Source: Mycolicibacterium chubuense
Lineage (GTDB): Bacteria > Actinomycetota > Actinomycetes > Mycobacteriales > Mycobacteriaceae
DNA length: 49,863 nucleotides
Direction: 5' to 3'
Assembly (NCBI RefSeq): GCF_001044255.1
Contig: NZ_JYNX01000022.1
Location: 1-49,863 of the forward strand
In this document: positions 1-49,863 of the stretch, in pieces
Layout: every line of letters starts with the position of its first letter
Numbering within the stretch: position 1 is the first letter of the stretch
The notes under the pieces: model-generated
What the model was told of the DNA's origin: nothing
The model's input: only the letters and a program-made list of their open reading frames with translations
Database searches by the model: none
Made by a program: the position numbers and the translations under genes

Positions 1-2
1 AG

Positions 3-48
3 GAGATGGAGGACTACCTGATCCTCGGCGCGTGCAATCCTGCGCTGG
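3..48 (+). other. DUF302-like fragment fused in frame to modC
   Basis: The codons read EMEDYLILGACNPALA. DUF302 proteins carry a conserved segment of the form Y-x-ILGACNP-x-LAHRAL. The reading then switches to QRVAVARALA, typical of an ABC ATPase. The likely crossover lies in the short similarity between GGCCCACCGG (expected in DUF302) and GGCCCAACGG (seen). What lies left of the window is not visible. Confidence 0.5.
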
Positions 49-713
49 CCCAACGGGTGGCGGTGGCGCGGGCGCTGGCCGCCGAGCCCCGGGTGCTGCT
101 GCTCGACGAGCCCTTCGCGGCGCTGGACGTGACCGCGGCGCCCACACTGCGGCGACTGCTGCGCGATCTCCTCCGGGAGCGATCGCGGACAGCGATCATC
201 GTCACCCACGACATGCTCGACGCGCTGGCCATCGCCGACACGGCCGTGGTCATCGAGGGCGGACACGTCGCCGAACGCGGGCCGGTCCGCTCCGTGCTGA
301 GCACGCCGCGCAGCGATTTCGGCGCCCGCATCGCCGGAGTCAATCTGGTGTCCGGAGTCGTCTCGGCGCGGGGATCGCTACGGACCGAATGGGGTGCGGA
401 CATCGCGGGCGCCGGCGACGTCGAGCCCGGCGTTGCTGCCGTCGCGCTGTTCCGTCCGAGTTCCGTCGCCGTCCACCTCGAGCCGCCCCACGGCAGTCCC
501 CGCAACGTCCTCACCGTGACCCTCGCCGACATCGATGTGCACGGACCGGTCGTGCGCGTGCGCGGCGCCGAACTCCCGGACGGCGCGCCGGGCCTGGCTG
601 CGGACGTGACCCCAGCGGCGGCGGTCGATCTGGGCCTGGAGCCGGGCCGGACCGTGTACTTCGCGATCAAGGCGCAGGAGGTGGGGCTGCACCCCGCGCA
701 CGGTATGCACTAG
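3..713 (+). CDS. modC: ModC-like ABC transporter ATPase, C-terminal part with a foreign N-terminal stub
   Basis: This reads as the C-terminal part of a molybdate-type ABC importer ATPase, which would energise Mo/W oxyanion uptake at the inner face of the membrane. Counting from the ATG at 6, the visible motifs are QRVAVARALA (16-25, the tail of the signature helix), Walker B LLLDEPF (31-37), the D-loop AALD and the H-loop VTHD (66-69). An approximately 120-residue MOP/TOBE-like domain follows, as in ModC. Walker A, the Q-loop and the LSGGQ signature are absent. The first 16 codons (EMEDYLILGACNPALA) do not fit an ABC protein and match the DUF302 motif instead. The gene is therefore either a chimera or an artefact at the window edge. 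The family call for the C-terminal part is firm; function of this copy is doubtful. Confidence 0.75.
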   Translation, partial: EMEDYLILGACNPALAQRVAVARALAAEPRVLLLDEPFAALDVTAAPTLRRLLRDLLRERSRTAIIVTHDMLDALAIADTAVVIEGGHVAERGPVRSVLSTPRSDFGARIAGVNLVSGVVSARGSLRTEWGADIAGAGDVEPGVAAVALFRPSSVAVHLEPPHGSPRNVLTVTLADIDVHGPVVRVRGAELPDGAPGLAADVTPAAAVDLGLEPGRTVYFAIKAQEVGLHPAHGMH

Positions 714-724
714 CGTCAATATCT

Positions 725-769
725 GCCCCACGGCTACTCCCGTCATTTGCTGACAGAGCACCGTGGGGC
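725..769. terminator. Inverted repeat downstream of modC
   Basis: Perfect 9-bp arms GCCCCACGG (725-733) and CCGTGGGGC (761-769) flank a 27-nt loop. It lies 12 bp after the modC stop and just before the GGDEF-EAL gene. No T-tract follows, and the loop is long for an intrinsic terminator. It could be a weak terminator or a regulatory hairpin. Confidence 0.3.
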
Positions 770-797
770 GCGCAATAGTAGGTGGCATGGGAGTGTC

Positions 798-3118
798 GTG
801 GACATGGGCCGGTATCCGCGGCAGATGATCGCACCGATGGCCGCGCCGCTGGGGCTGGTGCTCGCCCTGGCGGCGCTGCTCGCCGTGGCCGGCGACCAGC
901 CAGCCGTGCGCGTCGCCGACGACCTGGTCAACTTCGGCCTGCTGGTCTATGCCACCGTGTGCGCCGCGCTGGCCGCCAGATCGGCGCTCGGCCGGCTGCA
1001 CCGGGCATGGGTGCTGATGACTGCCGCGCTGGCGGCCTGGGCGCTCGGCGACGCCATCTGGCTGCTGTACGAGCTGATCCTCCGGCAGGATGCGCCCGTG
1101 CCGTCGGCGGCCGACGCCTTCTACGTCGTGTTCGCCCTGCTCGCGATCGCCGCGATGACGCAGTTCGTCGCCGAACCGATGCGCGAATCCCGGCTGCGGA
1201 TCACCCTGGACGGCATCACGGTGGCACTGTGTCTGTTCCTGCTGGCGTGGATCCTGGCCCTGCACACCGTGTACGACGCCTACCGCGACGACCGCGCCGC
1301 TCTGTTCGTCACACTGCTCTACCCCGCCAGCGACCTGGCGATGCTCACCATCGCTGTGGTGACGCTGCTGCGCGCCGACGCCCGCCAGCGGGTGGTGCTG
1401 ACCGTGCTCAGCACGGCGATCGCGGTCATGGCGGTCGCGGACATCGCCTACGCCGTCCTGCTGGCCGGCAACCGCTACCAGACCGGGGATCCGATCGACG
1501 CTGCCTGGGGCGCCGCGGCGGTTCTCTTCGCCGCCGCCGCGCTGATCAGTCGACGCACGCCCACACCGCGCCCACCCGCCCTGTCCGTCCCCTCGAACGC
1601 GTCCCTCTGGCTGCCCTACATACCCCTGCTCCTCGCGGGCACGATCGGCCCGCCGCTGGTGATGTCCGGCCTGGAACGGTTCGTGGTGCCGCTCATCGTC
1701 GTCGCCGTGTGCTTGCGGCAATCGGTCGCCGCGTGGGAGAACCGCCGGCTGCTGGCAGCCGCGGCCGACCAGGCGCTGCGGGATCCGCTGACCGGGCTGG
1801 CCAACACAGCGCTGTTCGACGACCGGTTGGCCCACGCGATGATGCTGCGCTCACGCATCGACCGGTCGGTCGCAGTGCTGTCCCTGGACCTCGACGACTT
1901 CAAGTTGATCAACGACAATCTGGGTCACTCGGCCGCCGATCGACTGCTGGCCGACGTCGCACGCCGGCTGGCCGCATGCGCCCGGACGGGCGACACCGTG
2001 GCCCGCACGGGTGGCGACGAGTTCGCACTGCTCCTCGAAGGGCCGTTCGACGAGTCGGAAACCGTCGCCCAGCAGGTGAGTGACGCCTTCGACATCCCGT
2101 TCACCGTCGACGGGCACGACATCCTGCTGCGGCCCAGCATCGGTGTCACCGTCGCGTCGATGTCCGAGCCCGACCTGACGCCCGAGGTCCTCCGCGAACG
2201 AGCCGCCATCGCGATGCAGGCCGCCAAACGGGCCCGCTCTCCCGAAGTCCACACCTTCAGCGCCGACATGGTGCCCGCCGACGGTGACGGAGCAGACGCC
2301 GCCGCGCGCCGGTCCGGCGGCGACGGTGCCGCCCAGATACGTCTGCTCGGCGAACTGCGCCATGCCATCGACCACAACGGGCTCGACGTGGTGTACCAGC
2401 CCAAGATCTCGCTGCGCACCGGCGACACGGTCGGCGTCGAAGCGCTCCTGCGCTGGCCCCACCCCCAACGGGGCCTGCTGCTGCCCGACGCGTTCCTCTC
2501 GCTGATCCGGGAACGGGGCTTGATCCAGCGGGTGACCGACCTCGTCCTGAACAAGGCGCTCGACGACACCGCCCGCTGGTACGGGCACGACACCCGAATC
2601 CCCGTGGCGGTCAACCTGTTCGCACCGTCACTGCGGGAGACCGACCTGCCCGACAAGCTGTGCCGCGAGCTCGGCCGCCGGGGTCTGCCCACCGATCTGT
2701 TGACCGTCGAGATCACCGAGGACATCGTCCTGAGCGAGATGGACCTGGTGACCGCCGTGTTGCGGCGGCTGCGTGAATACGGGGTGCGGGTGGCCATCGA
2801 CGACTTCGGCAGCGGCTACTCCTCGCTGTCGTATCTGCGCGATCTCCCGATCGACGAGGTGAAACTGCTCCGGTCACCAGCGACGCCCGGGCGGCGGCCG
2901 TCGCGCAGGCGGTCATCGACCTCACCCACGACCTGGGGGCCACCGTGGTGGCCGAGGGAATCGAAGACGCCTCGACCGCCGACTGGCTGCGCGAGCACGG
3001 CTGCGATGTGGGGCAGGGCTATCTGTTCGGCAGGCCCGTCGAAGCGGGGCGGATCGGTGGCCTTGCCGACGCGGACCCCCGGCGCACGGACGACGCTGCA
3101 GTCATCGGTCCCCCATGA
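798..3118 (+). pseudogene. Membrane GGDEF-EAL cyclic-di-GMP protein, frameshifted in the EAL domain
   Basis: A hydrophobic N-terminal region of about 300 residues, with several membrane segments, precedes a GGDEF domain. The motif RTGGDEFAL lies near residue 403 counted from ATG 804, and an I-site RTGD sits five residues upstream of GGDEF. An EAL domain follows (GVEALLRW near 544, [16 protein letters not shown]). After DEVKL the frame breaks at about 2868-2872. The rest of the EAL domain (VTSDAR, VVAEGIED, QGYLFGRP) continues in another frame to a stop at 3116-3118. Comparison with the paralogue at 28895-30691 suggests about 16 nt are missing, including the conserved D-x-x-F after KL. Unless this is a sequencing error, phosphodiesterase activity should be lost while diguanylate cyclase activity could remain. 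The start is GTG 798 or ATG 804, downstream of AGGTGG. Confidence 0.75.
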
Positions 3119-3777
3119 TGCGTCCCGGTGCCGCCGGGTGGCGCCTGCCCCCGCGGCGCCATCCCGGCTGCAGTCGTCGCTGTGCTGCCGCGGGCACGCC
3201 ATCCCCTCAGTGGCGTGTTCGTGCGCAGGCAACGACGTAGCTATTGCACCGGTCAGCCCCCGAGCGCCGGTAGGGGCGAAGGTCCCTGGGTGGCAGACGC
3301 GGCGATAACGGTCACCCGAGCGCACGGTTGTGTCCACGGGGTGACGCCTGTCGTTAGTACTGCTCCTCATCAGGCGCCACCAGCGGTGACGTTGGTCATG
3401 ACGAGAGCAACGACCCGCCCGGGGGGTTGCACATCTGTGATGGGGCCGTATTGTCAGAGGCAGGTGCTATACGTGTCTTGTCACTGTGCCGAGCAAGAAA
3501 GCGGCGTTGCGCCGCCGACGCGGTGACTTACCTACCGTCGTAAGCGCATGTCGAGAATCCGGCGTGAGCTGTTGGTCAGATGCCAACCGTTTATGGGCGG
3601 TCCAAGACTTGACGCCAGTGTCCAGGCCCGTCACATGCTCGCCTGCAAGAGGACAGAATTCGCGAGCGGGTCGCTTCCCTCCCCGTACCGAGGCTTCACG
3701 AGATCGGTCCGAGGTGGCCCAGCACAGCACCGACATGTCGCGCGTCACGTCGACGAACACGAGAGCCGTGATCTGCA
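3119..3777. other. Long intergenic region upstream of the first sigma factor gene
   Basis: About 660 bp without a convincing gene. Open frames exist on both strands, but their translations resemble no family and lack normal codon bias. A 6-bp hairpin (GCGGCG-TTG-CGCCGC) lies at 3501-3515. Local base composition is less GC-rich than its neighbours, so promoter or regulatory sequence for the sigma gene is likely. I could not place a convincing SigF-type or SigA-type promoter. Confidence 0.45.
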
Positions 3778-4575
3778 GTGCAAACTCTTCATCAGCCGAC
3801 GCCATCTGTCAGCACGTCAACGACCACCACCCCCTACGCCGACGTCGTCGTCATGTTCCGTGAACTCGCCCTGCTGGACGCGGACACCGCGGCCCACCGG
3901 CGCCTTCGGGAAGCGATCATCGAACGGTGCCTGCCGCTCGCCGAGCACATCGCCCGACGGTTCCGTGGACGCGGAGAATCCCACGATGACCTCGTTCAGG
4001 TCGCCCGCGTGGGTCTTCTCAACGCGGTCAACCGATTCGACATCGACACCGCCGACGACTTCCTCGCCTTCGCCGTCCCGACCATGATGGGTGAGGTGCG
4101 CCGGTACTTCCGGGACCACGGATGGTCGCTGAAGGTTCCGCGCCGCCTCAAGGAACTCAACATGCGACTCAAGGCGGCCCGGTCCGAACTGACCCAACAG
4201 CTCAACCGGGCGCCGTCACCCAGCGAACTCGCCGAATACCTCGGGATCGACCGGGAAGAAGTCGTCGAAGGACTCATCGCGGCCGACGCGTATTCGACGC
4301 GGTCCACCGAACAGGAACTCAGCGCCGCCGGTGACGGCCTGACGATGAACGACACCTTGGGCGGTCCCGATCCCAACCTGCAGAAAGTGGTCGAGATCCA
4401 CACGGTGCGACCGTTGATCGCCGATCTGCCCGAACGGGACCGCATGGTGCTGAAGATGCGGTTCTTCGACAACAAGACGCAGTCGCAGATCGCCGACGAG
4501 ATCGGCGTCTCCCAGATGCATGTGTCCCGACTGCTGGCGCGCGCTCTGGCCACGGTCCGGGAGAAAGCCAGCTGA
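3778..4575 (+). CDS. SigF/SigB-family RNA polymerase sigma factor
   Basis: Group 3 stress sigma factor of 265 aa that would direct core RNA polymerase to its own promoter class. Region 2 includes DDLVQVARVGLL and AFAVPTMMGEVRRYFRD. Region 3 includes APSPSELAEYLGI. Region 4 carries the helix-turn-helix TQSQIADEIGVSQMHVSRLL near the C-terminus. GTG 3778 is used as start, but the conserved part begins around MFREL, so a downstream start is possible. Mycobacterial sigF normally follows its anti-sigma gene (usfX/rsbW). No anti-sigma gene is present here, while a STAS anti-anti-sigma protein is encoded convergently just downstream. A second paralogue lies at 13112-13891. Confidence 0.88.
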   Translation: MQTLHQPTPSVSTSTTTTPYADVVVMFRELALLDADTAAHRRLREAIIERCLPLAEHIARRFRGRGESHDDLVQVARVGLLNAVNRFDIDTADDFLAFAVPTMMGEVRRYFRDHGWSLKVPRRLKELNMRLKAARSELTQQLNRAPSPSELAEYLGIDREEVVEGLIAADAYSTRSTEQELSAAGDGLTMNDTLGGPDPNLQKVVEIHTVRPLIADLPERDRMVLKMRFFDNKTQSQIADEIGVSQMHVSRLLARALATVREKAS

Positions 4576-4628
4576 GCACGCGCCGGCGGGGCGGCGAAAT
4601 GCCCTGCCCGGCAAGCTCTTCGACGCAA

Positions 4629-4664
4629 CGATCACCCCGGTGCTGCAACGCACCGGGGTGATCG
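4629..4664. terminator. Bidirectional hairpin between sigma factor and STAS genes
   Basis: Perfect 15-bp arms CGATCACCCCGGTGC (4629-4643) and GCACCGGGGTGATCG (4650-4664) flank a 6-nt loop TGCAAC. It lies between two convergent genes and would serve both strands. There is no strong T-tract, as is common in mycobacteria. Confidence 0.8.
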
Positions 4665-4669
4665 CCGCT

Positions 4670-5062
4670 CTAGCGGACGATGGAGTCGAACGCCTGCTCC
4701 ACGGTGGAATGCAGACTCATGATGTCGGCCAGACCGATCATCTGCATCGGCCTGCTGGTCGCCGGCCCGTCGGCGACCACCATGAATTGCGTTGCGGCAC
4801 CGCATCGATCGTGCGCCTCGACGAGCAGGCCCATCCCCACCGATGCGAGGAACTCGACGGCGGTGAGGTCGATGATCATCGAGGTGGGTTTCTTCGTCAG
4901 CGCGGTGTCGATCTGACGGTCGAGCGCCGGGACGGTGAGCATGTCGACATCACCGGTGCAGCGGATCACGACGACCGAATCGTGCCAGGAATCGGTGACG
5001 ATGCACTGCGAGGGCGCGCCGCCCGGCTCCGCCGCGGGCGAGGGTGAAGAGGTGGAAGACAT
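4670..5062 (-). CDS. STAS-domain anti-sigma factor antagonist
   Basis: A 130-aa single-domain protein of the SpoIIAA/RsbV type. Such proteins bind anti-sigma kinases and release the sigma factor when dephosphorylated. The STAS core contains CTGDVDMLTVPALD and DLTAVEFLASVGMGLL; the Ser in FLASVG aligns with the usual phosphorylated residue. The first 20 or so residues are a low-complexity Ser/Pro/Gly stretch. Start ATG 5062 follows GGAGTTGAT. Its convergent placement with a SigF-type sigma gene suggests the same partner-switching pathway, but no RsbW-type kinase is encoded in the window. Confidence 0.87.
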   Translation of the reverse strand: MSSTSSPSPAAEPGGAPSQCIVTDSWHDSVVVIRCTGDVDMLTVPALDRQIDTALTKKPTSMIIDLTAVEFLASVGMGLLVEAHDRCGAATQFMVVADGPATSRPMQMIGLADIMSLHSTVEQAFDSIVR

Positions 5063-5166
5063 ATCAACTCCGAGATCGCATGGATGAAGCGCTGCGTCTC
5101 ACGGGCTGCCTAGTCTGAACCTGAAGGATGGGGCGCGTGATGATCAGTCTATACGCGTCTGGCAAG

Positions 5167-6054
5167 TCAGAGCGCCGATATCGATTTCAGCGCGAAGCTC
5201 CGCACGCGGCCTGCCACCCCGGCGCGGCACATCGACAGCAGCGGCTCGGACAACTCTTCGGCGAGCACCACCTCGACCGGACCTGATGCGCCGGCGAGCA
5301 CGACTCGGACGGTGTCGTCGACGTGGTCGACCGTCACCGGCGAGAGCGCGCGGATGCGTTCGTCGCCGGACGCCTTCCGAACGAAGTACTGCGCAGCCTG
5401 CACCGCATGGGGAAGCGACGTGCGGCCCCGCAGGAACTCGTTGTCGACCAGGCCGTCGACGTACCGGGTGACCAGTGCGGCCGCGTCGGTCGAATCGATC
5501 CGGCCGTAGCAGAGCCCCTCGGGCAGGATCAGCATCGTCGCGGCGAACCGGTCACCACCCAGATGCGAACACTCCCAGGTGTTTCCGGGGTACCGGTCGG
5601 CGATCGCCGCGACCGCCTGTCGCCCCCGGACGGCGCAGCACTGGTCGTGCCGGCCGTGGGCACACACCGCGACGACGGGTTCGGCGGACCGCTCGCCGTC
5701 GCTGCCGTCGAGTGCGAGCTCGAGGTAGTCGGCCGGCTGGGACACCTCGCCGCGGTACAACGCCTCGCTCCCCTCGTCGCAGAAGGCGAGGAACCAGCGC
5801 CAGCGCGGAGTCGCGGCGCGGCGGCCCGGCCGGCGGATCGCGGCGATCCGCATCCCGGCCGTCTCGAACCGGCGCGCGATCGCGCGTCCCAGAACGGGGT
5901 CGATGATCGACGGCGAGTTCAGAAACGCCGACGGACCCCAACCACCGCTGAGTTCGAGCAGCGCCCACGCGTGTCCGGCCGACGCGGTCCCGTACATCAC
6001 GTCGTCGCGCGCCAGGGACTGGTCGCTGCACGGAATGCGCCCGCCGACGGCCAT
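5167..6054 (-). CDS. Sucrase/ferredoxin-like protein
   Basis: A 295-aa protein of the sucrase/ferredoxin-like family, thought to have a thioredoxin-like [2Fe-2S] ferredoxin fold. Visible signatures are CSDQ near the N-terminus, CAHGRHDQCCAVRG in the middle, and SHLGGDRFAATMLILPEGLCYGR after it; the cysteines are candidate cluster ligands. ATG 6054 was chosen because an upstream extension would run into the preceding gene and reads as non-coding. It lies 11 bp after the JmjC gene on the same strand, so the two are probably cotranscribed. Inference: it could supply electrons to the neighbouring Fe(II) oxygenase. No substrate is known for this family member. Confidence 0.82.
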   Translation of the reverse strand: MAVGGRIPCSDQSLARDDVMYGTASAGHAWALLELSGGWGPSAFLNSPSIIDPVLGRAIARRFETAGMRIAAIRRPGRRAATPRWRWFLAFCDEGSEALYRGEVSQPADYLELALDGSDGERSAEPVVAVCAHGRHDQCCAVRGRQAVAAIADRYPGNTWECSHLGGDRFAATMLILPEGLCYGRIDSTDAAALVTRYVDGLVDNEFLRGRTSLPHAVQAAQYFVRKASGDERIRALSPVTVDHVDDTVRVVLAGASGPVEVVLAEELSEPLLSMCRAGVAGRVRSFALKSISAL

Positions 6055-6065
6055 CGACCGCGGCC

Positions 6066-7274
6066 CTAGTCGGCGACGGCCACGACGACCGCCTCGCGGA
6101 GCAGTCGGCGCAGCAGCACCGTGCCGTCGTGGTGATCGAGGCCGGGCAGCGTCGACGCGTCGACGGCCTCGCCGGACTGCAGCGCCGTCAGCGCCGCCGC
6201 GCAGAAGCCCGGAAACGACATGGTGCGGTCGGGAAGCCGCAACCGGACGCGGCCGTCGGCGCTCTCGAGCGGCGCGACCAGACCGCGGCGCCACCGCACC
6301 CGCGTCGTGTCCGCCGCCGCGGCCGCGTCGAGGGTGGCCAGCGGCGGAACCGCCACGGGCCGGGTGCGTTCGCTGTGCCGGCGCGCCATTCGCGCGGCCA
6401 CGCGATCGCTCAGCTCGGCACCACGGTCACGCACCGTCTCGGTCAGCGCGGCCATCACCTTCGACGCGATGGCCGCCGTTTCGCCGGGGTGCGCCACATC
6501 GACACCCATGGGCAACGACTTGCGGAATTCCGCGTCGTCGGCCAGTGCGTCGACGACCGCGCGCAACACGTCGAGGCCCGTCATCGCCGAGACGCCGATC
6601 GTCAGATGGATCGATGTGGTGTCCCCCGACCGGGCGGAATGCACCCAGCCCCGGGGCAGGTACAGCACGTCGCCGGCCGTGAGGACGGTGTCGATCACCG
6701 GAGTCTGCGCGCCACGGACGGTGATCGCGCCGCGGTGGTCGGTCCACGGCTGGCTGGGCAGCGGGTCGGTGTGCACCGGCTCGTGCACGATCCACCGCTT
6801 GTCGCCACTGACCTGCAGCACGAAGACGTCGTGGACGTCGTAGTGCGGGTCGAAGCCCTGATTGTCGGGTGGGGTGATGTAGGCGTTGGCCTGCACCGGA
6901 TGCCCGAGGTCGTCGACCGCATCGCGGACGAAGTCGATCAGCGGCGGCCACAGCCGGTGCAGCCCCTGCAGAACCAGGGTGGCGCCCGCCGCCAGCTGCG
7001 CGAGTACCCGAGCGGAATCCACCTGATCGGGCATCTCCGCGCCGAACCCTCCGGCGTCGAGGTAGCAGTCCCGGGCCAGCAGTTGGCCCGCCTTGGCCAT
7101 CCGCAGAAACGGCGCGCGTACCCCGCGACGGGTGATCAACTCGTCAACGGCATCCGGTGAGAGCAGATCGGTGAAGTCGCGGGGCAGCGCGCCGGACCGG
7201 CTGAGCAGGGGTCGTCGACCCCAGTACTGCGCCGCGAACACCTCCGGAGCGACCGCGACGCAGCGCGTCAGCAC
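6066..7274 (-). CDS. JmjC/cupin-4 family Fe(II)/2-oxoglutarate oxygenase
   Basis: A 402-aa JmjC-type cupin protein of the ribosomal-oxygenase/YcfD-like class. Relatives hydroxylate amino-acid side chains in proteins, for example Arg in ribosomal protein L16 or His in eukaryotic targets. The iron triad is visible as HYD in DPHYDVHDVFVLQ (about residues 164-166) with the distal His in LPRGWVHSARSG. The RW in GDKRW is also typical. The C-terminal half resembles the dimerisation and winged-helix region of this class. The GTG 7274 start lies 9 nt after the stop of the repeat-peptide gene, with an AGGA motif overlapping that stop, which suggests translational coupling. Substrate unknown; the adjacent repeat peptide is the obvious candidate by position. 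Confidence 0.88.
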   Translation of the reverse strand: MLTRCVAVAPEVFAAQYWGRRPLLSRSGALPRDFTDLLSPDAVDELITRRGVRAPFLRMAKAGQLLARDCYLDAGGFGAEMPDQVDSARVLAQLAAGATLVLQGLHRLWPPLIDFVRDAVDDLGHPVQANAYITPPDNQGFDPHYDVHDVFVLQVSGDKRWIVHEPVHTDPLPSQPWTDHRGAITVRGAQTPVIDTVLTAGDVLYLPRGWVHSARSGDTTSIHLTIGVSAMTGLDVLRAVVDALADDAEFRKSLPMGVDVAHPGETAAIASKVMAALTETVRDRGAELSDRVAARMARRHSERTRPVAVPPLATLDAAAAADTTRVRWRRGLVAPLESADGRVRLRLPDRTMSFPGFCAAALTALQSGEAVDASTLPGLDHHDGTVLLRRLLREAVVVAVAD

Positions 7275-7283
7275 GAGACCGTC

Positions 7284-7529
7284 CTAGGCGGTACCGTCCG
7301 CGCCGCCGTCATGGCCGCCGGGGTTGGAGCCGCCATCGGCAGGCCCCTCGCCGCCCGCGGTGCCGTCGGCGCCGCCGTCGTGACCGCCGGGGTTCGAGCC
7401 GCCATCGGCAGGCCCCTCGCCGCCCGCGGTGCCGTCGGCGCCGCCGTCGTGACCGTCGGGGTTCGAGCCGCCATCGGCAGGCCCCTCGCCGCCGGACTCC
7501 GTGGTGATGTCGTCGTCATCGAGTGCCAT
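7284..7529 (-). CDS. Small Asp/Gly-rich protein of three 23-residue repeats
   Basis: An 81-aa protein with a 12-residue leader (MALDDDDITTES) and three consecutive 23-residue units ending exactly at the stop codon. Each unit reads GGEGPADGGSNP-x-GHDGG-ADGTA, where x is D in the first unit and G in the other two. It is very acidic, with no Cys, no aromatic residue, and one His and one Asn per unit. ATG 7529 follows a good AAAGGTGA ribosome site. It is the first gene of a tight operon with the JmjC oxygenase. No enzymatic domain can be seen. The architecture (leader plus identical cores next to a peptide-hydroxylating enzyme family) is like a multi-core modified peptide or a dedicated oxygenase substrate. 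A metal-binding role through the Asp/His residues is an alternative. I do not recognise a characterised family. Confidence 0.75.
   Translation of the reverse strand: MALDDDDITTESGGEGPADGGSNPDGHDGGADGTAGGEGPADGGSNPGGHDGGADGTAGGEGPADGGSNPGGHDGGADGTA
7287..7493 (-). repeat. Three tandem 69-bp coding repeats
   Basis: Units occupy 7287-7355, 7356-7424 and 7425-7493. Differences between units are few, for example GTCATGG versus GTCGTGA, GGTTGG versus GGTTCG, and one Asp/Gly codon change. The period is an exact multiple of three, so copy number can change without a frameshift. Confidence 0.9.
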
Positions 7530-7770
7530 TGTCGTCACCTTTCCGCGCCACTGGGATGCCGCTGGGATGAGCCGCAGCCTACCGCGCCTCGCTGTGGTGC
7601 CCACCCGGTACGGAACCCAAACCCGCCTCGGTTTCCCGGCGGATAACGGACCGTCGGAGATGGCGTAACGATCGGGGCGTGCCGAGCGCAAGACGGGGCG
7701 CTCCCAGTACGATCGGGCCATCGATCCGGTTCGGGATCGCGTGGCCGTCGCCGACAACACTGGAGAACGC

Positions 7771-9042
7771 TTGAGGTCTGATCGTCGTGCCCGCGCTGTC
7801 TGCCTGGCAGCCCTGCTGGCGGTGATCGCCGCCGTGGGCATCGTCTCGTCGAGCGCGCCGCAGTGCCCTGATCGCTGCCAGGCATTGGCCGCGGCCACTG
7901 CGTCGCACTTCGCGCCGCCGGCTCCTCCGTCGCCCACGGCACCAGCCCGGCTCATCGTGACCCCGGGCGCGGGATCCGAGGACGTCAAACCTGACGCCCG
8001 GGTGCTCGTCGCGGCCGTCGACGGGACGCTCGAGAGCGTCACGATGGTCAACGACGCGGACAAGGAGATCCCCGGGGTGCTGACCCCCGACGGCAAGGCG
8101 TGGAAGCCGACGGTGCAGCTCGGGTACGGCCGCACCTACACGATGACGATCGCCGGGCGCGGTCCCGGAGGTATGCCGACCCGGCAGACCTCCAGCTTCA
8201 GCACCATCGATCCGAGCGACCAGGCCTCGGTGTACCTGAACACGGTCGGCTACGCATCCATCGAGGACGGCGGTACCTACGGCGTCGGCATGGTGATCGT
8301 GGCCCACTTCGACGAGACCGTCGACAAGGCGGCCGCCGAACGACACCTGCGCGTGCGCACGGATCCGCCGGTCCCCGGCAGCTGGTACTGGGTCGACGAC
8401 CAGACGGCGCACTGGCGTCCGCAGAAGTACTACGCCCCCGGCACGAAAGTCAGCGTCGTCGCCGACATCTACGGCGACAAGCTCGGCGACGATCTCTACG
8501 GCGCCGAGGACGAGACGGTGAGTTTCGTGATCGGCGATGCGCACGTGTCGATTGCCGACGACACCACCAAGCAGGTCAGCGTTTTCGACAACGGCAAGCT
8601 CGTCCGCACGATGCCGACCTCGATGGGCATGGGCGGCACCGAGACCATCGGCGGGAACACGCTGTCGTTCTGGACGCCTCCGGGGGTCTACACAGTCATC
8701 GACAAGGCCAACCCGGTGATCATGGACTCGTCGACGTTCGGGCTGCCGGTCAACAGCCGGCTGGGCTATCGGGAGACGATCCCGTGGGCCACCAAGATCA
8801 GCTCCGACGGGATCTATCTGCACCAGCTGAACTCGACGGTGTGGGCACAGGGCAACACCGACACCAGCCATGGCTGCCTGAACCTCAACAGCGACAACGC
8901 GCAATGGTTCTACTCGTTCTCGCGGCCGGGCGACGTCGTCGAGGTCCGCAACACCGGCGGGCCGCCCCTGCGCCTGAATCAGAACGGCGACTGGACGCTG
9001 CCGTGGGAGGAGTGGCTGAAGGGCAGTGCCCTGCGGCAGTGA
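7771..9042 (+). CDS. L,D-transpeptidase with YkuD catalytic domain
   Basis: A periplasmic enzyme that makes 3-3 (mDAP-mDAP) cross-links in mycobacterial peptidoglycan. An N-terminal hydrophobic segment (about residues 8-25) acts as signal or anchor and is followed by a Pro/Ala linker. Two Ig-like domains come next, then the YkuD domain with the catalytic Cys in TSHGCLNLNSDNAQW and an upstream His in YLHQLN. The C-terminal tail after RPGDVVEV extends into TLPWEEWLKGSALR, as in the longer mycobacterial Ldt proteins. TTG 7771 is preferred because GGAGAACGC sits directly before it; GTG 7741 is the alternative. It is transcribed divergently from the repeat-peptide operon. Confidence 0.92.
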   Translation: MRSDRRARAVCLAALLAVIAAVGIVSSSAPQCPDRCQALAAATASHFAPPAPPSPTAPARLIVTPGAGSEDVKPDARVLVAAVDGTLESVTMVNDADKEIPGVLTPDGKAWKPTVQLGYGRTYTMTIAGRGPGGMPTRQTSSFSTIDPSDQASVYLNTVGYASIEDGGTYGVGMVIVAHFDETVDKAAAERHLRVRTDPPVPGSWYWVDDQTAHWRPQKYYAPGTKVSVVADIYGDKLGDDLYGAEDETVSFVIGDAHVSIADDTTKQVSVFDNGKLVRTMPTSMGMGGTETIGGNTLSFWTPPGVYTVIDKANPVIMDSSTFGLPVNSRLGYRETIPWATKISSDGIYLHQLNSTVWAQGNTDTSHGCLNLNSDNAQWFYSFSRPGDVVEVRNTGGPPLRLNQNGDWTLPWEEWLKGSALRQ

Positions 9043-9087
9043 GGGGAACTGTCCGGTCCTTCGGCCCACACATTCCATTGCGCTTAA

Positions 9088-9098
9088 GCAATCATTGC
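9088..9098. promoter_or_regulatory. Palindromic operator GCAATCATTGC, site 1
   Basis: An 11-bp palindrome with a single central base, 67 bp upstream of the monooxygenase start. A third half-site ATTGC lies at 9077-9081, so half-sites alternate. A -10-like TATAGA lies at 9109-9114, which puts the palindrome in the spacer/-35 area where a repressor would block polymerase. Identical copies occur at 10841 and 14036, and a one-mismatch copy at 12994. Confidence 0.7.
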
Positions 9099-9164
9099 GT
9101 TTAGCATGTATAGAGGGCGGGCGTCCTCTGTGGGTCTCTCGCTTGACGATCGAGGCGGTGAGAC

Positions 9165-10802
9165 GTGCGTGTGGTGATCTGCGGAGCCGGAATCGCCGGA
9201 CTCACTCTCGCGAACAGGCTCGCAACGTCCGGCGCCGACACCGTGCTGCTCGAGCGCTCGCCCGTGCCACGGCCGGAGGGGTACATGATCGACTTCTTCG
9301 GCCCGGGCTACGACACCGCGGCGGCGATGGGCCTGCTGCCGGCCCTGCGCGCCGTGTCCTATGACATCGACGAAGCGCAACTGGTGAACGAGCACGGTCG
9401 ATGCCGCGCGCGGGTACGCCCCGCCCTGTTCGCCGAGCAGGGGCTGCTCGATCTGATGCGGCCCGATCTGGAGAGGGTGCTCCGCGAGGCGCTGCCGGCC
9501 GCGGTGGATCTCCGGTTCGGCAGCGCGGTGTGCGACGTCGCCGATCTCGGTGACGGGATTCGCGTGACACTGGAGGACGGCTCACAGGTGGACGCCGATC
9601 TACTGGTTGGCGCGGACGGTCTGCATTCGACGGTGCGCCGTCTGGTGTTCGGTCCTGACTCGATGTTCCTGCGCTACCTCGGATTTCACACCGCTGCCTT
9701 CACGTTTCACGACACCGGCATACGAAGCGCCATGGTCGGGCACTTCTGCCTCACCGACTCCATCGACCGGCAGGTCGGGCTCTATGCCCTCCGAGACGGC
9801 CGCATCGCTGTCCTCGCGGTGCACCGCTGCCCCGACTCCACACCCCCAGATGACGTGCGCTCAGCCATCCGTCAGGCCTACAGCGGGTTGGGGTGGCTCG
9901 TCCCCGACGTGCTCGACCGGTGCCCCGCAGAGCACATCTACTACGACCAGGTCGCCCAGGTCGTCATGTCGTCTTGGCACAAGGGGCGGGTCGTCCTTCT
10001 CGGAGACGCCGGTTACGCCGTATCGCTGATCGCCGGCCAGGGCGCATCCCTGGCGATGGCCGGTGCCTATGTGTTGGCCGACCGCCTCCACGAAGCGGAA
10101 TCGATCGAGGAGGCGTTACTCGACTTTGAGGCTGTCTGGCGTCCGATGGCCGAGGAGAAGCAGCGGAAGGGGCGTGCGGGAACCCGCTGGTTCCTTCCGT
10201 CGTCGGCATGGCAGATCCGGGTGCGCCACGTGGTGCTGCGCTGCACGCGACTCCCGTTCGTCGACCATCTCGTGGCCACCGCACTTGTCGGCAAGTCCAG
10301 CGGAGCCATCCTCGAACCGGACCGCACGCGCATGGCGAAGTCACTCCGGACGGCTTTGGCCGCGCCGACCGTTCTGTACGCCAACGGGTTCGGATGGCTT
10401 CTCGGGCGGCGCTTCCTCTGTCTGACCCACACCGGACGGAGGTCGGGACATCGCTACCGAACCGTGCTGGAGGTGATCGGCGCCGATCGCGGTGCTGACG
10501 AGTACCTGGTGATCGCGGGGTTCGGCCGTTCGTCGGACTGGTTGCGCAACATCGAGGCGCACGACGACTTCGAGGTGATCGTCGGCAGAGATCGGTTCTC
10601 AGCGGTGCACCGTGTGCTCTCGGGAGCAGAGGCGGAGTCGGCGATGGCCTCGTACGAACGAGCACACCGCTGGATTGTGCCGCTGATCCGCCGTGTGCTG
10701 ACCCGACTGCTCGGATGGCGCTACGACAGCAGCCCTGCCGCACGTGCGCGGCTCGCCCGTCAACTGCCAGTGGTAGCGCTCTCTCCGCGATCGCCGAGCT
10801 GA
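9165..10802 (+). CDS. FAD-dependent monooxygenase fused to a Ddn-like (F420-type) domain
   Basis: A 545-aa two-domain protein. Residues 1 to about 385 form a class A flavin monooxygenase: Rossmann motif GAGIAGLTLANRL (about 7-19), the DG motif VGADGLHSTVRRL, and the second FAD motif VVLLGDAGYAVSLIAGQG. A linker leads to a C-terminal domain from about 400 resembling the nitroreductase/deazaflavin-dependent family (Ddn, FGD-A), with FLCLTHTGRRSGHRYRTVLE and EYLVIAGFGRSSDWLRNI. Known relatives of that domain use F420H2 to reduce quinones or nitro compounds. The GTG start follows GAGGCGGTGAG. No stop or frame change separates the domains. An operator palindrome precedes the gene. Substrate unknown; xenobiotic or quinone detoxification is an inference. 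Confidence 0.88.
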   Translation: MRVVICGAGIAGLTLANRLATSGADTVLLERSPVPRPEGYMIDFFGPGYDTAAAMGLLPALRAVSYDIDEAQLVNEHGRCRARVRPALFAEQGLLDLMRPDLERVLREALPAAVDLRFGSAVCDVADLGDGIRVTLEDGSQVDADLLVGADGLHSTVRRLVFGPDSMFLRYLGFHTAAFTFHDTGIRSAMVGHFCLTDSIDRQVGLYALRDGRIAVLAVHRCPDSTPPDDVRSAIRQAYSGLGWLVPDVLDRCPAEHIYYDQVAQVVMSSWHKGRVVLLGDAGYAVSLIAGQGASLAMAGAYVLADRLHEAESIEEALLDFEAVWRPMAEEKQRKGRAGTRWFLPSSAWQIRVRHVVLRCTRLPFVDHLVATALVGKSSGAILEPDRTRMAKSLRTALAAPTVLYANGFGWLLGRRFLCLTHTGRRSGHRYRTVLEVIGADRGADEYLVIAGFGRSSDWLRNIEAHDDFEVIVGRDRFSAVHRVLSGAEAESAMASYERAHRWIVPLIRRVLTRLLGWRYDSSPAARARLARQLPVVALSPRSPS

Positions 10803-10840
10803 CGGCAGTCGCCGGCAAACGTCGATTATGCGATCACAGC

Positions 10841-10851
10841 GCAATCATTGC
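10841..10851. promoter_or_regulatory. Palindromic operator GCAATCATTGC, site 2
   Basis: Identical to sites 1 and 3. It ends 11 bp before the ATG of the ClC channel gene and lies 38 bp after the monooxygenase stop. A further half-site GCAAT (10857-10861) abuts the ATG. With so little leader space, the transcript is probably leaderless or starts very close to the ATG. Confidence 0.7.
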
Positions 10852-10862
10852 GTACTGCAATA

Positions 10863-12632
10863 ATGGCGGAAACACAACGCTTGCGATACTCACGTCGCAT
10901 TCCCGTTTTCCGCCAGCGGTTCTGGACGACCTGGGTCAGCGACAGCTCGTCGGCCATCGTCCCGCTTGCGATCGCCGTCGGTGCGGTCACCGGCATAGGG
11001 GCGGTCGGCTTTCGCGAGCTGATCACGCTGTTCACCCGGATGTTCACCGGATACGACGACTACTCGGGGCTGGGCCGGGTCGCGAGTGCGCACTGGCCGA
11101 CGCTCGGCTTCTGGTTCTTGTTGTTCACCCCGGTCGTCGCCGGCGCGGTGTACGGACCGATCGTGCACAAATTCGCCCCGGAGGCCAGAGGCCACGGCGT
11201 TCCCGAGGTGATGTACGCGGTGGCGCACCGGCGCGGACGGATTGCACCCCAGGTCACGTTGGTGAAAGCCCTGGCGTCTGCGCTGTGCATCGGCGGGGGC
11301 GGCTCGGTGGGGCGCGAGGGCCCGATCGTCCAGATCGGCTCCGCAGCAGGATCTACGGTGGCGCAGCTGTTACGCCTACCCACCTCACGGGTCCGGCTGC
11401 TGGTGGCCTGCGGCGCCGCCGCCGGCATCTCCGCCACGTTCAACGCACCCCTTGCCGGCCCGTTCTTCGCGATGGAACTCATCCTGCGGGACTTCGCCGC
11501 CCAGTCCTTCGGTGCCGTCGTCCTGTCCAGCGTGGTGGCTGACGTCATCGGCCGGGCGATGATGGGCGACCACCCGTTCCTCACACTTCCGTCGTTCGCG
11601 GTGCACAGCCCGGTCGAGTACGGCCTGTACTCGGCTCTCGGCGTGTTGGCCGGCGCGGTGGGCGTGCTGTTCTCGAAGGTCCTGTACCTCGTGGAAGATG
11701 CCTGCGACTGGGTGTGGCGCGGTCCGGAGTGGGCGCGGCCCGCCGTGGGTGGACTCGCGCTCGGGGCGGTGCTCGTCGCGCTGCCGCAGATGTACGGCGT
11801 CGGATACCCCGTGCTCGAAAACGCCGTCGAGGGCAACTATCTGGTCCCGATGCTGCTTTTGCTACTGGTAGGCAAGATGTTCGCCACCAGTCTGACGATC
11901 GGCATCGGCGGCTCGGGAGGGGTGTTCGCTCCGACTTTGTTCATCGGCGCGATGGCCGGGACCGCCTTTGGCGAGGTCGCTCACCACCTGTTCCCCACTG
12001 TCACCGAAGCACCGGGCGCCTACGGTTTGATCGGAATGGGGGCAGCGCTCGCCGGCGCCACCCGAGCACCCGTGACGGCGGTCATCATCCTGTTCGAACT
12101 GACCGGCCAGTACTCGATCATCCTGCCTCTCATGGCAGCGGTGGCGGTGGCCGCAGGCACTGGCCACCTGCTCTCCAAGGAGACCATCTACAAGGCGAAA
12201 CTGTGGCGCCGCGGCATCGACGTCGAGTCCGCGCACAGGACGCTGTCCGGACTCACAGCGACAGACGTCGCCAGACCCGCACCCGATCCCCTTCCCGAGG
12301 ACACCAGTTTGGAGGCTGCGGCCGCGGTCCTCGCCGAGAGTTCCCTCGGCGTGCTACCGGTGACCGACAGCCGGGGCGACTACCAGGGGTGCGTCTCCGC
12401 CGAGGATGTCGCCGAGGCCCTGAACGACGATGCACCCCCCGATACGGTGTCCAGCCTGATCCGGCGGCCCATCGCACTGGACGAGACCGCCGACTCCGAG
12501 AAGATCGTCGGAGCCCTGTCCGGCCGGGGCGCGACCGGTTTGCCGCTACTCTACGCCGGGCACACCGCGGTCGTCGGCTGGGTGACGTATGAATCCCTGT
12601 TGGAGCGCCTGCATCCCGTCCCGCGGTCCTGA
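10863..12632 (+). CDS. ClC-family chloride channel/transporter with CBS pair
   Basis: An integral membrane protein of about 589 aa with ten or more hydrophobic segments that moves chloride across the cytoplasmic membrane. ClC selectivity motifs are present: GHGVPEV (the GSGIP position), GGGSVGREGP with the gating Glu, and GSGGVFAPTLFIG. A cytosolic tail from about residue 440 contains two CBS repeats (SLEAAAAVLAESSLGVLPV and a second ending in TGLPLLYAGHTAVVGWV), which in relatives bind adenine nucleotides. ATG 10863 is chosen; no ribosome site is visible and the operator palindrome lies directly upstream. The upstream monooxygenase may share regulation but has its own palindrome. Confidence 0.93.
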   Translation: MAETQRLRYSRRIPVFRQRFWTTWVSDSSSAIVPLAIAVGAVTGIGAVGFRELITLFTRMFTGYDDYSGLGRVASAHWPTLGFWFLLFTPVVAGAVYGPIVHKFAPEARGHGVPEVMYAVAHRRGRIAPQVTLVKALASALCIGGGGSVGREGPIVQIGSAAGSTVAQLLRLPTSRVRLLVACGAAAGISATFNAPLAGPFFAMELILRDFAAQSFGAVVLSSVVADVIGRAMMGDHPFLTLPSFAVHSPVEYGLYSALGVLAGAVGVLFSKVLYLVEDACDWVWRGPEWARPAVGGLALGAVLVALPQMYGVGYPVLENAVEGNYLVPMLLLLLVGKMFATSLTIGIGGSGGVFAPTLFIGAMAGTAFGEVAHHLFPTVTEAPGAYGLIGMGAALAGATRAPVTAVIILFELTGQYSIILPLMAAVAVAAGTGHLLSKETIYKAKLWRRGIDVESAHRTLSGLTATDVARPAPDPLPEDTSLEAAAAVLAESSLGVLPVTDSRGDYQGCVSAEDVAEALNDDAPPDTVSSLIRRPIALDETADSEKIVGALSGRGATGLPLLYAGHTAVVGWVTYESLLERLHPVPRS

Positions 12633-12850
12633 CGTCTGCTGCGGCCAGTCGGTCGAGCTCCCCGTGGTCGGCGACGTCGACCAGAAGCACGAGCCGGGGC
12701 GCCGCCGGCGCGGGCAACGTCGGTCGCGGCCGACTCCAGTCCGCCACGCCCCCGAGCGACCAACGCCTCATTCAGCCGCTACGGCCGAATTCCCGCGCCG
12801 CAGCCCGCCCGATCCCTGCGCTCGCCCCGGTCACCACCGCGGTTGAGGGG
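12631..12850 (-). pseudogene. Decayed short-chain dehydrogenase (SDR) fragment
   Basis: On the minus strand an SDR N-terminus is readable in pieces: STAVVTGASAGIGRAAAREFG with the TGxxxGIG cofactor motif, then in a second frame EALVARGRGGLESAATDVARAGG, then in a third frame LVLLVDVADHGELDRLAAADV. The order matches an SDR, but the frame changes twice and the catalytic half is missing. It is not translatable as one protein. Confidence 0.7.
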
Positions 12851-12993
12851 GTGCCGCCGGCTCGATCAGATAGTCGCCAGATCCCGCCATCACCTCTTCG
12901 TATCGCTGTGCATCGGAACCGCCTTCGCGGCCCGGTCCGACGCTGTGGTGTGCCACAACCGTACCCCGGGAAAGCCCCGATTGCGCCCTTCAT

Positions 12994-13004
12994 GCAATGG
13001 TTGC
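12994..13004. promoter_or_regulatory. Operator-like palindrome GCAATGGTTGC, site 4
   Basis: Matches GCAAT-N-ATTGC with one changed arm base. It lies in an AT-rich stretch about 118 bp before the second sigma factor gene. A -10-like TATATT is found at 13030-13035. Confidence 0.5.
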
Positions 13005-13111
13005 GACTTTTTAATCCTTGCGTACAGACATATATTGCGAGTTAGGACATGCTGTGCCAACGTTGAGAACGACCATTGGCATCGACAACAGCGGCCACCC
13101 ACCCCAACACG

Positions 13112-13891
13112 ATGATTGTCGACATGACCGTCACGTACGAGACCGACGACGAGTACGCCGATGTACCGGACATGTTCCGGTCACTGCGCGCGGCGGCCGA
13201 AGATTCGTCCGGATTCACAGCGCAGCACGAACAGATCGTCACCCGATGCTTGCCGCTCGCCGACAACATTGCCCACCGGTACAGCAACCGGGGACAGGAT
13301 CTCGATGACCTGATCCAGGTCGCCCGACTCGGACTGCTGCAGGCCGTCAATCGTTTCGATCCGCAGTCCGGGTCGTCATTCACCGCCTATGCGGTCCCCA
13401 CGATCATCGGCGAGGTGCGCCGTTACTTTCGCGACCGAACGTGGCCGATGTCGGTGCCGCGCCGGATGAAGGACCATCACACTGAAATCGCCAAAGCCAT
13501 TCCGGAAATGATGCAGCACCTCGGACGAGCTCCCAGTGTGACCGAATTAGCCGGGTTTCTGGGTGTCGACCGTGACGCCGTGATCGAGGGCATCATCGCC
13601 AGCGATGCCCGGTCGCTGCGCTCACTCGACCAGCCGCTGGGGCACGACACGACGACCACCGCCGCGGACACCGTCGGTTGCGAGGACGAACGGCTGCAAG
13701 CTGTGACGGACCGGGAGTCCGTTCGACCCCTGGTCGCGGGGCTTCCCGAGCGCGAGCGGGCGATACTGCTCATGCGATTCTTCGAGGGTCAGACACAGAG
13801 CCAGATCGCCCAGCGACTGGGGTTGTCCCAGATGCACGTGTCCCGTCTGTTGACCAAAACCCTGGGAAAATTGCGCAGCCAGCTCTTCTAG
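13112..13891 (+). CDS. Second SigF-family RNA polymerase sigma factor
   Basis: A 259-aa paralogue of the sigma factor at 3778. Region 2: DDLIQVARLGLLQAVNRFD and AYAVPTIIGEVRRYFRD. Region 3: APSVTELAGFLGVDRDAV. Region 4: SQIAQRLGLSQMHVSRLLTK near the C-terminus. ATG 13112 is used; TTG 13076 and ATG 13124 are in-frame alternatives and none has a clear ribosome site. The upstream palindrome suggests control by the nearby MarR protein. No anti-sigma partner is adjacent, so regulation may be at transcription, or through a partner encoded elsewhere, possibly shared with the first paralogue. Confidence 0.88.
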   Translation: MIVDMTVTYETDDEYADVPDMFRSLRAAAEDSSGFTAQHEQIVTRCLPLADNIAHRYSNRGQDLDDLIQVARLGLLQAVNRFDPQSGSSFTAYAVPTIIGEVRRYFRDRTWPMSVPRRMKDHHTEIAKAIPEMMQHLGRAPSVTELAGFLGVDRDAVIEGIIASDARSLRSLDQPLGHDTTTTAADTVGCEDERLQAVTDRESVRPLVAGLPERERAILLMRFFEGQTQSQIAQRLGLSQMHVSRLLTKTLGKLRSQLF

Positions 13892-14035
13892 CCGTACGCC
13901 CTCGTCGCCATCGTGCGCCGAGGAACGTTCGGCGGTGACCACGGTCGACGTCGAATTCGCCTGCCAGGCAGCCACATTTGACAGCCAAGGCGCCGACGTC
14001 GCGCCCCCGACCGCGACTCGGATATAGACTTATTC

Positions 14036-14046
14036 GCAATCATTGC
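14036..14046. promoter_or_regulatory. Palindromic operator GCAATCATTGC, site 3
   Basis: Identical to sites 1 and 2, about 100 bp upstream of the MarR gene. A -10-like TATAGA lies at 14023-14028, just upstream, so a bound protein would cover the transcription start. This fits autorepression by MarR. Confidence 0.7.
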
Positions 14047-14147
14047 TGCATGGAATCTTTCTGGACCAGCTCATATGCGCGGGTGGCAGCTTCACCGGCA
14101 CCGAACCACTTGGAACCCGAGGAATGATGCACTGACCTGCGGAGTGG

Positions 14148-14699
14148 ATGATTGCGATCATGCCGGTGTTCGACAACAATTCAGCTATGACATCGTCGCC
14201 ACGAAGCCGCGCTCCCCGCAGGTCAGCGCTGACGACTCAAGCGGATGCCGTGTTGCGTGCGTCCCGCGCGCTTGTGGGCATCGCCGCCGAATCGCTCGGA
14301 GAGATCGACGATCTGGTCACCGTCCCTCAGTTCCGGGTTCTGGTGCTTCTCCACACCCGCGGACCGATGAACCTGGCATCGGTCGCCGCAGAGCTCGGGG
14401 TGAACCCATCAAACGCGAGCAGAACGTGCGACCGGTTGATTAATGCCCGGCTTCTGGATCGCCGTGAGTCGCAGGTCGATCGTCGCAACATCACCCTGAC
14501 GCTGAAACCGTCGGGACGCCGCCTGGTGGAAAAGGTCACCGAGCACCGACGCGCGGCGATCGAGCGCGTTCTGCGGTCGATGAAGGCCGAGGAGAGGACC
14601 ACCGTGGCCGCCGCGCTGGAAGCCTTTGCGCTGGCGGCCGGTGAGCCCACCAGCGACGGTAGGACGATCAGCTTGCTGTGGCCGCCGGAATCCGCCTGA
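14148..14699 (+). CDS. MarR-family transcriptional regulator
   Basis: A 183-aa winged-helix repressor. The core from about residue 60 contains TVPQFRVLVLLHTRGPMNLASVAAELGVNPSNASRTCDRLI (recognition helix in the last part) and the wing LDRRESQVDRRNITLTLKPSGRRL with the conserved D-x-R. The N-terminal 25 residues are basic and poorly conserved in appearance, so ATG 14190 (MTSSPRS) is a plausible later start; ATG 14148 has GGAG three bases upstream. MarR dimers bind short palindromes, and the gene stands behind one of four copies of GCAAT-N-ATTGC. It is therefore the best candidate to control the block from 9165 to itself. The ligand is unknown. Confidence 0.88.
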   Translation: MIAIMPVFDNNSAMTSSPRSRAPRRSALTTQADAVLRASRALVGIAAESLGEIDDLVTVPQFRVLVLLHTRGPMNLASVAAELGVNPSNASRTCDRLINARLLDRRESQVDRRNITLTLKPSGRRLVEKVTEHRRAAIERVLRSMKAEERTTVAAALEAFALAAGEPTSDGRTISLLWPPESA

Positions 14700-15277
14700 G
14701 CTCAAACCGGTCACCGACGTGGTGCGGGGCGTCCGGCTGCGGGCAGGATGAACCGCCGAGTGCCGAGCCGAGGTGCACCGTGTTGAGAGCGCGTCCGATT
14801 GGCGAGCGAGTTCGATGCCTACCGCCCAGATCGCCACACCCGAGGCCGCGAAGATCAGGGGCGGTGACCACGTCGCAACATCGTGCTCACCGGATGTCCC
14901 GCTGAGTCATCGGAACAGCATCTGGATCCGGGTCGAGCAGCGATGCAACACGACGATCGACGAGAGCAGCGGACCGGACTCGACGCCGCGCCGCTGGGCC
15001 GGGGCTGACGCAGTGGGCGCAGGACACACCGCCGGTCGCCTGGACCAGCGAAGACAACAGCCTCAAATCCATTGCTGCTGAGATGTTTCTGTGATTGTGG
15101 TCATCTTCGCTCCGTCCCGGCATCGCCCGACGCATGCCTCGCCGACGCCATGGATGCACGAACCGACCATCGCGTTCCGCATTAGGATCATGCCGAGCGC
15201 TTGACGTTCGAGCGGCACGGGTACATGGATCAGGTGATCTCGTCCGCGGTCAGCGCGCATGCACAGGCCAGCAGCCA
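14700..15277. other. Intergenic region before the DUF2254 gene
   Basis: About 580 bp without a recognisable gene. Translations on both strands give no family match and contain many stops. A -35-like TTGACG at 15201-15206 is followed 15 bp later by a poor -10 (TACATG), so a promoter here is possible but weakly supported. Confidence 0.35.
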
Positions 15278-16603
15278 GTGAAGAACTCCGCCTCGGCCCG
15301 GGACACCCTGCGGACACAACTCTGGCCCATACCCGTGATGGGGATCCTCCTGGCGGTGGCTGCCGGGATCGCGCTGCCGCAGATAGACGCGTCCATAGAC
15401 GCCCGGTTGCCCCCTTGGGCAGTGTCGCTCATCTTCGGCGGCGATGCCGGCGCCGCCCGCACGCTGCTCGACGCCGTATCCAGTTCACTCATCACGGTCA
15501 CCTCGCTGACGTTCTCCCTGACCGTCGTGACCCTTCAGCTGGCGAGTAGCCAATTCTCACCGAGACTGTTGCGAACCTTCACGAGTGACATTTTCGTCCA
15601 GGGCACGCTGGCAGTCTTCCTCGCCACGTTCACATACTCCTTGACCGTGCTCCGCGCGGTCCGCAGCGGCGACGGCGGCGGTACCGCGTTCGTTCCCCGG
15701 ATTTCGGTCACAGTCGCTTTCAGTTTGGGCATCGTCAGCGTCCTGGGCCTGGTCTTGTTCCTAGCCCATCTCGCCCGCCAAATTCGCGTGGAGACGATGC
15801 TGCGCGACGTCCACGACGACGCCAGCGCTACCGTTCGTGCTGCGACGAGCCCGCTCGGCGCAGTTGCACCCGGTCCCGAACCACCCACGCCGTGCGCAGG
15901 TGCACGCGCTGTGTTCGCCCCATCGTCAGGCTTCCTGACAAGTATCGATGAAGACGAATTACTCGCGGCGACCGTCTGGGCAGACGCTTTCCTCATCATC
16001 GAGTGCCATCCTGGAAGTTCGATCGTCGAGGGTGTTCCGATCGGCACCGCGTGGTCGTCGTCCTGCTCTCTCGACGATGCAGCCCTCGCCTGCCTTCAAG
16101 ACACCGTAGGGCGCGCGATCAACGTGGGCTACGAGCGCACTGCCGCGCAGGACATCGGCTACGGGCTGCGCCAGCTGACCGATGTCGCGAACAAGGCCCT
16201 GTCACCGGGCATCAACGATCCGACGACGGCTATCCATGCGCTCGGGCACATCTCGGCGATCCTGTGCCGACTCGCCGGCCGCGACCTTCGGCCGGTGCTG
16301 CTCCTCGACAACGACGGGCGGGTCCGCGTGGTGCTTGGACGACCCGACTTCGCCGAGGTGCTCGACGTAGCCATCACTCAACCCCGCAGATACGGGTCAG
16401 CCGATCCGCAGGTGATGGCTCGGTTGTTCCGGTTGCTCGAGGAGGTCGCGTGGCATGCTCACGACGACTCGCCCGTCCGGGAGCAGCTCGCCCGACTCCG
16501 TGCCACCGTCGCACGCTCGGATTTCGACGATGTGGAATTGGCACAACTGGACAAGTCAGCAGCTCGGGTCACGCACGCCATCACCGCGCGGAGTGCTCGG
16601 TGA
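15278..16603 (+). CDS. DUF2254 membrane protein
   Basis: A 441-aa predicted membrane protein of the DUF2254 family, function unknown. Four hydrophobic segments lie in the first 190 residues (PVMGILLAVAAGIALP, the SSSLITVTSLTFSLTVVTLQ region, GTLAVFLATFTYSLTVL and VAFSLGIVSVLGLVLFLAHL). A soluble C-terminal half follows, with the family-typical segment DIGYGLRQLTDVANKALSPG and INDPTTAIHALGH. GTG 15278 gives the usual family length; the frame is open further upstream but that part is low-complexity. It is the last gene of the accessory block. No GCAAT palindrome was found in front of it. Confidence 0.87.
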   Translation: MKNSASARDTLRTQLWPIPVMGILLAVAAGIALPQIDASIDARLPPWAVSLIFGGDAGAARTLLDAVSSSLITVTSLTFSLTVVTLQLASSQFSPRLLRTFTSDIFVQGTLAVFLATFTYSLTVLRAVRSGDGGGTAFVPRISVTVAFSLGIVSVLGLVLFLAHLARQIRVETMLRDVHDDASATVRAATSPLGAVAPGPEPPTPCAGARAVFAPSSGFLTSIDEDELLAATVWADAFLIIECHPGSSIVEGVPIGTAWSSSCSLDDAALACLQDTVGRAINVGYERTAAQDIGYGLRQLTDVANKALSPGINDPTTAIHALGHISAILCRLAGRDLRPVLLLDNDGRVRVVLGRPDFAEVLDVAITQPRRYGSADPQVMARLFRLLEEVAWHAHDDSPVREQLARLRATVARSDFDDVELAQLDKSAARVTHAITARSAR

Positions 16604-16832
16604 TGCTGAGAGAACCGTCGGCCGCCCCGCAGCCGTCGATCACCCCTTCCGGCCGACTCTTCGTCGTGGAGAACGGGGAGCTCTCTAAGCGACGGCGGCG
16701 GCGTGTGATCACCGATATCGGCCGACCCACCCCACCCGCGCACGACGTGCGGCGTACCCGATGCATCGTTGGCGCTGCGCTTCGGCGCCGATCTGGACCG
16801 ACACCTGGCCTCAAAAAACTCGCGGTTGCTGG

Positions 16833-16904
16833 TGGTCCCGGCTGGGTTCGAACCAGCGACCTTCCGCGTGTGAGGCGGACGCTCTCCCACTGAGCTACGA
16901 GACC
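16833..16904 (-). tRNA. tRNA-Val (CAC)
   Basis: The acceptor stem GGTCTCG pairs imperfectly with CGGGACC, followed by A73. The anticodon stem TCCGC/GCGGA encloses loop CTCACAC, giving anticodon CAC. The T-arm GCTGG-TTCGAAC-CCAGC is perfect. CCA is not encoded. Confidence 0.95.
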
Positions 16905-17007
16905 GGGGATTTCCGACGGAGTCGGACGAGGCGCAACATTAACATGCGCACCCGGCCCTCCCAGAATTCGACCCTTCTACCAGCGAGTTCACAGGTATGG
17001 TCACCGC

Positions 17008-17430
17008 ATGACGCTGCGTGGCCGGGCCGCCGCCCGCGCGGTCGCGGCATGGGGCGCGGCGAGCCTCTCGGCCGCTCCTGCCGCCGCCGACATCGTGGGC
17101 TTCACCTCGCCCAGCGGCAACATCGGCTGCATGCTGGAGGACGACTACGTGCGCTGCGACATCGCCGCTCGGGATTGGGCGCCCCCGCCCCGTCCTGCCG
17201 ACTGCCCCGACGTCACCGGGTACGGGCAGGGCATCGCGCTGCAGTCGACCGGTTCGGCACGCTTCGTCTGCGCAGGCGACACCGCACTCAACAGTGGACC
17301 GGCGCTCCCGTACGGCCAATCCCGGTCCAGCGCCGCGATCAACTGCACCAGTGAGCAATCGGGTATCAGATGTACGAACTCCGACGGCCACGGATTCAGG
17401 CTCTCGCGCGAGGAATACGCCCTGTTCTGA
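17008..17430 (+). CDS. Secreted small protein, DUF6636-like
   Basis: A 140-aa exported protein. A signal peptide covers about the first 27 residues (basic start, Ala-rich core ending SAAPAAADI). The mature part begins with GFTSPSGNIGC and has six cysteines that could pair (GC, RC, DC, VC, NC, RC). The S-P-S-G-N-I-x-C motif is shared by many mycobacterial secreted proteins of unknown role. It stands alone between tRNA genes with no operon partner. Confidence 0.75.
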   Translation: MTLRGRAAARAVAAWGAASLSAAPAAADIVGFTSPSGNIGCMLEDDYVRCDIAARDWAPPPRPADCPDVTGYGQGIALQSTGSARFVCAGDTALNSGPALPYGQSRSSAAINCTSEQSGIRCTNSDGHGFRLSREEYALF

Positions 17431-17526
17431 GGTGCGACGCGCCCCAACCGGGAGGGGATTTGTCTACGCCCAACTGCGTGGACTATCGTCGTGCATCGCG
17501 ACGAGCGACGAACTCGCCCGTGGCGC

Positions 17527-17599
17527 GCGGATGTAGCGCAGTTGGTAGCGCATCACCTTGCCAAGGTGAGGGTCGCGGGTTCGAATCCCGTCATCCGCT
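17527..17599 (+). tRNA. tRNA-Gly (GCC)
   Basis: The acceptor stem GCGGATG pairs with CATCCGC. Anticodon loop TTGCCAA lies within stem TCACC/GGTGA. The T-loop TTCGAAT is canonical. CCA is not encoded. Confidence 0.96.
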
Positions 17600-17626
17600 C
17601 GAAGGTGCAGTGGCATCAAGCCCAGC

Positions 17627-17697
17627 GGTGGAGTGGCCGAGTGGTGAGGCAACGGCCTGCAAAGCCGTGCACACGGGTTCGATTCCCGTCTCCACCT
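17627..17697 (+). tRNA. tRNA-Cys (GCA)
   Basis: The acceptor stem GGTGGAG pairs with CTCCACC. Anticodon loop CTGCAAA lies in stem ACGGC/GCCGT. T-arm CGGG-TTCGATT-CCCG. CCA is not encoded. Confidence 0.96.
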
Positions 17698-17711
17698 CCA
17701 AGGTGTTCCCG

Positions 17712-17786
17712 GCGCGATTAGCTCAGCGGGAGAGCGCTTCCCTGACACGGAAGAGGTCACTGGTTCAATCCCAGTATCGCGCACCA
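17712..17786 (+). tRNA. tRNA-Val (GAC)
   Basis: The acceptor stem GCGCGAT pairs with ATCGCGC, followed by an encoded ACCA end. Anticodon loop CTGACAC lies in stem CTTCC/GGAAG. T-arm CTGG-TTCAATC-CCAG. It is the last of a three-tRNA run on this strand. Confidence 0.96.
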
Positions 17787-18084
17787 GTATGACCGCAGTT
17801 CAGGACCTGTTCTCGCGCCATGACGACTGCCAGGACTGCAACCGCACGCGCGGCACCCTGGCGATGAGGGCAGTCCGCGGGCGCTCGAGTTGTTCGACGT
17901 CGGTCAGCGCAGACGAACCTGTCGCGGCACAACGCCCACCTCATCCTGTGGGTGTTCTGAGACCTGTCCTGTCAGTGTCCTGAGACTCCTGCGGCACCTG
18001 GTTGCAATGGGCGCCGGAGGGCGCATGATCGAGCGCACGACCGCGGTCCAGACCCAAGCGCCCGGTCGTTGATGGGAGACAGTC
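17787..18084. other. Gap after the tRNA cluster
   Basis: About 300 bp directly after tRNA-Val(GAC). There is no integrase, no excisionase-like gene and no obvious duplicated tRNA 3' end. I see no gene here. Confidence 0.45.
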
Positions 18085-18281
18085 ATGACCGCCAGGCTGA
18101 CCAATCTGACCCGCGGGGAGCGCGAGTCACTTCTGTGGACACTGCGTGTGGTAACCGGTCGAAGCTCGTCGTGCAGCGCATCGAGCTGACTGACCGGATG
18201 CTCGCCGACGCTCGGACGTTGGAGCAGATCGACCGCCGGCTCCGCGAAATCGACGCGAGCGAGGACTACCTCACGCACTGA
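18085..18281 (+). pseudogene. Small protein gene, apparently frameshifted
   Basis: ATG 18085 after GGAGACAGTC opens MTARLTNLTRGERESLLWTL but stops after 34 codons. From about 18155 another frame reads SKLVVQRIELTDRMLADAR and EQIDRRLREIDASEDYLTH to a stop at 18279-18281. Joined, the two parts give a helical, charged protein of about 65 aa. This looks like one gene with a +/-1 shift near 18150-18160. Function unknown. Confidence 0.45.
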
Positions 18282-18467
18282 TCGGGTCGGGCCGGCGGGT
18301 GCGGTGGCCGACCACGTCCCGCCGGCCCGGCGCACAGGATGCGAATCTGCCTGCGCGCCAAGACCGATACCCCCGCGCCTCGCGACATCGCGGCATCGCG
18401 GCATCACTCCGCGTGCACGCCACTCAGCAGTCCCGCTGGGCGCAGATTTCACGTCGCCAGAGCCGCC

Positions 18468-18644
18468 TCAGCCGAAGCCGGGGACGAACCGGGCGCACTC
18501 GCACTCGTCGTCGGTCACGTAGTCGATGAGGCGGCAGCTTCCCCAGTCGTCCCAGTGGCACATTGCGCTGTGGCCGCATCTGCACATCGGCGACGTCTCG
18601 GCAACTCCGACAAGGACGTGGCGCAGCGCCGACCACATGCTCAT
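18468..18644 (-). CDS. Cys-rich mini-protein, probably metal-binding
   Basis: A 58-aa frame with a pattern unlikely by chance: MCRCGHSAMCHWDDWGSC in the middle and ECECARFVPG near the end. The arrangement C-x-C-G-H, C-H, C, then C-x-C-x3-F-x-P resembles small zinc-binding proteins seen in actinobacteria and their phages, often ending in C-x-C-x2-F-x-P. Starts are ATG 18644 or ATG 18638; no good ribosome site is visible. Function unknown. Confidence 0.5.
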   Translation of the reverse strand: MSMWSALRHVLVGVAETSPMCRCGHSAMCHWDDWGSCRLIDYVTDDECECARFVPGFG

Positions 18645-18960
18645 GGTCGCACCGAAAAGCTACTTCCCCGGCCCGGGCGTGGGCTACAACCGGGCCGCGT
18701 CATACCGTGCCGAATTTTCGACCAGCCTACGCTTCGGCACTTTCGGGCAGCAACGCCGCGAAGGCCTGCCAGGCAAACCTGAGAACCCGCTGGCACTCTC
18801 CTGCACGCCCTGCGTGGTTGTCAGTGGATCGGCAGGCGATCGGGGTGGTTCATGCGGTGTTTTCGCGCTGATCATCGATCTCACCCCACGGCCGGGCGCC
18901 GCCGCCCGGCCCCCGATCCCCACGGCGCAGCCCGTGGAGCGTCCCTATCAGGAGATTGCC
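18645..18960. other. Intergenic region before a small secreted protein
   Basis: About 315 bp. No gene is recognised; the open frames covering it have no family features. The promoter of the 18961 gene must lie here. Confidence 0.35.
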
Positions 18961-19209
18961 ATGTCGAACCGAATCACCGTCGCGACCGCCGGACTTCTCG
19001 CCGGCGCCGCCATGCTCGCAGCGTCCCTCGGCGGGGCCGCCGTGTCGCAGGCCGCCAGCAGCGGAGTGGACATCCAGGGCACCTATCCGAAGCCCGGCAC
19101 TTACACCGGCGTCGCCGGCGGCATCTCGCTGTGCACCCAGCACGGCATCAAGATGCCGTGCGGACCGTCGTTCACCCCCGGCATCACCAAAGCCAACAAC
19201 GAGGGCTGA
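18961..19209 (+). CDS. Small secreted protein of unknown function
   Basis: An 82-aa protein starting at ATG after AGGAGATTGCC. It has an Ala-rich signal peptide of about 32 residues (ATAGLLAGAAMLAASLGG, cleavage likely near SQAASS). The short mature part contains two Cys (LCTQHG and MPCGPS) that could form a disulphide. A strong hairpin follows 11 bp after the stop. It resembles other small mycobacterial exported proteins; role unknown. Confidence 0.75.
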   Translation: MSNRITVATAGLLAGAAMLAASLGGAAVSQAASSGVDIQGTYPKPGTYTGVAGGISLCTQHGIKMPCGPSFTPGITKANNEG

Positions 19210-19220
19210 CCGCCCCTTCG

Positions 19221-19260
19221 CAGCGCCACTCTTCGAACATATGATCGAAGAGTGGCGCTG
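19221..19260. terminator. Perfect 16-bp inverted repeat overlapping the next start
   Basis: Arms CAGCGCCACTCTTCGA (19221-19236) and TCGAAGAGTGGCGCTG (19245-19260) enclose an 8-nt loop ACATATGA. It lies 11 bp after the stop of the secreted protein, so it can terminate that transcript. The right arm contains GTG 19252, the only start of the following gene, which would be buried in the RNA stem. No T-tract follows. Confidence 0.7.
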
Positions 19261-19551
19261 CAGAAGATCGGACACGGCGGGCAACCGCAGCCCACCGTGT
19301 TCCGCCGGGTGCACCCACCCTTGGAGGTCCTGGTGGACCTCGTCGCGATGTTCCCGCGCGAGCCGCACGGGGCAGGCCGGTACCACCCGCACGGCCTGCA
19401 GATGGACACCGTTGTCGAAGGCCGCCTGACCTGCTGGGGCCTCGGCGAGCAGGGTGGCTGGTGGGGACTGGTGACCTACGCCGTCTGCTTCGGCAGCGAC
19501 AAGCAGACCGTCACCCATTGGGCGCCGGCCTGGGTGCTCAAACTCAAGTAG
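19252..19551 (+). CDS. Conserved hypothetical protein
   Basis: A 99-aa protein without signal peptide or recognised domain. It is His/Trp-rich in places (GAGRYHPHGLQ, GEQGGWWGLVTYAV, TVTHWAPAWVLKLK). The sequence looks like a small beta-rich protein, but no catalytic motif is evident. GTG 19252 lies inside a perfect hairpin, so translation may be repressed when the stem forms. Confidence 0.65.
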   Translation: MALQKIGHGGQPQPTVFRRVHPPLEVLVDLVAMFPREPHGAGRYHPHGLQMDTVVEGRLTCWGLGEQGGWWGLVTYAVCFGSDKQTVTHWAPAWVLKLK

Positions 19552-19654
19552 CCGATTGACGTTCACCACATGTCCACGCCGTTGTCGCAGCACGGCCGTG
19601 CGCCTGCGCTGCGGACCGGTTGACGGCCGCACGGGACGCGACGAAGCTGAGCTC

Positions 19655-19855
19655 GTGATCGAGTTGAGTGAGCAGCAGATCATCGACCAGCTGGCGCAGC
19701 GTCTGGCCGATGCCCATGCCACCGTGGAGCCGGACCGCGTCGCCGCCGTCGTCCATGCGCAGTACGCCCGCTTCGAGGGCCGGCCCATCCGGGATTTCAT
19801 CCCGCTGTTCGTCGAACGCGGCGCGAAGGCGGAGCTGACCCGGCTCGGCGTCTGA
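19655..19855 (+). CDS. Small helical protein with three-helix-bundle dimerisation-like domain
   Basis: A 66-aa protein that is almost entirely one predicted three-helix domain (QQIIDQLAQRLADAHATV, DRVAAVVHAQYARFEG, RDFIPLFVERGAKAEL). The same module occurs in mycobacteria as a free protein and at the N-terminus of some arsenate-reductase/phosphatase-like proteins, where it is annotated as a dimerisation domain. GTG 19655 was chosen at the edge of the conserved part. Role unknown. Confidence 0.65.
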   Translation: MIELSEQQIIDQLAQRLADAHATVEPDRVAAVVHAQYARFEGRPIRDFIPLFVERGAKAELTRLGV

Positions 19856-19972
19856 CCGACACCCGATTCGTTACCGCATTTCAAGCGCGAATATATGTGG
19901 CTATCAGGCCACTCTCAGGTTGGGTCCGTAATTTCAGAGGCACGGAAGTCCCGATCAGACGACCCCGATACG

Positions 19973-20011
19973 CTCGGCCCGCCACCAACCCCCCTCAGGT
20001 GGCGGGCCGAG
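19973..20011. terminator. Intrinsic-terminator-like hairpin
   Basis: Perfect 14-bp arms CTCGGCCCGCCACC (19973-19986) and GGTGGCGGGCCGAG (19998-20011) flank an 11-nt loop and are followed by ATCGTTT. It sits 118 bp after the three-helix gene and before the secreted protein at 20105. Confidence 0.75.
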
Positions 20012-20104
20012 ATCGTTTGCTGAGCCGGAAAGCCCGCGATGCGGCCGCACCACCCGATAGGGTTCGGGTGCACGAGAACCGATCCGGCGACCAAGGGGTG
20101 GGAC

Positions 20105-20524
20105 ATGATTCGCGAGATGCTGACAGCGACCGCGATCGGCATCGCCGCACTGGGCACAGCGCCCGCCGCGATAGCCGAGCCGGGCCCTGCCTATCCCGAC
20201 GATCCCGGCCACTACGCCACCGATGTCCCCGGCATGAGCTACGACGCCCATCTCACCGCCCCCTGCACCAACATGGAGCGGTTCACCTTCGGCCGCGGTC
20301 CCGGCGGGGAGGCCCTGCAGTGCCGGTGGATTCCGAACCAGTGGCCGCCGGTCTACACGGGCTTCTGGCAGGCCACCTACGATCTGCGCGGCGTGCAGGA
20401 CATCGGCGCCCCGTGCCCCAACCCGCAGTCCGCCGCGCAGGCTCCGGACGGACGCCCGCTGGTCTGCTTCAGCAACGGCTGGCAGGCCGGCATCTACAAC
20501 CGTGAGGGCTTCACGCCCCTGTGA
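20105..20524 (+). CDS. Secreted protein of unknown function
   Basis: A 139-aa protein. The signal peptide covers about residues 1-23 (LTATAIGIAALGTAPAAIA). The mature protein is rich in Pro, Gly and aromatic residues, with four cysteines (APCTN, LQCRW, APCPN, LVCFS) likely paired. GGYWQAT-type repeats are absent. ATG 20105 follows AAGGGGTGGG. It appears to be a typical mycobacterial exported protein; no enzymatic motif was seen. Confidence 0.75.
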   Translation: MIREMLTATAIGIAALGTAPAAIAEPGPAYPDDPGHYATDVPGMSYDAHLTAPCTNMERFTFGRGPGGEALQCRWIPNQWPPVYTGFWQATYDLRGVQDIGAPCPNPQSAAQAPDGRPLVCFSNGWQAGIYNREGFTPL

Positions 20525-20528
20525 GCTG

Positions 20529-20885
20529 TCAGCCGCTGCGCAGGGTCCGGCTCGGCTCGGTGCCGAACACCTCCTTGTAGGCGCTGCTGAACCGCCCGGG
20601 GTGGCTGAAACCGCAACGGCCCGCGATCGAGGTCACGGTGTCGCGAGCCGGATCCGCGGACTTGAGTTCGCGGTGCGCCCGCTCCAGGCGGACGCGCCGC
20701 AGATACTCCAGCGGTGTCGTGCCGATGTGCTCGCGAAACGCGTACTGAATCGCGCGCGGCGTCACGTCGGCGGCTGCGGAAATGTCCCGGATGGTGATCT
20801 CGTACTGGGCGTTCTCGTGGATGAAGTCCAACGCCCGCCTCAACATCCGCGGATGGTGTGTCGTGGTCTTCTCGTCAGATCGCAT
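20529..20885 (-). CDS. AraC-type DNA-binding protein lacking a sensor domain
   Basis: A 118-aa protein consisting almost only of the two helix-turn-helix units of the AraC family: ITIRDISAAADVTPRAIQYAF with HIGTTPLEYLRRVRLERAHREL, and TVTSIAGRCGFSHPGRFSSAYKEVFG. Most family members are 250-330 aa with an N-terminal ligand-binding domain, which is missing here. ATG 20885 is preferred; GTG 20942 would add 19 residues. Its stop lies 4 bp from the preceding convergent gene, and it diverges from the SRPBCC gene, a possible target. Confidence 0.8.
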   Translation of the reverse strand: MRSDEKTTTHHPRMLRRALDFIHENAQYEITIRDISAAADVTPRAIQYAFREHIGTTPLEYLRRVRLERAHRELKSADPARDTVTSIAGRCGFSHPGRFSSAYKEVFGTEPSRTLRSG

Positions 20886-20962
20886 CCCGGAACGGGTTCC
20901 CGAACTAGCCGCGTAGCGAAACCCCTCAGTGATCCAGACCACTCTCGTGACACCATCGACGC

Positions 20963-21457
20963 ATGACCGATCGCATCGAGGTGTCCCGCACGATCGCCGC
21001 TCCCGCCCCTGACGTCTTTGCCGTGCTCTGCGACCCGCAGGGCCACGTGGCGATTGACGCGACGGGCATGCTGCAGGACGCCGACGGGGACCCGGTGCGC
21101 GGGGTCGGCGACAGCTTCGTCGTGCACATGGACCGCGAGGCCCTCAACGACTTTCCCCTGGGCCGCTACGACGTCACGGTGCAGATCAGCGAGTTCGAGC
21201 AGGACCGACACATCGCCTGGACGATCCTGGGACAGATCCGCCCGCAGATCGGCCACGTCTACGGCTACCGCCTCGAATCCGCCGAGGAGGGAACCATGGT
21301 GACGTCCTTCTACGACTGGTCCGGCATCGACCAGCATTGGCGCGACGCGAAGATCTTCCCCGTGGTGTCCGAAGGCGCTCTCCGGGCCACGCTGGGCGTC
21401 CTCGACCGCACGGTGCGGCGCGGTTACCCCGGAGACTCCCGGTCAACCCAGGGTTGA
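20963..21457 (+). CDS. SRPBCC (START-like) family protein
   Basis: A 164-aa single-domain protein of the polyketide cyclase/START-like fold, which forms a hydrophobic ligand cavity. The typical opening IEVSRTIAAPAPDVFAVLCDP and the late strand pattern GTMVTSFYDWSGID support the call. Ligand and reaction are unknown. Its stop codon lies within the first clpC2 operator palindrome. It is divergent from the AraC-type gene. Confidence 0.82.
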   Translation: MTDRIEVSRTIAAPAPDVFAVLCDPQGHVAIDATGMLQDADGDPVRGVGDSFVVHMDREALNDFPLGRYDVTVQISEFEQDRHIAWTILGQIRPQIGHVYGYRLESAEEGTMVTSFYDWSGIDQHWRDAKIFPVVSEGALRATLGVLDRTVRRGYPGDSRSTQG

Positions 21458-21458
21458 C
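21442..21458. promoter_or_regulatory. Operator palindrome upstream of clpC2, distal copy
   Basis: GTCAACCCAGGGTTGAC is a perfect 17-bp palindrome with 8-bp arms. It overlaps the stop codon of the upstream SRPBCC gene and lies 29 bp (start to start) from the proximal copy. Confidence 0.75.
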
Positions 21459-21470
21459 GATCCTCGGCGC

Positions 21471-21487
21471 GTCAACTTAAGGTTGAC
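21471..21487. promoter_or_regulatory. Operator palindrome upstream of clpC2, proximal copy
   Basis: GTCAACTTAAGGTTGAC has 6-bp perfect outer arms (GTCAAC/GTTGAC), as in the distal copy. It ends 2 bp before the clpC2 ATG, so a bound protein would block transcription or initiation. The gene product has its own HTH-like segment, which suggests autoregulation. Confidence 0.75.
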
Positions 21488-21489
21488 GC

Positions 21490-22212
21490 ATGCGCGACGC
21501 CGCCAAAATCAGCCACCCCGTCCGCCTCGACGACCTCATCGACGTCATTACGCGCGTTCACGATCAACCCCTCGACCAGCTGACCGATGCAGTGCTGGCC
21601 GCCGAAGCACTCGGCGAGGTGGCCGACCACCTGATCGGCCACTTCGTCGACCAGGCTCGCCGCTCGGGGGCGTCGTGGACCGAGATCGGCAAGTGCATGG
21701 GTGTCACGAAGCAGGCCGCGCAGAAACGCTTCGTCCCCAGGACGCCCACCGATGCGGCGGCGCTGGACCCCGACGCCGGGTTCAGCCGGTTCACCCCGCG
21801 CGCCCGTGCGGTCATCGTCGAGGCCCAGAACCGCGCGCACGCCGCGGGCAACTCCGAGATCCGCCCGGAGCACCTGGTACTCGGGCTTTTCGCCGACCCG
21901 ACCGGGCTGGCCGCCCGCCTGATCGCCGACCAGGGCGTGGACGCCGCCGCCGTCGCCGCCGCCGTCACCCTGCCGCCCCCGGCCGAGGATGTGCCGGCGC
22001 TCATCCCGTTCGACGCGCGCGCCAAGAAGGCCCTCGAGCTGACGTTCCGTCACGCGCTGCGGCTGGGCCACAACTACGTCGGCACCGAGCACCTCCTGCT
22101 CGCGCTGCACGACCAGGAGGACGACGACGGCGTGCTGCACCGGCTCGGAATCGACGCCGGGCGTTTCGAGAACGACCTCCGCGCCGCGCTGGAGCCCTTC
22201 ACCAACCCGTGA
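21490..22212 (+). CDS. clpC2: ClpC2: HTH plus Clp N-terminal-domain protein
   Basis: A 240-aa homologue of M. tuberculosis Rv2667 by sequence type and neighbourhood. An N-terminal region contains a helix-turn-helix-like segment ASWTEIGKCMGVTKQAAQKR (about 61-80). A Clp N-terminal domain follows with its two repeats, VIVEAQNRAHAAGNSEIRPE with HLVLGLF, and ALELTFRHALRLGHNYVGTE with HLLLAL. There is no AAA+ ATPase module. In mycobacteria this protein is known to bind the ClpC1-targeting cyclomarin class through its Clp_N-like domain and to act as a decoy. Two GTCAAC-GTTGAC palindromes directly before the ATG fit autoregulation through the HTH. Confidence 0.88.
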   Translation: MRDAAKISHPVRLDDLIDVITRVHDQPLDQLTDAVLAAEALGEVADHLIGHFVDQARRSGASWTEIGKCMGVTKQAAQKRFVPRTPTDAAALDPDAGFSRFTPRARAVIVEAQNRAHAAGNSEIRPEHLVLGLFADPTGLAARLIADQGVDAAAVAAAVTLPPPAEDVPALIPFDARAKKALELTFRHALRLGHNYVGTEHLLLALHDQEDDDGVLHRLGIDAGRFENDLRAALEPFTNP

Positions 22213-22248
22213 GGGAATGAAACGGGCGGTCGCGCGGTAGCACACCAC

Positions 22249-22683
22249 ATGGAACTCAACTCCGCTGCGCGTGACCTCATCGGCCGGGGCGCCGACGCCA
22301 CCCTGGTGACCCTCAACCCCGACGGCAGCCCGCAGGTGAGCCTGGTCTGGGTGGCGCTGCAGTCCACCCCGGACGGCGACGAACTGGTGATGGCGCACCT
22401 GTCCGAACACAAGAAGATCCGCAACGTCCGCCGCGACCCGCGGGTGGCGGTCACGATCGTCGCGCCCGAGGGCCCGACCGCCGTGATGCGGCCGTACCTG
22501 TCGATCACCGGGACGGCCCGCATCGTCGAGGGCGGCGCGCCGGAACTGCTCGCCGAACTGGCGCAGACGCTCGCTGCGCCCGACGCGGGCTTCCCTCCCC
22601 CGGACGCGCCGCCGGGTTACCTGACCCGGATCCGCATCGACAAGGTCGGCGGCGTCGGACCCTGGGTGCCTTCGACGTCATAA
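22249..22683 (+). CDS. PPOX-class F420-dependent oxidoreductase
   Basis: A 144-aa split-beta-barrel flavin/deazaflavin protein. Typical features are ATLVTLNPDGSPQVSLVWV at the N-terminus, KKIRNVRRDPRVAVTI in the middle, and the C-terminal TRIRIDKVGGVGPW. Relatives use F420H2 to reduce diverse substrates such as biliverdin or xenobiotics; substrate here unknown. It follows clpC2 by 36 bp on the same strand. Confidence 0.85.
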   Translation: MELNSAARDLIGRGADATLVTLNPDGSPQVSLVWVALQSTPDGDELVMAHLSEHKKIRNVRRDPRVAVTIVAPEGPTAVMRPYLSITGTARIVEGGAPELLAELAQTLAAPDAGFPPPDAPPGYLTRIRIDKVGGVGPWVPSTS

Positions 22684-22760
22684 CTCCGCCGACGGCATCG
22701 CCGGGTGTGCGATCATGCCAGGACCTGCTCGATAAGCGTGGCCCGGAGGGATCCCCACAC

Positions 22761-23255
22761 ATGCGGCGCTGGCTCGTCTTCCTGCTCGCCACCATCGCCA
22801 CGCTCGGCGGCGTGCTCGCACCCCCGGCCGGCGCCGCCGTCATCCCGATCGGGCGGCTCGGCGAGACGTTGCGCGTCGAATTCAAGGGACTGGTCGCCGA
22901 CGTCGCGGTCACCGGCGTCGCGCCGTCGGACGTTCCGCCGGGCTTCGGCTACCCGCCCCGCGCCCCGCGCTACCAGGTGTACCGCGCCGACGTCACGATC
23001 ACCCCGGTGCAACTGCCCACCCCGTACGCGATGGGCATCACCTACGGGTTCCGCGGCGTGACCCCGACCGGGGACGCATACGAGCCCCGCAACAGCGACG
23101 CGCCCGATGCGCTGCAGTACGGAATGCAGAACGCCCAGGTGGGCCGGACGTTCAGCGGCGGTGTCTGGTGGGACTGCTACCGCGACCTGGTGTCCAACGT
23201 CGTGCTGCTCGACCGGGTCACCGGCGTCCGACTGGCCCAGTGGAACGTGGCCTGA
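22761..23255 (+). CDS. Secreted conserved protein (Rv2668-type position)
   Basis: A 164-aa exported protein. The signal peptide MRRWLVFLLATIATLGGVLA ends near PAGAA. The mature part looks beta-rich (GETLRVEFKGLVADVAVTGV, YQVYRADVTITPVQL, GGVWWDCYRDLVSNVVLLD), resembling immunoglobulin-like secreted mycobacterial proteins. ATG 22761 follows GGAGGGATCC. The position between clpC2 and the GNAT gene equals Rv2668. Function unknown. Confidence 0.75.
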   Translation: MRRWLVFLLATIATLGGVLAPPAGAAVIPIGRLGETLRVEFKGLVADVAVTGVAPSDVPPGFGYPPRAPRYQVYRADVTITPVQLPTPYAMGITYGFRGVTPTGDAYEPRNSDAPDALQYGMQNAQVGRTFSGGVWWDCYRDLVSNVVLLDRVTGVRLAQWNVA

Positions 23256-23782
23256 GCCTGCAGATCGGTACGGCCGACGCCGCCCGGCTGGCCGAACTCG
23301 CCGACGTCGCCGCCCGCACCTTCCCGCTGGCCTGTCCCCCGTCGTGTACCCCGGCCGACGTCGCCGCGTTCATCGCCGAGAACCTCACGCCGGCCCGGTT
23401 CGGCGACTACCTCGACGATCCGGACCGGACCGTGCTGACCGCCACCCGAGATGATCGAATCATCGGTTACGCCATGATGATTCGCGGCGTGCCCGATGAC
23501 CCGGATGTGACGGCCGCGGTCACCCTGCGGCCGGCGGTGGAGCTGTCGAAGATGTACGTGCTGCCCGACGCCCACGGCGCGGGGGTGTCGACGGCCCTGA
23601 TGAGCGCCGCCCTCCAGCACGCCGAGGCCGAGGCGGCGGCCTCGGTGTGGCTCGGCGTCAACCAGAAAAACGTTCGCGCGCAACGCTTTTACACCAAGCA
23701 CGGCTTCACCGTCACCGGCACCAAGACGTTCCGGCTGGGCACCCACCTCGAGGCCGACTACGTGATGGCGCGCCCCGTCTGA
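23240..23782 (+). CDS. GNAT-family N-acetyltransferase
   Basis: A 180-aa acetyl-CoA-dependent acetyltransferase. Motif A is VELSKMYVLPDAHGAGVSTALM (the R/Q-x-x-G-x-G/A loop is HGAGVS). Motif B includes VWLGVNQKNVRAQRFYTKHGF. GTG 23240 overlaps the upstream stop by 16 bp. Its 3' end overlaps the convergent zapE gene by 25 bp. The acceptor substrate is unknown. It occupies the Rv2669 position. Confidence 0.87.
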   Translation: MERGLSLQIGTADAARLAELADVAARTFPLACPPSCTPADVAAFIAENLTPARFGDYLDDPDRTVLTATRDDRIIGYAMMIRGVPDDPDVTAAVTLRPAVELSKMYVLPDAHGAGVSTALMSAALQHAEAEAAASVWLGVNQKNVRAQRFYTKHGFTVTGTKTFRLGTHLEADYVMARPV

Positions 23783-24816
23783 CCGGCGGCCGTCAGCGCC
23801 AGCAACCGCGACGTCGCCCTCAGGTACTTCTTGCGGAACCCACCCGCGAGCATCTCGTCACTGAACACGGTGTCGAGCTTGGCGCCGGACGCGACCACCG
23901 GGATGCCCGCGTCGTAGAGCCGGTCGGTCAGCGACACCAGCCGCAGCGCGACATTCTGATCGTCGAGCGGATGCACCCCGGTCAGGAACACCTCGGAGAC
24001 GCCCTCGATCAGAGTCAGGTAGCGCGACGGGTGCATCGTCGCCAGGTGAGCGCACAGCGCGTCGAAGTCGTCGAGCGTCGCGCCGGGCACGTCCGCTGCC
24101 CGCTGCGCCACCTCGTCGTCGCCGAGCGGCTCCGGCGCGGGCGGCAGGCCGCGGTGCCGGTAGTCCGGGCCCTCGATGCGCACCGTGGTGAACATCGCTG
24201 CGAGCGTGTTGATCTCGCGCAGGAAGTCCTGCGCGGCGAACCGCCCCTCGCCGAGCTGCTCGGGCAGCGTGTTGGAGGTGGCCGCCACCGACACGCCCTT
24301 CTCGACGAGCGCCGACAACAGCCGGGAGATCAGCGTGGTGTTGCCGGGGTCGTCGAGCTCGAACTCGTCGATGCACACCAGTGCGTAGTCGGCGAGCAGG
24401 TCGATGCATTCGACGAAGCCGAACACCCCGGCCAGCTGGGTCAGCTCCCCGAACGTGGCGAACGCTCGCTTGACGTCTTCGCCGCCGACCTCGTAGTACG
24501 ACGAGGCCAGCAGGTGCGTCTTGCCCACCCCGAAACCGCCGTCGAGGTAGATGCCGACGCCGGGCAGCACCTCACGCTTGCCGAACAGCTTCTTCTTCCC
24601 GGCCCGCCGCTCGAGCGCCTGCGCGCAGAACCGGCGGCACGCCTCCACCGCCGCGGCCTGGGTGGGCTCGGCCGGATCGGGCCGGTAGGTGTCGAAGCTG
24701 ACGTCGGCGAACGTCGGCGGCGGAACCAGCTGCGCGACCAACCGTTCCGGCGTGACGCTGGGACGCCGATCGGTCAGATGCGCGACGTCGCTGGAGCTGA
24801 AGCTGGACCCCTGCAT
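23758..24816 (-). CDS. zapE: ZapE/AFG1-family ATPase
   Basis: A 352-aa P-loop ATPase. In E. coli ZapE associates with the division ring; mitochondrial AFG1 acts in protein quality control. Walker A is GGFGVGKTHL (about 94-103) and Walker B is LVCIDEFEL, followed by sensor residues SNTLPEQLG and the C-terminal arginine-rich FRKKYLRATSRL. It matches Rv2670c in position. Its 3' end overlaps the convergent GNAT gene, and its 5' end is 34 bp from the divergent ribD-like gene. Confidence 0.9.
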   Translation of the reverse strand: MQGSSFSSSDVAHLTDRRPSVTPERLVAQLVPPPTFADVSFDTYRPDPAEPTQAAAVEACRRFCAQALERRAGKKKLFGKREVLPGVGIYLDGGFGVGKTHLLASSYYEVGGEDVKRAFATFGELTQLAGVFGFVECIDLLADYALVCIDEFELDDPGNTTLISRLLSALVEKGVSVAATSNTLPEQLGEGRFAAQDFLREINTLAAMFTTVRIEGPDYRHRGLPPAPEPLGDDEVAQRAADVPGATLDDFDALCAHLATMHPSRYLTLIEGVSEVFLTGVHPLDDQNVALRLVSLTDRLYDAGIPVVASGAKLDTVFSDEMLAGGFRKKYLRATSRLLALTAAGQTGRAIT

Positions 24817-24850
24817 GCAGGCACCTTAACGGCGTGCTGTGATTCTGCGT

Positions 24851-25639
24851 ATGTCCGCAGACCACGACGGGACGCAGTTCACAGTGCTCGGCGGTGTCGG
24901 CGCGATCGACGCGGCCGGGCTGGCCGACCGGTACGCCTACCCCGACACCCCTTCCGGATGCTGGGTGCGGGCCAACATGATCGCGTCGGCCGACGGCGGC
25001 GCGACGAGCGCCGGTAAGTCCGGCGGCCTCGGCGGCGCCGGTGACAAAGCACTGTTCGGCATGCTGCGCGAGCTCGCCGACGTGGTGCTCGTCGGCGCGG
25101 CCACCGCGCGGGTCGAGGACTACTCCGGGGTGACGTTCGACGCCGCGCAGCGCGCGGCACGGCGGGACCGCGGTCAGGCCGAGATCCCGCCGGTCGCGGT
25201 ACTCACCCGATCGGGCTCGGTGGATCCCGACGCCAAGCTGTTCACCCGCACCGACGTCCCTCCGCTGGTCTTCACCAGTTCCGGCGCGGCACCCGGCGCC
25301 CGCGACCGGCTGGGCGCACGGGCCGAGGTGATCGACGCCTCCGGCAGTGACCCCGACTCGCTCGATCTGGCCGGCGTGCTCGACGTGCTGGCCGGGCGCG
25401 GCCTGCGCCGCGTGCTGGCCGAGGGCGGCCCCGGCATCCTCGGCATGCTGATCGCCGAGGACCTGCTCGACGAGCTGTGCCTGAGCGTCTCGCCGGTGCT
25501 GGTCGGCGGCGCGGCGGGCCGCGTCGTCACCGGCGAGGCGGACGGCCGGACGGCCCTGCGACTGCGCCACGCGCTGACCGACGACGACGGCTACCTGTTC
25601 CTGAGCTACGTGCGTGCTGCCGCGGCCGACGCTCGCTGA
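24851..25639 (+). CDS. ribD: RibD C-terminal-domain pyrimidine reductase (Rv2671-like)
   Basis: A 262-aa NADPH-dependent reductase of the RibD_C/DHFR-like fold. Motifs: CWVRANMIASADGGATSAGKSG (substrate loop), ADVVLVGAATARVEDY, and GRGLRRVLAEGGPGILGMLIAEDLLDEL (the GGP nucleotide loop). The deaminase domain of full RibD is absent. The tuberculosis homologue Rv2671 can substitute for dihydrofolate reductase when overproduced. ATG 24851 is used; GTG 24839 is in frame upstream. Confidence 0.87.
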   Translation: MSADHDGTQFTVLGGVGAIDAAGLADRYAYPDTPSGCWVRANMIASADGGATSAGKSGGLGGAGDKALFGMLRELADVVLVGAATARVEDYSGVTFDAAQRAARRDRGQAEIPPVAVLTRSGSVDPDAKLFTRTDVPPLVFTSSGAAPGARDRLGARAEVIDASGSDPDSLDLAGVLDVLAGRGLRRVLAEGGPGILGMLIAEDLLDELCLSVSPVLVGGAAGRVVTGEADGRTALRLRHALTDDDGYLFLSYVRAAAADAR

Positions 25640-25656
25640 TCAGTACTGTGGTCGGC

Positions 25657-27213
25657 ATGTTTCGTTCGGTGCCGGCTGTGGTGGCGGTGACGGTGTCGCT
25701 GGTCCTTTCCGCGTGCTCCCCCGGCCTGGCCGCCAATCCGCGCTACGCCACCGATTCCGGCGCGGGCCCGCAGGGCGCCACCCAGACCAGTGAGAAGCCC
25801 GCCGGTCCGCCGGGGATCGAGGCGCCGAAGAACGACCTGTCGTGGCGCGACTGCACCTCCCGGGTGTTCAGCGCCGCGGCGGTGGATCCCCTGCCGGGCG
25901 TCACGCTCGACTGCGCGAGCTACGACGCCGACCTCGACCCGATCAGCGGGGCCACCGGCAGCGTGAGCATCGGCGTGGTCCGCGCCCGCTCCGCCCAGAC
26001 CCCGGCCGACGCGGGTCCGCTGGTGATGACGACCGGTTCGGACCTGCCGTCGTCGGTGCAGCTGCCGGCGTGGTTGTCGCGCGCCGGCGGCGACGTGCTG
26101 GCCAAGCATCCGATCGTCGCCGTCGACCGTCGCGGCATCGGCATGTCCGGTGCCCTGGACTGCCGCGACGTGTTCGACCGGCAGGAGATGTTCGAGCAGG
26201 CCCAGTTCCAGTCCGGCGACGATCCGGTCGCCAACCTCGGGGCGGTCACCATGACCGCGACGACGAGCTGCACCGACACCATCGCGCCCGGCGACTCGGC
26301 GTACGACAACTCCCACGCCGCCGAGGACCTCGAACGGCTGCGCACCACCTGGGACGTGCCGGCGCTGGCGCTGCTCGGCGTCGGCAACGGGGCGCAGGTG
26401 GCGCTGGCGTATGCCGGTTCCCACCCCAACAAGGTGGCCCGGCTGGTGCTGGATTCCCCGCTGCCACTGGGCATCGCGGCCGAGGCCGCCACCGAGCAGC
26501 GGGTCAGGGGCGAGCAGGCGTCGCTCGACGCGTGGGCCACCCAGTGCCTGGCGACCAACTGCCCGCTCGGCGCGGACCCCAAGGGCGCCGTCGACACCCT
26601 GCTCTCGGCGGCGCGGTCGGGCAACGGCCCCGGCGGGGCGTCGGTCGCCGCGGTGGCCGACGCGATCTCCACGGCGCTGGCGTTCCCCCAGGGCAACCGC
26701 GTGGACGCCGGAAACGAGCTGGCCCAGGCGATCGCCGATGCGAACTCCGGAGACACCAACCGGCTCAACAACCTGATCAACACCGCGGAGACGCTGCGCC
26801 AGACCGACGGCCAGTTCGTCAACTCCTGCAGCGACGCGCTCAACCGCCCCACCCCCGACCGGGTCCGCGAGCTCGTCGTCGAATGGGGCAAGCGCTACCC
26901 GCAGTTCGGCACGGTCGGCGCGCTCGACATGGTCAAGTGCCTGAACTGGCCGAGCGGCACCGCCCCGAAGGAACCTCAGGGGCTGACGACGCCGACCCTG
27001 CTGCTCGGCGTGCAGAACGATCCGATCGTCGGCGGCGAAGGCGTGGCGGCCGTCGCCGCGACAGCGATCAATGCGGGGTCGACGAACAGGCGGGTGATGT
27101 GGCAGGGCATCGGCCACGGCGCGTCGATCTACTCGCCCTGCGCTCTCCCGCCGGTGCTCGCCTACCTCGACAGCGGCCAGCTTCCCGCCACCGACACGTA
27201 CTGCCCGGCCTGA
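25657..27213 (+). CDS. TAP-like alpha/beta hydrolase lipoprotein without a nucleophile serine
   Basis: A 518-aa exported protein at the Rv2672 position. The N-terminus MFRSVPAVVAVTVSLVLSAC has a lipobox (LSAC), so it is probably membrane-anchored. The fold is that of tripeptidyl-aminopeptidase-like hydrolases: oxyanion region VAVDRRGIGMSGALDC, a C-terminal TAP domain with PTLLLGVQNDPIVGGEG (Asp) and GIGHGASIY (His). The nucleophile elbow reads LLGVGNGAQVAL, with Gly where the Ser of G-x-S-x-G is expected. Either the protein is catalytically dead or it uses another residue. It starts 17 bp after the ribD-like stop. Confidence 0.82.
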   Translation: MFRSVPAVVAVTVSLVLSACSPGLAANPRYATDSGAGPQGATQTSEKPAGPPGIEAPKNDLSWRDCTSRVFSAAAVDPLPGVTLDCASYDADLDPISGATGSVSIGVVRARSAQTPADAGPLVMTTGSDLPSSVQLPAWLSRAGGDVLAKHPIVAVDRRGIGMSGALDCRDVFDRQEMFEQAQFQSGDDPVANLGAVTMTATTSCTDTIAPGDSAYDNSHAAEDLERLRTTWDVPALALLGVGNGAQVALAYAGSHPNKVARLVLDSPLPLGIAAEAATEQRVRGEQASLDAWATQCLATNCPLGADPKGAVDTLLSAARSGNGPGGASVAAVADAISTALAFPQGNRVDAGNELAQAIADANSGDTNRLNNLINTAETLRQTDGQFVNSCSDALNRPTPDRVRELVVEWGKRYPQFGTVGALDMVKCLNWPSGTAPKEPQGLTTPTLLLGVQNDPIVGGEGVAAVAATAINAGSTNRRVMWQGIGHGASIYSPCALPPVLAYLDSGQLPATDTYCPA

Positions 27214-27241
27214 CAGCCCGGCACCGCGCCGCTACGGTACG

Positions 27242-28528
27242 GTGCCTGACGTGCGTGATCTTGTGGTGAAAGCGTTCAGGCCCCGCACCAGCCCGCCCAC
27301 CACCGCGTCGGTTCTGCGTTCGGTCCTGTGGCCGCTGGCGATCCTGTCGGTCATCCACCGCAGCTACGTCCTGGTCTTCAACCGTTACATCACCGACGAT
27401 TTCGCGCCGGTGTACCGCGCGGTCATCAACTTCAAGTTCGGCTGGGACATCTACAACGAGCACTTCGACTACGTCGACCCGCACTACCTCTATCCGCCGG
27501 GCGGCACCCTGATCATGGCGCCGTTCGGCTACCTGCCCGAAGTGGCCTCGCGGAACTGGTTCATCTTCTTCAACACGGTGGCCATCATCCTCGCCGGTTA
27601 CTTCCTGCTGCGGCTGTTCGGTTTCACGCTGTCCTCGGTCGCCGCGCCGGCTCTGCTGCTGGCGATGTTCTGCACCGAGAGCGTCACCAACACCCTGGTC
27701 TTCGGAAACATCAACGGCGTCATGCTGCTTCTGGAGGTGCTGTTCTTCCGGTGGTTGCTCGACGGCAACCGCAGCCACGAGTGGTGGGCCGGGGTCAGCA
27801 TCGGGCTGACCCTGGTGGTCAAACCGCTGCTGGCGCCGCTGCTGCTGCTGCCGTTGCTCAACCGTCAGTGGCGGTCGCTGGTCACCGCGATCGCGGTGCC
27901 CGTCGTGTTCAACGTCGCCGCCTGGCCGCTGATCTCCGACCCGATGAGCTTCGTCACCCGGACGGTGCCCTACATCTTCTCCACCCGCGACTACTTCAAC
28001 AGCTCGATCCTCGGCAACGGCCTGTACTTCGGTCTGCCGACGTGGCTGATCCTGCTGCTGCGCATCGTGTTCGCGGTCCTCGGCGCCGCGGCCCTGTGGC
28101 TGCTCTACCGCTACTACCGGACGCGCGACCCGTTCTTCTGGATGCTGACGTCCTCCGGCGTGCTGCTCACCACCTCGTGGCTGGTGCTCTCGTTGGGACA
28201 GGGCTATTACTCGATCACGCTGTTCCCGTTCCTGATGACCGTCGTGCTGCCGAACTCGGTGATCCGCAGCTGGGTGGCGTGGCTGGCGGTCTACGGGTTC
28301 CTGACGATGGATCGCTGGCTGCTCTGGCAGCTGCCGAGCACCGGGCGCGCGCTGGAGTACCTGAAGATCACCTACGGCTGGTCGCTGATGGTGATCGTGG
28401 TCTTCACCACGCTGCTGTACCGCTACCTCGACGCCCGGGCGGACGGCCGTCTCGACGAGGGCATCGATCCGGTGTGGCTGCCACGACGCGCTCCCGAGTC
28501 CGCGGCGCCGAGTAGCCTGGCACCATGA
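27242..28528 (+). CDS. aftC: AftC arabinofuranosyltransferase
   Basis: A 428-aa polytopic membrane GT-C/GT87 glycosyltransferase. AftC adds alpha-1,3 branches to arabinan of arabinogalactan and lipoarabinomannan, using decaprenyl-phosphoryl-arabinose at the outer membrane face. About ten hydrophobic segments are visible. The first loop carries the acidic motif [13 protein letters not shown] and [15 protein letters not shown], typical of the catalytic loop. GTG 27242 is the start. The position matches Rv2673, and it overlaps msrB by 4 bp (ATGA). Confidence 0.92.
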
Positions 28529-28935
28529 CGGGTCCCAAACTGGAGCTGAGCGACGACCAGTGGCGTGCACGCCTCAGTCCCGAGGAGTTCGCGGTGCTGC
28601 GCCGGGCGGGCACCGAGCGTCCGTTCACCGGTGAGTACACCGACACGAAGACCGAGGGCGTGTACCAGTGCCGGGCGTGCGGCGCCGAATTGTTCCGCAG
28701 CAGTGAGAAATTCGAGTCGCACTGCGGCTGGCCCTCGTTCTTCGACCCCGCGGATTCCGATGCGGTGATCCTGCGTACCGACGACTCGCTGGGCATGCGC
28801 CGGGTGGAGGTGCTGTGCGCGAACTGCCACAGCCATCTGGGGCACGTGTTCGAGGGCGAGGGCTATCCGACCCCGACCGACCAGCGCTACTGCATCAACT
28901 CGATTTCACTACGTCTGGTGCCCGCGGTTCAGTGA
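28525..28935 (+). CDS. msrB: Peptide methionine-R-sulfoxide reductase MsrB
   Basis: A 136-aa enzyme reducing the R-epimer of methionine sulfoxide in proteins. Zinc ligands are CRAC and CANC; the catalytic Cys is in RYCINSISL near the C-terminus, and the active-site segment [11 protein letters not shown] is present. It is translationally coupled to aftC through ATGA. Its 3' end overlaps the convergent EAL gene by 41 bp, with no separate terminator. Confidence 0.95.
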
Positions 28936-30691
28936 CCTCCTGCGGCACCTCCGCGCCGTCTCGGCCCTGCGCTTCGAGCAACGCGAGCATGTCCGGTCCG
29001 GACAGGGGCCGGCTGAAGTAGAAGCCCTGCGCCACTCGGCAGCCGTACTGGCGCAGCAGGGCCGCGATCTCGGCGCTCTCCACCCCCTCGGCCACCGGCG
29101 TCATCCCCAGCGCATGCGCCATCCCGATCATCGAGCGCACGATCGTCGCCGACGTCTGATGCGTCAGGATCGGGGCGATGAACTCACGATCGAGCTTGAG
29201 CTGATCGACCGGCAGATCGCGCAGGTACCACAGCGCCGAGTAACCGCTCCCGAAGTCGTCGATCGCGACGCGAATCCCTCTCCTGCGCAATGCGTGCAAC
29301 GCCGACCGGGTTTCGTGCATGTCGGCGAGCAGCCGGTCCTCGGTGATCTCGACGACCAGCGCCTCCGGCGGCAGCCCGCGCCGGCGCAGGCCCGCGGTGA
29401 TGTCGGAGGTGAGCTTCGGGTCGCTGATCGTCGGCGCGAAGACGTTGACCGCGACCGGCAGCCGGAAGCCCGCCGCGTACCACGTCGCCGCGCCGTCGAG
29501 CGCCAGGTCGAGCACGGCGCTGGTCATTGAGCTCATCAGCGCCTGCTTGGTGACCAGCGGGAGGAACTGGTCGGGTGCGAGCAGGCCATGACAGGGGTGC
29601 GGCCATCGGATCAGCGCCTCCATCCCGACGATCCGCCCGGAGTCCAGGTCGAACTGCGGTTGGTACACCACGCTCAGTCCCGAGTGGTCGATCGCGTCCC
29701 GGAGTTCGTCGAGCATGGGCGGGGCGACGGGCAGCGCCTCGGCGGCTTCGGCGCGCAGCCGGCGATTCTCGTCCAGGATCATCACCTGCCGGATCACCAC
29801 GGCCACCCCGATCACCGCGACGGCCACGAACACCGGCCCGAGCCCCGCGATCAGGACGGGGGTGCACAGCACCGCCGACAGCAGCACCGGCACATAGGGC
29901 AGCCACCGCGACACCGCCGCGGTCCGCGACGCCGGGTCGACAGAGGGGTCGCGGGTGGCGGACACCGCGGCGACGCCGAGCAGGAGCAGACCCCACGCCC
30001 AGCCGACGCCGATCTCATGGTGGTCGGAGTAGCCGTCCGTGGCGGTCAGATAGGCGAATGCGGTGTCGGAGGCCGCGATCGCGACCAGCCCGGCGGTCAT
30101 CAGGGCCAGCTGTGCGCGCCGGGACGGCGCGGTGCGCAGGCACATGAGCGCGGCGACGGTGATCAATGCGATGTCGACGACCGGGTAGATCAGCGACATC
30201 GCGACCCACACCACATCGCCGCCCTGGGCCGCGTACACCGTCTGCAGCCACGTCACCCAGGCGGCGCCGAAAATCGCCGCCGCGACGATCAGCCCGTCCA
30301 GCAACACCCGCAGTTGGGTGCCCGTCGGCGCAGCGGTGAGCATCAGGATCAGACACAGGCCGGCACCGGCGAGGAACGTCAGGTAGCCGGCGTCCGCCCA
30401 TGAGGGGAACGGCGCCTCGCCGACCACCAGGTCGTAGTAACTCCACATCGCCTCCCCCGCGGCCCAGCTGGCCGTACCGGCGGCGAGGAAGGCCCAGGCG
30501 GCGCGGTCCCGGCCGGACAGGACGAACGCCGCGCGGGCGGCACAGGCCGCCGCGGCGAGCGCGAAGAGCACGAGCCCGACGTCGTCGAGAACACGGATGA
30601 GGGCCGGGCCGCCCCAACCGCCGATCAACCAGGCGCCATACCCGGCACCGACGATCACAGCACCCGCCGCCACCCCTCTGAGGAACGGCAC
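28895..30691 (-). CDS. Membrane EAL-domain cyclic-di-GMP phosphodiesterase-like protein
   Basis: A 598-aa protein with a membrane-embedded N-terminal region of about 320 residues (eight or more hydrophobic segments) and a C-terminal EAL domain. There is no GGDEF domain between them. EAL residues are intact: [47 protein letters not shown] and QGFYFSRPL. It should hydrolyse c-di-GMP. It shares the same overall plan with the frameshifted gene at 798-3118, from which it differs by lacking GGDEF. It occupies the place where M. tuberculosis has Rv2675c (a methyltransferase). Confidence 0.9.
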
Positions 30692-30764
30692 CGGGCGATC
30701 CTAGCAACCTCGCTTTACACGCGGCACCAGGTCATGAGGGCCGCAGGTTGTTTGCTGCGACTAA

Positions 30765-30782
30765 CTATTACTTCCGTAATAG
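30765..30782. promoter_or_regulatory. AT-rich inverted repeat between EAL and hemQ genes
   Basis: CTATTAC (30765-30771), spacer TTCC, GTAATAG (30776-30782): a perfect 7-bp inverted repeat. It lies in the approximately 180-bp region upstream of the EAL gene and downstream of hemQ. The size and spacing suit a dimeric repressor site; it is about 75 bp before the EAL start on the minus strand. Function unproven. Confidence 0.45.
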
Positions 30783-30874
30783 AGTCTTTGGACCCTTGAA
30801 CTGCAGCTTCCTCGTCGATGAAGTATTTGCAGCGGCATCAATATCGAGCGCGAAAGCCGTCTTTCAGCAAACCA

Positions 30875-31579
30875 TCAGGGCAGTGCGTTCACGAGCTTTT
30901 CCACCGACACCCGCGGGCCGGTGAAGAACGGCGTCTCCTCCCGCACATGCCGGCGCGCATCGGTGGCCCGCAGGTCACGCATCAGATCCACGATGCGGTG
31001 CAGCTCCGGCGCCTCGAACGCCAGCAGCCACTCGTAGTCGCCGAGCGCGAACGCCGGCACGGTGTTGGCGCGAACGTCCTTGTAGCCGCGTGCGGCCATG
31101 CCGTGCTCGGCGAGCATCCGTCGGCGTTCGTCGTCGGGCAGCAGGTACCAGTCGAGCGACCGCACGAACGGATACACGCAGATGTAGGCGCCGGGCTCCT
31201 CGCCTGCCAGGAACGCCGGGACGTGACTCTTGTTGAACTCGGCGGGCCGGTGCAGCGCGACATTGCTCCACACCGGGGTCGACGCGCGGCCCAGCGTGGT
31301 GGTGCGGCGGAAGTCGGCGTAGGTGGCCTGCAGGGCCTCGATGGTCTCGGCGTGCGTCCAGACCATGAAGTCGGCGTCGGCGCGCATCCCTGCGACGTCG
31401 TAGAGCCCCCGCACGACGACGCCGTTGTCCTCCTGGTGCTTGAGGAACGTCGCCGTCTCGTCGACGACCGCGGCCCGGGCATCGTCACCGTCGGCCAGCA
31501 CCCCGGGCTTGACCGCGAAAACCGAGAACATCAGGTAGCGGATGGTGGAGTTGATCGCGTCGAAGTCGAGCTTGGCCAT
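30875..31579 (-). CDS. hemQ: HemQ/ChdC coproheme decarboxylase
   Basis: A 234-aa protein of the chlorite-dismutase-like family that decarboxylates coproheme to haem b in the last step of the coproporphyrin-dependent pathway. The catalytic Tyr is in [12 protein letters not shown], and the proximal His is likely in [12 protein letters not shown]. It lacks a signal peptide. It is the last gene of the hemE-hemY-hemQ operon, 4 bp after hemY. Position equals Rv2676c. Confidence 0.93.
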
Positions 31580-31583
31580 GGCT

Positions 31584-32939
31584 CTATCGTGCCACGATGG
31601 CCGCGACCGCCCGGGTCGCGGCCGCCACGCACGCGGGCACTCCGATGCCGTCGAGGTAGCCGCCGGCGACGGCCAATCCTGCCGGCAGGCCGGCGCGCAG
31701 GTCCGCGACGAGTTCGGCGTGCCCGGGACCGTACTGCGGCATCGCGTCGAGCCAGCGCACCACGCGGCTGTCCTCCGGTGTGACGGCGACCCCGAACAGC
31801 GTCGCCAGGTCCTGCTCGGACCAGGTCAGCAACTCCTCGTCGCCCGCGCGCCGGGCTACGTCGTCGCCGAACCGGCCAAAGGACAGGCGCACCATCTCGC
31901 ACGAGCCGCGCCGCCCCCATTTGCGCGACGACAGGGTGACCGCCTTGGCTTGCAGCCGGCCGGGGCCCGCGACCAGGACCCCGGACTGCTCGGGCAGGGG
32001 GGTGCCCCCGGGCAGGGCCAGCGCCACCACCGCGGCCGAAGCGACCCGGATGCGGCGCGCCGCTGCGGCGGTCCGCGGGGCGACATCGCCGATCAGCGCC
32101 GCGAGCCGGGGCGCCGGCACCGCGAGCACCACCGCGTCGGCCGGCCAGCGGGCGCCCTCGTCGTCCACGACCTCCCAGCCCCGCGCGGCGGCACACACGT
32201 CCGCGACGGCCACCTGCGCCCAGGTCAGCCCCGAACGGCGGACCAGTTCGTCGATCAGCACCGTGTAGCCGCCGTCGATCGCGCCGAACACCGACCCGGG
32301 CTGCGGCGGCGGCAGCGCGGTGCAGACCGCCTCGGTCAGGCTGCGGGCGCCACGGTCCAGCGCGGTGGCGATCGTCGGCGCCGCCGAGCGCAGCCCGATC
32401 GTCGCCGCCGATCCGGAATAGACGCCGGCCAGCAGCGGATCCACCGAGCGGGTGACCACCTGCTCGCCGAAGCGGTCGCCCACCAGGTCGGCGACCGACG
32501 GGTCGGCGCCTGGATTCCAGGCCAGCGGGCGCCTGGGCTCGTCCAGCATCCATCGGATCGTCGCGTCGTCGACCAGACCCGTGAGCGCCGTGGGCCGCGA
32601 CGGAATGCCGTTGACGGTGTCCTTGGGCAGCGGATGTGTGCGGCCCTCGCTGTAGATCAACGGCCGGGCCCCGGTCGTCGTGAGCTGTCTGCCCGACAAC
32701 CCCAACTCCCCCAGCAGCGCGGGGACCTCGGGCCTGCGGGTGACGAACGCCTCGGCGCCGACGTCGAGCGGTTGCCCGCCGATCCGCTCGGTGCGCAGCA
32801 CCCCGCCCAGCCGGTCAGCCGGGTCCAGCAGCGTGATCGACGCATCCGGACCGGCGGCGACGCGTAGCCGGTATGCCGCGACCAGACCCGAGATACCGCC
32901 GCCCACAACGCAATACCGGGCTGCCCTGGGTGCGCTCAC
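31584..32939 (-). CDS. hemY: Coproporphyrinogen III oxidase / protoporphyrinogen oxidase (HemY type)
   Basis: A 451-aa FAD-dependent oxidase that in actinobacteria converts coproporphyrinogen III to coproporphyrin III. The FAD motif [16 protein letters not shown] lies at about residues 10-25 and the second ALGGVLRTE-type GG segment ([12 protein letters not shown]) follows. The C-terminal FAD motif is [18 protein letters not shown] 32939 overlaps the hemE stop by 4 bp. Position equals Rv2677c. Confidence 0.93.
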
Positions 32940-34000
32940 AGCTCGTGCACCAGCGCCACCGCCTCGGTGATGACGTCAGGATCAGTGGCGGGCAGCACCC
33001 CGTGACCGAGGTTGAAGACATGGCCGACCGCGCCGGCGTCGACGGCCCGCCTGCCGTCCTCGACGACCGCACGCACCGCACGCTCGACCACCGGACGGCC
33101 GGCGAGCAGCACCACCGGATCCAGATTGCCCTGCAGGGCGGTGCCCCGCTGCACCCGGCCCGCCGCGTCGGTCAGCGAGGTGCGCCAGTCCACGCCGACC
33201 ACCGCCGGCACGCCGTGCCCCGCCACGGCCTCGGACATCGCGCCGAGCAGTTCGGCCGTCCCCACCCCGAAGTGCGTCATCGGCACCCCGTGACCGGCGA
33301 GCGCGGTGAACACCCGGGCGCTGTGGGGCAGCACGTGAGTGCGGTAGTCGGCCAGCGACAGCGTCCCGGCCCAGGAGTCGAAGACCTGGATGGCGTCGAC
33401 GCCGGCCTCGATCTGGGTGCGCAGGAACGCGATCGTCACCTCCGTCAGTGCGGTCATCAGCGCGTTCCACGTGTCGGTCGCGCCGAGCATCATCGCCTTG
33501 GTGTGCTCGTGGTTGCGGCTGGGGCCGCCCTCGACCAGGTACGACGCCAGGGTGAACGGCGCCCCGGCGAAGCCGATGAGCGGGACGTCGCCCAGTTCGC
33601 CCACCAGTTGCCCGATCGCGGCGGCGACCGGGGCGACCTGCTGCGGATCCAGGGCCGCGACGGTCCCGACGTCGGCGAGGGTGCGGATCGGGTGCTCGAT
33701 GACGGGCCCGACGTCGGGCACGATGTCCAGCGCGATGCCGGCCGCTCGCAGCGGCACGACGATGTCGGAGAACAGGATCGCCGCGTCCACGTCGTGGCGC
33801 CGCACGGGCTGCAACGTGATCTCGGTGATCAGGTCCGCGTCGAAGCAGGCCTGCATCATCGTGTTCTTGGCCCGCAGCGCCCGGTATTCAGGCAGTGACC
33901 GCCCGGCCTGCCGCATCATCCACACCGGTATCCGGGTGGGCTTGCGGCCGGCGACGGCGGCCAGGTAGGGCGATTCGGGCAGCTCGCGGCGCGTGTTCAT
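32936..34000 (-). CDS. hemE: Uroporphyrinogen decarboxylase HemE
   Basis: A 354-aa enzyme making coproporphyrinogen III from uroporphyrinogen III. Signature 1 is [16 protein letters not shown] near residue 26, and signature 2 is [17 protein letters not shown]. The catalytic Asp is in [11 protein letters not shown]. It is first gene of the haem operon and diverges from the DUF3000 gene over 85 bp, where the operon promoter must lie. Position equals Rv2678c. Confidence 0.96.
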
Positions 34001-34085
34001 CGGCCCCTATGCTGCCATGCCCGCTGACCTCCGATTCGGCGCGCCATGAGCACAGACCTGTGGAAATGGGCTAGCGTCTTTCGGC

Positions 34086-34667
34086 GTGACCACCGCTGAA
34101 CCGGCTCAATTCCGTGAAGCGGTGGCGGCGATGAATGCCACCACCGTGCGACCGGAGATCGAGCTGGGGCCGATCCGGCCCCCGCAGCGCCTGGCGCCCT
34201 ACAGCTACGCGCTGGGCGCCGAGGTCAAGCATGCCGAGGCGGCGGTCATCCCCGAGCGCTCCGACGGGGACGCCTTCGGCCGGCTGATCCTGCTGCACGA
34301 TCCCGAGGGCGCCGACGCGTGGGACGGCACCATGCGGTTGGTCGCCTACATCCAGGCCGACCTGGACTCCAACGAGGCGGTCGATCCCTTGTTGCCCGAG
34401 GTCGCTTGGAGCTGGCTGGTGGACGCGCTCACCGAGCGCTCCGAGCACTTCACCGCGCTGGGCGGCACCGTCACCGCGACCACGTCGGTGCGCTACGGGG
34501 ACATCTCCGGGCCGCCACGCGCGCACCAGCTGGAACTGCGGGCCTCCTGGACCGCGACGACACTCGACCTGGGTCCGCACGTCGAAGCCTTCTGCGAGGT
34601 GCTCGAGCACGCTGCGGGACTGCCGCCGGCCGGGGTGACCGACCTGGGCTCGCGCACCCGCGCCTGA
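34086..34667 (+). CDS. DUF3000 family protein (Rv2680-like)
   Basis: A 193-aa cytosolic protein of an actinobacterial family of unknown function. Conserved-looking segments are RLAPYSYALGAEV, GRLILLHDPEGADAWDGTMR and LPEVAWSWLVDAL. It is 4 bp upstream of the RNase D gene and almost certainly cotranscribed with it, as in M. tuberculosis. The enoyl-CoA hydratase gene echA15 (Rv2679), which lies before it there, is absent here. Confidence 0.83.
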   Translation: MTTAEPAQFREAVAAMNATTVRPEIELGPIRPPQRLAPYSYALGAEVKHAEAAVIPERSDGDAFGRLILLHDPEGADAWDGTMRLVAYIQADLDSNEAVDPLLPEVAWSWLVDALTERSEHFTALGGTVTATTSVRYGDISGPPRAHQLELRASWTATTLDLGPHVEAFCEVLEHAAGLPPAGVTDLGSRTRA

Positions 34668-34671
34668 CGCG

Positions 34672-35946
34672 ATGACCGATTCCGACACATCCGGCGTGGA
34701 CTCCGACGCCGAAGGACCCGACACCGACGCCGTCCCGCTGCTGGCCCCCCGCGAGGGCGTGCCGGAGGTCGCCGTCAGCCGCAGCGAGATCAGCAGGGCC
34801 GCAGACTTTCTCGCCTCGGGCACCGGCCCGTTCGCGGTCGACGCCGAGCGCGCGTCGGGATTCCGCTACTCCAACCGCGCCTACCTCGTGCAGATCCGCC
34901 GCACCGGAGCCGGCACCGTCCTGATCGACCCGGTCAGCCACGGCGGCGACGCGGTCGAGGTGCTCGCGCCACTGGCCGAGGTGCTCGCCGAGGACGAGTG
35001 GGTGCTGCACGCCGCCGACCAGGACCTGCCGTGCCTGGCCGAGATCGGCATGCAGCCGCCCTCGCTGTACGACACCGAGCTGGCGGGACGGCTGGCCAAC
35101 TTCGACCGGGTGAATCTGGCCTCGATGGTGCAGCAGCTGTTGGGTTTTCAACTGACCAAGGGCCACGGTGCCGCGGACTGGTCGAAGCGGCCGCTGCCCG
35201 ACGAATGGCTCAACTACGCCGCGCTGGACGTCGAGGTGCTCACCGAGTTGCGCGACGCCATCGACGCCCTGCTCGCGGAGAAGGGCAAGTCGGAATGGGC
35301 GCGGCAGGAATTCGAGTACCTGCGGACAGCGGAGAGCTCACCCACCCGTCGGGATCGCTGGCGGCGTACGTCCGGTATCCACAAGGTCCGCGATCCGCGG
35401 ACGCTGGCGGCGGTGCGGGAGCTGTGGCTCACCCGCGATCAGATCGCCCGCCGCCGCGACATCGCCCCGGGGCGCATCCTGCCCGACAGCGCGATCATCA
35501 GCGCCGCTACGGCCAACCCCGACACCGTCGAGAAGCTGACGGCACTGCCGGTGTTCGGCGGCTCCCGGCAGCGGCGCAGTGCGCAGGTGTGGCTCGAGGC
35601 GCTGCAACGGGCGCGCACCGCCGAACCACCGTCGGCCCAGGAACCGTCCAACGGCCCGCCCCCGGCGTCCCGCTGGGCCCGGCGCAAACCCGAGGCGGCG
35701 GCCCGGCTGGAGGCTGTCCGCGCCGGGATCAACGAACTGGCACAGCAGGTTTCGGTACCGCCGGAGAACCTGCTCTCCCCCGACACCGTGCGCAGGCTGT
35801 GCTGGGACTGGGTGGCTGTCGACGACACCGCCGGCGCGGTCGAAGCGTTCCTCGCCGCGTCCACCGCCCGGCAGTGGCAGCGCGAGCTGACGGTGCCCGT
35901 GCTGACCGCGGCACTGACCGCCGCGGAGCCTACCGACTCGCCGTGA
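34672..35946 (+). CDS. rnd: Ribonuclease D (3'-5' exonuclease with HRDC domains)
   Basis: A 424-aa DEDD-type exonuclease for tRNA 3' maturation or RNA turnover. Exo motif I is FAVDAERASGFRY (Asp, Glu), motif II WVLHAADQDLPCL, motif III ADWSKRPLPDEWLNYAALDVEVL. The C-terminal half has an HRDC domain (VRDPRTLAAVRELWLTRDQIARRRDIAPGRIL region). A Ser/Asp-rich N-terminal 25 residues precede the domain. Its 3' end overlaps the convergent hydrolase gene by 17 bp. Position equals Rv2681. Confidence 0.9.
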   Translation: MTDSDTSGVDSDAEGPDTDAVPLLAPREGVPEVAVSRSEISRAADFLASGTGPFAVDAERASGFRYSNRAYLVQIRRTGAGTVLIDPVSHGGDAVEVLAPLAEVLAEDEWVLHAADQDLPCLAEIGMQPPSLYDTELAGRLANFDRVNLASMVQQLLGFQLTKGHGAADWSKRPLPDEWLNYAALDVEVLTELRDAIDALLAEKGKSEWARQEFEYLRTAESSPTRRDRWRRTSGIHKVRDPRTLAAVRELWLTRDQIARRRDIAPGRILPDSAIISAATANPDTVEKLTALPVFGGSRQRRSAQVWLEALQRARTAEPPSAQEPSNGPPPASRWARRKPEAAARLEAVRAGINELAQQVSVPPENLLSPDTVRRLCWDWVAVDDTAGAVEAFLAASTARQWQRELTVPVLTAALTAAEPTDSP

Positions 35947-36835
35947 CTCGCTCGACGTGCGCGAGGAAGTGCTCGAGCACCGCCTCGGGCGCTTCGATCT
36001 GCGGCCAGTGCCCGATGTCGTCGGCGAGCATCACGACGTCGGGCGCGGGCACCACCTCGGTGTAGCGGCGCGCCATGTGCGCGCCCGAGTTCGGGTCGAC
36101 GGGCCCGTCGATCAGCCGCATCGGCACCGAGGTCTCCCGCATGGCCCGCACCCACCGGTTGCGGTGGATCCGCCGGTCCTCGAGGAAGCGCCCGACCTGG
36201 TGCAGCACCCGCTTGCCGTCGTTCCACTCGAGGATCTCGTGGAACGTCTCCATCATCTCCCGCGTCGGTTTGGTGTTCGGACCGAACATCTCGTTGATGG
36301 TGGGCTCGAGGATGCGGCGCGACAGGGCACTGCCCTGCAGCGGGCTCATCAGGTCGCCCAGCGGCGTCCCTGACATCAGCCTCTGCATCAGGCGCGGGGT
36401 GTAGGCCTCGGTGAACAACCCGCCGTTGAGCCAGGTGATCGACTCGATGTCCCAGCCTCCGTAGGCCTGCTCGCCGAACACCTTGCGCGCCAACAGCTCC
36501 TGCGCCACGGAGTCGCCGAGGTCGTGGGCCAGCACGTGGGCCGAGCGCACGCCGAGGTCGGCCAGAAGGGCCTCGTGCATGTCGGCATGGTCGGCGACCG
36601 TGTACCGGTAGGCGCTCGGCTTGGCCGAGAAACCCATGCCCATCATGTCGGGCGCGATGACGCGGAACCGCGCCGTCAGTGCCGGCCAGATCGCGGCCCA
36701 GTCGTAGCTGTTGAACGGGTAGCCGTGCACCAGCAGCAGCGCGGGGCCCTCACCTTCGCAGCGGTAGAAGACGTCGAAGCCGAGGTAGTCGAAGTACTGT
36801 CCCTGGGCTTTCCACTGCGCGAGCTCGGCATCCAC
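35930..36835 (-). CDS. Alpha/beta hydrolase, haloalkane dehalogenase/epoxide hydrolase type
   Basis: A 301-aa hydrolase. The oxyanion motif is LLLVHGYPFNSYDW. The nucleophile elbow reads VLAHDLGDSVAQEL with Asp as nucleophile, as in dehalogenases and epoxide hydrolases rather than esterases. The acid is probably in LIDGPVDPNSGAH, and the His in DDIGHWPQIEAPE. GTG 36835 is the start. It has no counterpart at this place in M. tuberculosis and belongs to the accessory insertion between rnd and dxs. Substrate unknown. Confidence 0.85.
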   Translation of the reverse strand: MDAELAQWKAQGQYFDYLGFDVFYRCEGEGPALLLVHGYPFNSYDWAAIWPALTARFRVIAPDMMGMGFSAKPSAYRYTVADHADMHEALLADLGVRSAHVLAHDLGDSVAQELLARKVFGEQAYGGWDIESITWLNGGLFTEAYTPRLMQRLMSGTPLGDLMSPLQGSALSRRILEPTINEMFGPNTKPTREMMETFHEILEWNDGKRVLHQVGRFLEDRRIHRNRWVRAMRETSVPMRLIDGPVDPNSGAHMARRYTEVVPAPDVVMLADDIGHWPQIEAPEAVLEHFLAHVERVTASR

Positions 36836-36857
36836 GTCTGAAGCCTAATGAGGCTGT

Positions 36858-39020
36858 CTAGCGACGGCTCTCGACGAGCTTGATCGCCGCGGCTTCGATG
36901 GTGTCCTCACTCAACAGGACCTGCAGCGCGGCATCACCGAGTGGTATGAAGCTGTCGTGACTGGCGACGCGGGCCAGCCCGCCCCGGTATCCGCGGTCGA
37001 TCAGCGCGGTGACGATCCCCTCACTCACCCCGCCGCTCTCCCGCGTCTCGTCCACGACGAGCACGCGGCCCGTCGCGTGGGCCTCTGCGAGGATGTCGGC
37101 CACAGGCAACGGCGCGAGCCACCGCAGATCGACTACCCGTGCCGAGATGTCCTGATCGGCGAGGCGGCGCGTCACCCGCAGGCTCATCGGCACCCCGTTG
37201 CCGAACGTGAGAATGGTCAGATCGTGTCCATCACCGTAGGTGCGGCTGCTGCCGATCGGCACGGTGTCGCCGCGGTCGGACGCCAGCCACAGGTCGTCGC
37301 CGTCGTCGTACAGATCACGGGTGTGATAGAGCGCGATCGGTTCGAGGAACAGACACACGACGCCCGCGGCGTTGGCAGCGGCGACACACGACCGCAGCAT
37401 CCCGGCGGCATCGTCGGGTCGCGACGGCGAGGCCACCACCACTCCCGGGAGATCGCGTATCGCCGTGATCGAGTTGTCGTTGTGGAAGTGCCCGCCGAAG
37501 CCCTTCTGGTACCCGTATCCCGCGATCCGCACCACCATCGGATTGCGGTACTGCCGATCCGAGAAGAATTGCAGCGTCGCGCCTTCCCCGCGGATCTGGT
37601 CAGCCGCGTTGTGCAGATAGGCCAGATATTGGATCTCCGGAATCGGCAGCAGCCCTGACACACCCGCCCCGAGAGCCAGTCCGAGAATCGACTGCTCGTC
37701 GAGCAGCGTGTCGAACACCCGCGCCGTACCGGCGGCTGCCTGCAGTCCGCGCGTCACCCCGTAGACGCCGCCCTTCCTGCCGACGTCCTCGCCGAACACC
37801 ATCGCGCCGGGGCGGGTGCTGAGCACCTCGAGCAGCGCCCGATTGATGGCCTGGGCGACGGTCACCGGCGCCCGGTCGGATACCGGCGTGTCGACCGCGG
37901 TGTCGCGGCTCGCGGTCACTGCGTCCTCGAAAGCGTTGCGCAGCGGGGCCATCACCGCGTGGGCACTGTCCAGCTGGGCGTACTCGGCAACCTCCGTGGC
38001 CAGCGACTGGACCTCGGAGCGCTTGTGCTCATAGGCGTCGAGCACCTGCTGCGGGCTGAGCACACCCGCCTCGATGATCAGGCGCGCTGTGCACAGAACC
38101 GGATCGCGCGAGTAGTCGGCCGCGATCTCGTCACCTCTGCGGTAGCCGGGCTCGTAATCCGATCCGGCGTGGCCCATCAACCGCACGGTGCGCAGGTGCA
38201 GGAACGCCGGCCGGCGCTGCTCACGCACATAGTCCGCGGCCTGTCCGGCAACGGTCAGCACCTCGCACATATCCGTTCCGTCGGCGGTGAAGTAGCGCAG
38301 ATCGGCACGGCCGCGGTAGGTCCGCGCGATCCATCCCTGCGGTGTCTTGACACTGATCCCGATTCCGTTGTCCTCGCACACGAACAGCAGCGGTAGCGGA
38401 ATGCCTTGGTAGGAGGTGTGCATGGCGGCGTTGATGGCTCCGACCGCCGTCGAATGATTGGCCGACGCATCCCCGAAACTGCACACCGCGAGAGCGTCAG
38501 CGGGCCAGGGACATTCGACCCCCAGCTTTCGTGACCGCGCGATCGAGAACGCCACGCCGAGCGCCCGCGGCAGGTGCGAGGCGATGGTCGAGGTCTGCGG
38601 TATGACGTGCAGATCGTGTCGGCCGAACACCTTGTGCCGGCCCCCGGAGATGGGCTCGTCGATTGCGGCGACCATCCCGAGAAGGACGTCGCGGAGGGCA
38701 TTGCTGCCCTCCACCTGATGGGCGCGGGCCAGGAAGAAGCCGCCGGAACGGTAGTGCAACAGCGCCGGGTCGGTCGGGCGCAGTGCCGCCGCGACGGCGG
38801 CGTTGCTCTCGTGACCGGACGAACCGATCGTGTAGAAGCCTCTGTTCCTCGACCGCAGCCAGCGGGCTGCGAGGTCGAGATGCCTGCTCCCGAGTTGAGC
38901 ATCGAACACGTCGAGGCACCGTTGCGCTGAAAACCCCTGCAGCACGTCTGCGTTCGCTTTAGCCGGGGCAGCCGGTCCCGACAGTGTCGCGGTGAAGTAC
39001 TCGTCGATGGGTTCGGCCAC
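36858..39020 (-). CDS. Fused E1 alpha/beta thiamine-dependent 2-oxoacid dehydrogenase
   Basis: A 720-aa protein joining both E1 subunits. The alpha part (1 to about 360) has GFYTIGSSGHE, HYRSGGFFLARA and the TPP/Mg motif FGDASANHSTAVGAINAA. The beta part (about 385-720) has VTVAQAINRALLEVL, VFGEDVGRKGGVYGVT and DTLLDEQSILGLALGA, as in branched-chain 2-oxoacid dehydrogenases. It would decarboxylate a 2-oxoacid and pass the acyl group to a lipoyl E2. No E2 or E3 gene is nearby, so the partner must be elsewhere. GTG 39020 follows GGGAGTTGCC. A remnant acyl-CoA dehydrogenase lies directly upstream, suggesting a former catabolic operon. Confidence 0.9.
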   Translation of the reverse strand: MAEPIDEYFTATLSGPAAPAKANADVLQGFSAQRCLDVFDAQLGSRHLDLAARWLRSRNRGFYTIGSSGHESNAAVAAALRPTDPALLHYRSGGFFLARAHQVEGSNALRDVLLGMVAAIDEPISGGRHKVFGRHDLHVIPQTSTIASHLPRALGVAFSIARSRKLGVECPWPADALAVCSFGDASANHSTAVGAINAAMHTSYQGIPLPLLFVCEDNGIGISVKTPQGWIARTYRGRADLRYFTADGTDMCEVLTVAGQAADYVREQRRPAFLHLRTVRLMGHAGSDYEPGYRRGDEIAADYSRDPVLCTARLIIEAGVLSPQQVLDAYEHKRSEVQSLATEVAEYAQLDSAHAVMAPLRNAFEDAVTASRDTAVDTPVSDRAPVTVAQAINRALLEVLSTRPGAMVFGEDVGRKGGVYGVTRGLQAAAGTARVFDTLLDEQSILGLALGAGVSGLLPIPEIQYLAYLHNAADQIRGEGATLQFFSDRQYRNPMVVRIAGYGYQKGFGGHFHNDNSITAIRDLPGVVVASPSRPDDAAGMLRSCVAAANAAGVVCLFLEPIALYHTRDLYDDGDDLWLASDRGDTVPIGSSRTYGDGHDLTILTFGNGVPMSLRVTRRLADQDISARVVDLRWLAPLPVADILAEAHATGRVLVVDETRESGGVSEGIVTALIDRGYRGGLARVASHDSFIPLGDAALQVLLSEDTIEAAAIKLVESRR

Positions 39021-39036
39021 GGCAACTCCCTAGCGC

Positions 39037-39155
39037 TCAGCGGAACGCGGCGGTGCCCGCGAGGGCCTGCCCGATCATCCGAGTATGCCTCTCGCCGGTG
39101 CCCTCATAGGTCAGTACCGACTCCCGAATGTCCGTGGCGGCACCGAACGCCCCCT
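39037..39155 (-). pseudogene. C-terminal remnant of an acyl-CoA dehydrogenase
   Basis: The minus strand reads ATDIRESVLTYEGTGERHTR followed by MIGQALAGTAAFR and a stop at 39037-39039. The T-Y-E-G-T segment followed by a xx-I-G-x-A-x-x-G helix is the classic C-terminus of acyl-CoA dehydrogenases. Only about 40 codons remain; the frame runs into the end of the lipase gene without a start. The bulk of the gene has been deleted. Confidence 0.7.
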
Positions 39156-39157
39156 CG

Positions 39158-40345
39158 TCAACGCAACTGCTGCGCCAGGAACGGCGTCGAGTCGGGCAGC
39201 GAGGCCAGCACCGTGCCGCTGTGGTCTTCCTCGGGATAGACCTTCAACGTGGCGGGTTGGTCGTTGGCCATCAGCTGATCGAAAAAGCGCTCTGACATGA
39301 CCGGCGGCACGTCGGTGTCGCGCAACCCGACGCCGAGCAGCATCGGCCGGTCGTAGCCGGTCGCGGGCAGTCCCATGTAGGACTCGATCGCCTCGGTCGC
39401 ACCGGGCAGCGAGGCGAGCGGGGCGGCGAAGAACTGCGGCGGTGTCATCGCCGACAGCGCGGTCGAAAGCTCGCTCAGGCAGAGGGTTTCGGCGGCTCGG
39501 GCGGCGTCGCGGCCGGCGGGGGTCAGGACCCTGCCGATGTCCAGGTCCGGTCGCGCCTCGCGCAGCGACGCGAGGATGTAGGCCGTGTAGGCGTTCGCCA
39601 CCGGCGCCAGATCCGGCGGGACATCCATGTCCGGCCCGGCCCGCGTGACCAGTCCCGCGATGGTGGCCGGCGTACCGGTGGCGACCACCCCGCGATAATC
39701 CACGTCGGAGCCGGCGCTGAAATCGGTTGCCCACCGTGCGGTGGCGACCGCTGCTCCCCCGCCCTGTGACTGCCCGACCACCGCCCACTGCGGCGCCAGC
39801 GGCAGTCCCATCCGGTGGGCCGCGAGCACCGAGTCGACGACGCCGTGGGCGGTGGTCTCGCTGTTGAGATAACTCATCAGCCCGGGCGTGCCCAGGCCGG
39901 CGTAGTCGCTGCCCACCACGGCGTACCCCTGGTCCAGCCAGTGGCTGAGGTACTCGTCGTCACGCGCGCTGCGCGGGCGCGCCGACGGTGTGCAGTCGTC
40001 GCCGAGGCCCACGGTGCCGTGCGCCCAGGCCACGACCGGCCAGCCACCTTCGGGCGCAGGGTTCTCGGGCGTGAACACCGCGGCGGTACTGACCGCAGGC
40101 CGGCCGTGCTGGTCGACGGTCGCGTACAGGATGCGGTACGCGTGGGCGGCACCGGTGACCGACAGCCCGGGGTCCAGATCGGTCACCGAGATCAGGCCGC
40201 CCGGCGCGGGAATGGGTCCCTCGTAGTCGCGCGCATCCAGTCCCGACCACCGGGGCGTGGCCGCCGTCGCGACGCCCGGGCCGGCGAGCAGACCGGCCAG
40301 CAGCAGGGCAACGATCAAGAAGGCAAGTCGGGCAGAGCTTCTCAC
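39158..40345 (-). CDS. Secreted lipase/esterase (LIP family)
   Basis: A 395-aa exported hydrolase. The signal peptide spans about residues 1-29 (FLIVALLLAGLLAGPGVATAA). The nucleophile elbow is WAVVGQSQGGGAAVATA (G-x-S-x-G), the oxyanion segment VVAWAHGTVGLGDDC, the acid probably in GVGLRDTDVPP, and the His in YPEEDHSGTV. This fits secretory lipases acting on acylglycerols or small esters. The GTG 40345 start lies 23 bp downstream (on the minus strand) of the dxs stop. It is joined at its 3' end to the acyl-CoA dehydrogenase remnant. Confidence 0.88.
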   Translation of the reverse strand: MRSSARLAFLIVALLLAGLLAGPGVATAATPRWSGLDARDYEGPIPAPGGLISVTDLDPGLSVTGAAHAYRILYATVDQHGRPAVSTAAVFTPENPAPEGGWPVVAWAHGTVGLGDDCTPSARPRSARDDEYLSHWLDQGYAVVGSDYAGLGTPGLMSYLNSETTAHGVVDSVLAAHRMGLPLAPQWAVVGQSQGGGAAVATARWATDFSAGSDVDYRGVVATGTPATIAGLVTRAGPDMDVPPDLAPVANAYTAYILASLREARPDLDIGRVLTPAGRDAARAAETLCLSELSTALSAMTPPQFFAAPLASLPGATEAIESYMGLPATGYDRPMLLGVGLRDTDVPPVMSERFFDQLMANDQPATLKVYPEEDHSGTVLASLPDSTPFLAQQLR

Positions 40346-40367
40346 GCCCTCACCCTACGCAGCGTCC

Positions 40368-42281
40368 TCAGTCGAGCTGGCTGCTGACTTCTTTCTCGGC
40401 GGCGCCTGCACCGAGCGCGGCCACCCACCCGGTGATCTGACGGGCGATGTTGCGCTCGGTCAGACCGACGGAGGTGAGCACCTCGCCGCGCGAGGCGTGG
40501 GCGAAGAACTCCTGCGGGAGCGCGGCGTCGCGGCACGGGACGTCGATCTCCGCACGCCGCAGCGAGGTCGAGACCGCCGAACCGACACCGCCGTGCACAC
40601 CGTTGTCCTCCAGGGTGACGACCAGCTTGTGCCGTGCGGCCAGGCTGTGCAGCACCTCGGGCACGGGCAGCACCCAGCGCGGGTCCACGACGGTCACGCC
40701 GATGCCCTGGTTACGCAGTCGCTCGGCGATCGCGAGCGCCATCGCGGCGAACGGTCCGACCGCGACGACGAGGACATCGTCGGACAGGCCGTCGGCCGGC
40801 AGCGCCAGCACATCCACGCCGTCGCGTCGTTCGATCGCCGAGATGTCCTCTCCGACATCGCCTTTGGGGAAGCGGATGGCGGTCGGGCCGTCGTTGACGT
40901 CGAGCGCCTCCGCCAGCTCCTCCCGCAGGCGGGAGCCGTCGCGCGGCGCCGCGACGCGCATGCCCGGCACCACGCCGAGGATCGACAGATCCCACATGCC
41001 GTTGTGGCTGGCGCCGTCGGGACCGGTGACGCCCGACCGGTCGAGCACGATCGTCACGGGCAGCTTGTGCAGCGCGACGTCCATCATCACCTGGTCGAAC
41101 GCACGGTTGAGGAACGTGGAGTACACGGCGACCACGGGATGCATCCCGCCCATCGCCAGACCGGCGGCCGAAGTGATCGCGTGCTGCTCGGCGATGCCGA
41201 CGTCGAAGAACCGGTCCGGGAAGCGATCGCGGAACGCACTGAGCCCGGTCGGGCCGGGCATCGCGGCGGTGATCGCCACGACGTCACGGCGCTTGGCCCC
41301 CTGCTGGACCAACGCCTCGGAGAAGGTCGACGTCCAGCCGGGCCCGGGCACGGTGGTGGCCAGGCCGGTCTCGGGGTCGATGACCCCGCAGGCGTGCATC
41401 TGCTCGTCCACGTCGTTCTCCGCGGGCGCGTAACCCATGCCCTTGCGGGTGACGACGTGCACCACGACGGGCGCGTTGAACGCCCGCGCGTGCCGCAGCG
41501 CACTCTCCACGGCGTGCTCGTCGTGCCCGTCGATCGGGCCGACGTACTTCAGGCCGAGGTCGGTGAACATCACCTGGGGCGACAACGCGTCCTTGATGCC
41601 GGCCTTCACGCTGTGCATGCACTGATAGCAGAACTCGCCGATGACGGGCAGGCCGCGCACCGCCTTGCGGCCTTCCTCGAGCACCCGCTCGTAGCCGGGC
41701 TGCAGCCGCAGGCCCGCCAGGTGCTCGGCGAAGCCGCCGATGGTCGGGGCGTAGCTGCGACCGTTGTCGTTGACGACGATCACGATCGGCCGCTTGGAGG
41801 CCGCGATGTTGTTCAACGCCTCCCAGCACATCCCGCCGGTGAGCGCGCCGTCACCCACCACCGCCACGACGTGGCGGTTGCGGTGCCCGCTGAGTTCGAA
41901 CGCCTTGGCCAGACCGTCGGCGTAGGACAGCGACGAGCTGGCGTGGCTGGACTCGACCCAGTCGTGCTCGCTCTCCTCGCGCGACGGGTAGCCCGACAGG
42001 CCGTCCTTCTTGCGCAGCGTTTCGAAGTCCTGGCACCGGCCCGTGAGCATCTTGTGCACGTAGGCCTGGTGGCCGGTGTCGAACAGGATCGGATCGTGCG
42101 GGGAGTCGAAGACGCGGTGCAGCGCCAGCGTCAGTTCGACGACACCGAGGTTGGGTCCCAGATGCCCGCCGGTCGCCGCGACCTTGTGGATCAGAAAGTC
42201 ACGGATTTCACGGGCCAGTGCGTTCACCTGTGACTGCGACAGGTGCTGCAGATCAGCGGGACCGCGGATCTGTTCAAGCAT
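40368..42281 (-). CDS. dxs: 1-deoxy-D-xylulose-5-phosphate synthase
   Basis: A 637-aa TPP-dependent enzyme that condenses pyruvate and glyceraldehyde 3-phosphate, the first step of the MEP isoprenoid pathway. N-terminal [22 protein letters not shown] motif [19 protein letters not shown] with NDN, and the transketolase central region [19 protein letters not shown]-like segment ([11 protein letters not shown]) are present. Position equals Rv2682c (dxs1). Start ATG 42281. Confidence 0.97.
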
Positions 42282-42303
42282 CAGATCAGTCTACGCACGG
42301 ACC

Positions 42304-43632
42304 TCATGACCGGTCCTGTCGAGACTGGTACACGTCGGGCACTCCGTCACGGTCGGCATCGAGGGTCTCTTCGCGGTGAATGCGCCGGTAGGCGGCGTTT
42401 CTGCTGAGCAGCAGCACAGCCGCCGAACAGGCCGCCAACAGTGATCCGGTCAACACGCCGACTTTCACCAATTCGTCACTTTCGGAGCCCGATCCGAAGG
42501 CCAGATCACCGATCAGCAGGGACACGGTGAAACCGATGCCGGCGAGCATGGACACCCCGAGCACGTCGATCCAGCGCAGCGAGGAGTCCAGGCGGGCCCG
42601 GGTCAGCGCCGCGAGCACCCGGGTGGTGAGGAAGATCCCGATCGGCTTGCCGGCGACGAGGCCCGCGATGATGCCAAGGGTGATCGGGTGGCTCAGCGCG
42701 CGGGCCAGGCCGTCGAGGCCCCCGAAGCTCACGCCCGCGGCGAAGAACGCGAACACCGGAATGGCGAACCCGGCCGAGATGGGGCGCAGCCGGTGCTCGA
42801 AATGCTGGGCCAGGCCGGGTCCGGCGTCCGGCCCTCCCGCGGCCTGGCTGCGCAGCACCGGCACCGTGAACCCGAGCAGGACACCGGCCACCGTGGCGTG
42901 CACCCCCGACTCGTGCATCAGCACCCACGTGGCGGCCGCCAGCGGGAGCAGCAGCCACCAGGAGCGGATGCGGCGCTGCACACACAGCGCGAACAGGGCG
43001 AGCGGCACCAGCACGGCGGCCAGCGCGGCGACGTTGATCTCCTCGGTGTAGAACACCGCGATCACCGTCACCGCCAGCAGGTCGTCGACGACGGCCAGCG
43101 TCAGCAGGAACGTCCGCAGCGCCGAGGGCAGATGGGTGGAGATCACCGCCAGCACCGCGACGGCGAACGCGATGTCGGTGGCGGTCGGGATGGCCCAGCC
43201 GCGCAGCGCCCCGTCCCCGGCGCCGGCGGTGATGGCGACGAAGATCGCCGCCGGCACCACCATGCCGCCGACGGCGGCCGCGATCGGCAGCGCGGCGCGC
43301 GCCGGGTCGCGCAGGTCACCGGCGACGAACTCGCGTTTGAGCTCCAGACCGACGACGAAGAAGAAGACGGCCAACAGACCGTCGGCGGCCCAGTCGCCCA
43401 CCGTGAGGCTCAGGTGCAGTCCGAACGGGTGCCCACCCACCTCGAGATCGCGCAGCGCGAAATAGGTGTCCCGCCACGGCGAATTGGCCCACACCAGCGC
43501 CGCCGCCGCGGCGAACAGCAGGATGACGCCACCCACGGTCTCCTTGCGGAGGATCTCGGCGACGCGGCTGGTCTCGCCCCAGGTGCCCCGGGACAGCAGT
43601 GCGCGGCGCACGCCGCGGGGAGGAGAAGTCAC
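42304..43632 (-). CDS. nhaA: Na+/H+ antiporter NhaA
   Basis: A 442-aa polytopic membrane antiporter that exports Na+ or Li+ in exchange for protons. The ion-binding aspartates appear in [18 protein letters not shown], and the unwound TM4/TM11 regions in [19 protein letters not shown] and [17 protein letters not shown]. The C-terminus is charged and contains [12 protein letters not shown], resembling a calcium-binding Asp-rich loop. GTG 43632 follows AAGGTGAACC. It is not at this locus in M. tuberculosis. Confidence 0.94.
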
Positions 43633-43644
43633 GGTTCACCTTCG

Positions 43645-43656
43645 GTTGACGTCAAC
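43645..43656. promoter_or_regulatory. 12-bp palindrome upstream of nhaA
   Basis: GTTGACGTCAAC is a perfect palindrome 12 bp upstream of the nhaA start. It uses the same hexamers as the clpC2 operators but in back-to-back orientation. It is only a candidate regulatory site. Confidence 0.35.
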
Positions 43657-43698
43657 GAATCGTCGCCGACCAGACTTCCCGGCACACCTTCGCTCACC

Positions 43699-44907
43699 TT
43701 AGCCCCGGGTGAGCGCCGCCACGCACTCGACGTGGTGGGTCAACGGGAACGAGTCGAACACCCGCAGCTGCTCGACCTGATAGCCGCGTTCCCGGTACAG
43801 GCCGATATCGCGCGCGAAAGATGCTGCCTCGCAACCGATGTGCACGATGCGCGGCACCTCGGCGGCGGCCAGCTGATCGATCACGTCGCGACCCGCGCCG
43901 GTGCGGGGCGGATCGAGCACCGCGACATCGGCCCGCGTCGAGGTGCGCTCCAGCGCCCGGCGCACCGAATCGGTGACCACCGAGACGGTGTCCAGATCGG
44001 CCAGCGCGGTGCGCGCCGCCCGCGAGGCGCCGCGTGAGGTGTCGACGCTGAGTACCTGTCCGGTCTCCCCGACCGCGCCCGCCAGCGCCGCCGCGAACAC
44101 GCCCGCACCGCCGTAGAGGTCCCACGCGGTCATGCCCGGTTCGAGCTGCGCCCACTCGCTCACCAGCGCGCTGTAGAGCTCCGGGGCGTCCCGGTGGGCC
44201 TGCCAGAACGCCGTCACCGGCACCCGCCACGTCCGCCCGGCGACCCGCTGCACGGTGTCGTAGTCCCCCTCGACCACCTCGGTCCGCCGGCCCCGGCCCG
44301 CGACCACCACGTGGCGCCCGCCCTCGGCGTCGATCGCCACGTGCACGGCCGCATCGGAGGGCCATGACCGTTGCGCGACGTCGGCCAGCATGCCGGCGGG
44401 CAGCTGCGCGCAATCGAGCCGGTGCACCAGCTCGGCGCTGTGATACCGGTGGAAACCGGCCCGCCCGTCCGCGGAGACGTCGAGACGCACCCGCGTCCGC
44501 CACCCGGTGTGGCCGGCCTCCCCCACCGCCTCGGCTGTCGCGTCCTCCTCGGCGCGCCAGTGGTAATTACCCAGCCGCGCAAGCTGATTGGCGACCACGG
44601 CGCCCTTGAGCCGGCGTGCCGCGGCGGGTTCGGCGAACGCGAGGTCGCAACACCCTGCACCGTCCACCCCGGCGATCGGGCACCACGGCTCGACGCGGTC
44701 GGGCGACGGCTCGAGCACCTCGAGCACCTCGGCGTTCCAGTACTTTTCGCGCGCCGCCGCGCTGCGCACCACCCGCGCCCGCACCGTCTCCCCCGGCAAG
44801 GCGTAGCGCACGAACACCACCCGCCCGTCGTGGCGGGCCACGCAGCTGCCGCCGTTGGCGGCGGCCCCGGTGGTCAGGATCAGTTCGTCCGGCCGCTCAT
44901 CGATCAA
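43699..44907 (-). CDS. TrmA/RumA-type RNA uracil-C5 methyltransferase (Rv2689c-like)
   Basis: A 402-aa SAM-dependent methyltransferase of the 23S rRNA/tRNA m5U class. A TRAM-like N-terminal barrel (GGSCVARHDGRVVFVRYALPGE) precedes a Cys-containing segment WCPIAGVDGAGCCDLAF, an actinobacterial variant of the Fe-S motif. The SAM motif is AWDLYGGAGVFAAALA, followed by VLDPPRTGAG and the catalytic Cys in HIGCEAASFARDIG. TTG 44907 overlaps the permease stop by 4 bp (TTGA), and gives a length like that of Rv2689c. Confidence 0.87.
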   Translation of the reverse strand: MIDERPDELILTTGAAANGGSCVARHDGRVVFVRYALPGETVRARVVRSAAAREKYWNAEVLEVLEPSPDRVEPWCPIAGVDGAGCCDLAFAEPAAARRLKGAVVANQLARLGNYHWRAEEDATAEAVGEAGHTGWRTRVRLDVSADGRAGFHRYHSAELVHRLDCAQLPAGMLADVAQRSWPSDAAVHVAIDAEGGRHVVVAGRGRRTEVVEGDYDTVQRVAGRTWRVPVTAFWQAHRDAPELYSALVSEWAQLEPGMTAWDLYGGAGVFAAALAGAVGETGQVLSVDTSRGASRAARTALADLDTVSVVTDSVRRALERTSTRADVAVLDPPRTGAGRDVIDQLAAAEVPRIVHIGCEAASFARDIGLYRERGYQVEQLRVFDSFPLTHHVECVAALTRG

Positions 44908-46898
44908 TCCAGGAACCCCTTGCGCGCGTCGCCGGGTGCGGACTGCGGCGCGAGTTTCTTCAGCCGCTCCGACGATGACAGCTGCCAGGGCACCGAGGTC
45001 ACCATGACGTTGGGCTCGAACAGCAGCCGGCCCTTCAAGCGCAGCGCGCTCTGGTTGTGCAGCACCTGCTCCCACCAGTGGCCGACGACGTACTCGGGGA
45101 TGAACACCGTCACCACCGTGCGCGGGGACTCCCGGCTCACCCGTTTGACGTATTCGAGCACCGGGCGGGTGATCTCGCGGTAGGGCGAGGCGATCACCTT
45201 GAGGGGCACGCTGATGTCGCTGGACTCCCACTTGTGCACCAGTTCGCGGGTCTCGGCGTCGTCGACGCTGACCGTGATCGCCTCCAGCACGTCGGGCCGC
45301 GTCGCCCGCGCGTAGGCCAGCGCGCGCAGCGTGGGCAGGTGCACGTTGGACACCAGCACGACCGCGTGGTTGCGGCTGGGCAGCACGATGTCCTCGGTCT
45401 CGGCGGCGCGGGCCTCGAGCTCCCGGCTGACCGACGCGTAATGGCGGTGGATCAGCTTCATGATGAAGAACAGGGCGCCCATCGCCAGGATCGCGATCCA
45501 GGCACCCACCAGGAACTTGGTGAGCACCACGATGATCAGCACGGTGCCGGTGCACAGGAAGCCGATGGTGTTGATCACCCGGGAGCGCATCATCCGGGCC
45601 CGGGCCGGGCCGTCGGTCTCGGTGCGCAGCAACCGCGTCCAGTGCCGCACCATGCCGATCTGGCTGAGCGTGAACGACACGAACACCCCGACGATGTAGA
45701 GCTGGATCAGCGCGGTCACCTGGGCCTGGAACGCCACGATGAACGCGACCGCACCGAACGCCAGGAACAGGATGCCGTTGGAGAACGCGAGCCGGTCACC
45801 GCGGGTGTGCAGCTGGCGCGGCAGGTAACGGTCCTGCGCCAGAATCGAACCCAGCACCGGGAACCCGTTGAACGCGGTGTTGGCGGCCAGCACCAGGATC
45901 AGCGCGGTGACGCCGGTGATCAGGTACAGCCCGATCGGGAAGTCGTGGAACACCGCGTCGGCCAGCTGAGCCACCAGCGTCTTCTGCTGATAGTCCGGCG
46001 GGGCCCCGCCGAGCTGTTCGAGCGGCCGTTCGGCGATCTGCGCCCCGGTCGCCTTGGCCAGCATGATGATGCCCATGAACAGCGTGATCGCGATGACGCC
46101 CAGCAGCAGCAGGGTGGTGGCGGCGTTGCGCGACTTGGGTTTCTGGAACGCGGGCACCCCGTTGCTGATCGCCTCCACCCCCGTCAGTGCCGCGCTGCCC
46201 GACGAGAACGCGCGGGCGATCAGGAACACCAGCGCGAAGCCCAGGACGTCGCCGTGCTCGGAGTGCATCTCGAAACCGGCCGATTCCGCGCGCAGATCGT
46301 GGCCCAGCACGTAGATCTGGAAGAACCCCCAGGCCAGCATGATGTACATGCCGATCATGAAGGCGTAGGTCGGGATCGCGAACGCTGTCCCCGACTCACG
46401 GATGCCGCGCAGGTTCAGCGACGCCAGGATCGTGATCGCGGCGATCGCGAACCACACCTTGTGCTGGTCGACGAACGGGATCGCCGAGCCGATGTTCGAC
46501 ATCGCCGAGGACATCGACACCGCCACCGTCAGCACGTAATCGACGAGCAGCGCGCTGGCGACCGTCAGTCCCGCGGTGGGGCCCAGGTTGGTCGTCACCA
46601 CCTCGTAGTCGCCGCCGCCGGACGGGTAGGCGTGCACGTTCTGGCGGTAGCTCGCGATCACGATCATCATCACCGCGGCGACCACCAGGCCGATCCACGG
46701 CGCCATCGAGTACGCGGACAGCCCCGCGACCGACAGCACCAGGAAGATCTCCTCCGGGGCGTAGGCGACCGAGGACAGCGCGTCGGAGGCGAAGACCGGA
46801 AGCGCGATCCGCTTGGGCAACAGGGTGTGCGCCAGCTTGTCGCTGCGGAACGGCCGGCCCAGTACGAGCCGCCGCGCGGCCGTCGAAAGCTTGGACAC
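44904..46898 (-). CDS. APC-family amino-acid/potassium permease (Rv2690c-like)
   Basis: A 664-aa membrane transporter. About twelve hydrophobic segments begin at ALPVFASDALSSVAYAPEEI, the APC signature helix. A soluble C-terminal domain of about 150 residues follows (HAVVLVSNVHLPTLRAL, TVSVDDAETRELV, VVTVFIPEYVVGHWWEQVLHN), as in the KUP/KimA-like high-affinity K+ importers. It diverges from trkA/trkB across 120 bp, which supports a potassium role. GTG 46898 gives MSKLSTAARR; TTG 46907 is the alternative. Confidence 0.87.
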   Translation of the reverse strand: MSKLSTAARRLVLGRPFRSDKLAHTLLPKRIALPVFASDALSSVAYAPEEIFLVLSVAGLSAYSMAPWIGLVVAAVMMIVIASYRQNVHAYPSGGGDYEVVTTNLGPTAGLTVASALLVDYVLTVAVSMSSAMSNIGSAIPFVDQHKVWFAIAAITILASLNLRGIRESGTAFAIPTYAFMIGMYIMLAWGFFQIYVLGHDLRAESAGFEMHSEHGDVLGFALVFLIARAFSSGSAALTGVEAISNGVPAFQKPKSRNAATTLLLLGVIAITLFMGIIMLAKATGAQIAERPLEQLGGAPPDYQQKTLVAQLADAVFHDFPIGLYLITGVTALILVLAANTAFNGFPVLGSILAQDRYLPRQLHTRGDRLAFSNGILFLAFGAVAFIVAFQAQVTALIQLYIVGVFVSFTLSQIGMVRHWTRLLRTETDGPARARMMRSRVINTIGFLCTGTVLIIVVLTKFLVGAWIAILAMGALFFIMKLIHRHYASVSRELEARAAETEDIVLPSRNHAVVLVSNVHLPTLRALAYARATRPDVLEAITVSVDDAETRELVHKWESSDISVPLKVIASPYREITRPVLEYVKRVSRESPRTVVTVFIPEYVVGHWWEQVLHNQSALRLKGRLLFEPNVMVTSVPWQLSSSERLKKLAPQSAPGDARKGFLD

Positions 46899-47018
46899 GA
46901 GTGCCAAGGGTAAGCCCGACGGTCACCGGACGCTGCAAAGCTGTAGCGTTCCCCTGAGCACTCCGTGGCGGTAGGTGCCAGACCGCCGCGTTCGGCCCCG
47001 CCGGAAAGGACACCCCAG

Positions 47019-47687
47019 GTGCGTGTAGTGGTGATGGGATGCGGCCGGGTCGGCGCCTCCCTGTCCGACAGTCTGGCCCGGATCGGCCACGACGTCGCCG
47101 TCATCGACCGCGACGCGACGGCCTTTCACCGGCTGTCCCCCGAGTTCTCCGGCGAACGCGTGCTGGGCATGGGGTTCGACCGCGACGTGCTGATCCGGGC
47201 GGGAATCGAGGGCGCGGCGGCGTTCGCGGCGGTGTCCTCGGGCGACAACTCCAACATCATCTCCGCGCGGGTGGCGCGGGAGACCTTCGGCGTGCAGCGC
47301 GTGGTCGCGCGCATCTACGACGCCAAACGTGCTGCGGTCTACGAGCGGCTGGGCATCCCGACGGTGGCGACGGTGCCGTGGACCACCGATCGGCTGCTCA
47401 ACGTGCTGATCCGTGAGACCGAGACCACCAAGTGGCGCGACCCTTCCGGCAACGTCGGCGTCGCCGAGCTCGCCCTGCACGAGAACTGGGTCGGCCGCCG
47501 CCTGACCGATCTGGAAGCCGCGACATCGGGCCGGGCCGCGTTCATCATCCGATTCGGCGCCGGTCTGCTGCCCGACGGGAAAACCGTGATCCAGGCCGGA
47601 GATCAGGTGTACCTGGCCGCGATCTCCGGACACATCGCCGAGGCGCTGGCCATCGCGGCGCTGCCGCCGAGCGAGGAGGCGGAATGA
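47019..47687 (+). CDS. ceoB: TrkA-type potassium uptake regulator (CeoB)
   Basis: A 222-aa cytosolic RCK/KTN protein that binds NAD(H) or nucleotides and gates K+ transporters. The Rossmann motif VVVMGCGRVGASLSDSLARIG is at the N-terminus. A TrkA-C domain follows (GVAELALHENWVGRRLTDLE to AGDQVYLAAISGH). GTG 47019 is preceded by GGAAAGGA. Its stop overlaps the next gene by 4 bp (ATGA). Position equals Rv2691. Confidence 0.92.
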   Translation: MRVVVMGCGRVGASLSDSLARIGHDVAVIDRDATAFHRLSPEFSGERVLGMGFDRDVLIRAGIEGAAAFAAVSSGDNSNIISARVARETFGVQRVVARIYDAKRAAVYERLGIPTVATVPWTTDRLLNVLIRETETTKWRDPSGNVGVAELALHENWVGRRLTDLEAATSGRAAFIIRFGAGLLPDGKTVIQAGDQVYLAAISGHIAEALAIAALPPSEEAE

Positions 47688-48349
47688 GAGTCGCCATCGC
47701 CGGGGCAGGCGCCGTCGGCCGGTCCATCGCCCGCGAACTGGTGGAGTCTCACGACGTCACGCTGCTGGAACGCAACCCCGAGCACATCGACGTCGAGGCG
47801 ATCCCCGCGGCACACTGGCGCCTCGGCGATGCGTGTGAGTTGAGCCTGCTGGAGGCGGTCGGGCTCCACGAGTTCGACGTCGTGATCGCCGCGACCGGCG
47901 ACGACAAGGCCAACGTCGTGCTCAGCCTGCTGTCGAAGACCGAGTTCGCGGTGCCCCGCGTGGTGGCCCGCGTCAACGATCCGCGCAACGAGTGGCTGTT
48001 CGACGAGGCCTGGGGTGTCGACGTCGCGGTGTCCACTCCGCGCATGCTGGCCTCGCTGGTCGAGGAGGCGGTGTCGGTCGGGGATCTGGTGCGGCTGATG
48101 GAGTTCCGCAAGGGGCAGGCCAATCTCGTCGAGATCACGCTGCCCGACGACACCCCGTGGGGCGGCAAGCCCGTCAAGCGGCTGGAGTTGCCGCGCGACG
48201 CGACGCTGGTGACGATTCTGCGCGGGCCCCGGGTGATCGTGCCCGAGCGTGACGAACCGCTCGAAGGGGGCGACGAGTTGCTGTTCGTCGCCGTCGCCGA
48301 GGTGGAGGATCAACTACGCGAACTGCTGCTGCATCCGCAGCAGCGCTGA
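47684..48349 (+). CDS. ceoC: TrkA-type potassium uptake regulator, second subunit (CeoC)
   Basis: A 221-aa partner of the preceding protein with the same plan: Rossmann motif MRVAIAGAGAVGRSIARELV, Asp/Glu-containing second strand LLERNPEHID, and a TrkA-C domain (QANLVEITLPDDTPWGGKPV to LEGGDELLFVAVAEVEDQL). ATG 47684 overlaps the ceoB stop, indicating coupled translation and a likely heteromer. Position equals Rv2692. Confidence 0.92.
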   Translation: MRVAIAGAGAVGRSIARELVESHDVTLLERNPEHIDVEAIPAAHWRLGDACELSLLEAVGLHEFDVVIAATGDDKANVVLSLLSKTEFAVPRVVARVNDPRNEWLFDEAWGVDVAVSTPRMLASLVEEAVSVGDLVRLMEFRKGQANLVEITLPDDTPWGGKPVKRLELPRDATLVTILRGPRVIVPERDEPLEGGDELLFVAVAEVEDQLRELLLHPQQR

Positions 48350-48355
48350 GGCCGC

Positions 48356-49036
48356 TCAGCTGTTCTCGTGCACCGCGTCGTCGGTGCCGGCCGGCGTCTC
48401 GGCGCGCACCGCGCGCTGCGCGGCACGGATCGCGCCGTAGGTGACCAGAGCAGCGATCGCGGTCAACGGCCACCCCATCGCGATGCGGGCGACGCCGAGC
48501 CATCCCGTCTGGTCCTCTTCATAGAGGTGCTGCTGCACCAGGAAGCGCGACGCGAACACCGCCACCCAGACGAGGGTTGCGACGTCGAAGGCGTACACGG
48601 CCCGGCGCACGTCGCGCCAGCCCCGGTCCTGGGTGTGCACCCAGCCCCAGATGTAGCCGACGACCGGCCGGCGGATCACCACCGACACGGCGAACACCAC
48701 CGCCCAGATCAGCGACGTCCAGATGCCGAGCAGGAAGTAGCCCTTGGAGGCGCCGACCAGGTACGCGATCAGAGCGCTGATGCCGACACCGAAGAACCCG
48801 GAGATCGCCGGCTGGACGGAGTCCTTGCGGAACAGCCGCCAGAACAGGATCAGCGTCGCGACACCCAGCGCGGCCGCGATGGCCGGCAGCAGCCCGAATG
48901 CCGTGGAGACCGGCACGAAGACCACGACCGGCAGTGACGAGTAGATGAGGCCGCTGACGCCACCCATCTGCTCGAGCACGGCGGCGCCGCGTGCCGGCGA
49001 GGTCTGAGCGCCCGGATCGGTACCGGGTTCGCTCAC
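48356..49036 (-). CDS. DUF3159 membrane protein (Rv2693c-like)
   Basis: A 226-aa protein with about six hydrophobic segments (SGLIYSSLPVVVFVPVSTAF, LGVATLILFWRLF, GFFGVGISALIAYLVGA, LGIWTSLIWAVVFAVSVVI, FDVATLVWVAVFASRFLV, LTAIAALVTYGAIRAA). The motif RKDSVQPAISGFFGVGISAL is typical of the family. Function unknown; VIT-like ion transport has been proposed only by resemblance. GTG 49036 overlaps the upstream OB-fold gene stop by 4 bp. Confidence 0.85.
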   Translation of the reverse strand: MSEPGTDPGAQTSPARGAAVLEQMGGVSGLIYSSLPVVVFVPVSTAFGLLPAIAAALGVATLILFWRLFRKDSVQPAISGFFGVGISALIAYLVGASKGYFLLGIWTSLIWAVVFAVSVVIRRPVVGYIWGWVHTQDRGWRDVRRAVYAFDVATLVWVAVFASRFLVQQHLYEEDQTGWLGVARIAMGWPLTAIAALVTYGAIRAAQRAVRAETPAGTDDAVHENS

Positions 49037-49404
49037 TTCTGGATCTCGTAGTGGGGGTTGTAGATCGCCTTGGTGCCGTTGTCGAGCTTGCCGACGCGGC
49101 CGTGCACCTTGAGCGTGCGGCCGGACTCGATGCCCGGGATGCGGCGCTGGCCCAGCCAGACCAACATCACCGAATCGGTGCCGTCGAACAGTTCGGCCTT
49201 CACGCCACCCGAGCACCCCTTGCCGTTGCACTCGACGCTGCGCAGGGTGCCGATCATGGTCACCTCTTGGCCGCGATGGCAGTCGATCGCCTTCTGCGCC
49301 CCGGTGCTCGCCACGTCGTCGCTGAGTTCCTCGACGTCGAGCTGTTCCGGGTCCTCGGTCAACCGACGGGTGAGCCGTCGCAGGTAACCCTCGGCCGTGG
49401 CCAT
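49033..49404 (-). CDS. OB-fold nucleic-acid-binding domain protein (Rv2694c-like)
   Basis: A 123-aa soluble protein with a predicted OB barrel (EVTMIGTLRSVECNGKGCSG, VKAELFDGTDSVMLVWLGQ, RTLKVHGRVGKLDNGTKAIY). Related to the ssDNA/RNA-binding OB domains of RecG-like proteins. ATG 49404 follows AGGAGAAGCC. It is coupled to DUF3159 through GTGA. A GGTACGTACC palindrome lies 32 bp upstream of the start (49436-49445). Confidence 0.86.
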   Translation of the reverse strand: MATAEGYLRRLTRRLTEDPEQLDVEELSDDVASTGAQKAIDCHRGQEVTMIGTLRSVECNGKGCSGGVKAELFDGTDSVMLVWLGQRRIPGIESGRTLKVHGRVGKLDNGTKAIYNPHYEIQK

Positions 49405-49541
49405 GGCTTCTCCTGACCTTCTGTCACATCTTTGTGGTACGTACCCCAACCAAACGCCACGGTAGACCTCTTGGTTCCCAGATGCGAACCACCGCGGCGG
49501 GTCGCAGCGAAGGGTTTTCCACCACCAGGCACGATCGAAAC

Positions 49542-49863
49542 ATGGCGGTCGATCTGCGCGGCGTCACCACGGTTCTGCTCCCCGGCACCGGATCGGACGA
49601 CGACTTCGTCTACCGGGCCTTCTCGCCGGCATTGCACCAGGTCGGAGCGGTCGTCGTGACCCCGCCGCCGCAGCCGCACCGGCTCGTCGAGGGCTACCGC
49701 GACGAATTGTCCGGGGCCGCACGGTCGGGACCGATCGCGGTCGGCGGAGTGTCGATCGGCGCGGCGGTCGCCGCGGCGTGGGCCCTGTCACATCCGGGCC
49801 GGGTGGTGGCCGTGCTGGCCGCGCTGCCGGCCTGGACCGGCGAGCCCGACGCCGCACCCGCCG
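49542..49863 (+). CDS. Alpha/beta hydrolase, N-terminal part (Rv2695-like)
   Basis: The gene runs off the window after 107 codons. The start is ATG 49542. LLPGTGSDDDFVYRAFSPAL is an oxyanion-hole segment, and IAVGGVSIGAAVAAAWALSH is a nucleophile elbow with Ser in G-x-S-x-G. It has no signal peptide. It is divergent from the OB-fold gene. Position equals Rv2695. Confidence 0.8.
   Translation, partial: MAVDLRGVTTVLLPGTGSDDDFVYRAFSPALHQVGAVVVTPPPQPHRLVEGYRDELSGAARSGPIAVGGVSIGAAVAAAWALSHPGRVVAVLAALPAWTGEPDAAPA

Follow-up and report, generated by a model that had tools for sequence, protein, structure and literature searches.

A tandem-repeat peptide gene paired with a JmjC oxygenase gene in actinobacteria, a candidate minimal system of peptide hydroxylation

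Three genes at the locus

The window analysed here is a stretch of 49,863 nucleotides from Mycolicibacterium chubuense (contig NZ_JYNX01000022.1, positions 1 to 49,863). Three closely packed genes lie on its minus strand: a repeat peptide gene (7284-7529), a gene for a JmjC oxygenase (6066-7274) and a gene for a Suc_Fer-like protein (5167-6054). Their coordinates leave gaps of 9 bp between peptide and JmjC genes and 11 bp between JmjC and Suc_Fer genes, as a first-pass annotation of the same DNA had described.

The peptide gene begins with ATG and encodes an acidic, precursor-like product of 81 aa, which is supported by its translation, its tandem repeat, conserved adjacency and codon constraint. 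Translation confirmed the earlier description of a short leader followed by three near-identical 23-aa units that run to the stop codon. The acidic leader of 12 aa (7494-7529, minus strand), MALDDDDITTES, carries the acidic-Ile motif DDDDI that is conserved in the peptide set, while the core (7287-7493, minus strand) is a single 69-bp tandem repeat (3.0 copies, 95% matches) specifying three conserved units of the form GGEGPADGGSNP[D/G]GHDGGADGTA. Each unit holds one His, one Asn, two Pro, three Asp and one Glu, with a fourth Asp in the first; the annotation had counted His and Asn correctly but gave one Pro per unit. Comparison with the closest orthologue (locus L046) returned 22 synonymous against 2 non-synonymous nucleotide differences. 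The peptide belongs to no Pfam or NCBIfam family in profile searches; an NCBIfam search of the peptides, JmjC and Suc_Fer proteins gave nothing beyond one chance-level match, and an Rfam search of positions 4500-9200 gave no useful match.

The second gene has a GTG start and encodes 402 aa, which the annotation had rightly read as a JmjC oxygenase with an HxD...H motif. The protein matches PF08007 (E 5e-29, 100.8 bits against a cut-off of 22), the Fe(II)/2-oxoglutarate oxygenase family of NO66/RIOX1, MINA53/RIOX2 and YcfD, and is the only such match in this genome. Like those enzymes it has the JmjC fold by sequence, the HxD...H triad (H144, D146, H212) and the 2-oxoglutarate (2OG) lysine (K159), all of which are kept in 48 of 48 sequences (set A1 and the phylum-level loci). 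With NO66 chain 4y4r the JmjC profile can be aligned over 7-398, nearly its full length and including the C-terminal region; most NO66 alignments end near position 306, and YcfD, the Arg hydroxylase of ribosomal protein L16, is a weaker PDB match than NO66. Unlike NO66, MINA53 and YcfD, the enzyme is encoded beside a dedicated repeat peptide.

The third product (295 aa) matches PF06999 (E 1e-16; 62.1 bits against a cut-off of 34.9, residues 110-210), bearing out its earlier label as a sucrase/ferredoxin-like protein, and is the only PF06999 protein in the genome. A PDB sequence search returned two weak, unrelated matches, and literature searches on Suc_Fer names found nothing related. Seven residues (C9, C131, H133, C139, C140, H164 and C276) are invariant in 34 Suc_Fer sequences. 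The cluster ligands of Apd1 are two Cys and two His; the likeness to Apd1-type proteins consists of the PF06999 match and the invariant Cys and His, but most sequences in the Suc_Fer alignment (A2) have Asp where the second His would be expected.

Pairing of peptide and oxygenase across genomes

Among 249 sampled genomes of the order, the peptide was matched in 64 and in every one of these lay directly upstream of this JmjC gene, whereas it was found in none of the 108 genomes lacking a JmjC match, where absence was judged at E 1e-30. The enzyme was matched in the other 141, four of which have only a 33-35% paralogue. These figures carry the limit that the Fisher test of co-occurrence ignores phylogeny and that 34 of the 64 peptide-positive genomes belong to one family. 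Hence the proposal of a peptide dedicated to this oxygenase, which would have been undermined had the peptide been common in genomes without a JmjC gene, held across the 249 genomes.

Inspection of individual loci gave the same picture, in counts that refer to loci and not to genomes because many loci repeat one genome or species, and with overlap between the separate locus sets. An intact peptide is present at 108 of 112 loci (the window itself, L016, among them), the other four having frame breaks or an N-run within the repeat. An Asp-rich open reading frame (ORF) precedes the JmjC gene at all 28 further loci with at least 41% identity and enough upstream DNA (18 flagged automatically, the remainder judged by eye), and at all 24 phylum-level loci (judged by eye; L177 and L196 are atypical). 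Eleven lower-identity paralogue loci (L147-L157) were kept apart; seven have other short Asp-containing ORFs and four (L147, L148, L153 and L157) have no Asp-rich peptide. As a control, in one set of 35 loci a comparable Asp-rich upstream ORF was found before 31 of 33 JmjC genes but before only 1 of 404 other genes. Because of this control and the codon differences, the peptide is a conserved gene, beyond chance.

The peptide-JmjC pairing is thus strongly supported, and a small ribosomal peptide gene adjoining that of a modifying enzyme and conserved with it as a pair is one mark of a RiPP system. The data suggest a widespread two-gene system in actinobacteria that is apparently undescribed: the first-pass annotation knew of none with this make-up, our searches of openly available papers turned up no description of such a peptide-JmjC system, and literature searches with the repeat strings returned nothing relevant.

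Substrate, target residue and chemistry

A second mark of RiPP precursors, a conserved leader ahead of a variable core, is likewise present. When starts are chosen by ribosome-site match alone, 87 of 103 peptides carry the acidic-Ile motif within their first 22 aa, against 5% in shuffles (86 of the 103 have the same start as in an earlier set of 105). In that earlier set, where a bonus was given to starts with the motif, and in 24 phylum-level peptides with hand-picked starts, it occurs in 103/105 and 18/24 respectively, figures that reflect starts picked partly for the leader. The peptides mostly carry two or three near-identical units, and cores differ widely between loci.

Our preferred explanation, which we hold to be probable, is a minimal RiPP-like unit, in which the short gene would encode a multi-core precursor and the JmjC protein would be its dedicated, leader-guided oxygenase, with the repeated Asp as the most likely site of hydroxylation. 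A predicted C-terminal winged-helix (RRE-like) domain of the enzyme would probably bind the acidic leader through the leader's [D/E][D/E]I motif, and the repeated core would be oxidised at the JmjC active site; the most likely reaction there is hydroxylation at C-3 (beta) of the Asp found in A-D-G and H-D-G contexts. The RRE-Finder update describes RRE-like folds in PF08007 proteins of fish and algae and bacterial PF08007 homologues in RiPP-like contexts, and for the latter its section 6 specifies neither a peptide or repeat nor a taxon or operon (PMC12710340). A JmjC/cupin oxygenase likewise acts on a ribosomal precursor peptide in biphenomycin-type clusters, where BipG/BpmG and PbsQ are reported to hydroxylate ornithine alongside an MNIO, a B12-radical SAM enzyme and a peptidase (PMC12707348, PMC12257519); our loci differ in having an Asp-repeat core and, Suc_Fer apart, no conserved enzyme other than the JmjC protein. 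A protease or transporter gene is usual, though not obligatory, in RiPP clusters, yet none is conserved near the pair; with a crude gene caller, each further neighbour gene was seen at no more than 4 of the 35 diverse loci. Hence the product would probably be intracellular or completed by housekeeping enzymes.

The lack of conserved peptide-processing genes nearby also agrees with a different role for the peptide: it might be an acidic partner that regulates or inhibits the oxygenase or serves as a ligand at its iron site, the enzyme's target being another protein, for example a ribosomal one; ribosomal oxygenases belong to PF08007, and the genome has a single member of that family. We nevertheless consider this improbable, since a row of near-identical cores behind a distinct conserved leader resembles a multi-site substrate, the enzyme is missing (at E 1e-30) from 108 of the 249 genomes, unlike a core ribosome modifier, and its pocket residues differ from those of NO66.

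If the peptide is the substrate, the closest solved relatives of the enzyme, NO66 and MINA53, would direct attention to His, as they are described as narrow histidyl hydroxylases. Each mycobacterial unit offers one His and one Asn, in N-P-x-G-H-D-G, and among 46 distinct repeat units, selected by similarity to a reference unit, His is kept in 36 and Asn in 38; the counts for the three Asp positions are 44, 46 and 45. However, of the 105 order-level cores, 12 lack His and 4 lack both residues; of the 24 at phylum level, 15 lack His and 13 lack both. Moreover, contacts with the Rpl8 substrate peptide are reported for three NO66 residues, R297, Y328 and S421, of which only one is retained: by alignment and spacing, R297 corresponds to V101 (V in 47/48 sequences, I in 1/48) and S421 to G227 (48/48), while Y328 is kept as Y132. 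Hence His or Asn, which the first-pass annotation had listed as sites within each unit, does not survive as a general target, and hydroxylation of these residues is an unlikely account of the system. His and Asn thus appear dispensable across the family and Asp does not: none of the 105 peptides has a core without it. Gly, Ala, and Ser or Thr are just as constant in that set, so conservation by itself does not point to Asp. FIH belongs to another family, is not known to have a dedicated repeat peptide and is a weak profile match to the enzyme here. It is nonetheless a JmjC enzyme for which aspartyl C-3 hydroxylation is known: the residues that it reportedly hydroxylates at this carbon are Asn, Asp and His (PMC9994133).

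The chemistry might not stop at hydroxylation if the Suc_Fer-like protein is a second enzyme that, for example, oxidises hydroxy-Asp, shortens it by one carbon or forms crosslinks. The Suc_Fer gene is present at 103 of 120 loci, its Cys/His set is invariant, and 2OG-dependent macrocyclisation and an Asp-to-aminomalonate cascade are reported for peptide natural products; a plain 2OG oxygenase leaves this conserved neighbour unaccounted for, which counts against our preferred explanation. Yet none of the 34 f15-family genomes, all of which keep peptide and JmjC, has a Suc_Fer match (counted by eye), and some genomes with no JmjC match, G026 for one, do have Suc_Fer, leaving the second-step reading little probability. 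The same counts bear on the earlier proposal that the ferredoxin-like protein keeps the iron reduced: it stands as a common neighbour but is weakened as a required part, and an obligate role was rejected. Under the minimal RiPP-like reading it would be a common, dispensable helper, perhaps for redox support or a second step. Lastly, a chance ORF or repeat artefact of GC-rich DNA is hardly credible: open frames do often arise from GC-rich tandem repeats, and further ones overlap here, but conserved adjacency across genomes, codon constraint and the upstream-ORF control all oppose it.

Implications for JmjC enzymes and ribosomal peptides

To our knowledge, few substrates of bacterial JmjC enzymes have been established. 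Here the genomes themselves point to a candidate, a tiny peptide that never turned up apart from its enzyme among the 249 genomes we searched. Since the peptide is tied to its enzyme, its units are repeated and its homologues vary around a constant Asp, the substrate, the modified residue and the rules of leader recognition are directly testable. If Asp is the target, the family would open up a large new supply of peptides containing beta-hydroxyaspartate, and it might shed light on the relationship between ribosomal oxygenases and RiPP enzymes. Poly-hydroxyaspartyl chains are expected to bind hard metals well, and for that reason the module could act inside the cell as a buffer or sensor of iron or calcium, or constitute a new class of metallophore, with Suc_Fer controlling the metal's redox state. 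We offer only as speculation, more doubtful than not, that the pair represents a phylum-wide class of ribosomal peptides in which many beta-hydroxyaspartates would be installed by a single leader-guided JmjC enzyme and serve such a role.

The three-gene locus

All three genes lie on the minus strand of the window: a peptide gene (7284-7529, by translation), a JmjC gene (6066-7274), which matches PF08007 in Pfam at 100.8 bits against a cut-off of 22, and a Suc_Fer-like gene (5167-6054), which matches PF06999 in Pfam at 62.1 bits against a cut-off of 34.9. The compact arrangement first proposed is borne out by the coordinates, with gaps of 9 bp (peptide/JmjC) and 11 bp (JmjC/Suc_Fer), and these are the sole PF08007 and PF06999 matches in the host genome. 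The peptide, which matched no Pfam or NCBIfam family, consists of MALDDDDITTES followed by three units of 23 residues, identical but for one position. In the DNA these units form a tandem repeat with a period of 69 bp, 3.0 copies long and with 95% matches. The first-pass count of residues per unit stands except for proline, of which each unit has two rather than one.

Substitution patterns argue that the peptide frame is a real gene. Of the nucleotide differences between the window and the closest orthologue (L046, Mycobacterium kyogaense), 22 are synonymous and 2 non-synonymous; for a second locus (L047) the counts are 23 and 2. Where one third synonymous is expected, the binomial probability of such an excess is 4e-9. 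Among further genes of the same length, counted without alignment, the ratio of synonymous to non-synonymous differences runs from 23:21 to 38:12 in eight more distant genes and is about 10:92 in four (L096, L110, L118, L120), because the unaligned comparison sets their units out of register. In a fixed test at 35 loci, an Asp-rich ORF lay upstream of 31 of 33 JmjC genes, compared with 1 of 404 other genes.

Behind the Suc_Fer gene, we noted by eye a STAS anti-sigma-antagonist-like gene (4670-5062, minus strand) and a SigF/SigB-like sigma factor (3778-4575, plus strand); L046 has the same order of Suc_Fer, STAS-like and sigma-factor genes. A GGDEF/EAL-type protein, also recognised by eye, is encoded at 747-3308 and 2945-3118 (both plus strand), its EAL part shifting frame between approximately 2780 and 2945, through either a broken gene or a sequence error.

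Pairing of peptide and oxygenase across genomes

The peptide query matched 15 of 41 relatives, and JmjC adjoins the peptide in 14 of those 15 loci; at the remaining locus (L015) the peptide match is weak (36%) and JmjC is absent from the 3.2 kb examined. Across 249 genomes of the order, JmjC was matched in 141 at E 1e-30, four of which count only through a 33-35% paralogue, and the peptide in 64 at E 0.001, 34 of them from a single family (f15). Whether the peptide always neighbours JmjC, a check proposed in the first-pass annotation, was tested in these genomes: it lies directly upstream of JmjC in 64/64 peptide-positive genomes and is absent from all 108 genomes of the order that lack a JmjC match. 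Two additional peptide matches fall near contig ends. The other 77 JmjC-positive genomes were unmatched by the single peptide query, and divergent peptides were present where upstream DNA was read.

The peptide is intact in 108 of 112 loci examined, including the window, the remainder showing a frame break (L054, L071, L089) or a run of N (L077); at L040 the upstream DNA is too short. These draft assemblies break within the peptide repeat, and peptide matches also sit at contig ends (G098:C9:47-283 and G248:C92:21139-21249); hence, annotations may often miss the gene. An Asp-rich peptide was found at all 28 further loci with at least 41% identity and sufficient upstream sequence (18 flagged automatically, 10 judged by eye), and L165 retains a peptide tail only. 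Named loci come from Mycobacterium/Mycolicibacterium, Gordonia, Williamsia, Dietzia, Rhodococcus, Cellulomonas, Herbiconiux, Leifsonia and Agreia. At phylum level, a JmjC profile (A1) matched 40 of 296 genomes at 1e-40; 25 loci were read, and an Asp-rich ORF, judged by eye, precedes JmjC in all 24 with upstream DNA, L177 and L196 being atypical. These far peptides resemble TDGDATDADGTDGDA or DADAADADA, not ADGG.

Suc_Fer is present in 103 of 120 loci, its matched part beginning 1160-1447 nt past the JmjC start (34 loci measured) and so directly behind JmjC. C9, C131, H133, D137, C139, C140, E161, H164 and C276 are invariant in 34 Suc_Fer sequences. As an obligatory part it is ruled out, since the 34 f15 genomes that carry both peptide and JmjC all lack a match at 1e-12; it also occurs in genomes without a JmjC match, such as G026. 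Across 35 diverse loci, a crude gene caller placed any additional neighbour in at most 4, and thus no conserved protease, transporter or regulator was seen.

The lower-identity paralogues run counter to a simple peptide-JmjC rule. Among 11 such loci (L147-L157), L147, L148, L153 and L157 have no Asp-rich peptide, and L149, L150-L152 and L154-L156 have different short ORFs with ADND or similar. In one genus (g37), JmjC at all six paralogous loci read (L150-L152, L154-L156) is preceded by a short ORF ending AADNDGNDG and followed by a Suc_Fer gene. A second peptide type, with IADNDPSDP-like repeats and a leader containing DEIEV or DDVEV, occurs upstream of a divergent PF08007 gene, both on a plasmid of Streptomyces clavuligerus (L201:2772-2918) and at L149, in an f14 genome. 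Cyanobacterial plasmids carry cupin/PF08007-like genes, in Dolichospermum (L198:1652-1867) close to a small peptide of the double-glycine type with RSSAQLN repeats and in Pseudanabaena (L199) close to a LanM gene.

The oxygenase and the constant features of the peptides

The best PDB relatives of the JmjC protein are NO66 and MINA; its profile aligns with NO66 chain 4y4r from 7 to 398, and with most other NO66 chains to about 306. H144, D146, H212 and K159 are present in 48/48 sequences (A1 plus 25 phylum loci). As NO66 contacts to its Rpl8 substrate peptide, PMC6006756 reports R297, Y328 and S421. Placed by spacing within the NO66 alignment, Y328 is retained as Y132 (48/48), whereas R297 corresponds to V101 (V in 47/48, I in one) and S421 to G227 (48/48). 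The protein thus appears to be a functional 2OG oxygenase that lacks two of the three NO66 contacts. In a tree with several long branches, which leave the deep joins unsure, the A1 sequences fall, with most phylum loci, into two groups separate from most paralogues.

An acidic-Ile/Met/Val leader motif falls within the first 22 residues of 103/105 order-level and 18/24 phylum-level peptides, in sets whose starts were selected in part for the leader; when ribosome-site match alone decided the start, it is found in 87/103 peptides against 5% of shuffles, which still supports a leader. Of the residues proposed as targets, His is missing from 12/105 order-level and 15/24 phylum-level cores, and both His and Asn from 4/105 and 13/24, while every core of both sets contains Asp (minimum 3). 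Gly and Ala are likewise universal among the 105 order-level cores, as is Ser or Thr in both sets, so the universality of Asp is no proof of an Asp target. Of 46 distinct ADGG-type units, taken from 85 peptides, 44, 46 and 45 retain the three respective Asp, 36 the His, 38 the Asn, and 21 and 36 the two respective Pro. An Asp target for the JmjC oxygenase is plausible, because FIH, a JmjC enzyme, is reported to hydroxylate Asp (PMC9994133).

A candidate RiPP-like pair

The most economical reading of these sequences would be a RiPP-like pair, in which the leader would guide a JmjC enzyme with a winged-helix tail to the peptide, and the enzyme would oxidise a multi-site Asp core. A bolder reading would be a new hydroxyaspartyl peptide class. 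No description of this peptide-JmjC pair was recognised among the mainly open-access literature searched. Two JACS papers from 2025, by their titles on 2OG macrocyclisation and on Asp to aminomalonate, may be relevant and could already cover related chemistry. Known RiPP JmjC/cupin hydroxylases differ in targeting ornithine, in biphenomycin-type clusters (PMC12707348, PMC12257519), and other enzyme families are known to beta-hydroxylate Asp in RiPPs (PMC13060819, PMC12636437). A 2025 study of RREs describes RRE-like folds in fish and algal PF08007 proteins and bacterial PF08007 homologues in RiPP-like contexts (PMC12710340); the pair would supply a concrete peptide family for that remark on the bacterial homologues.
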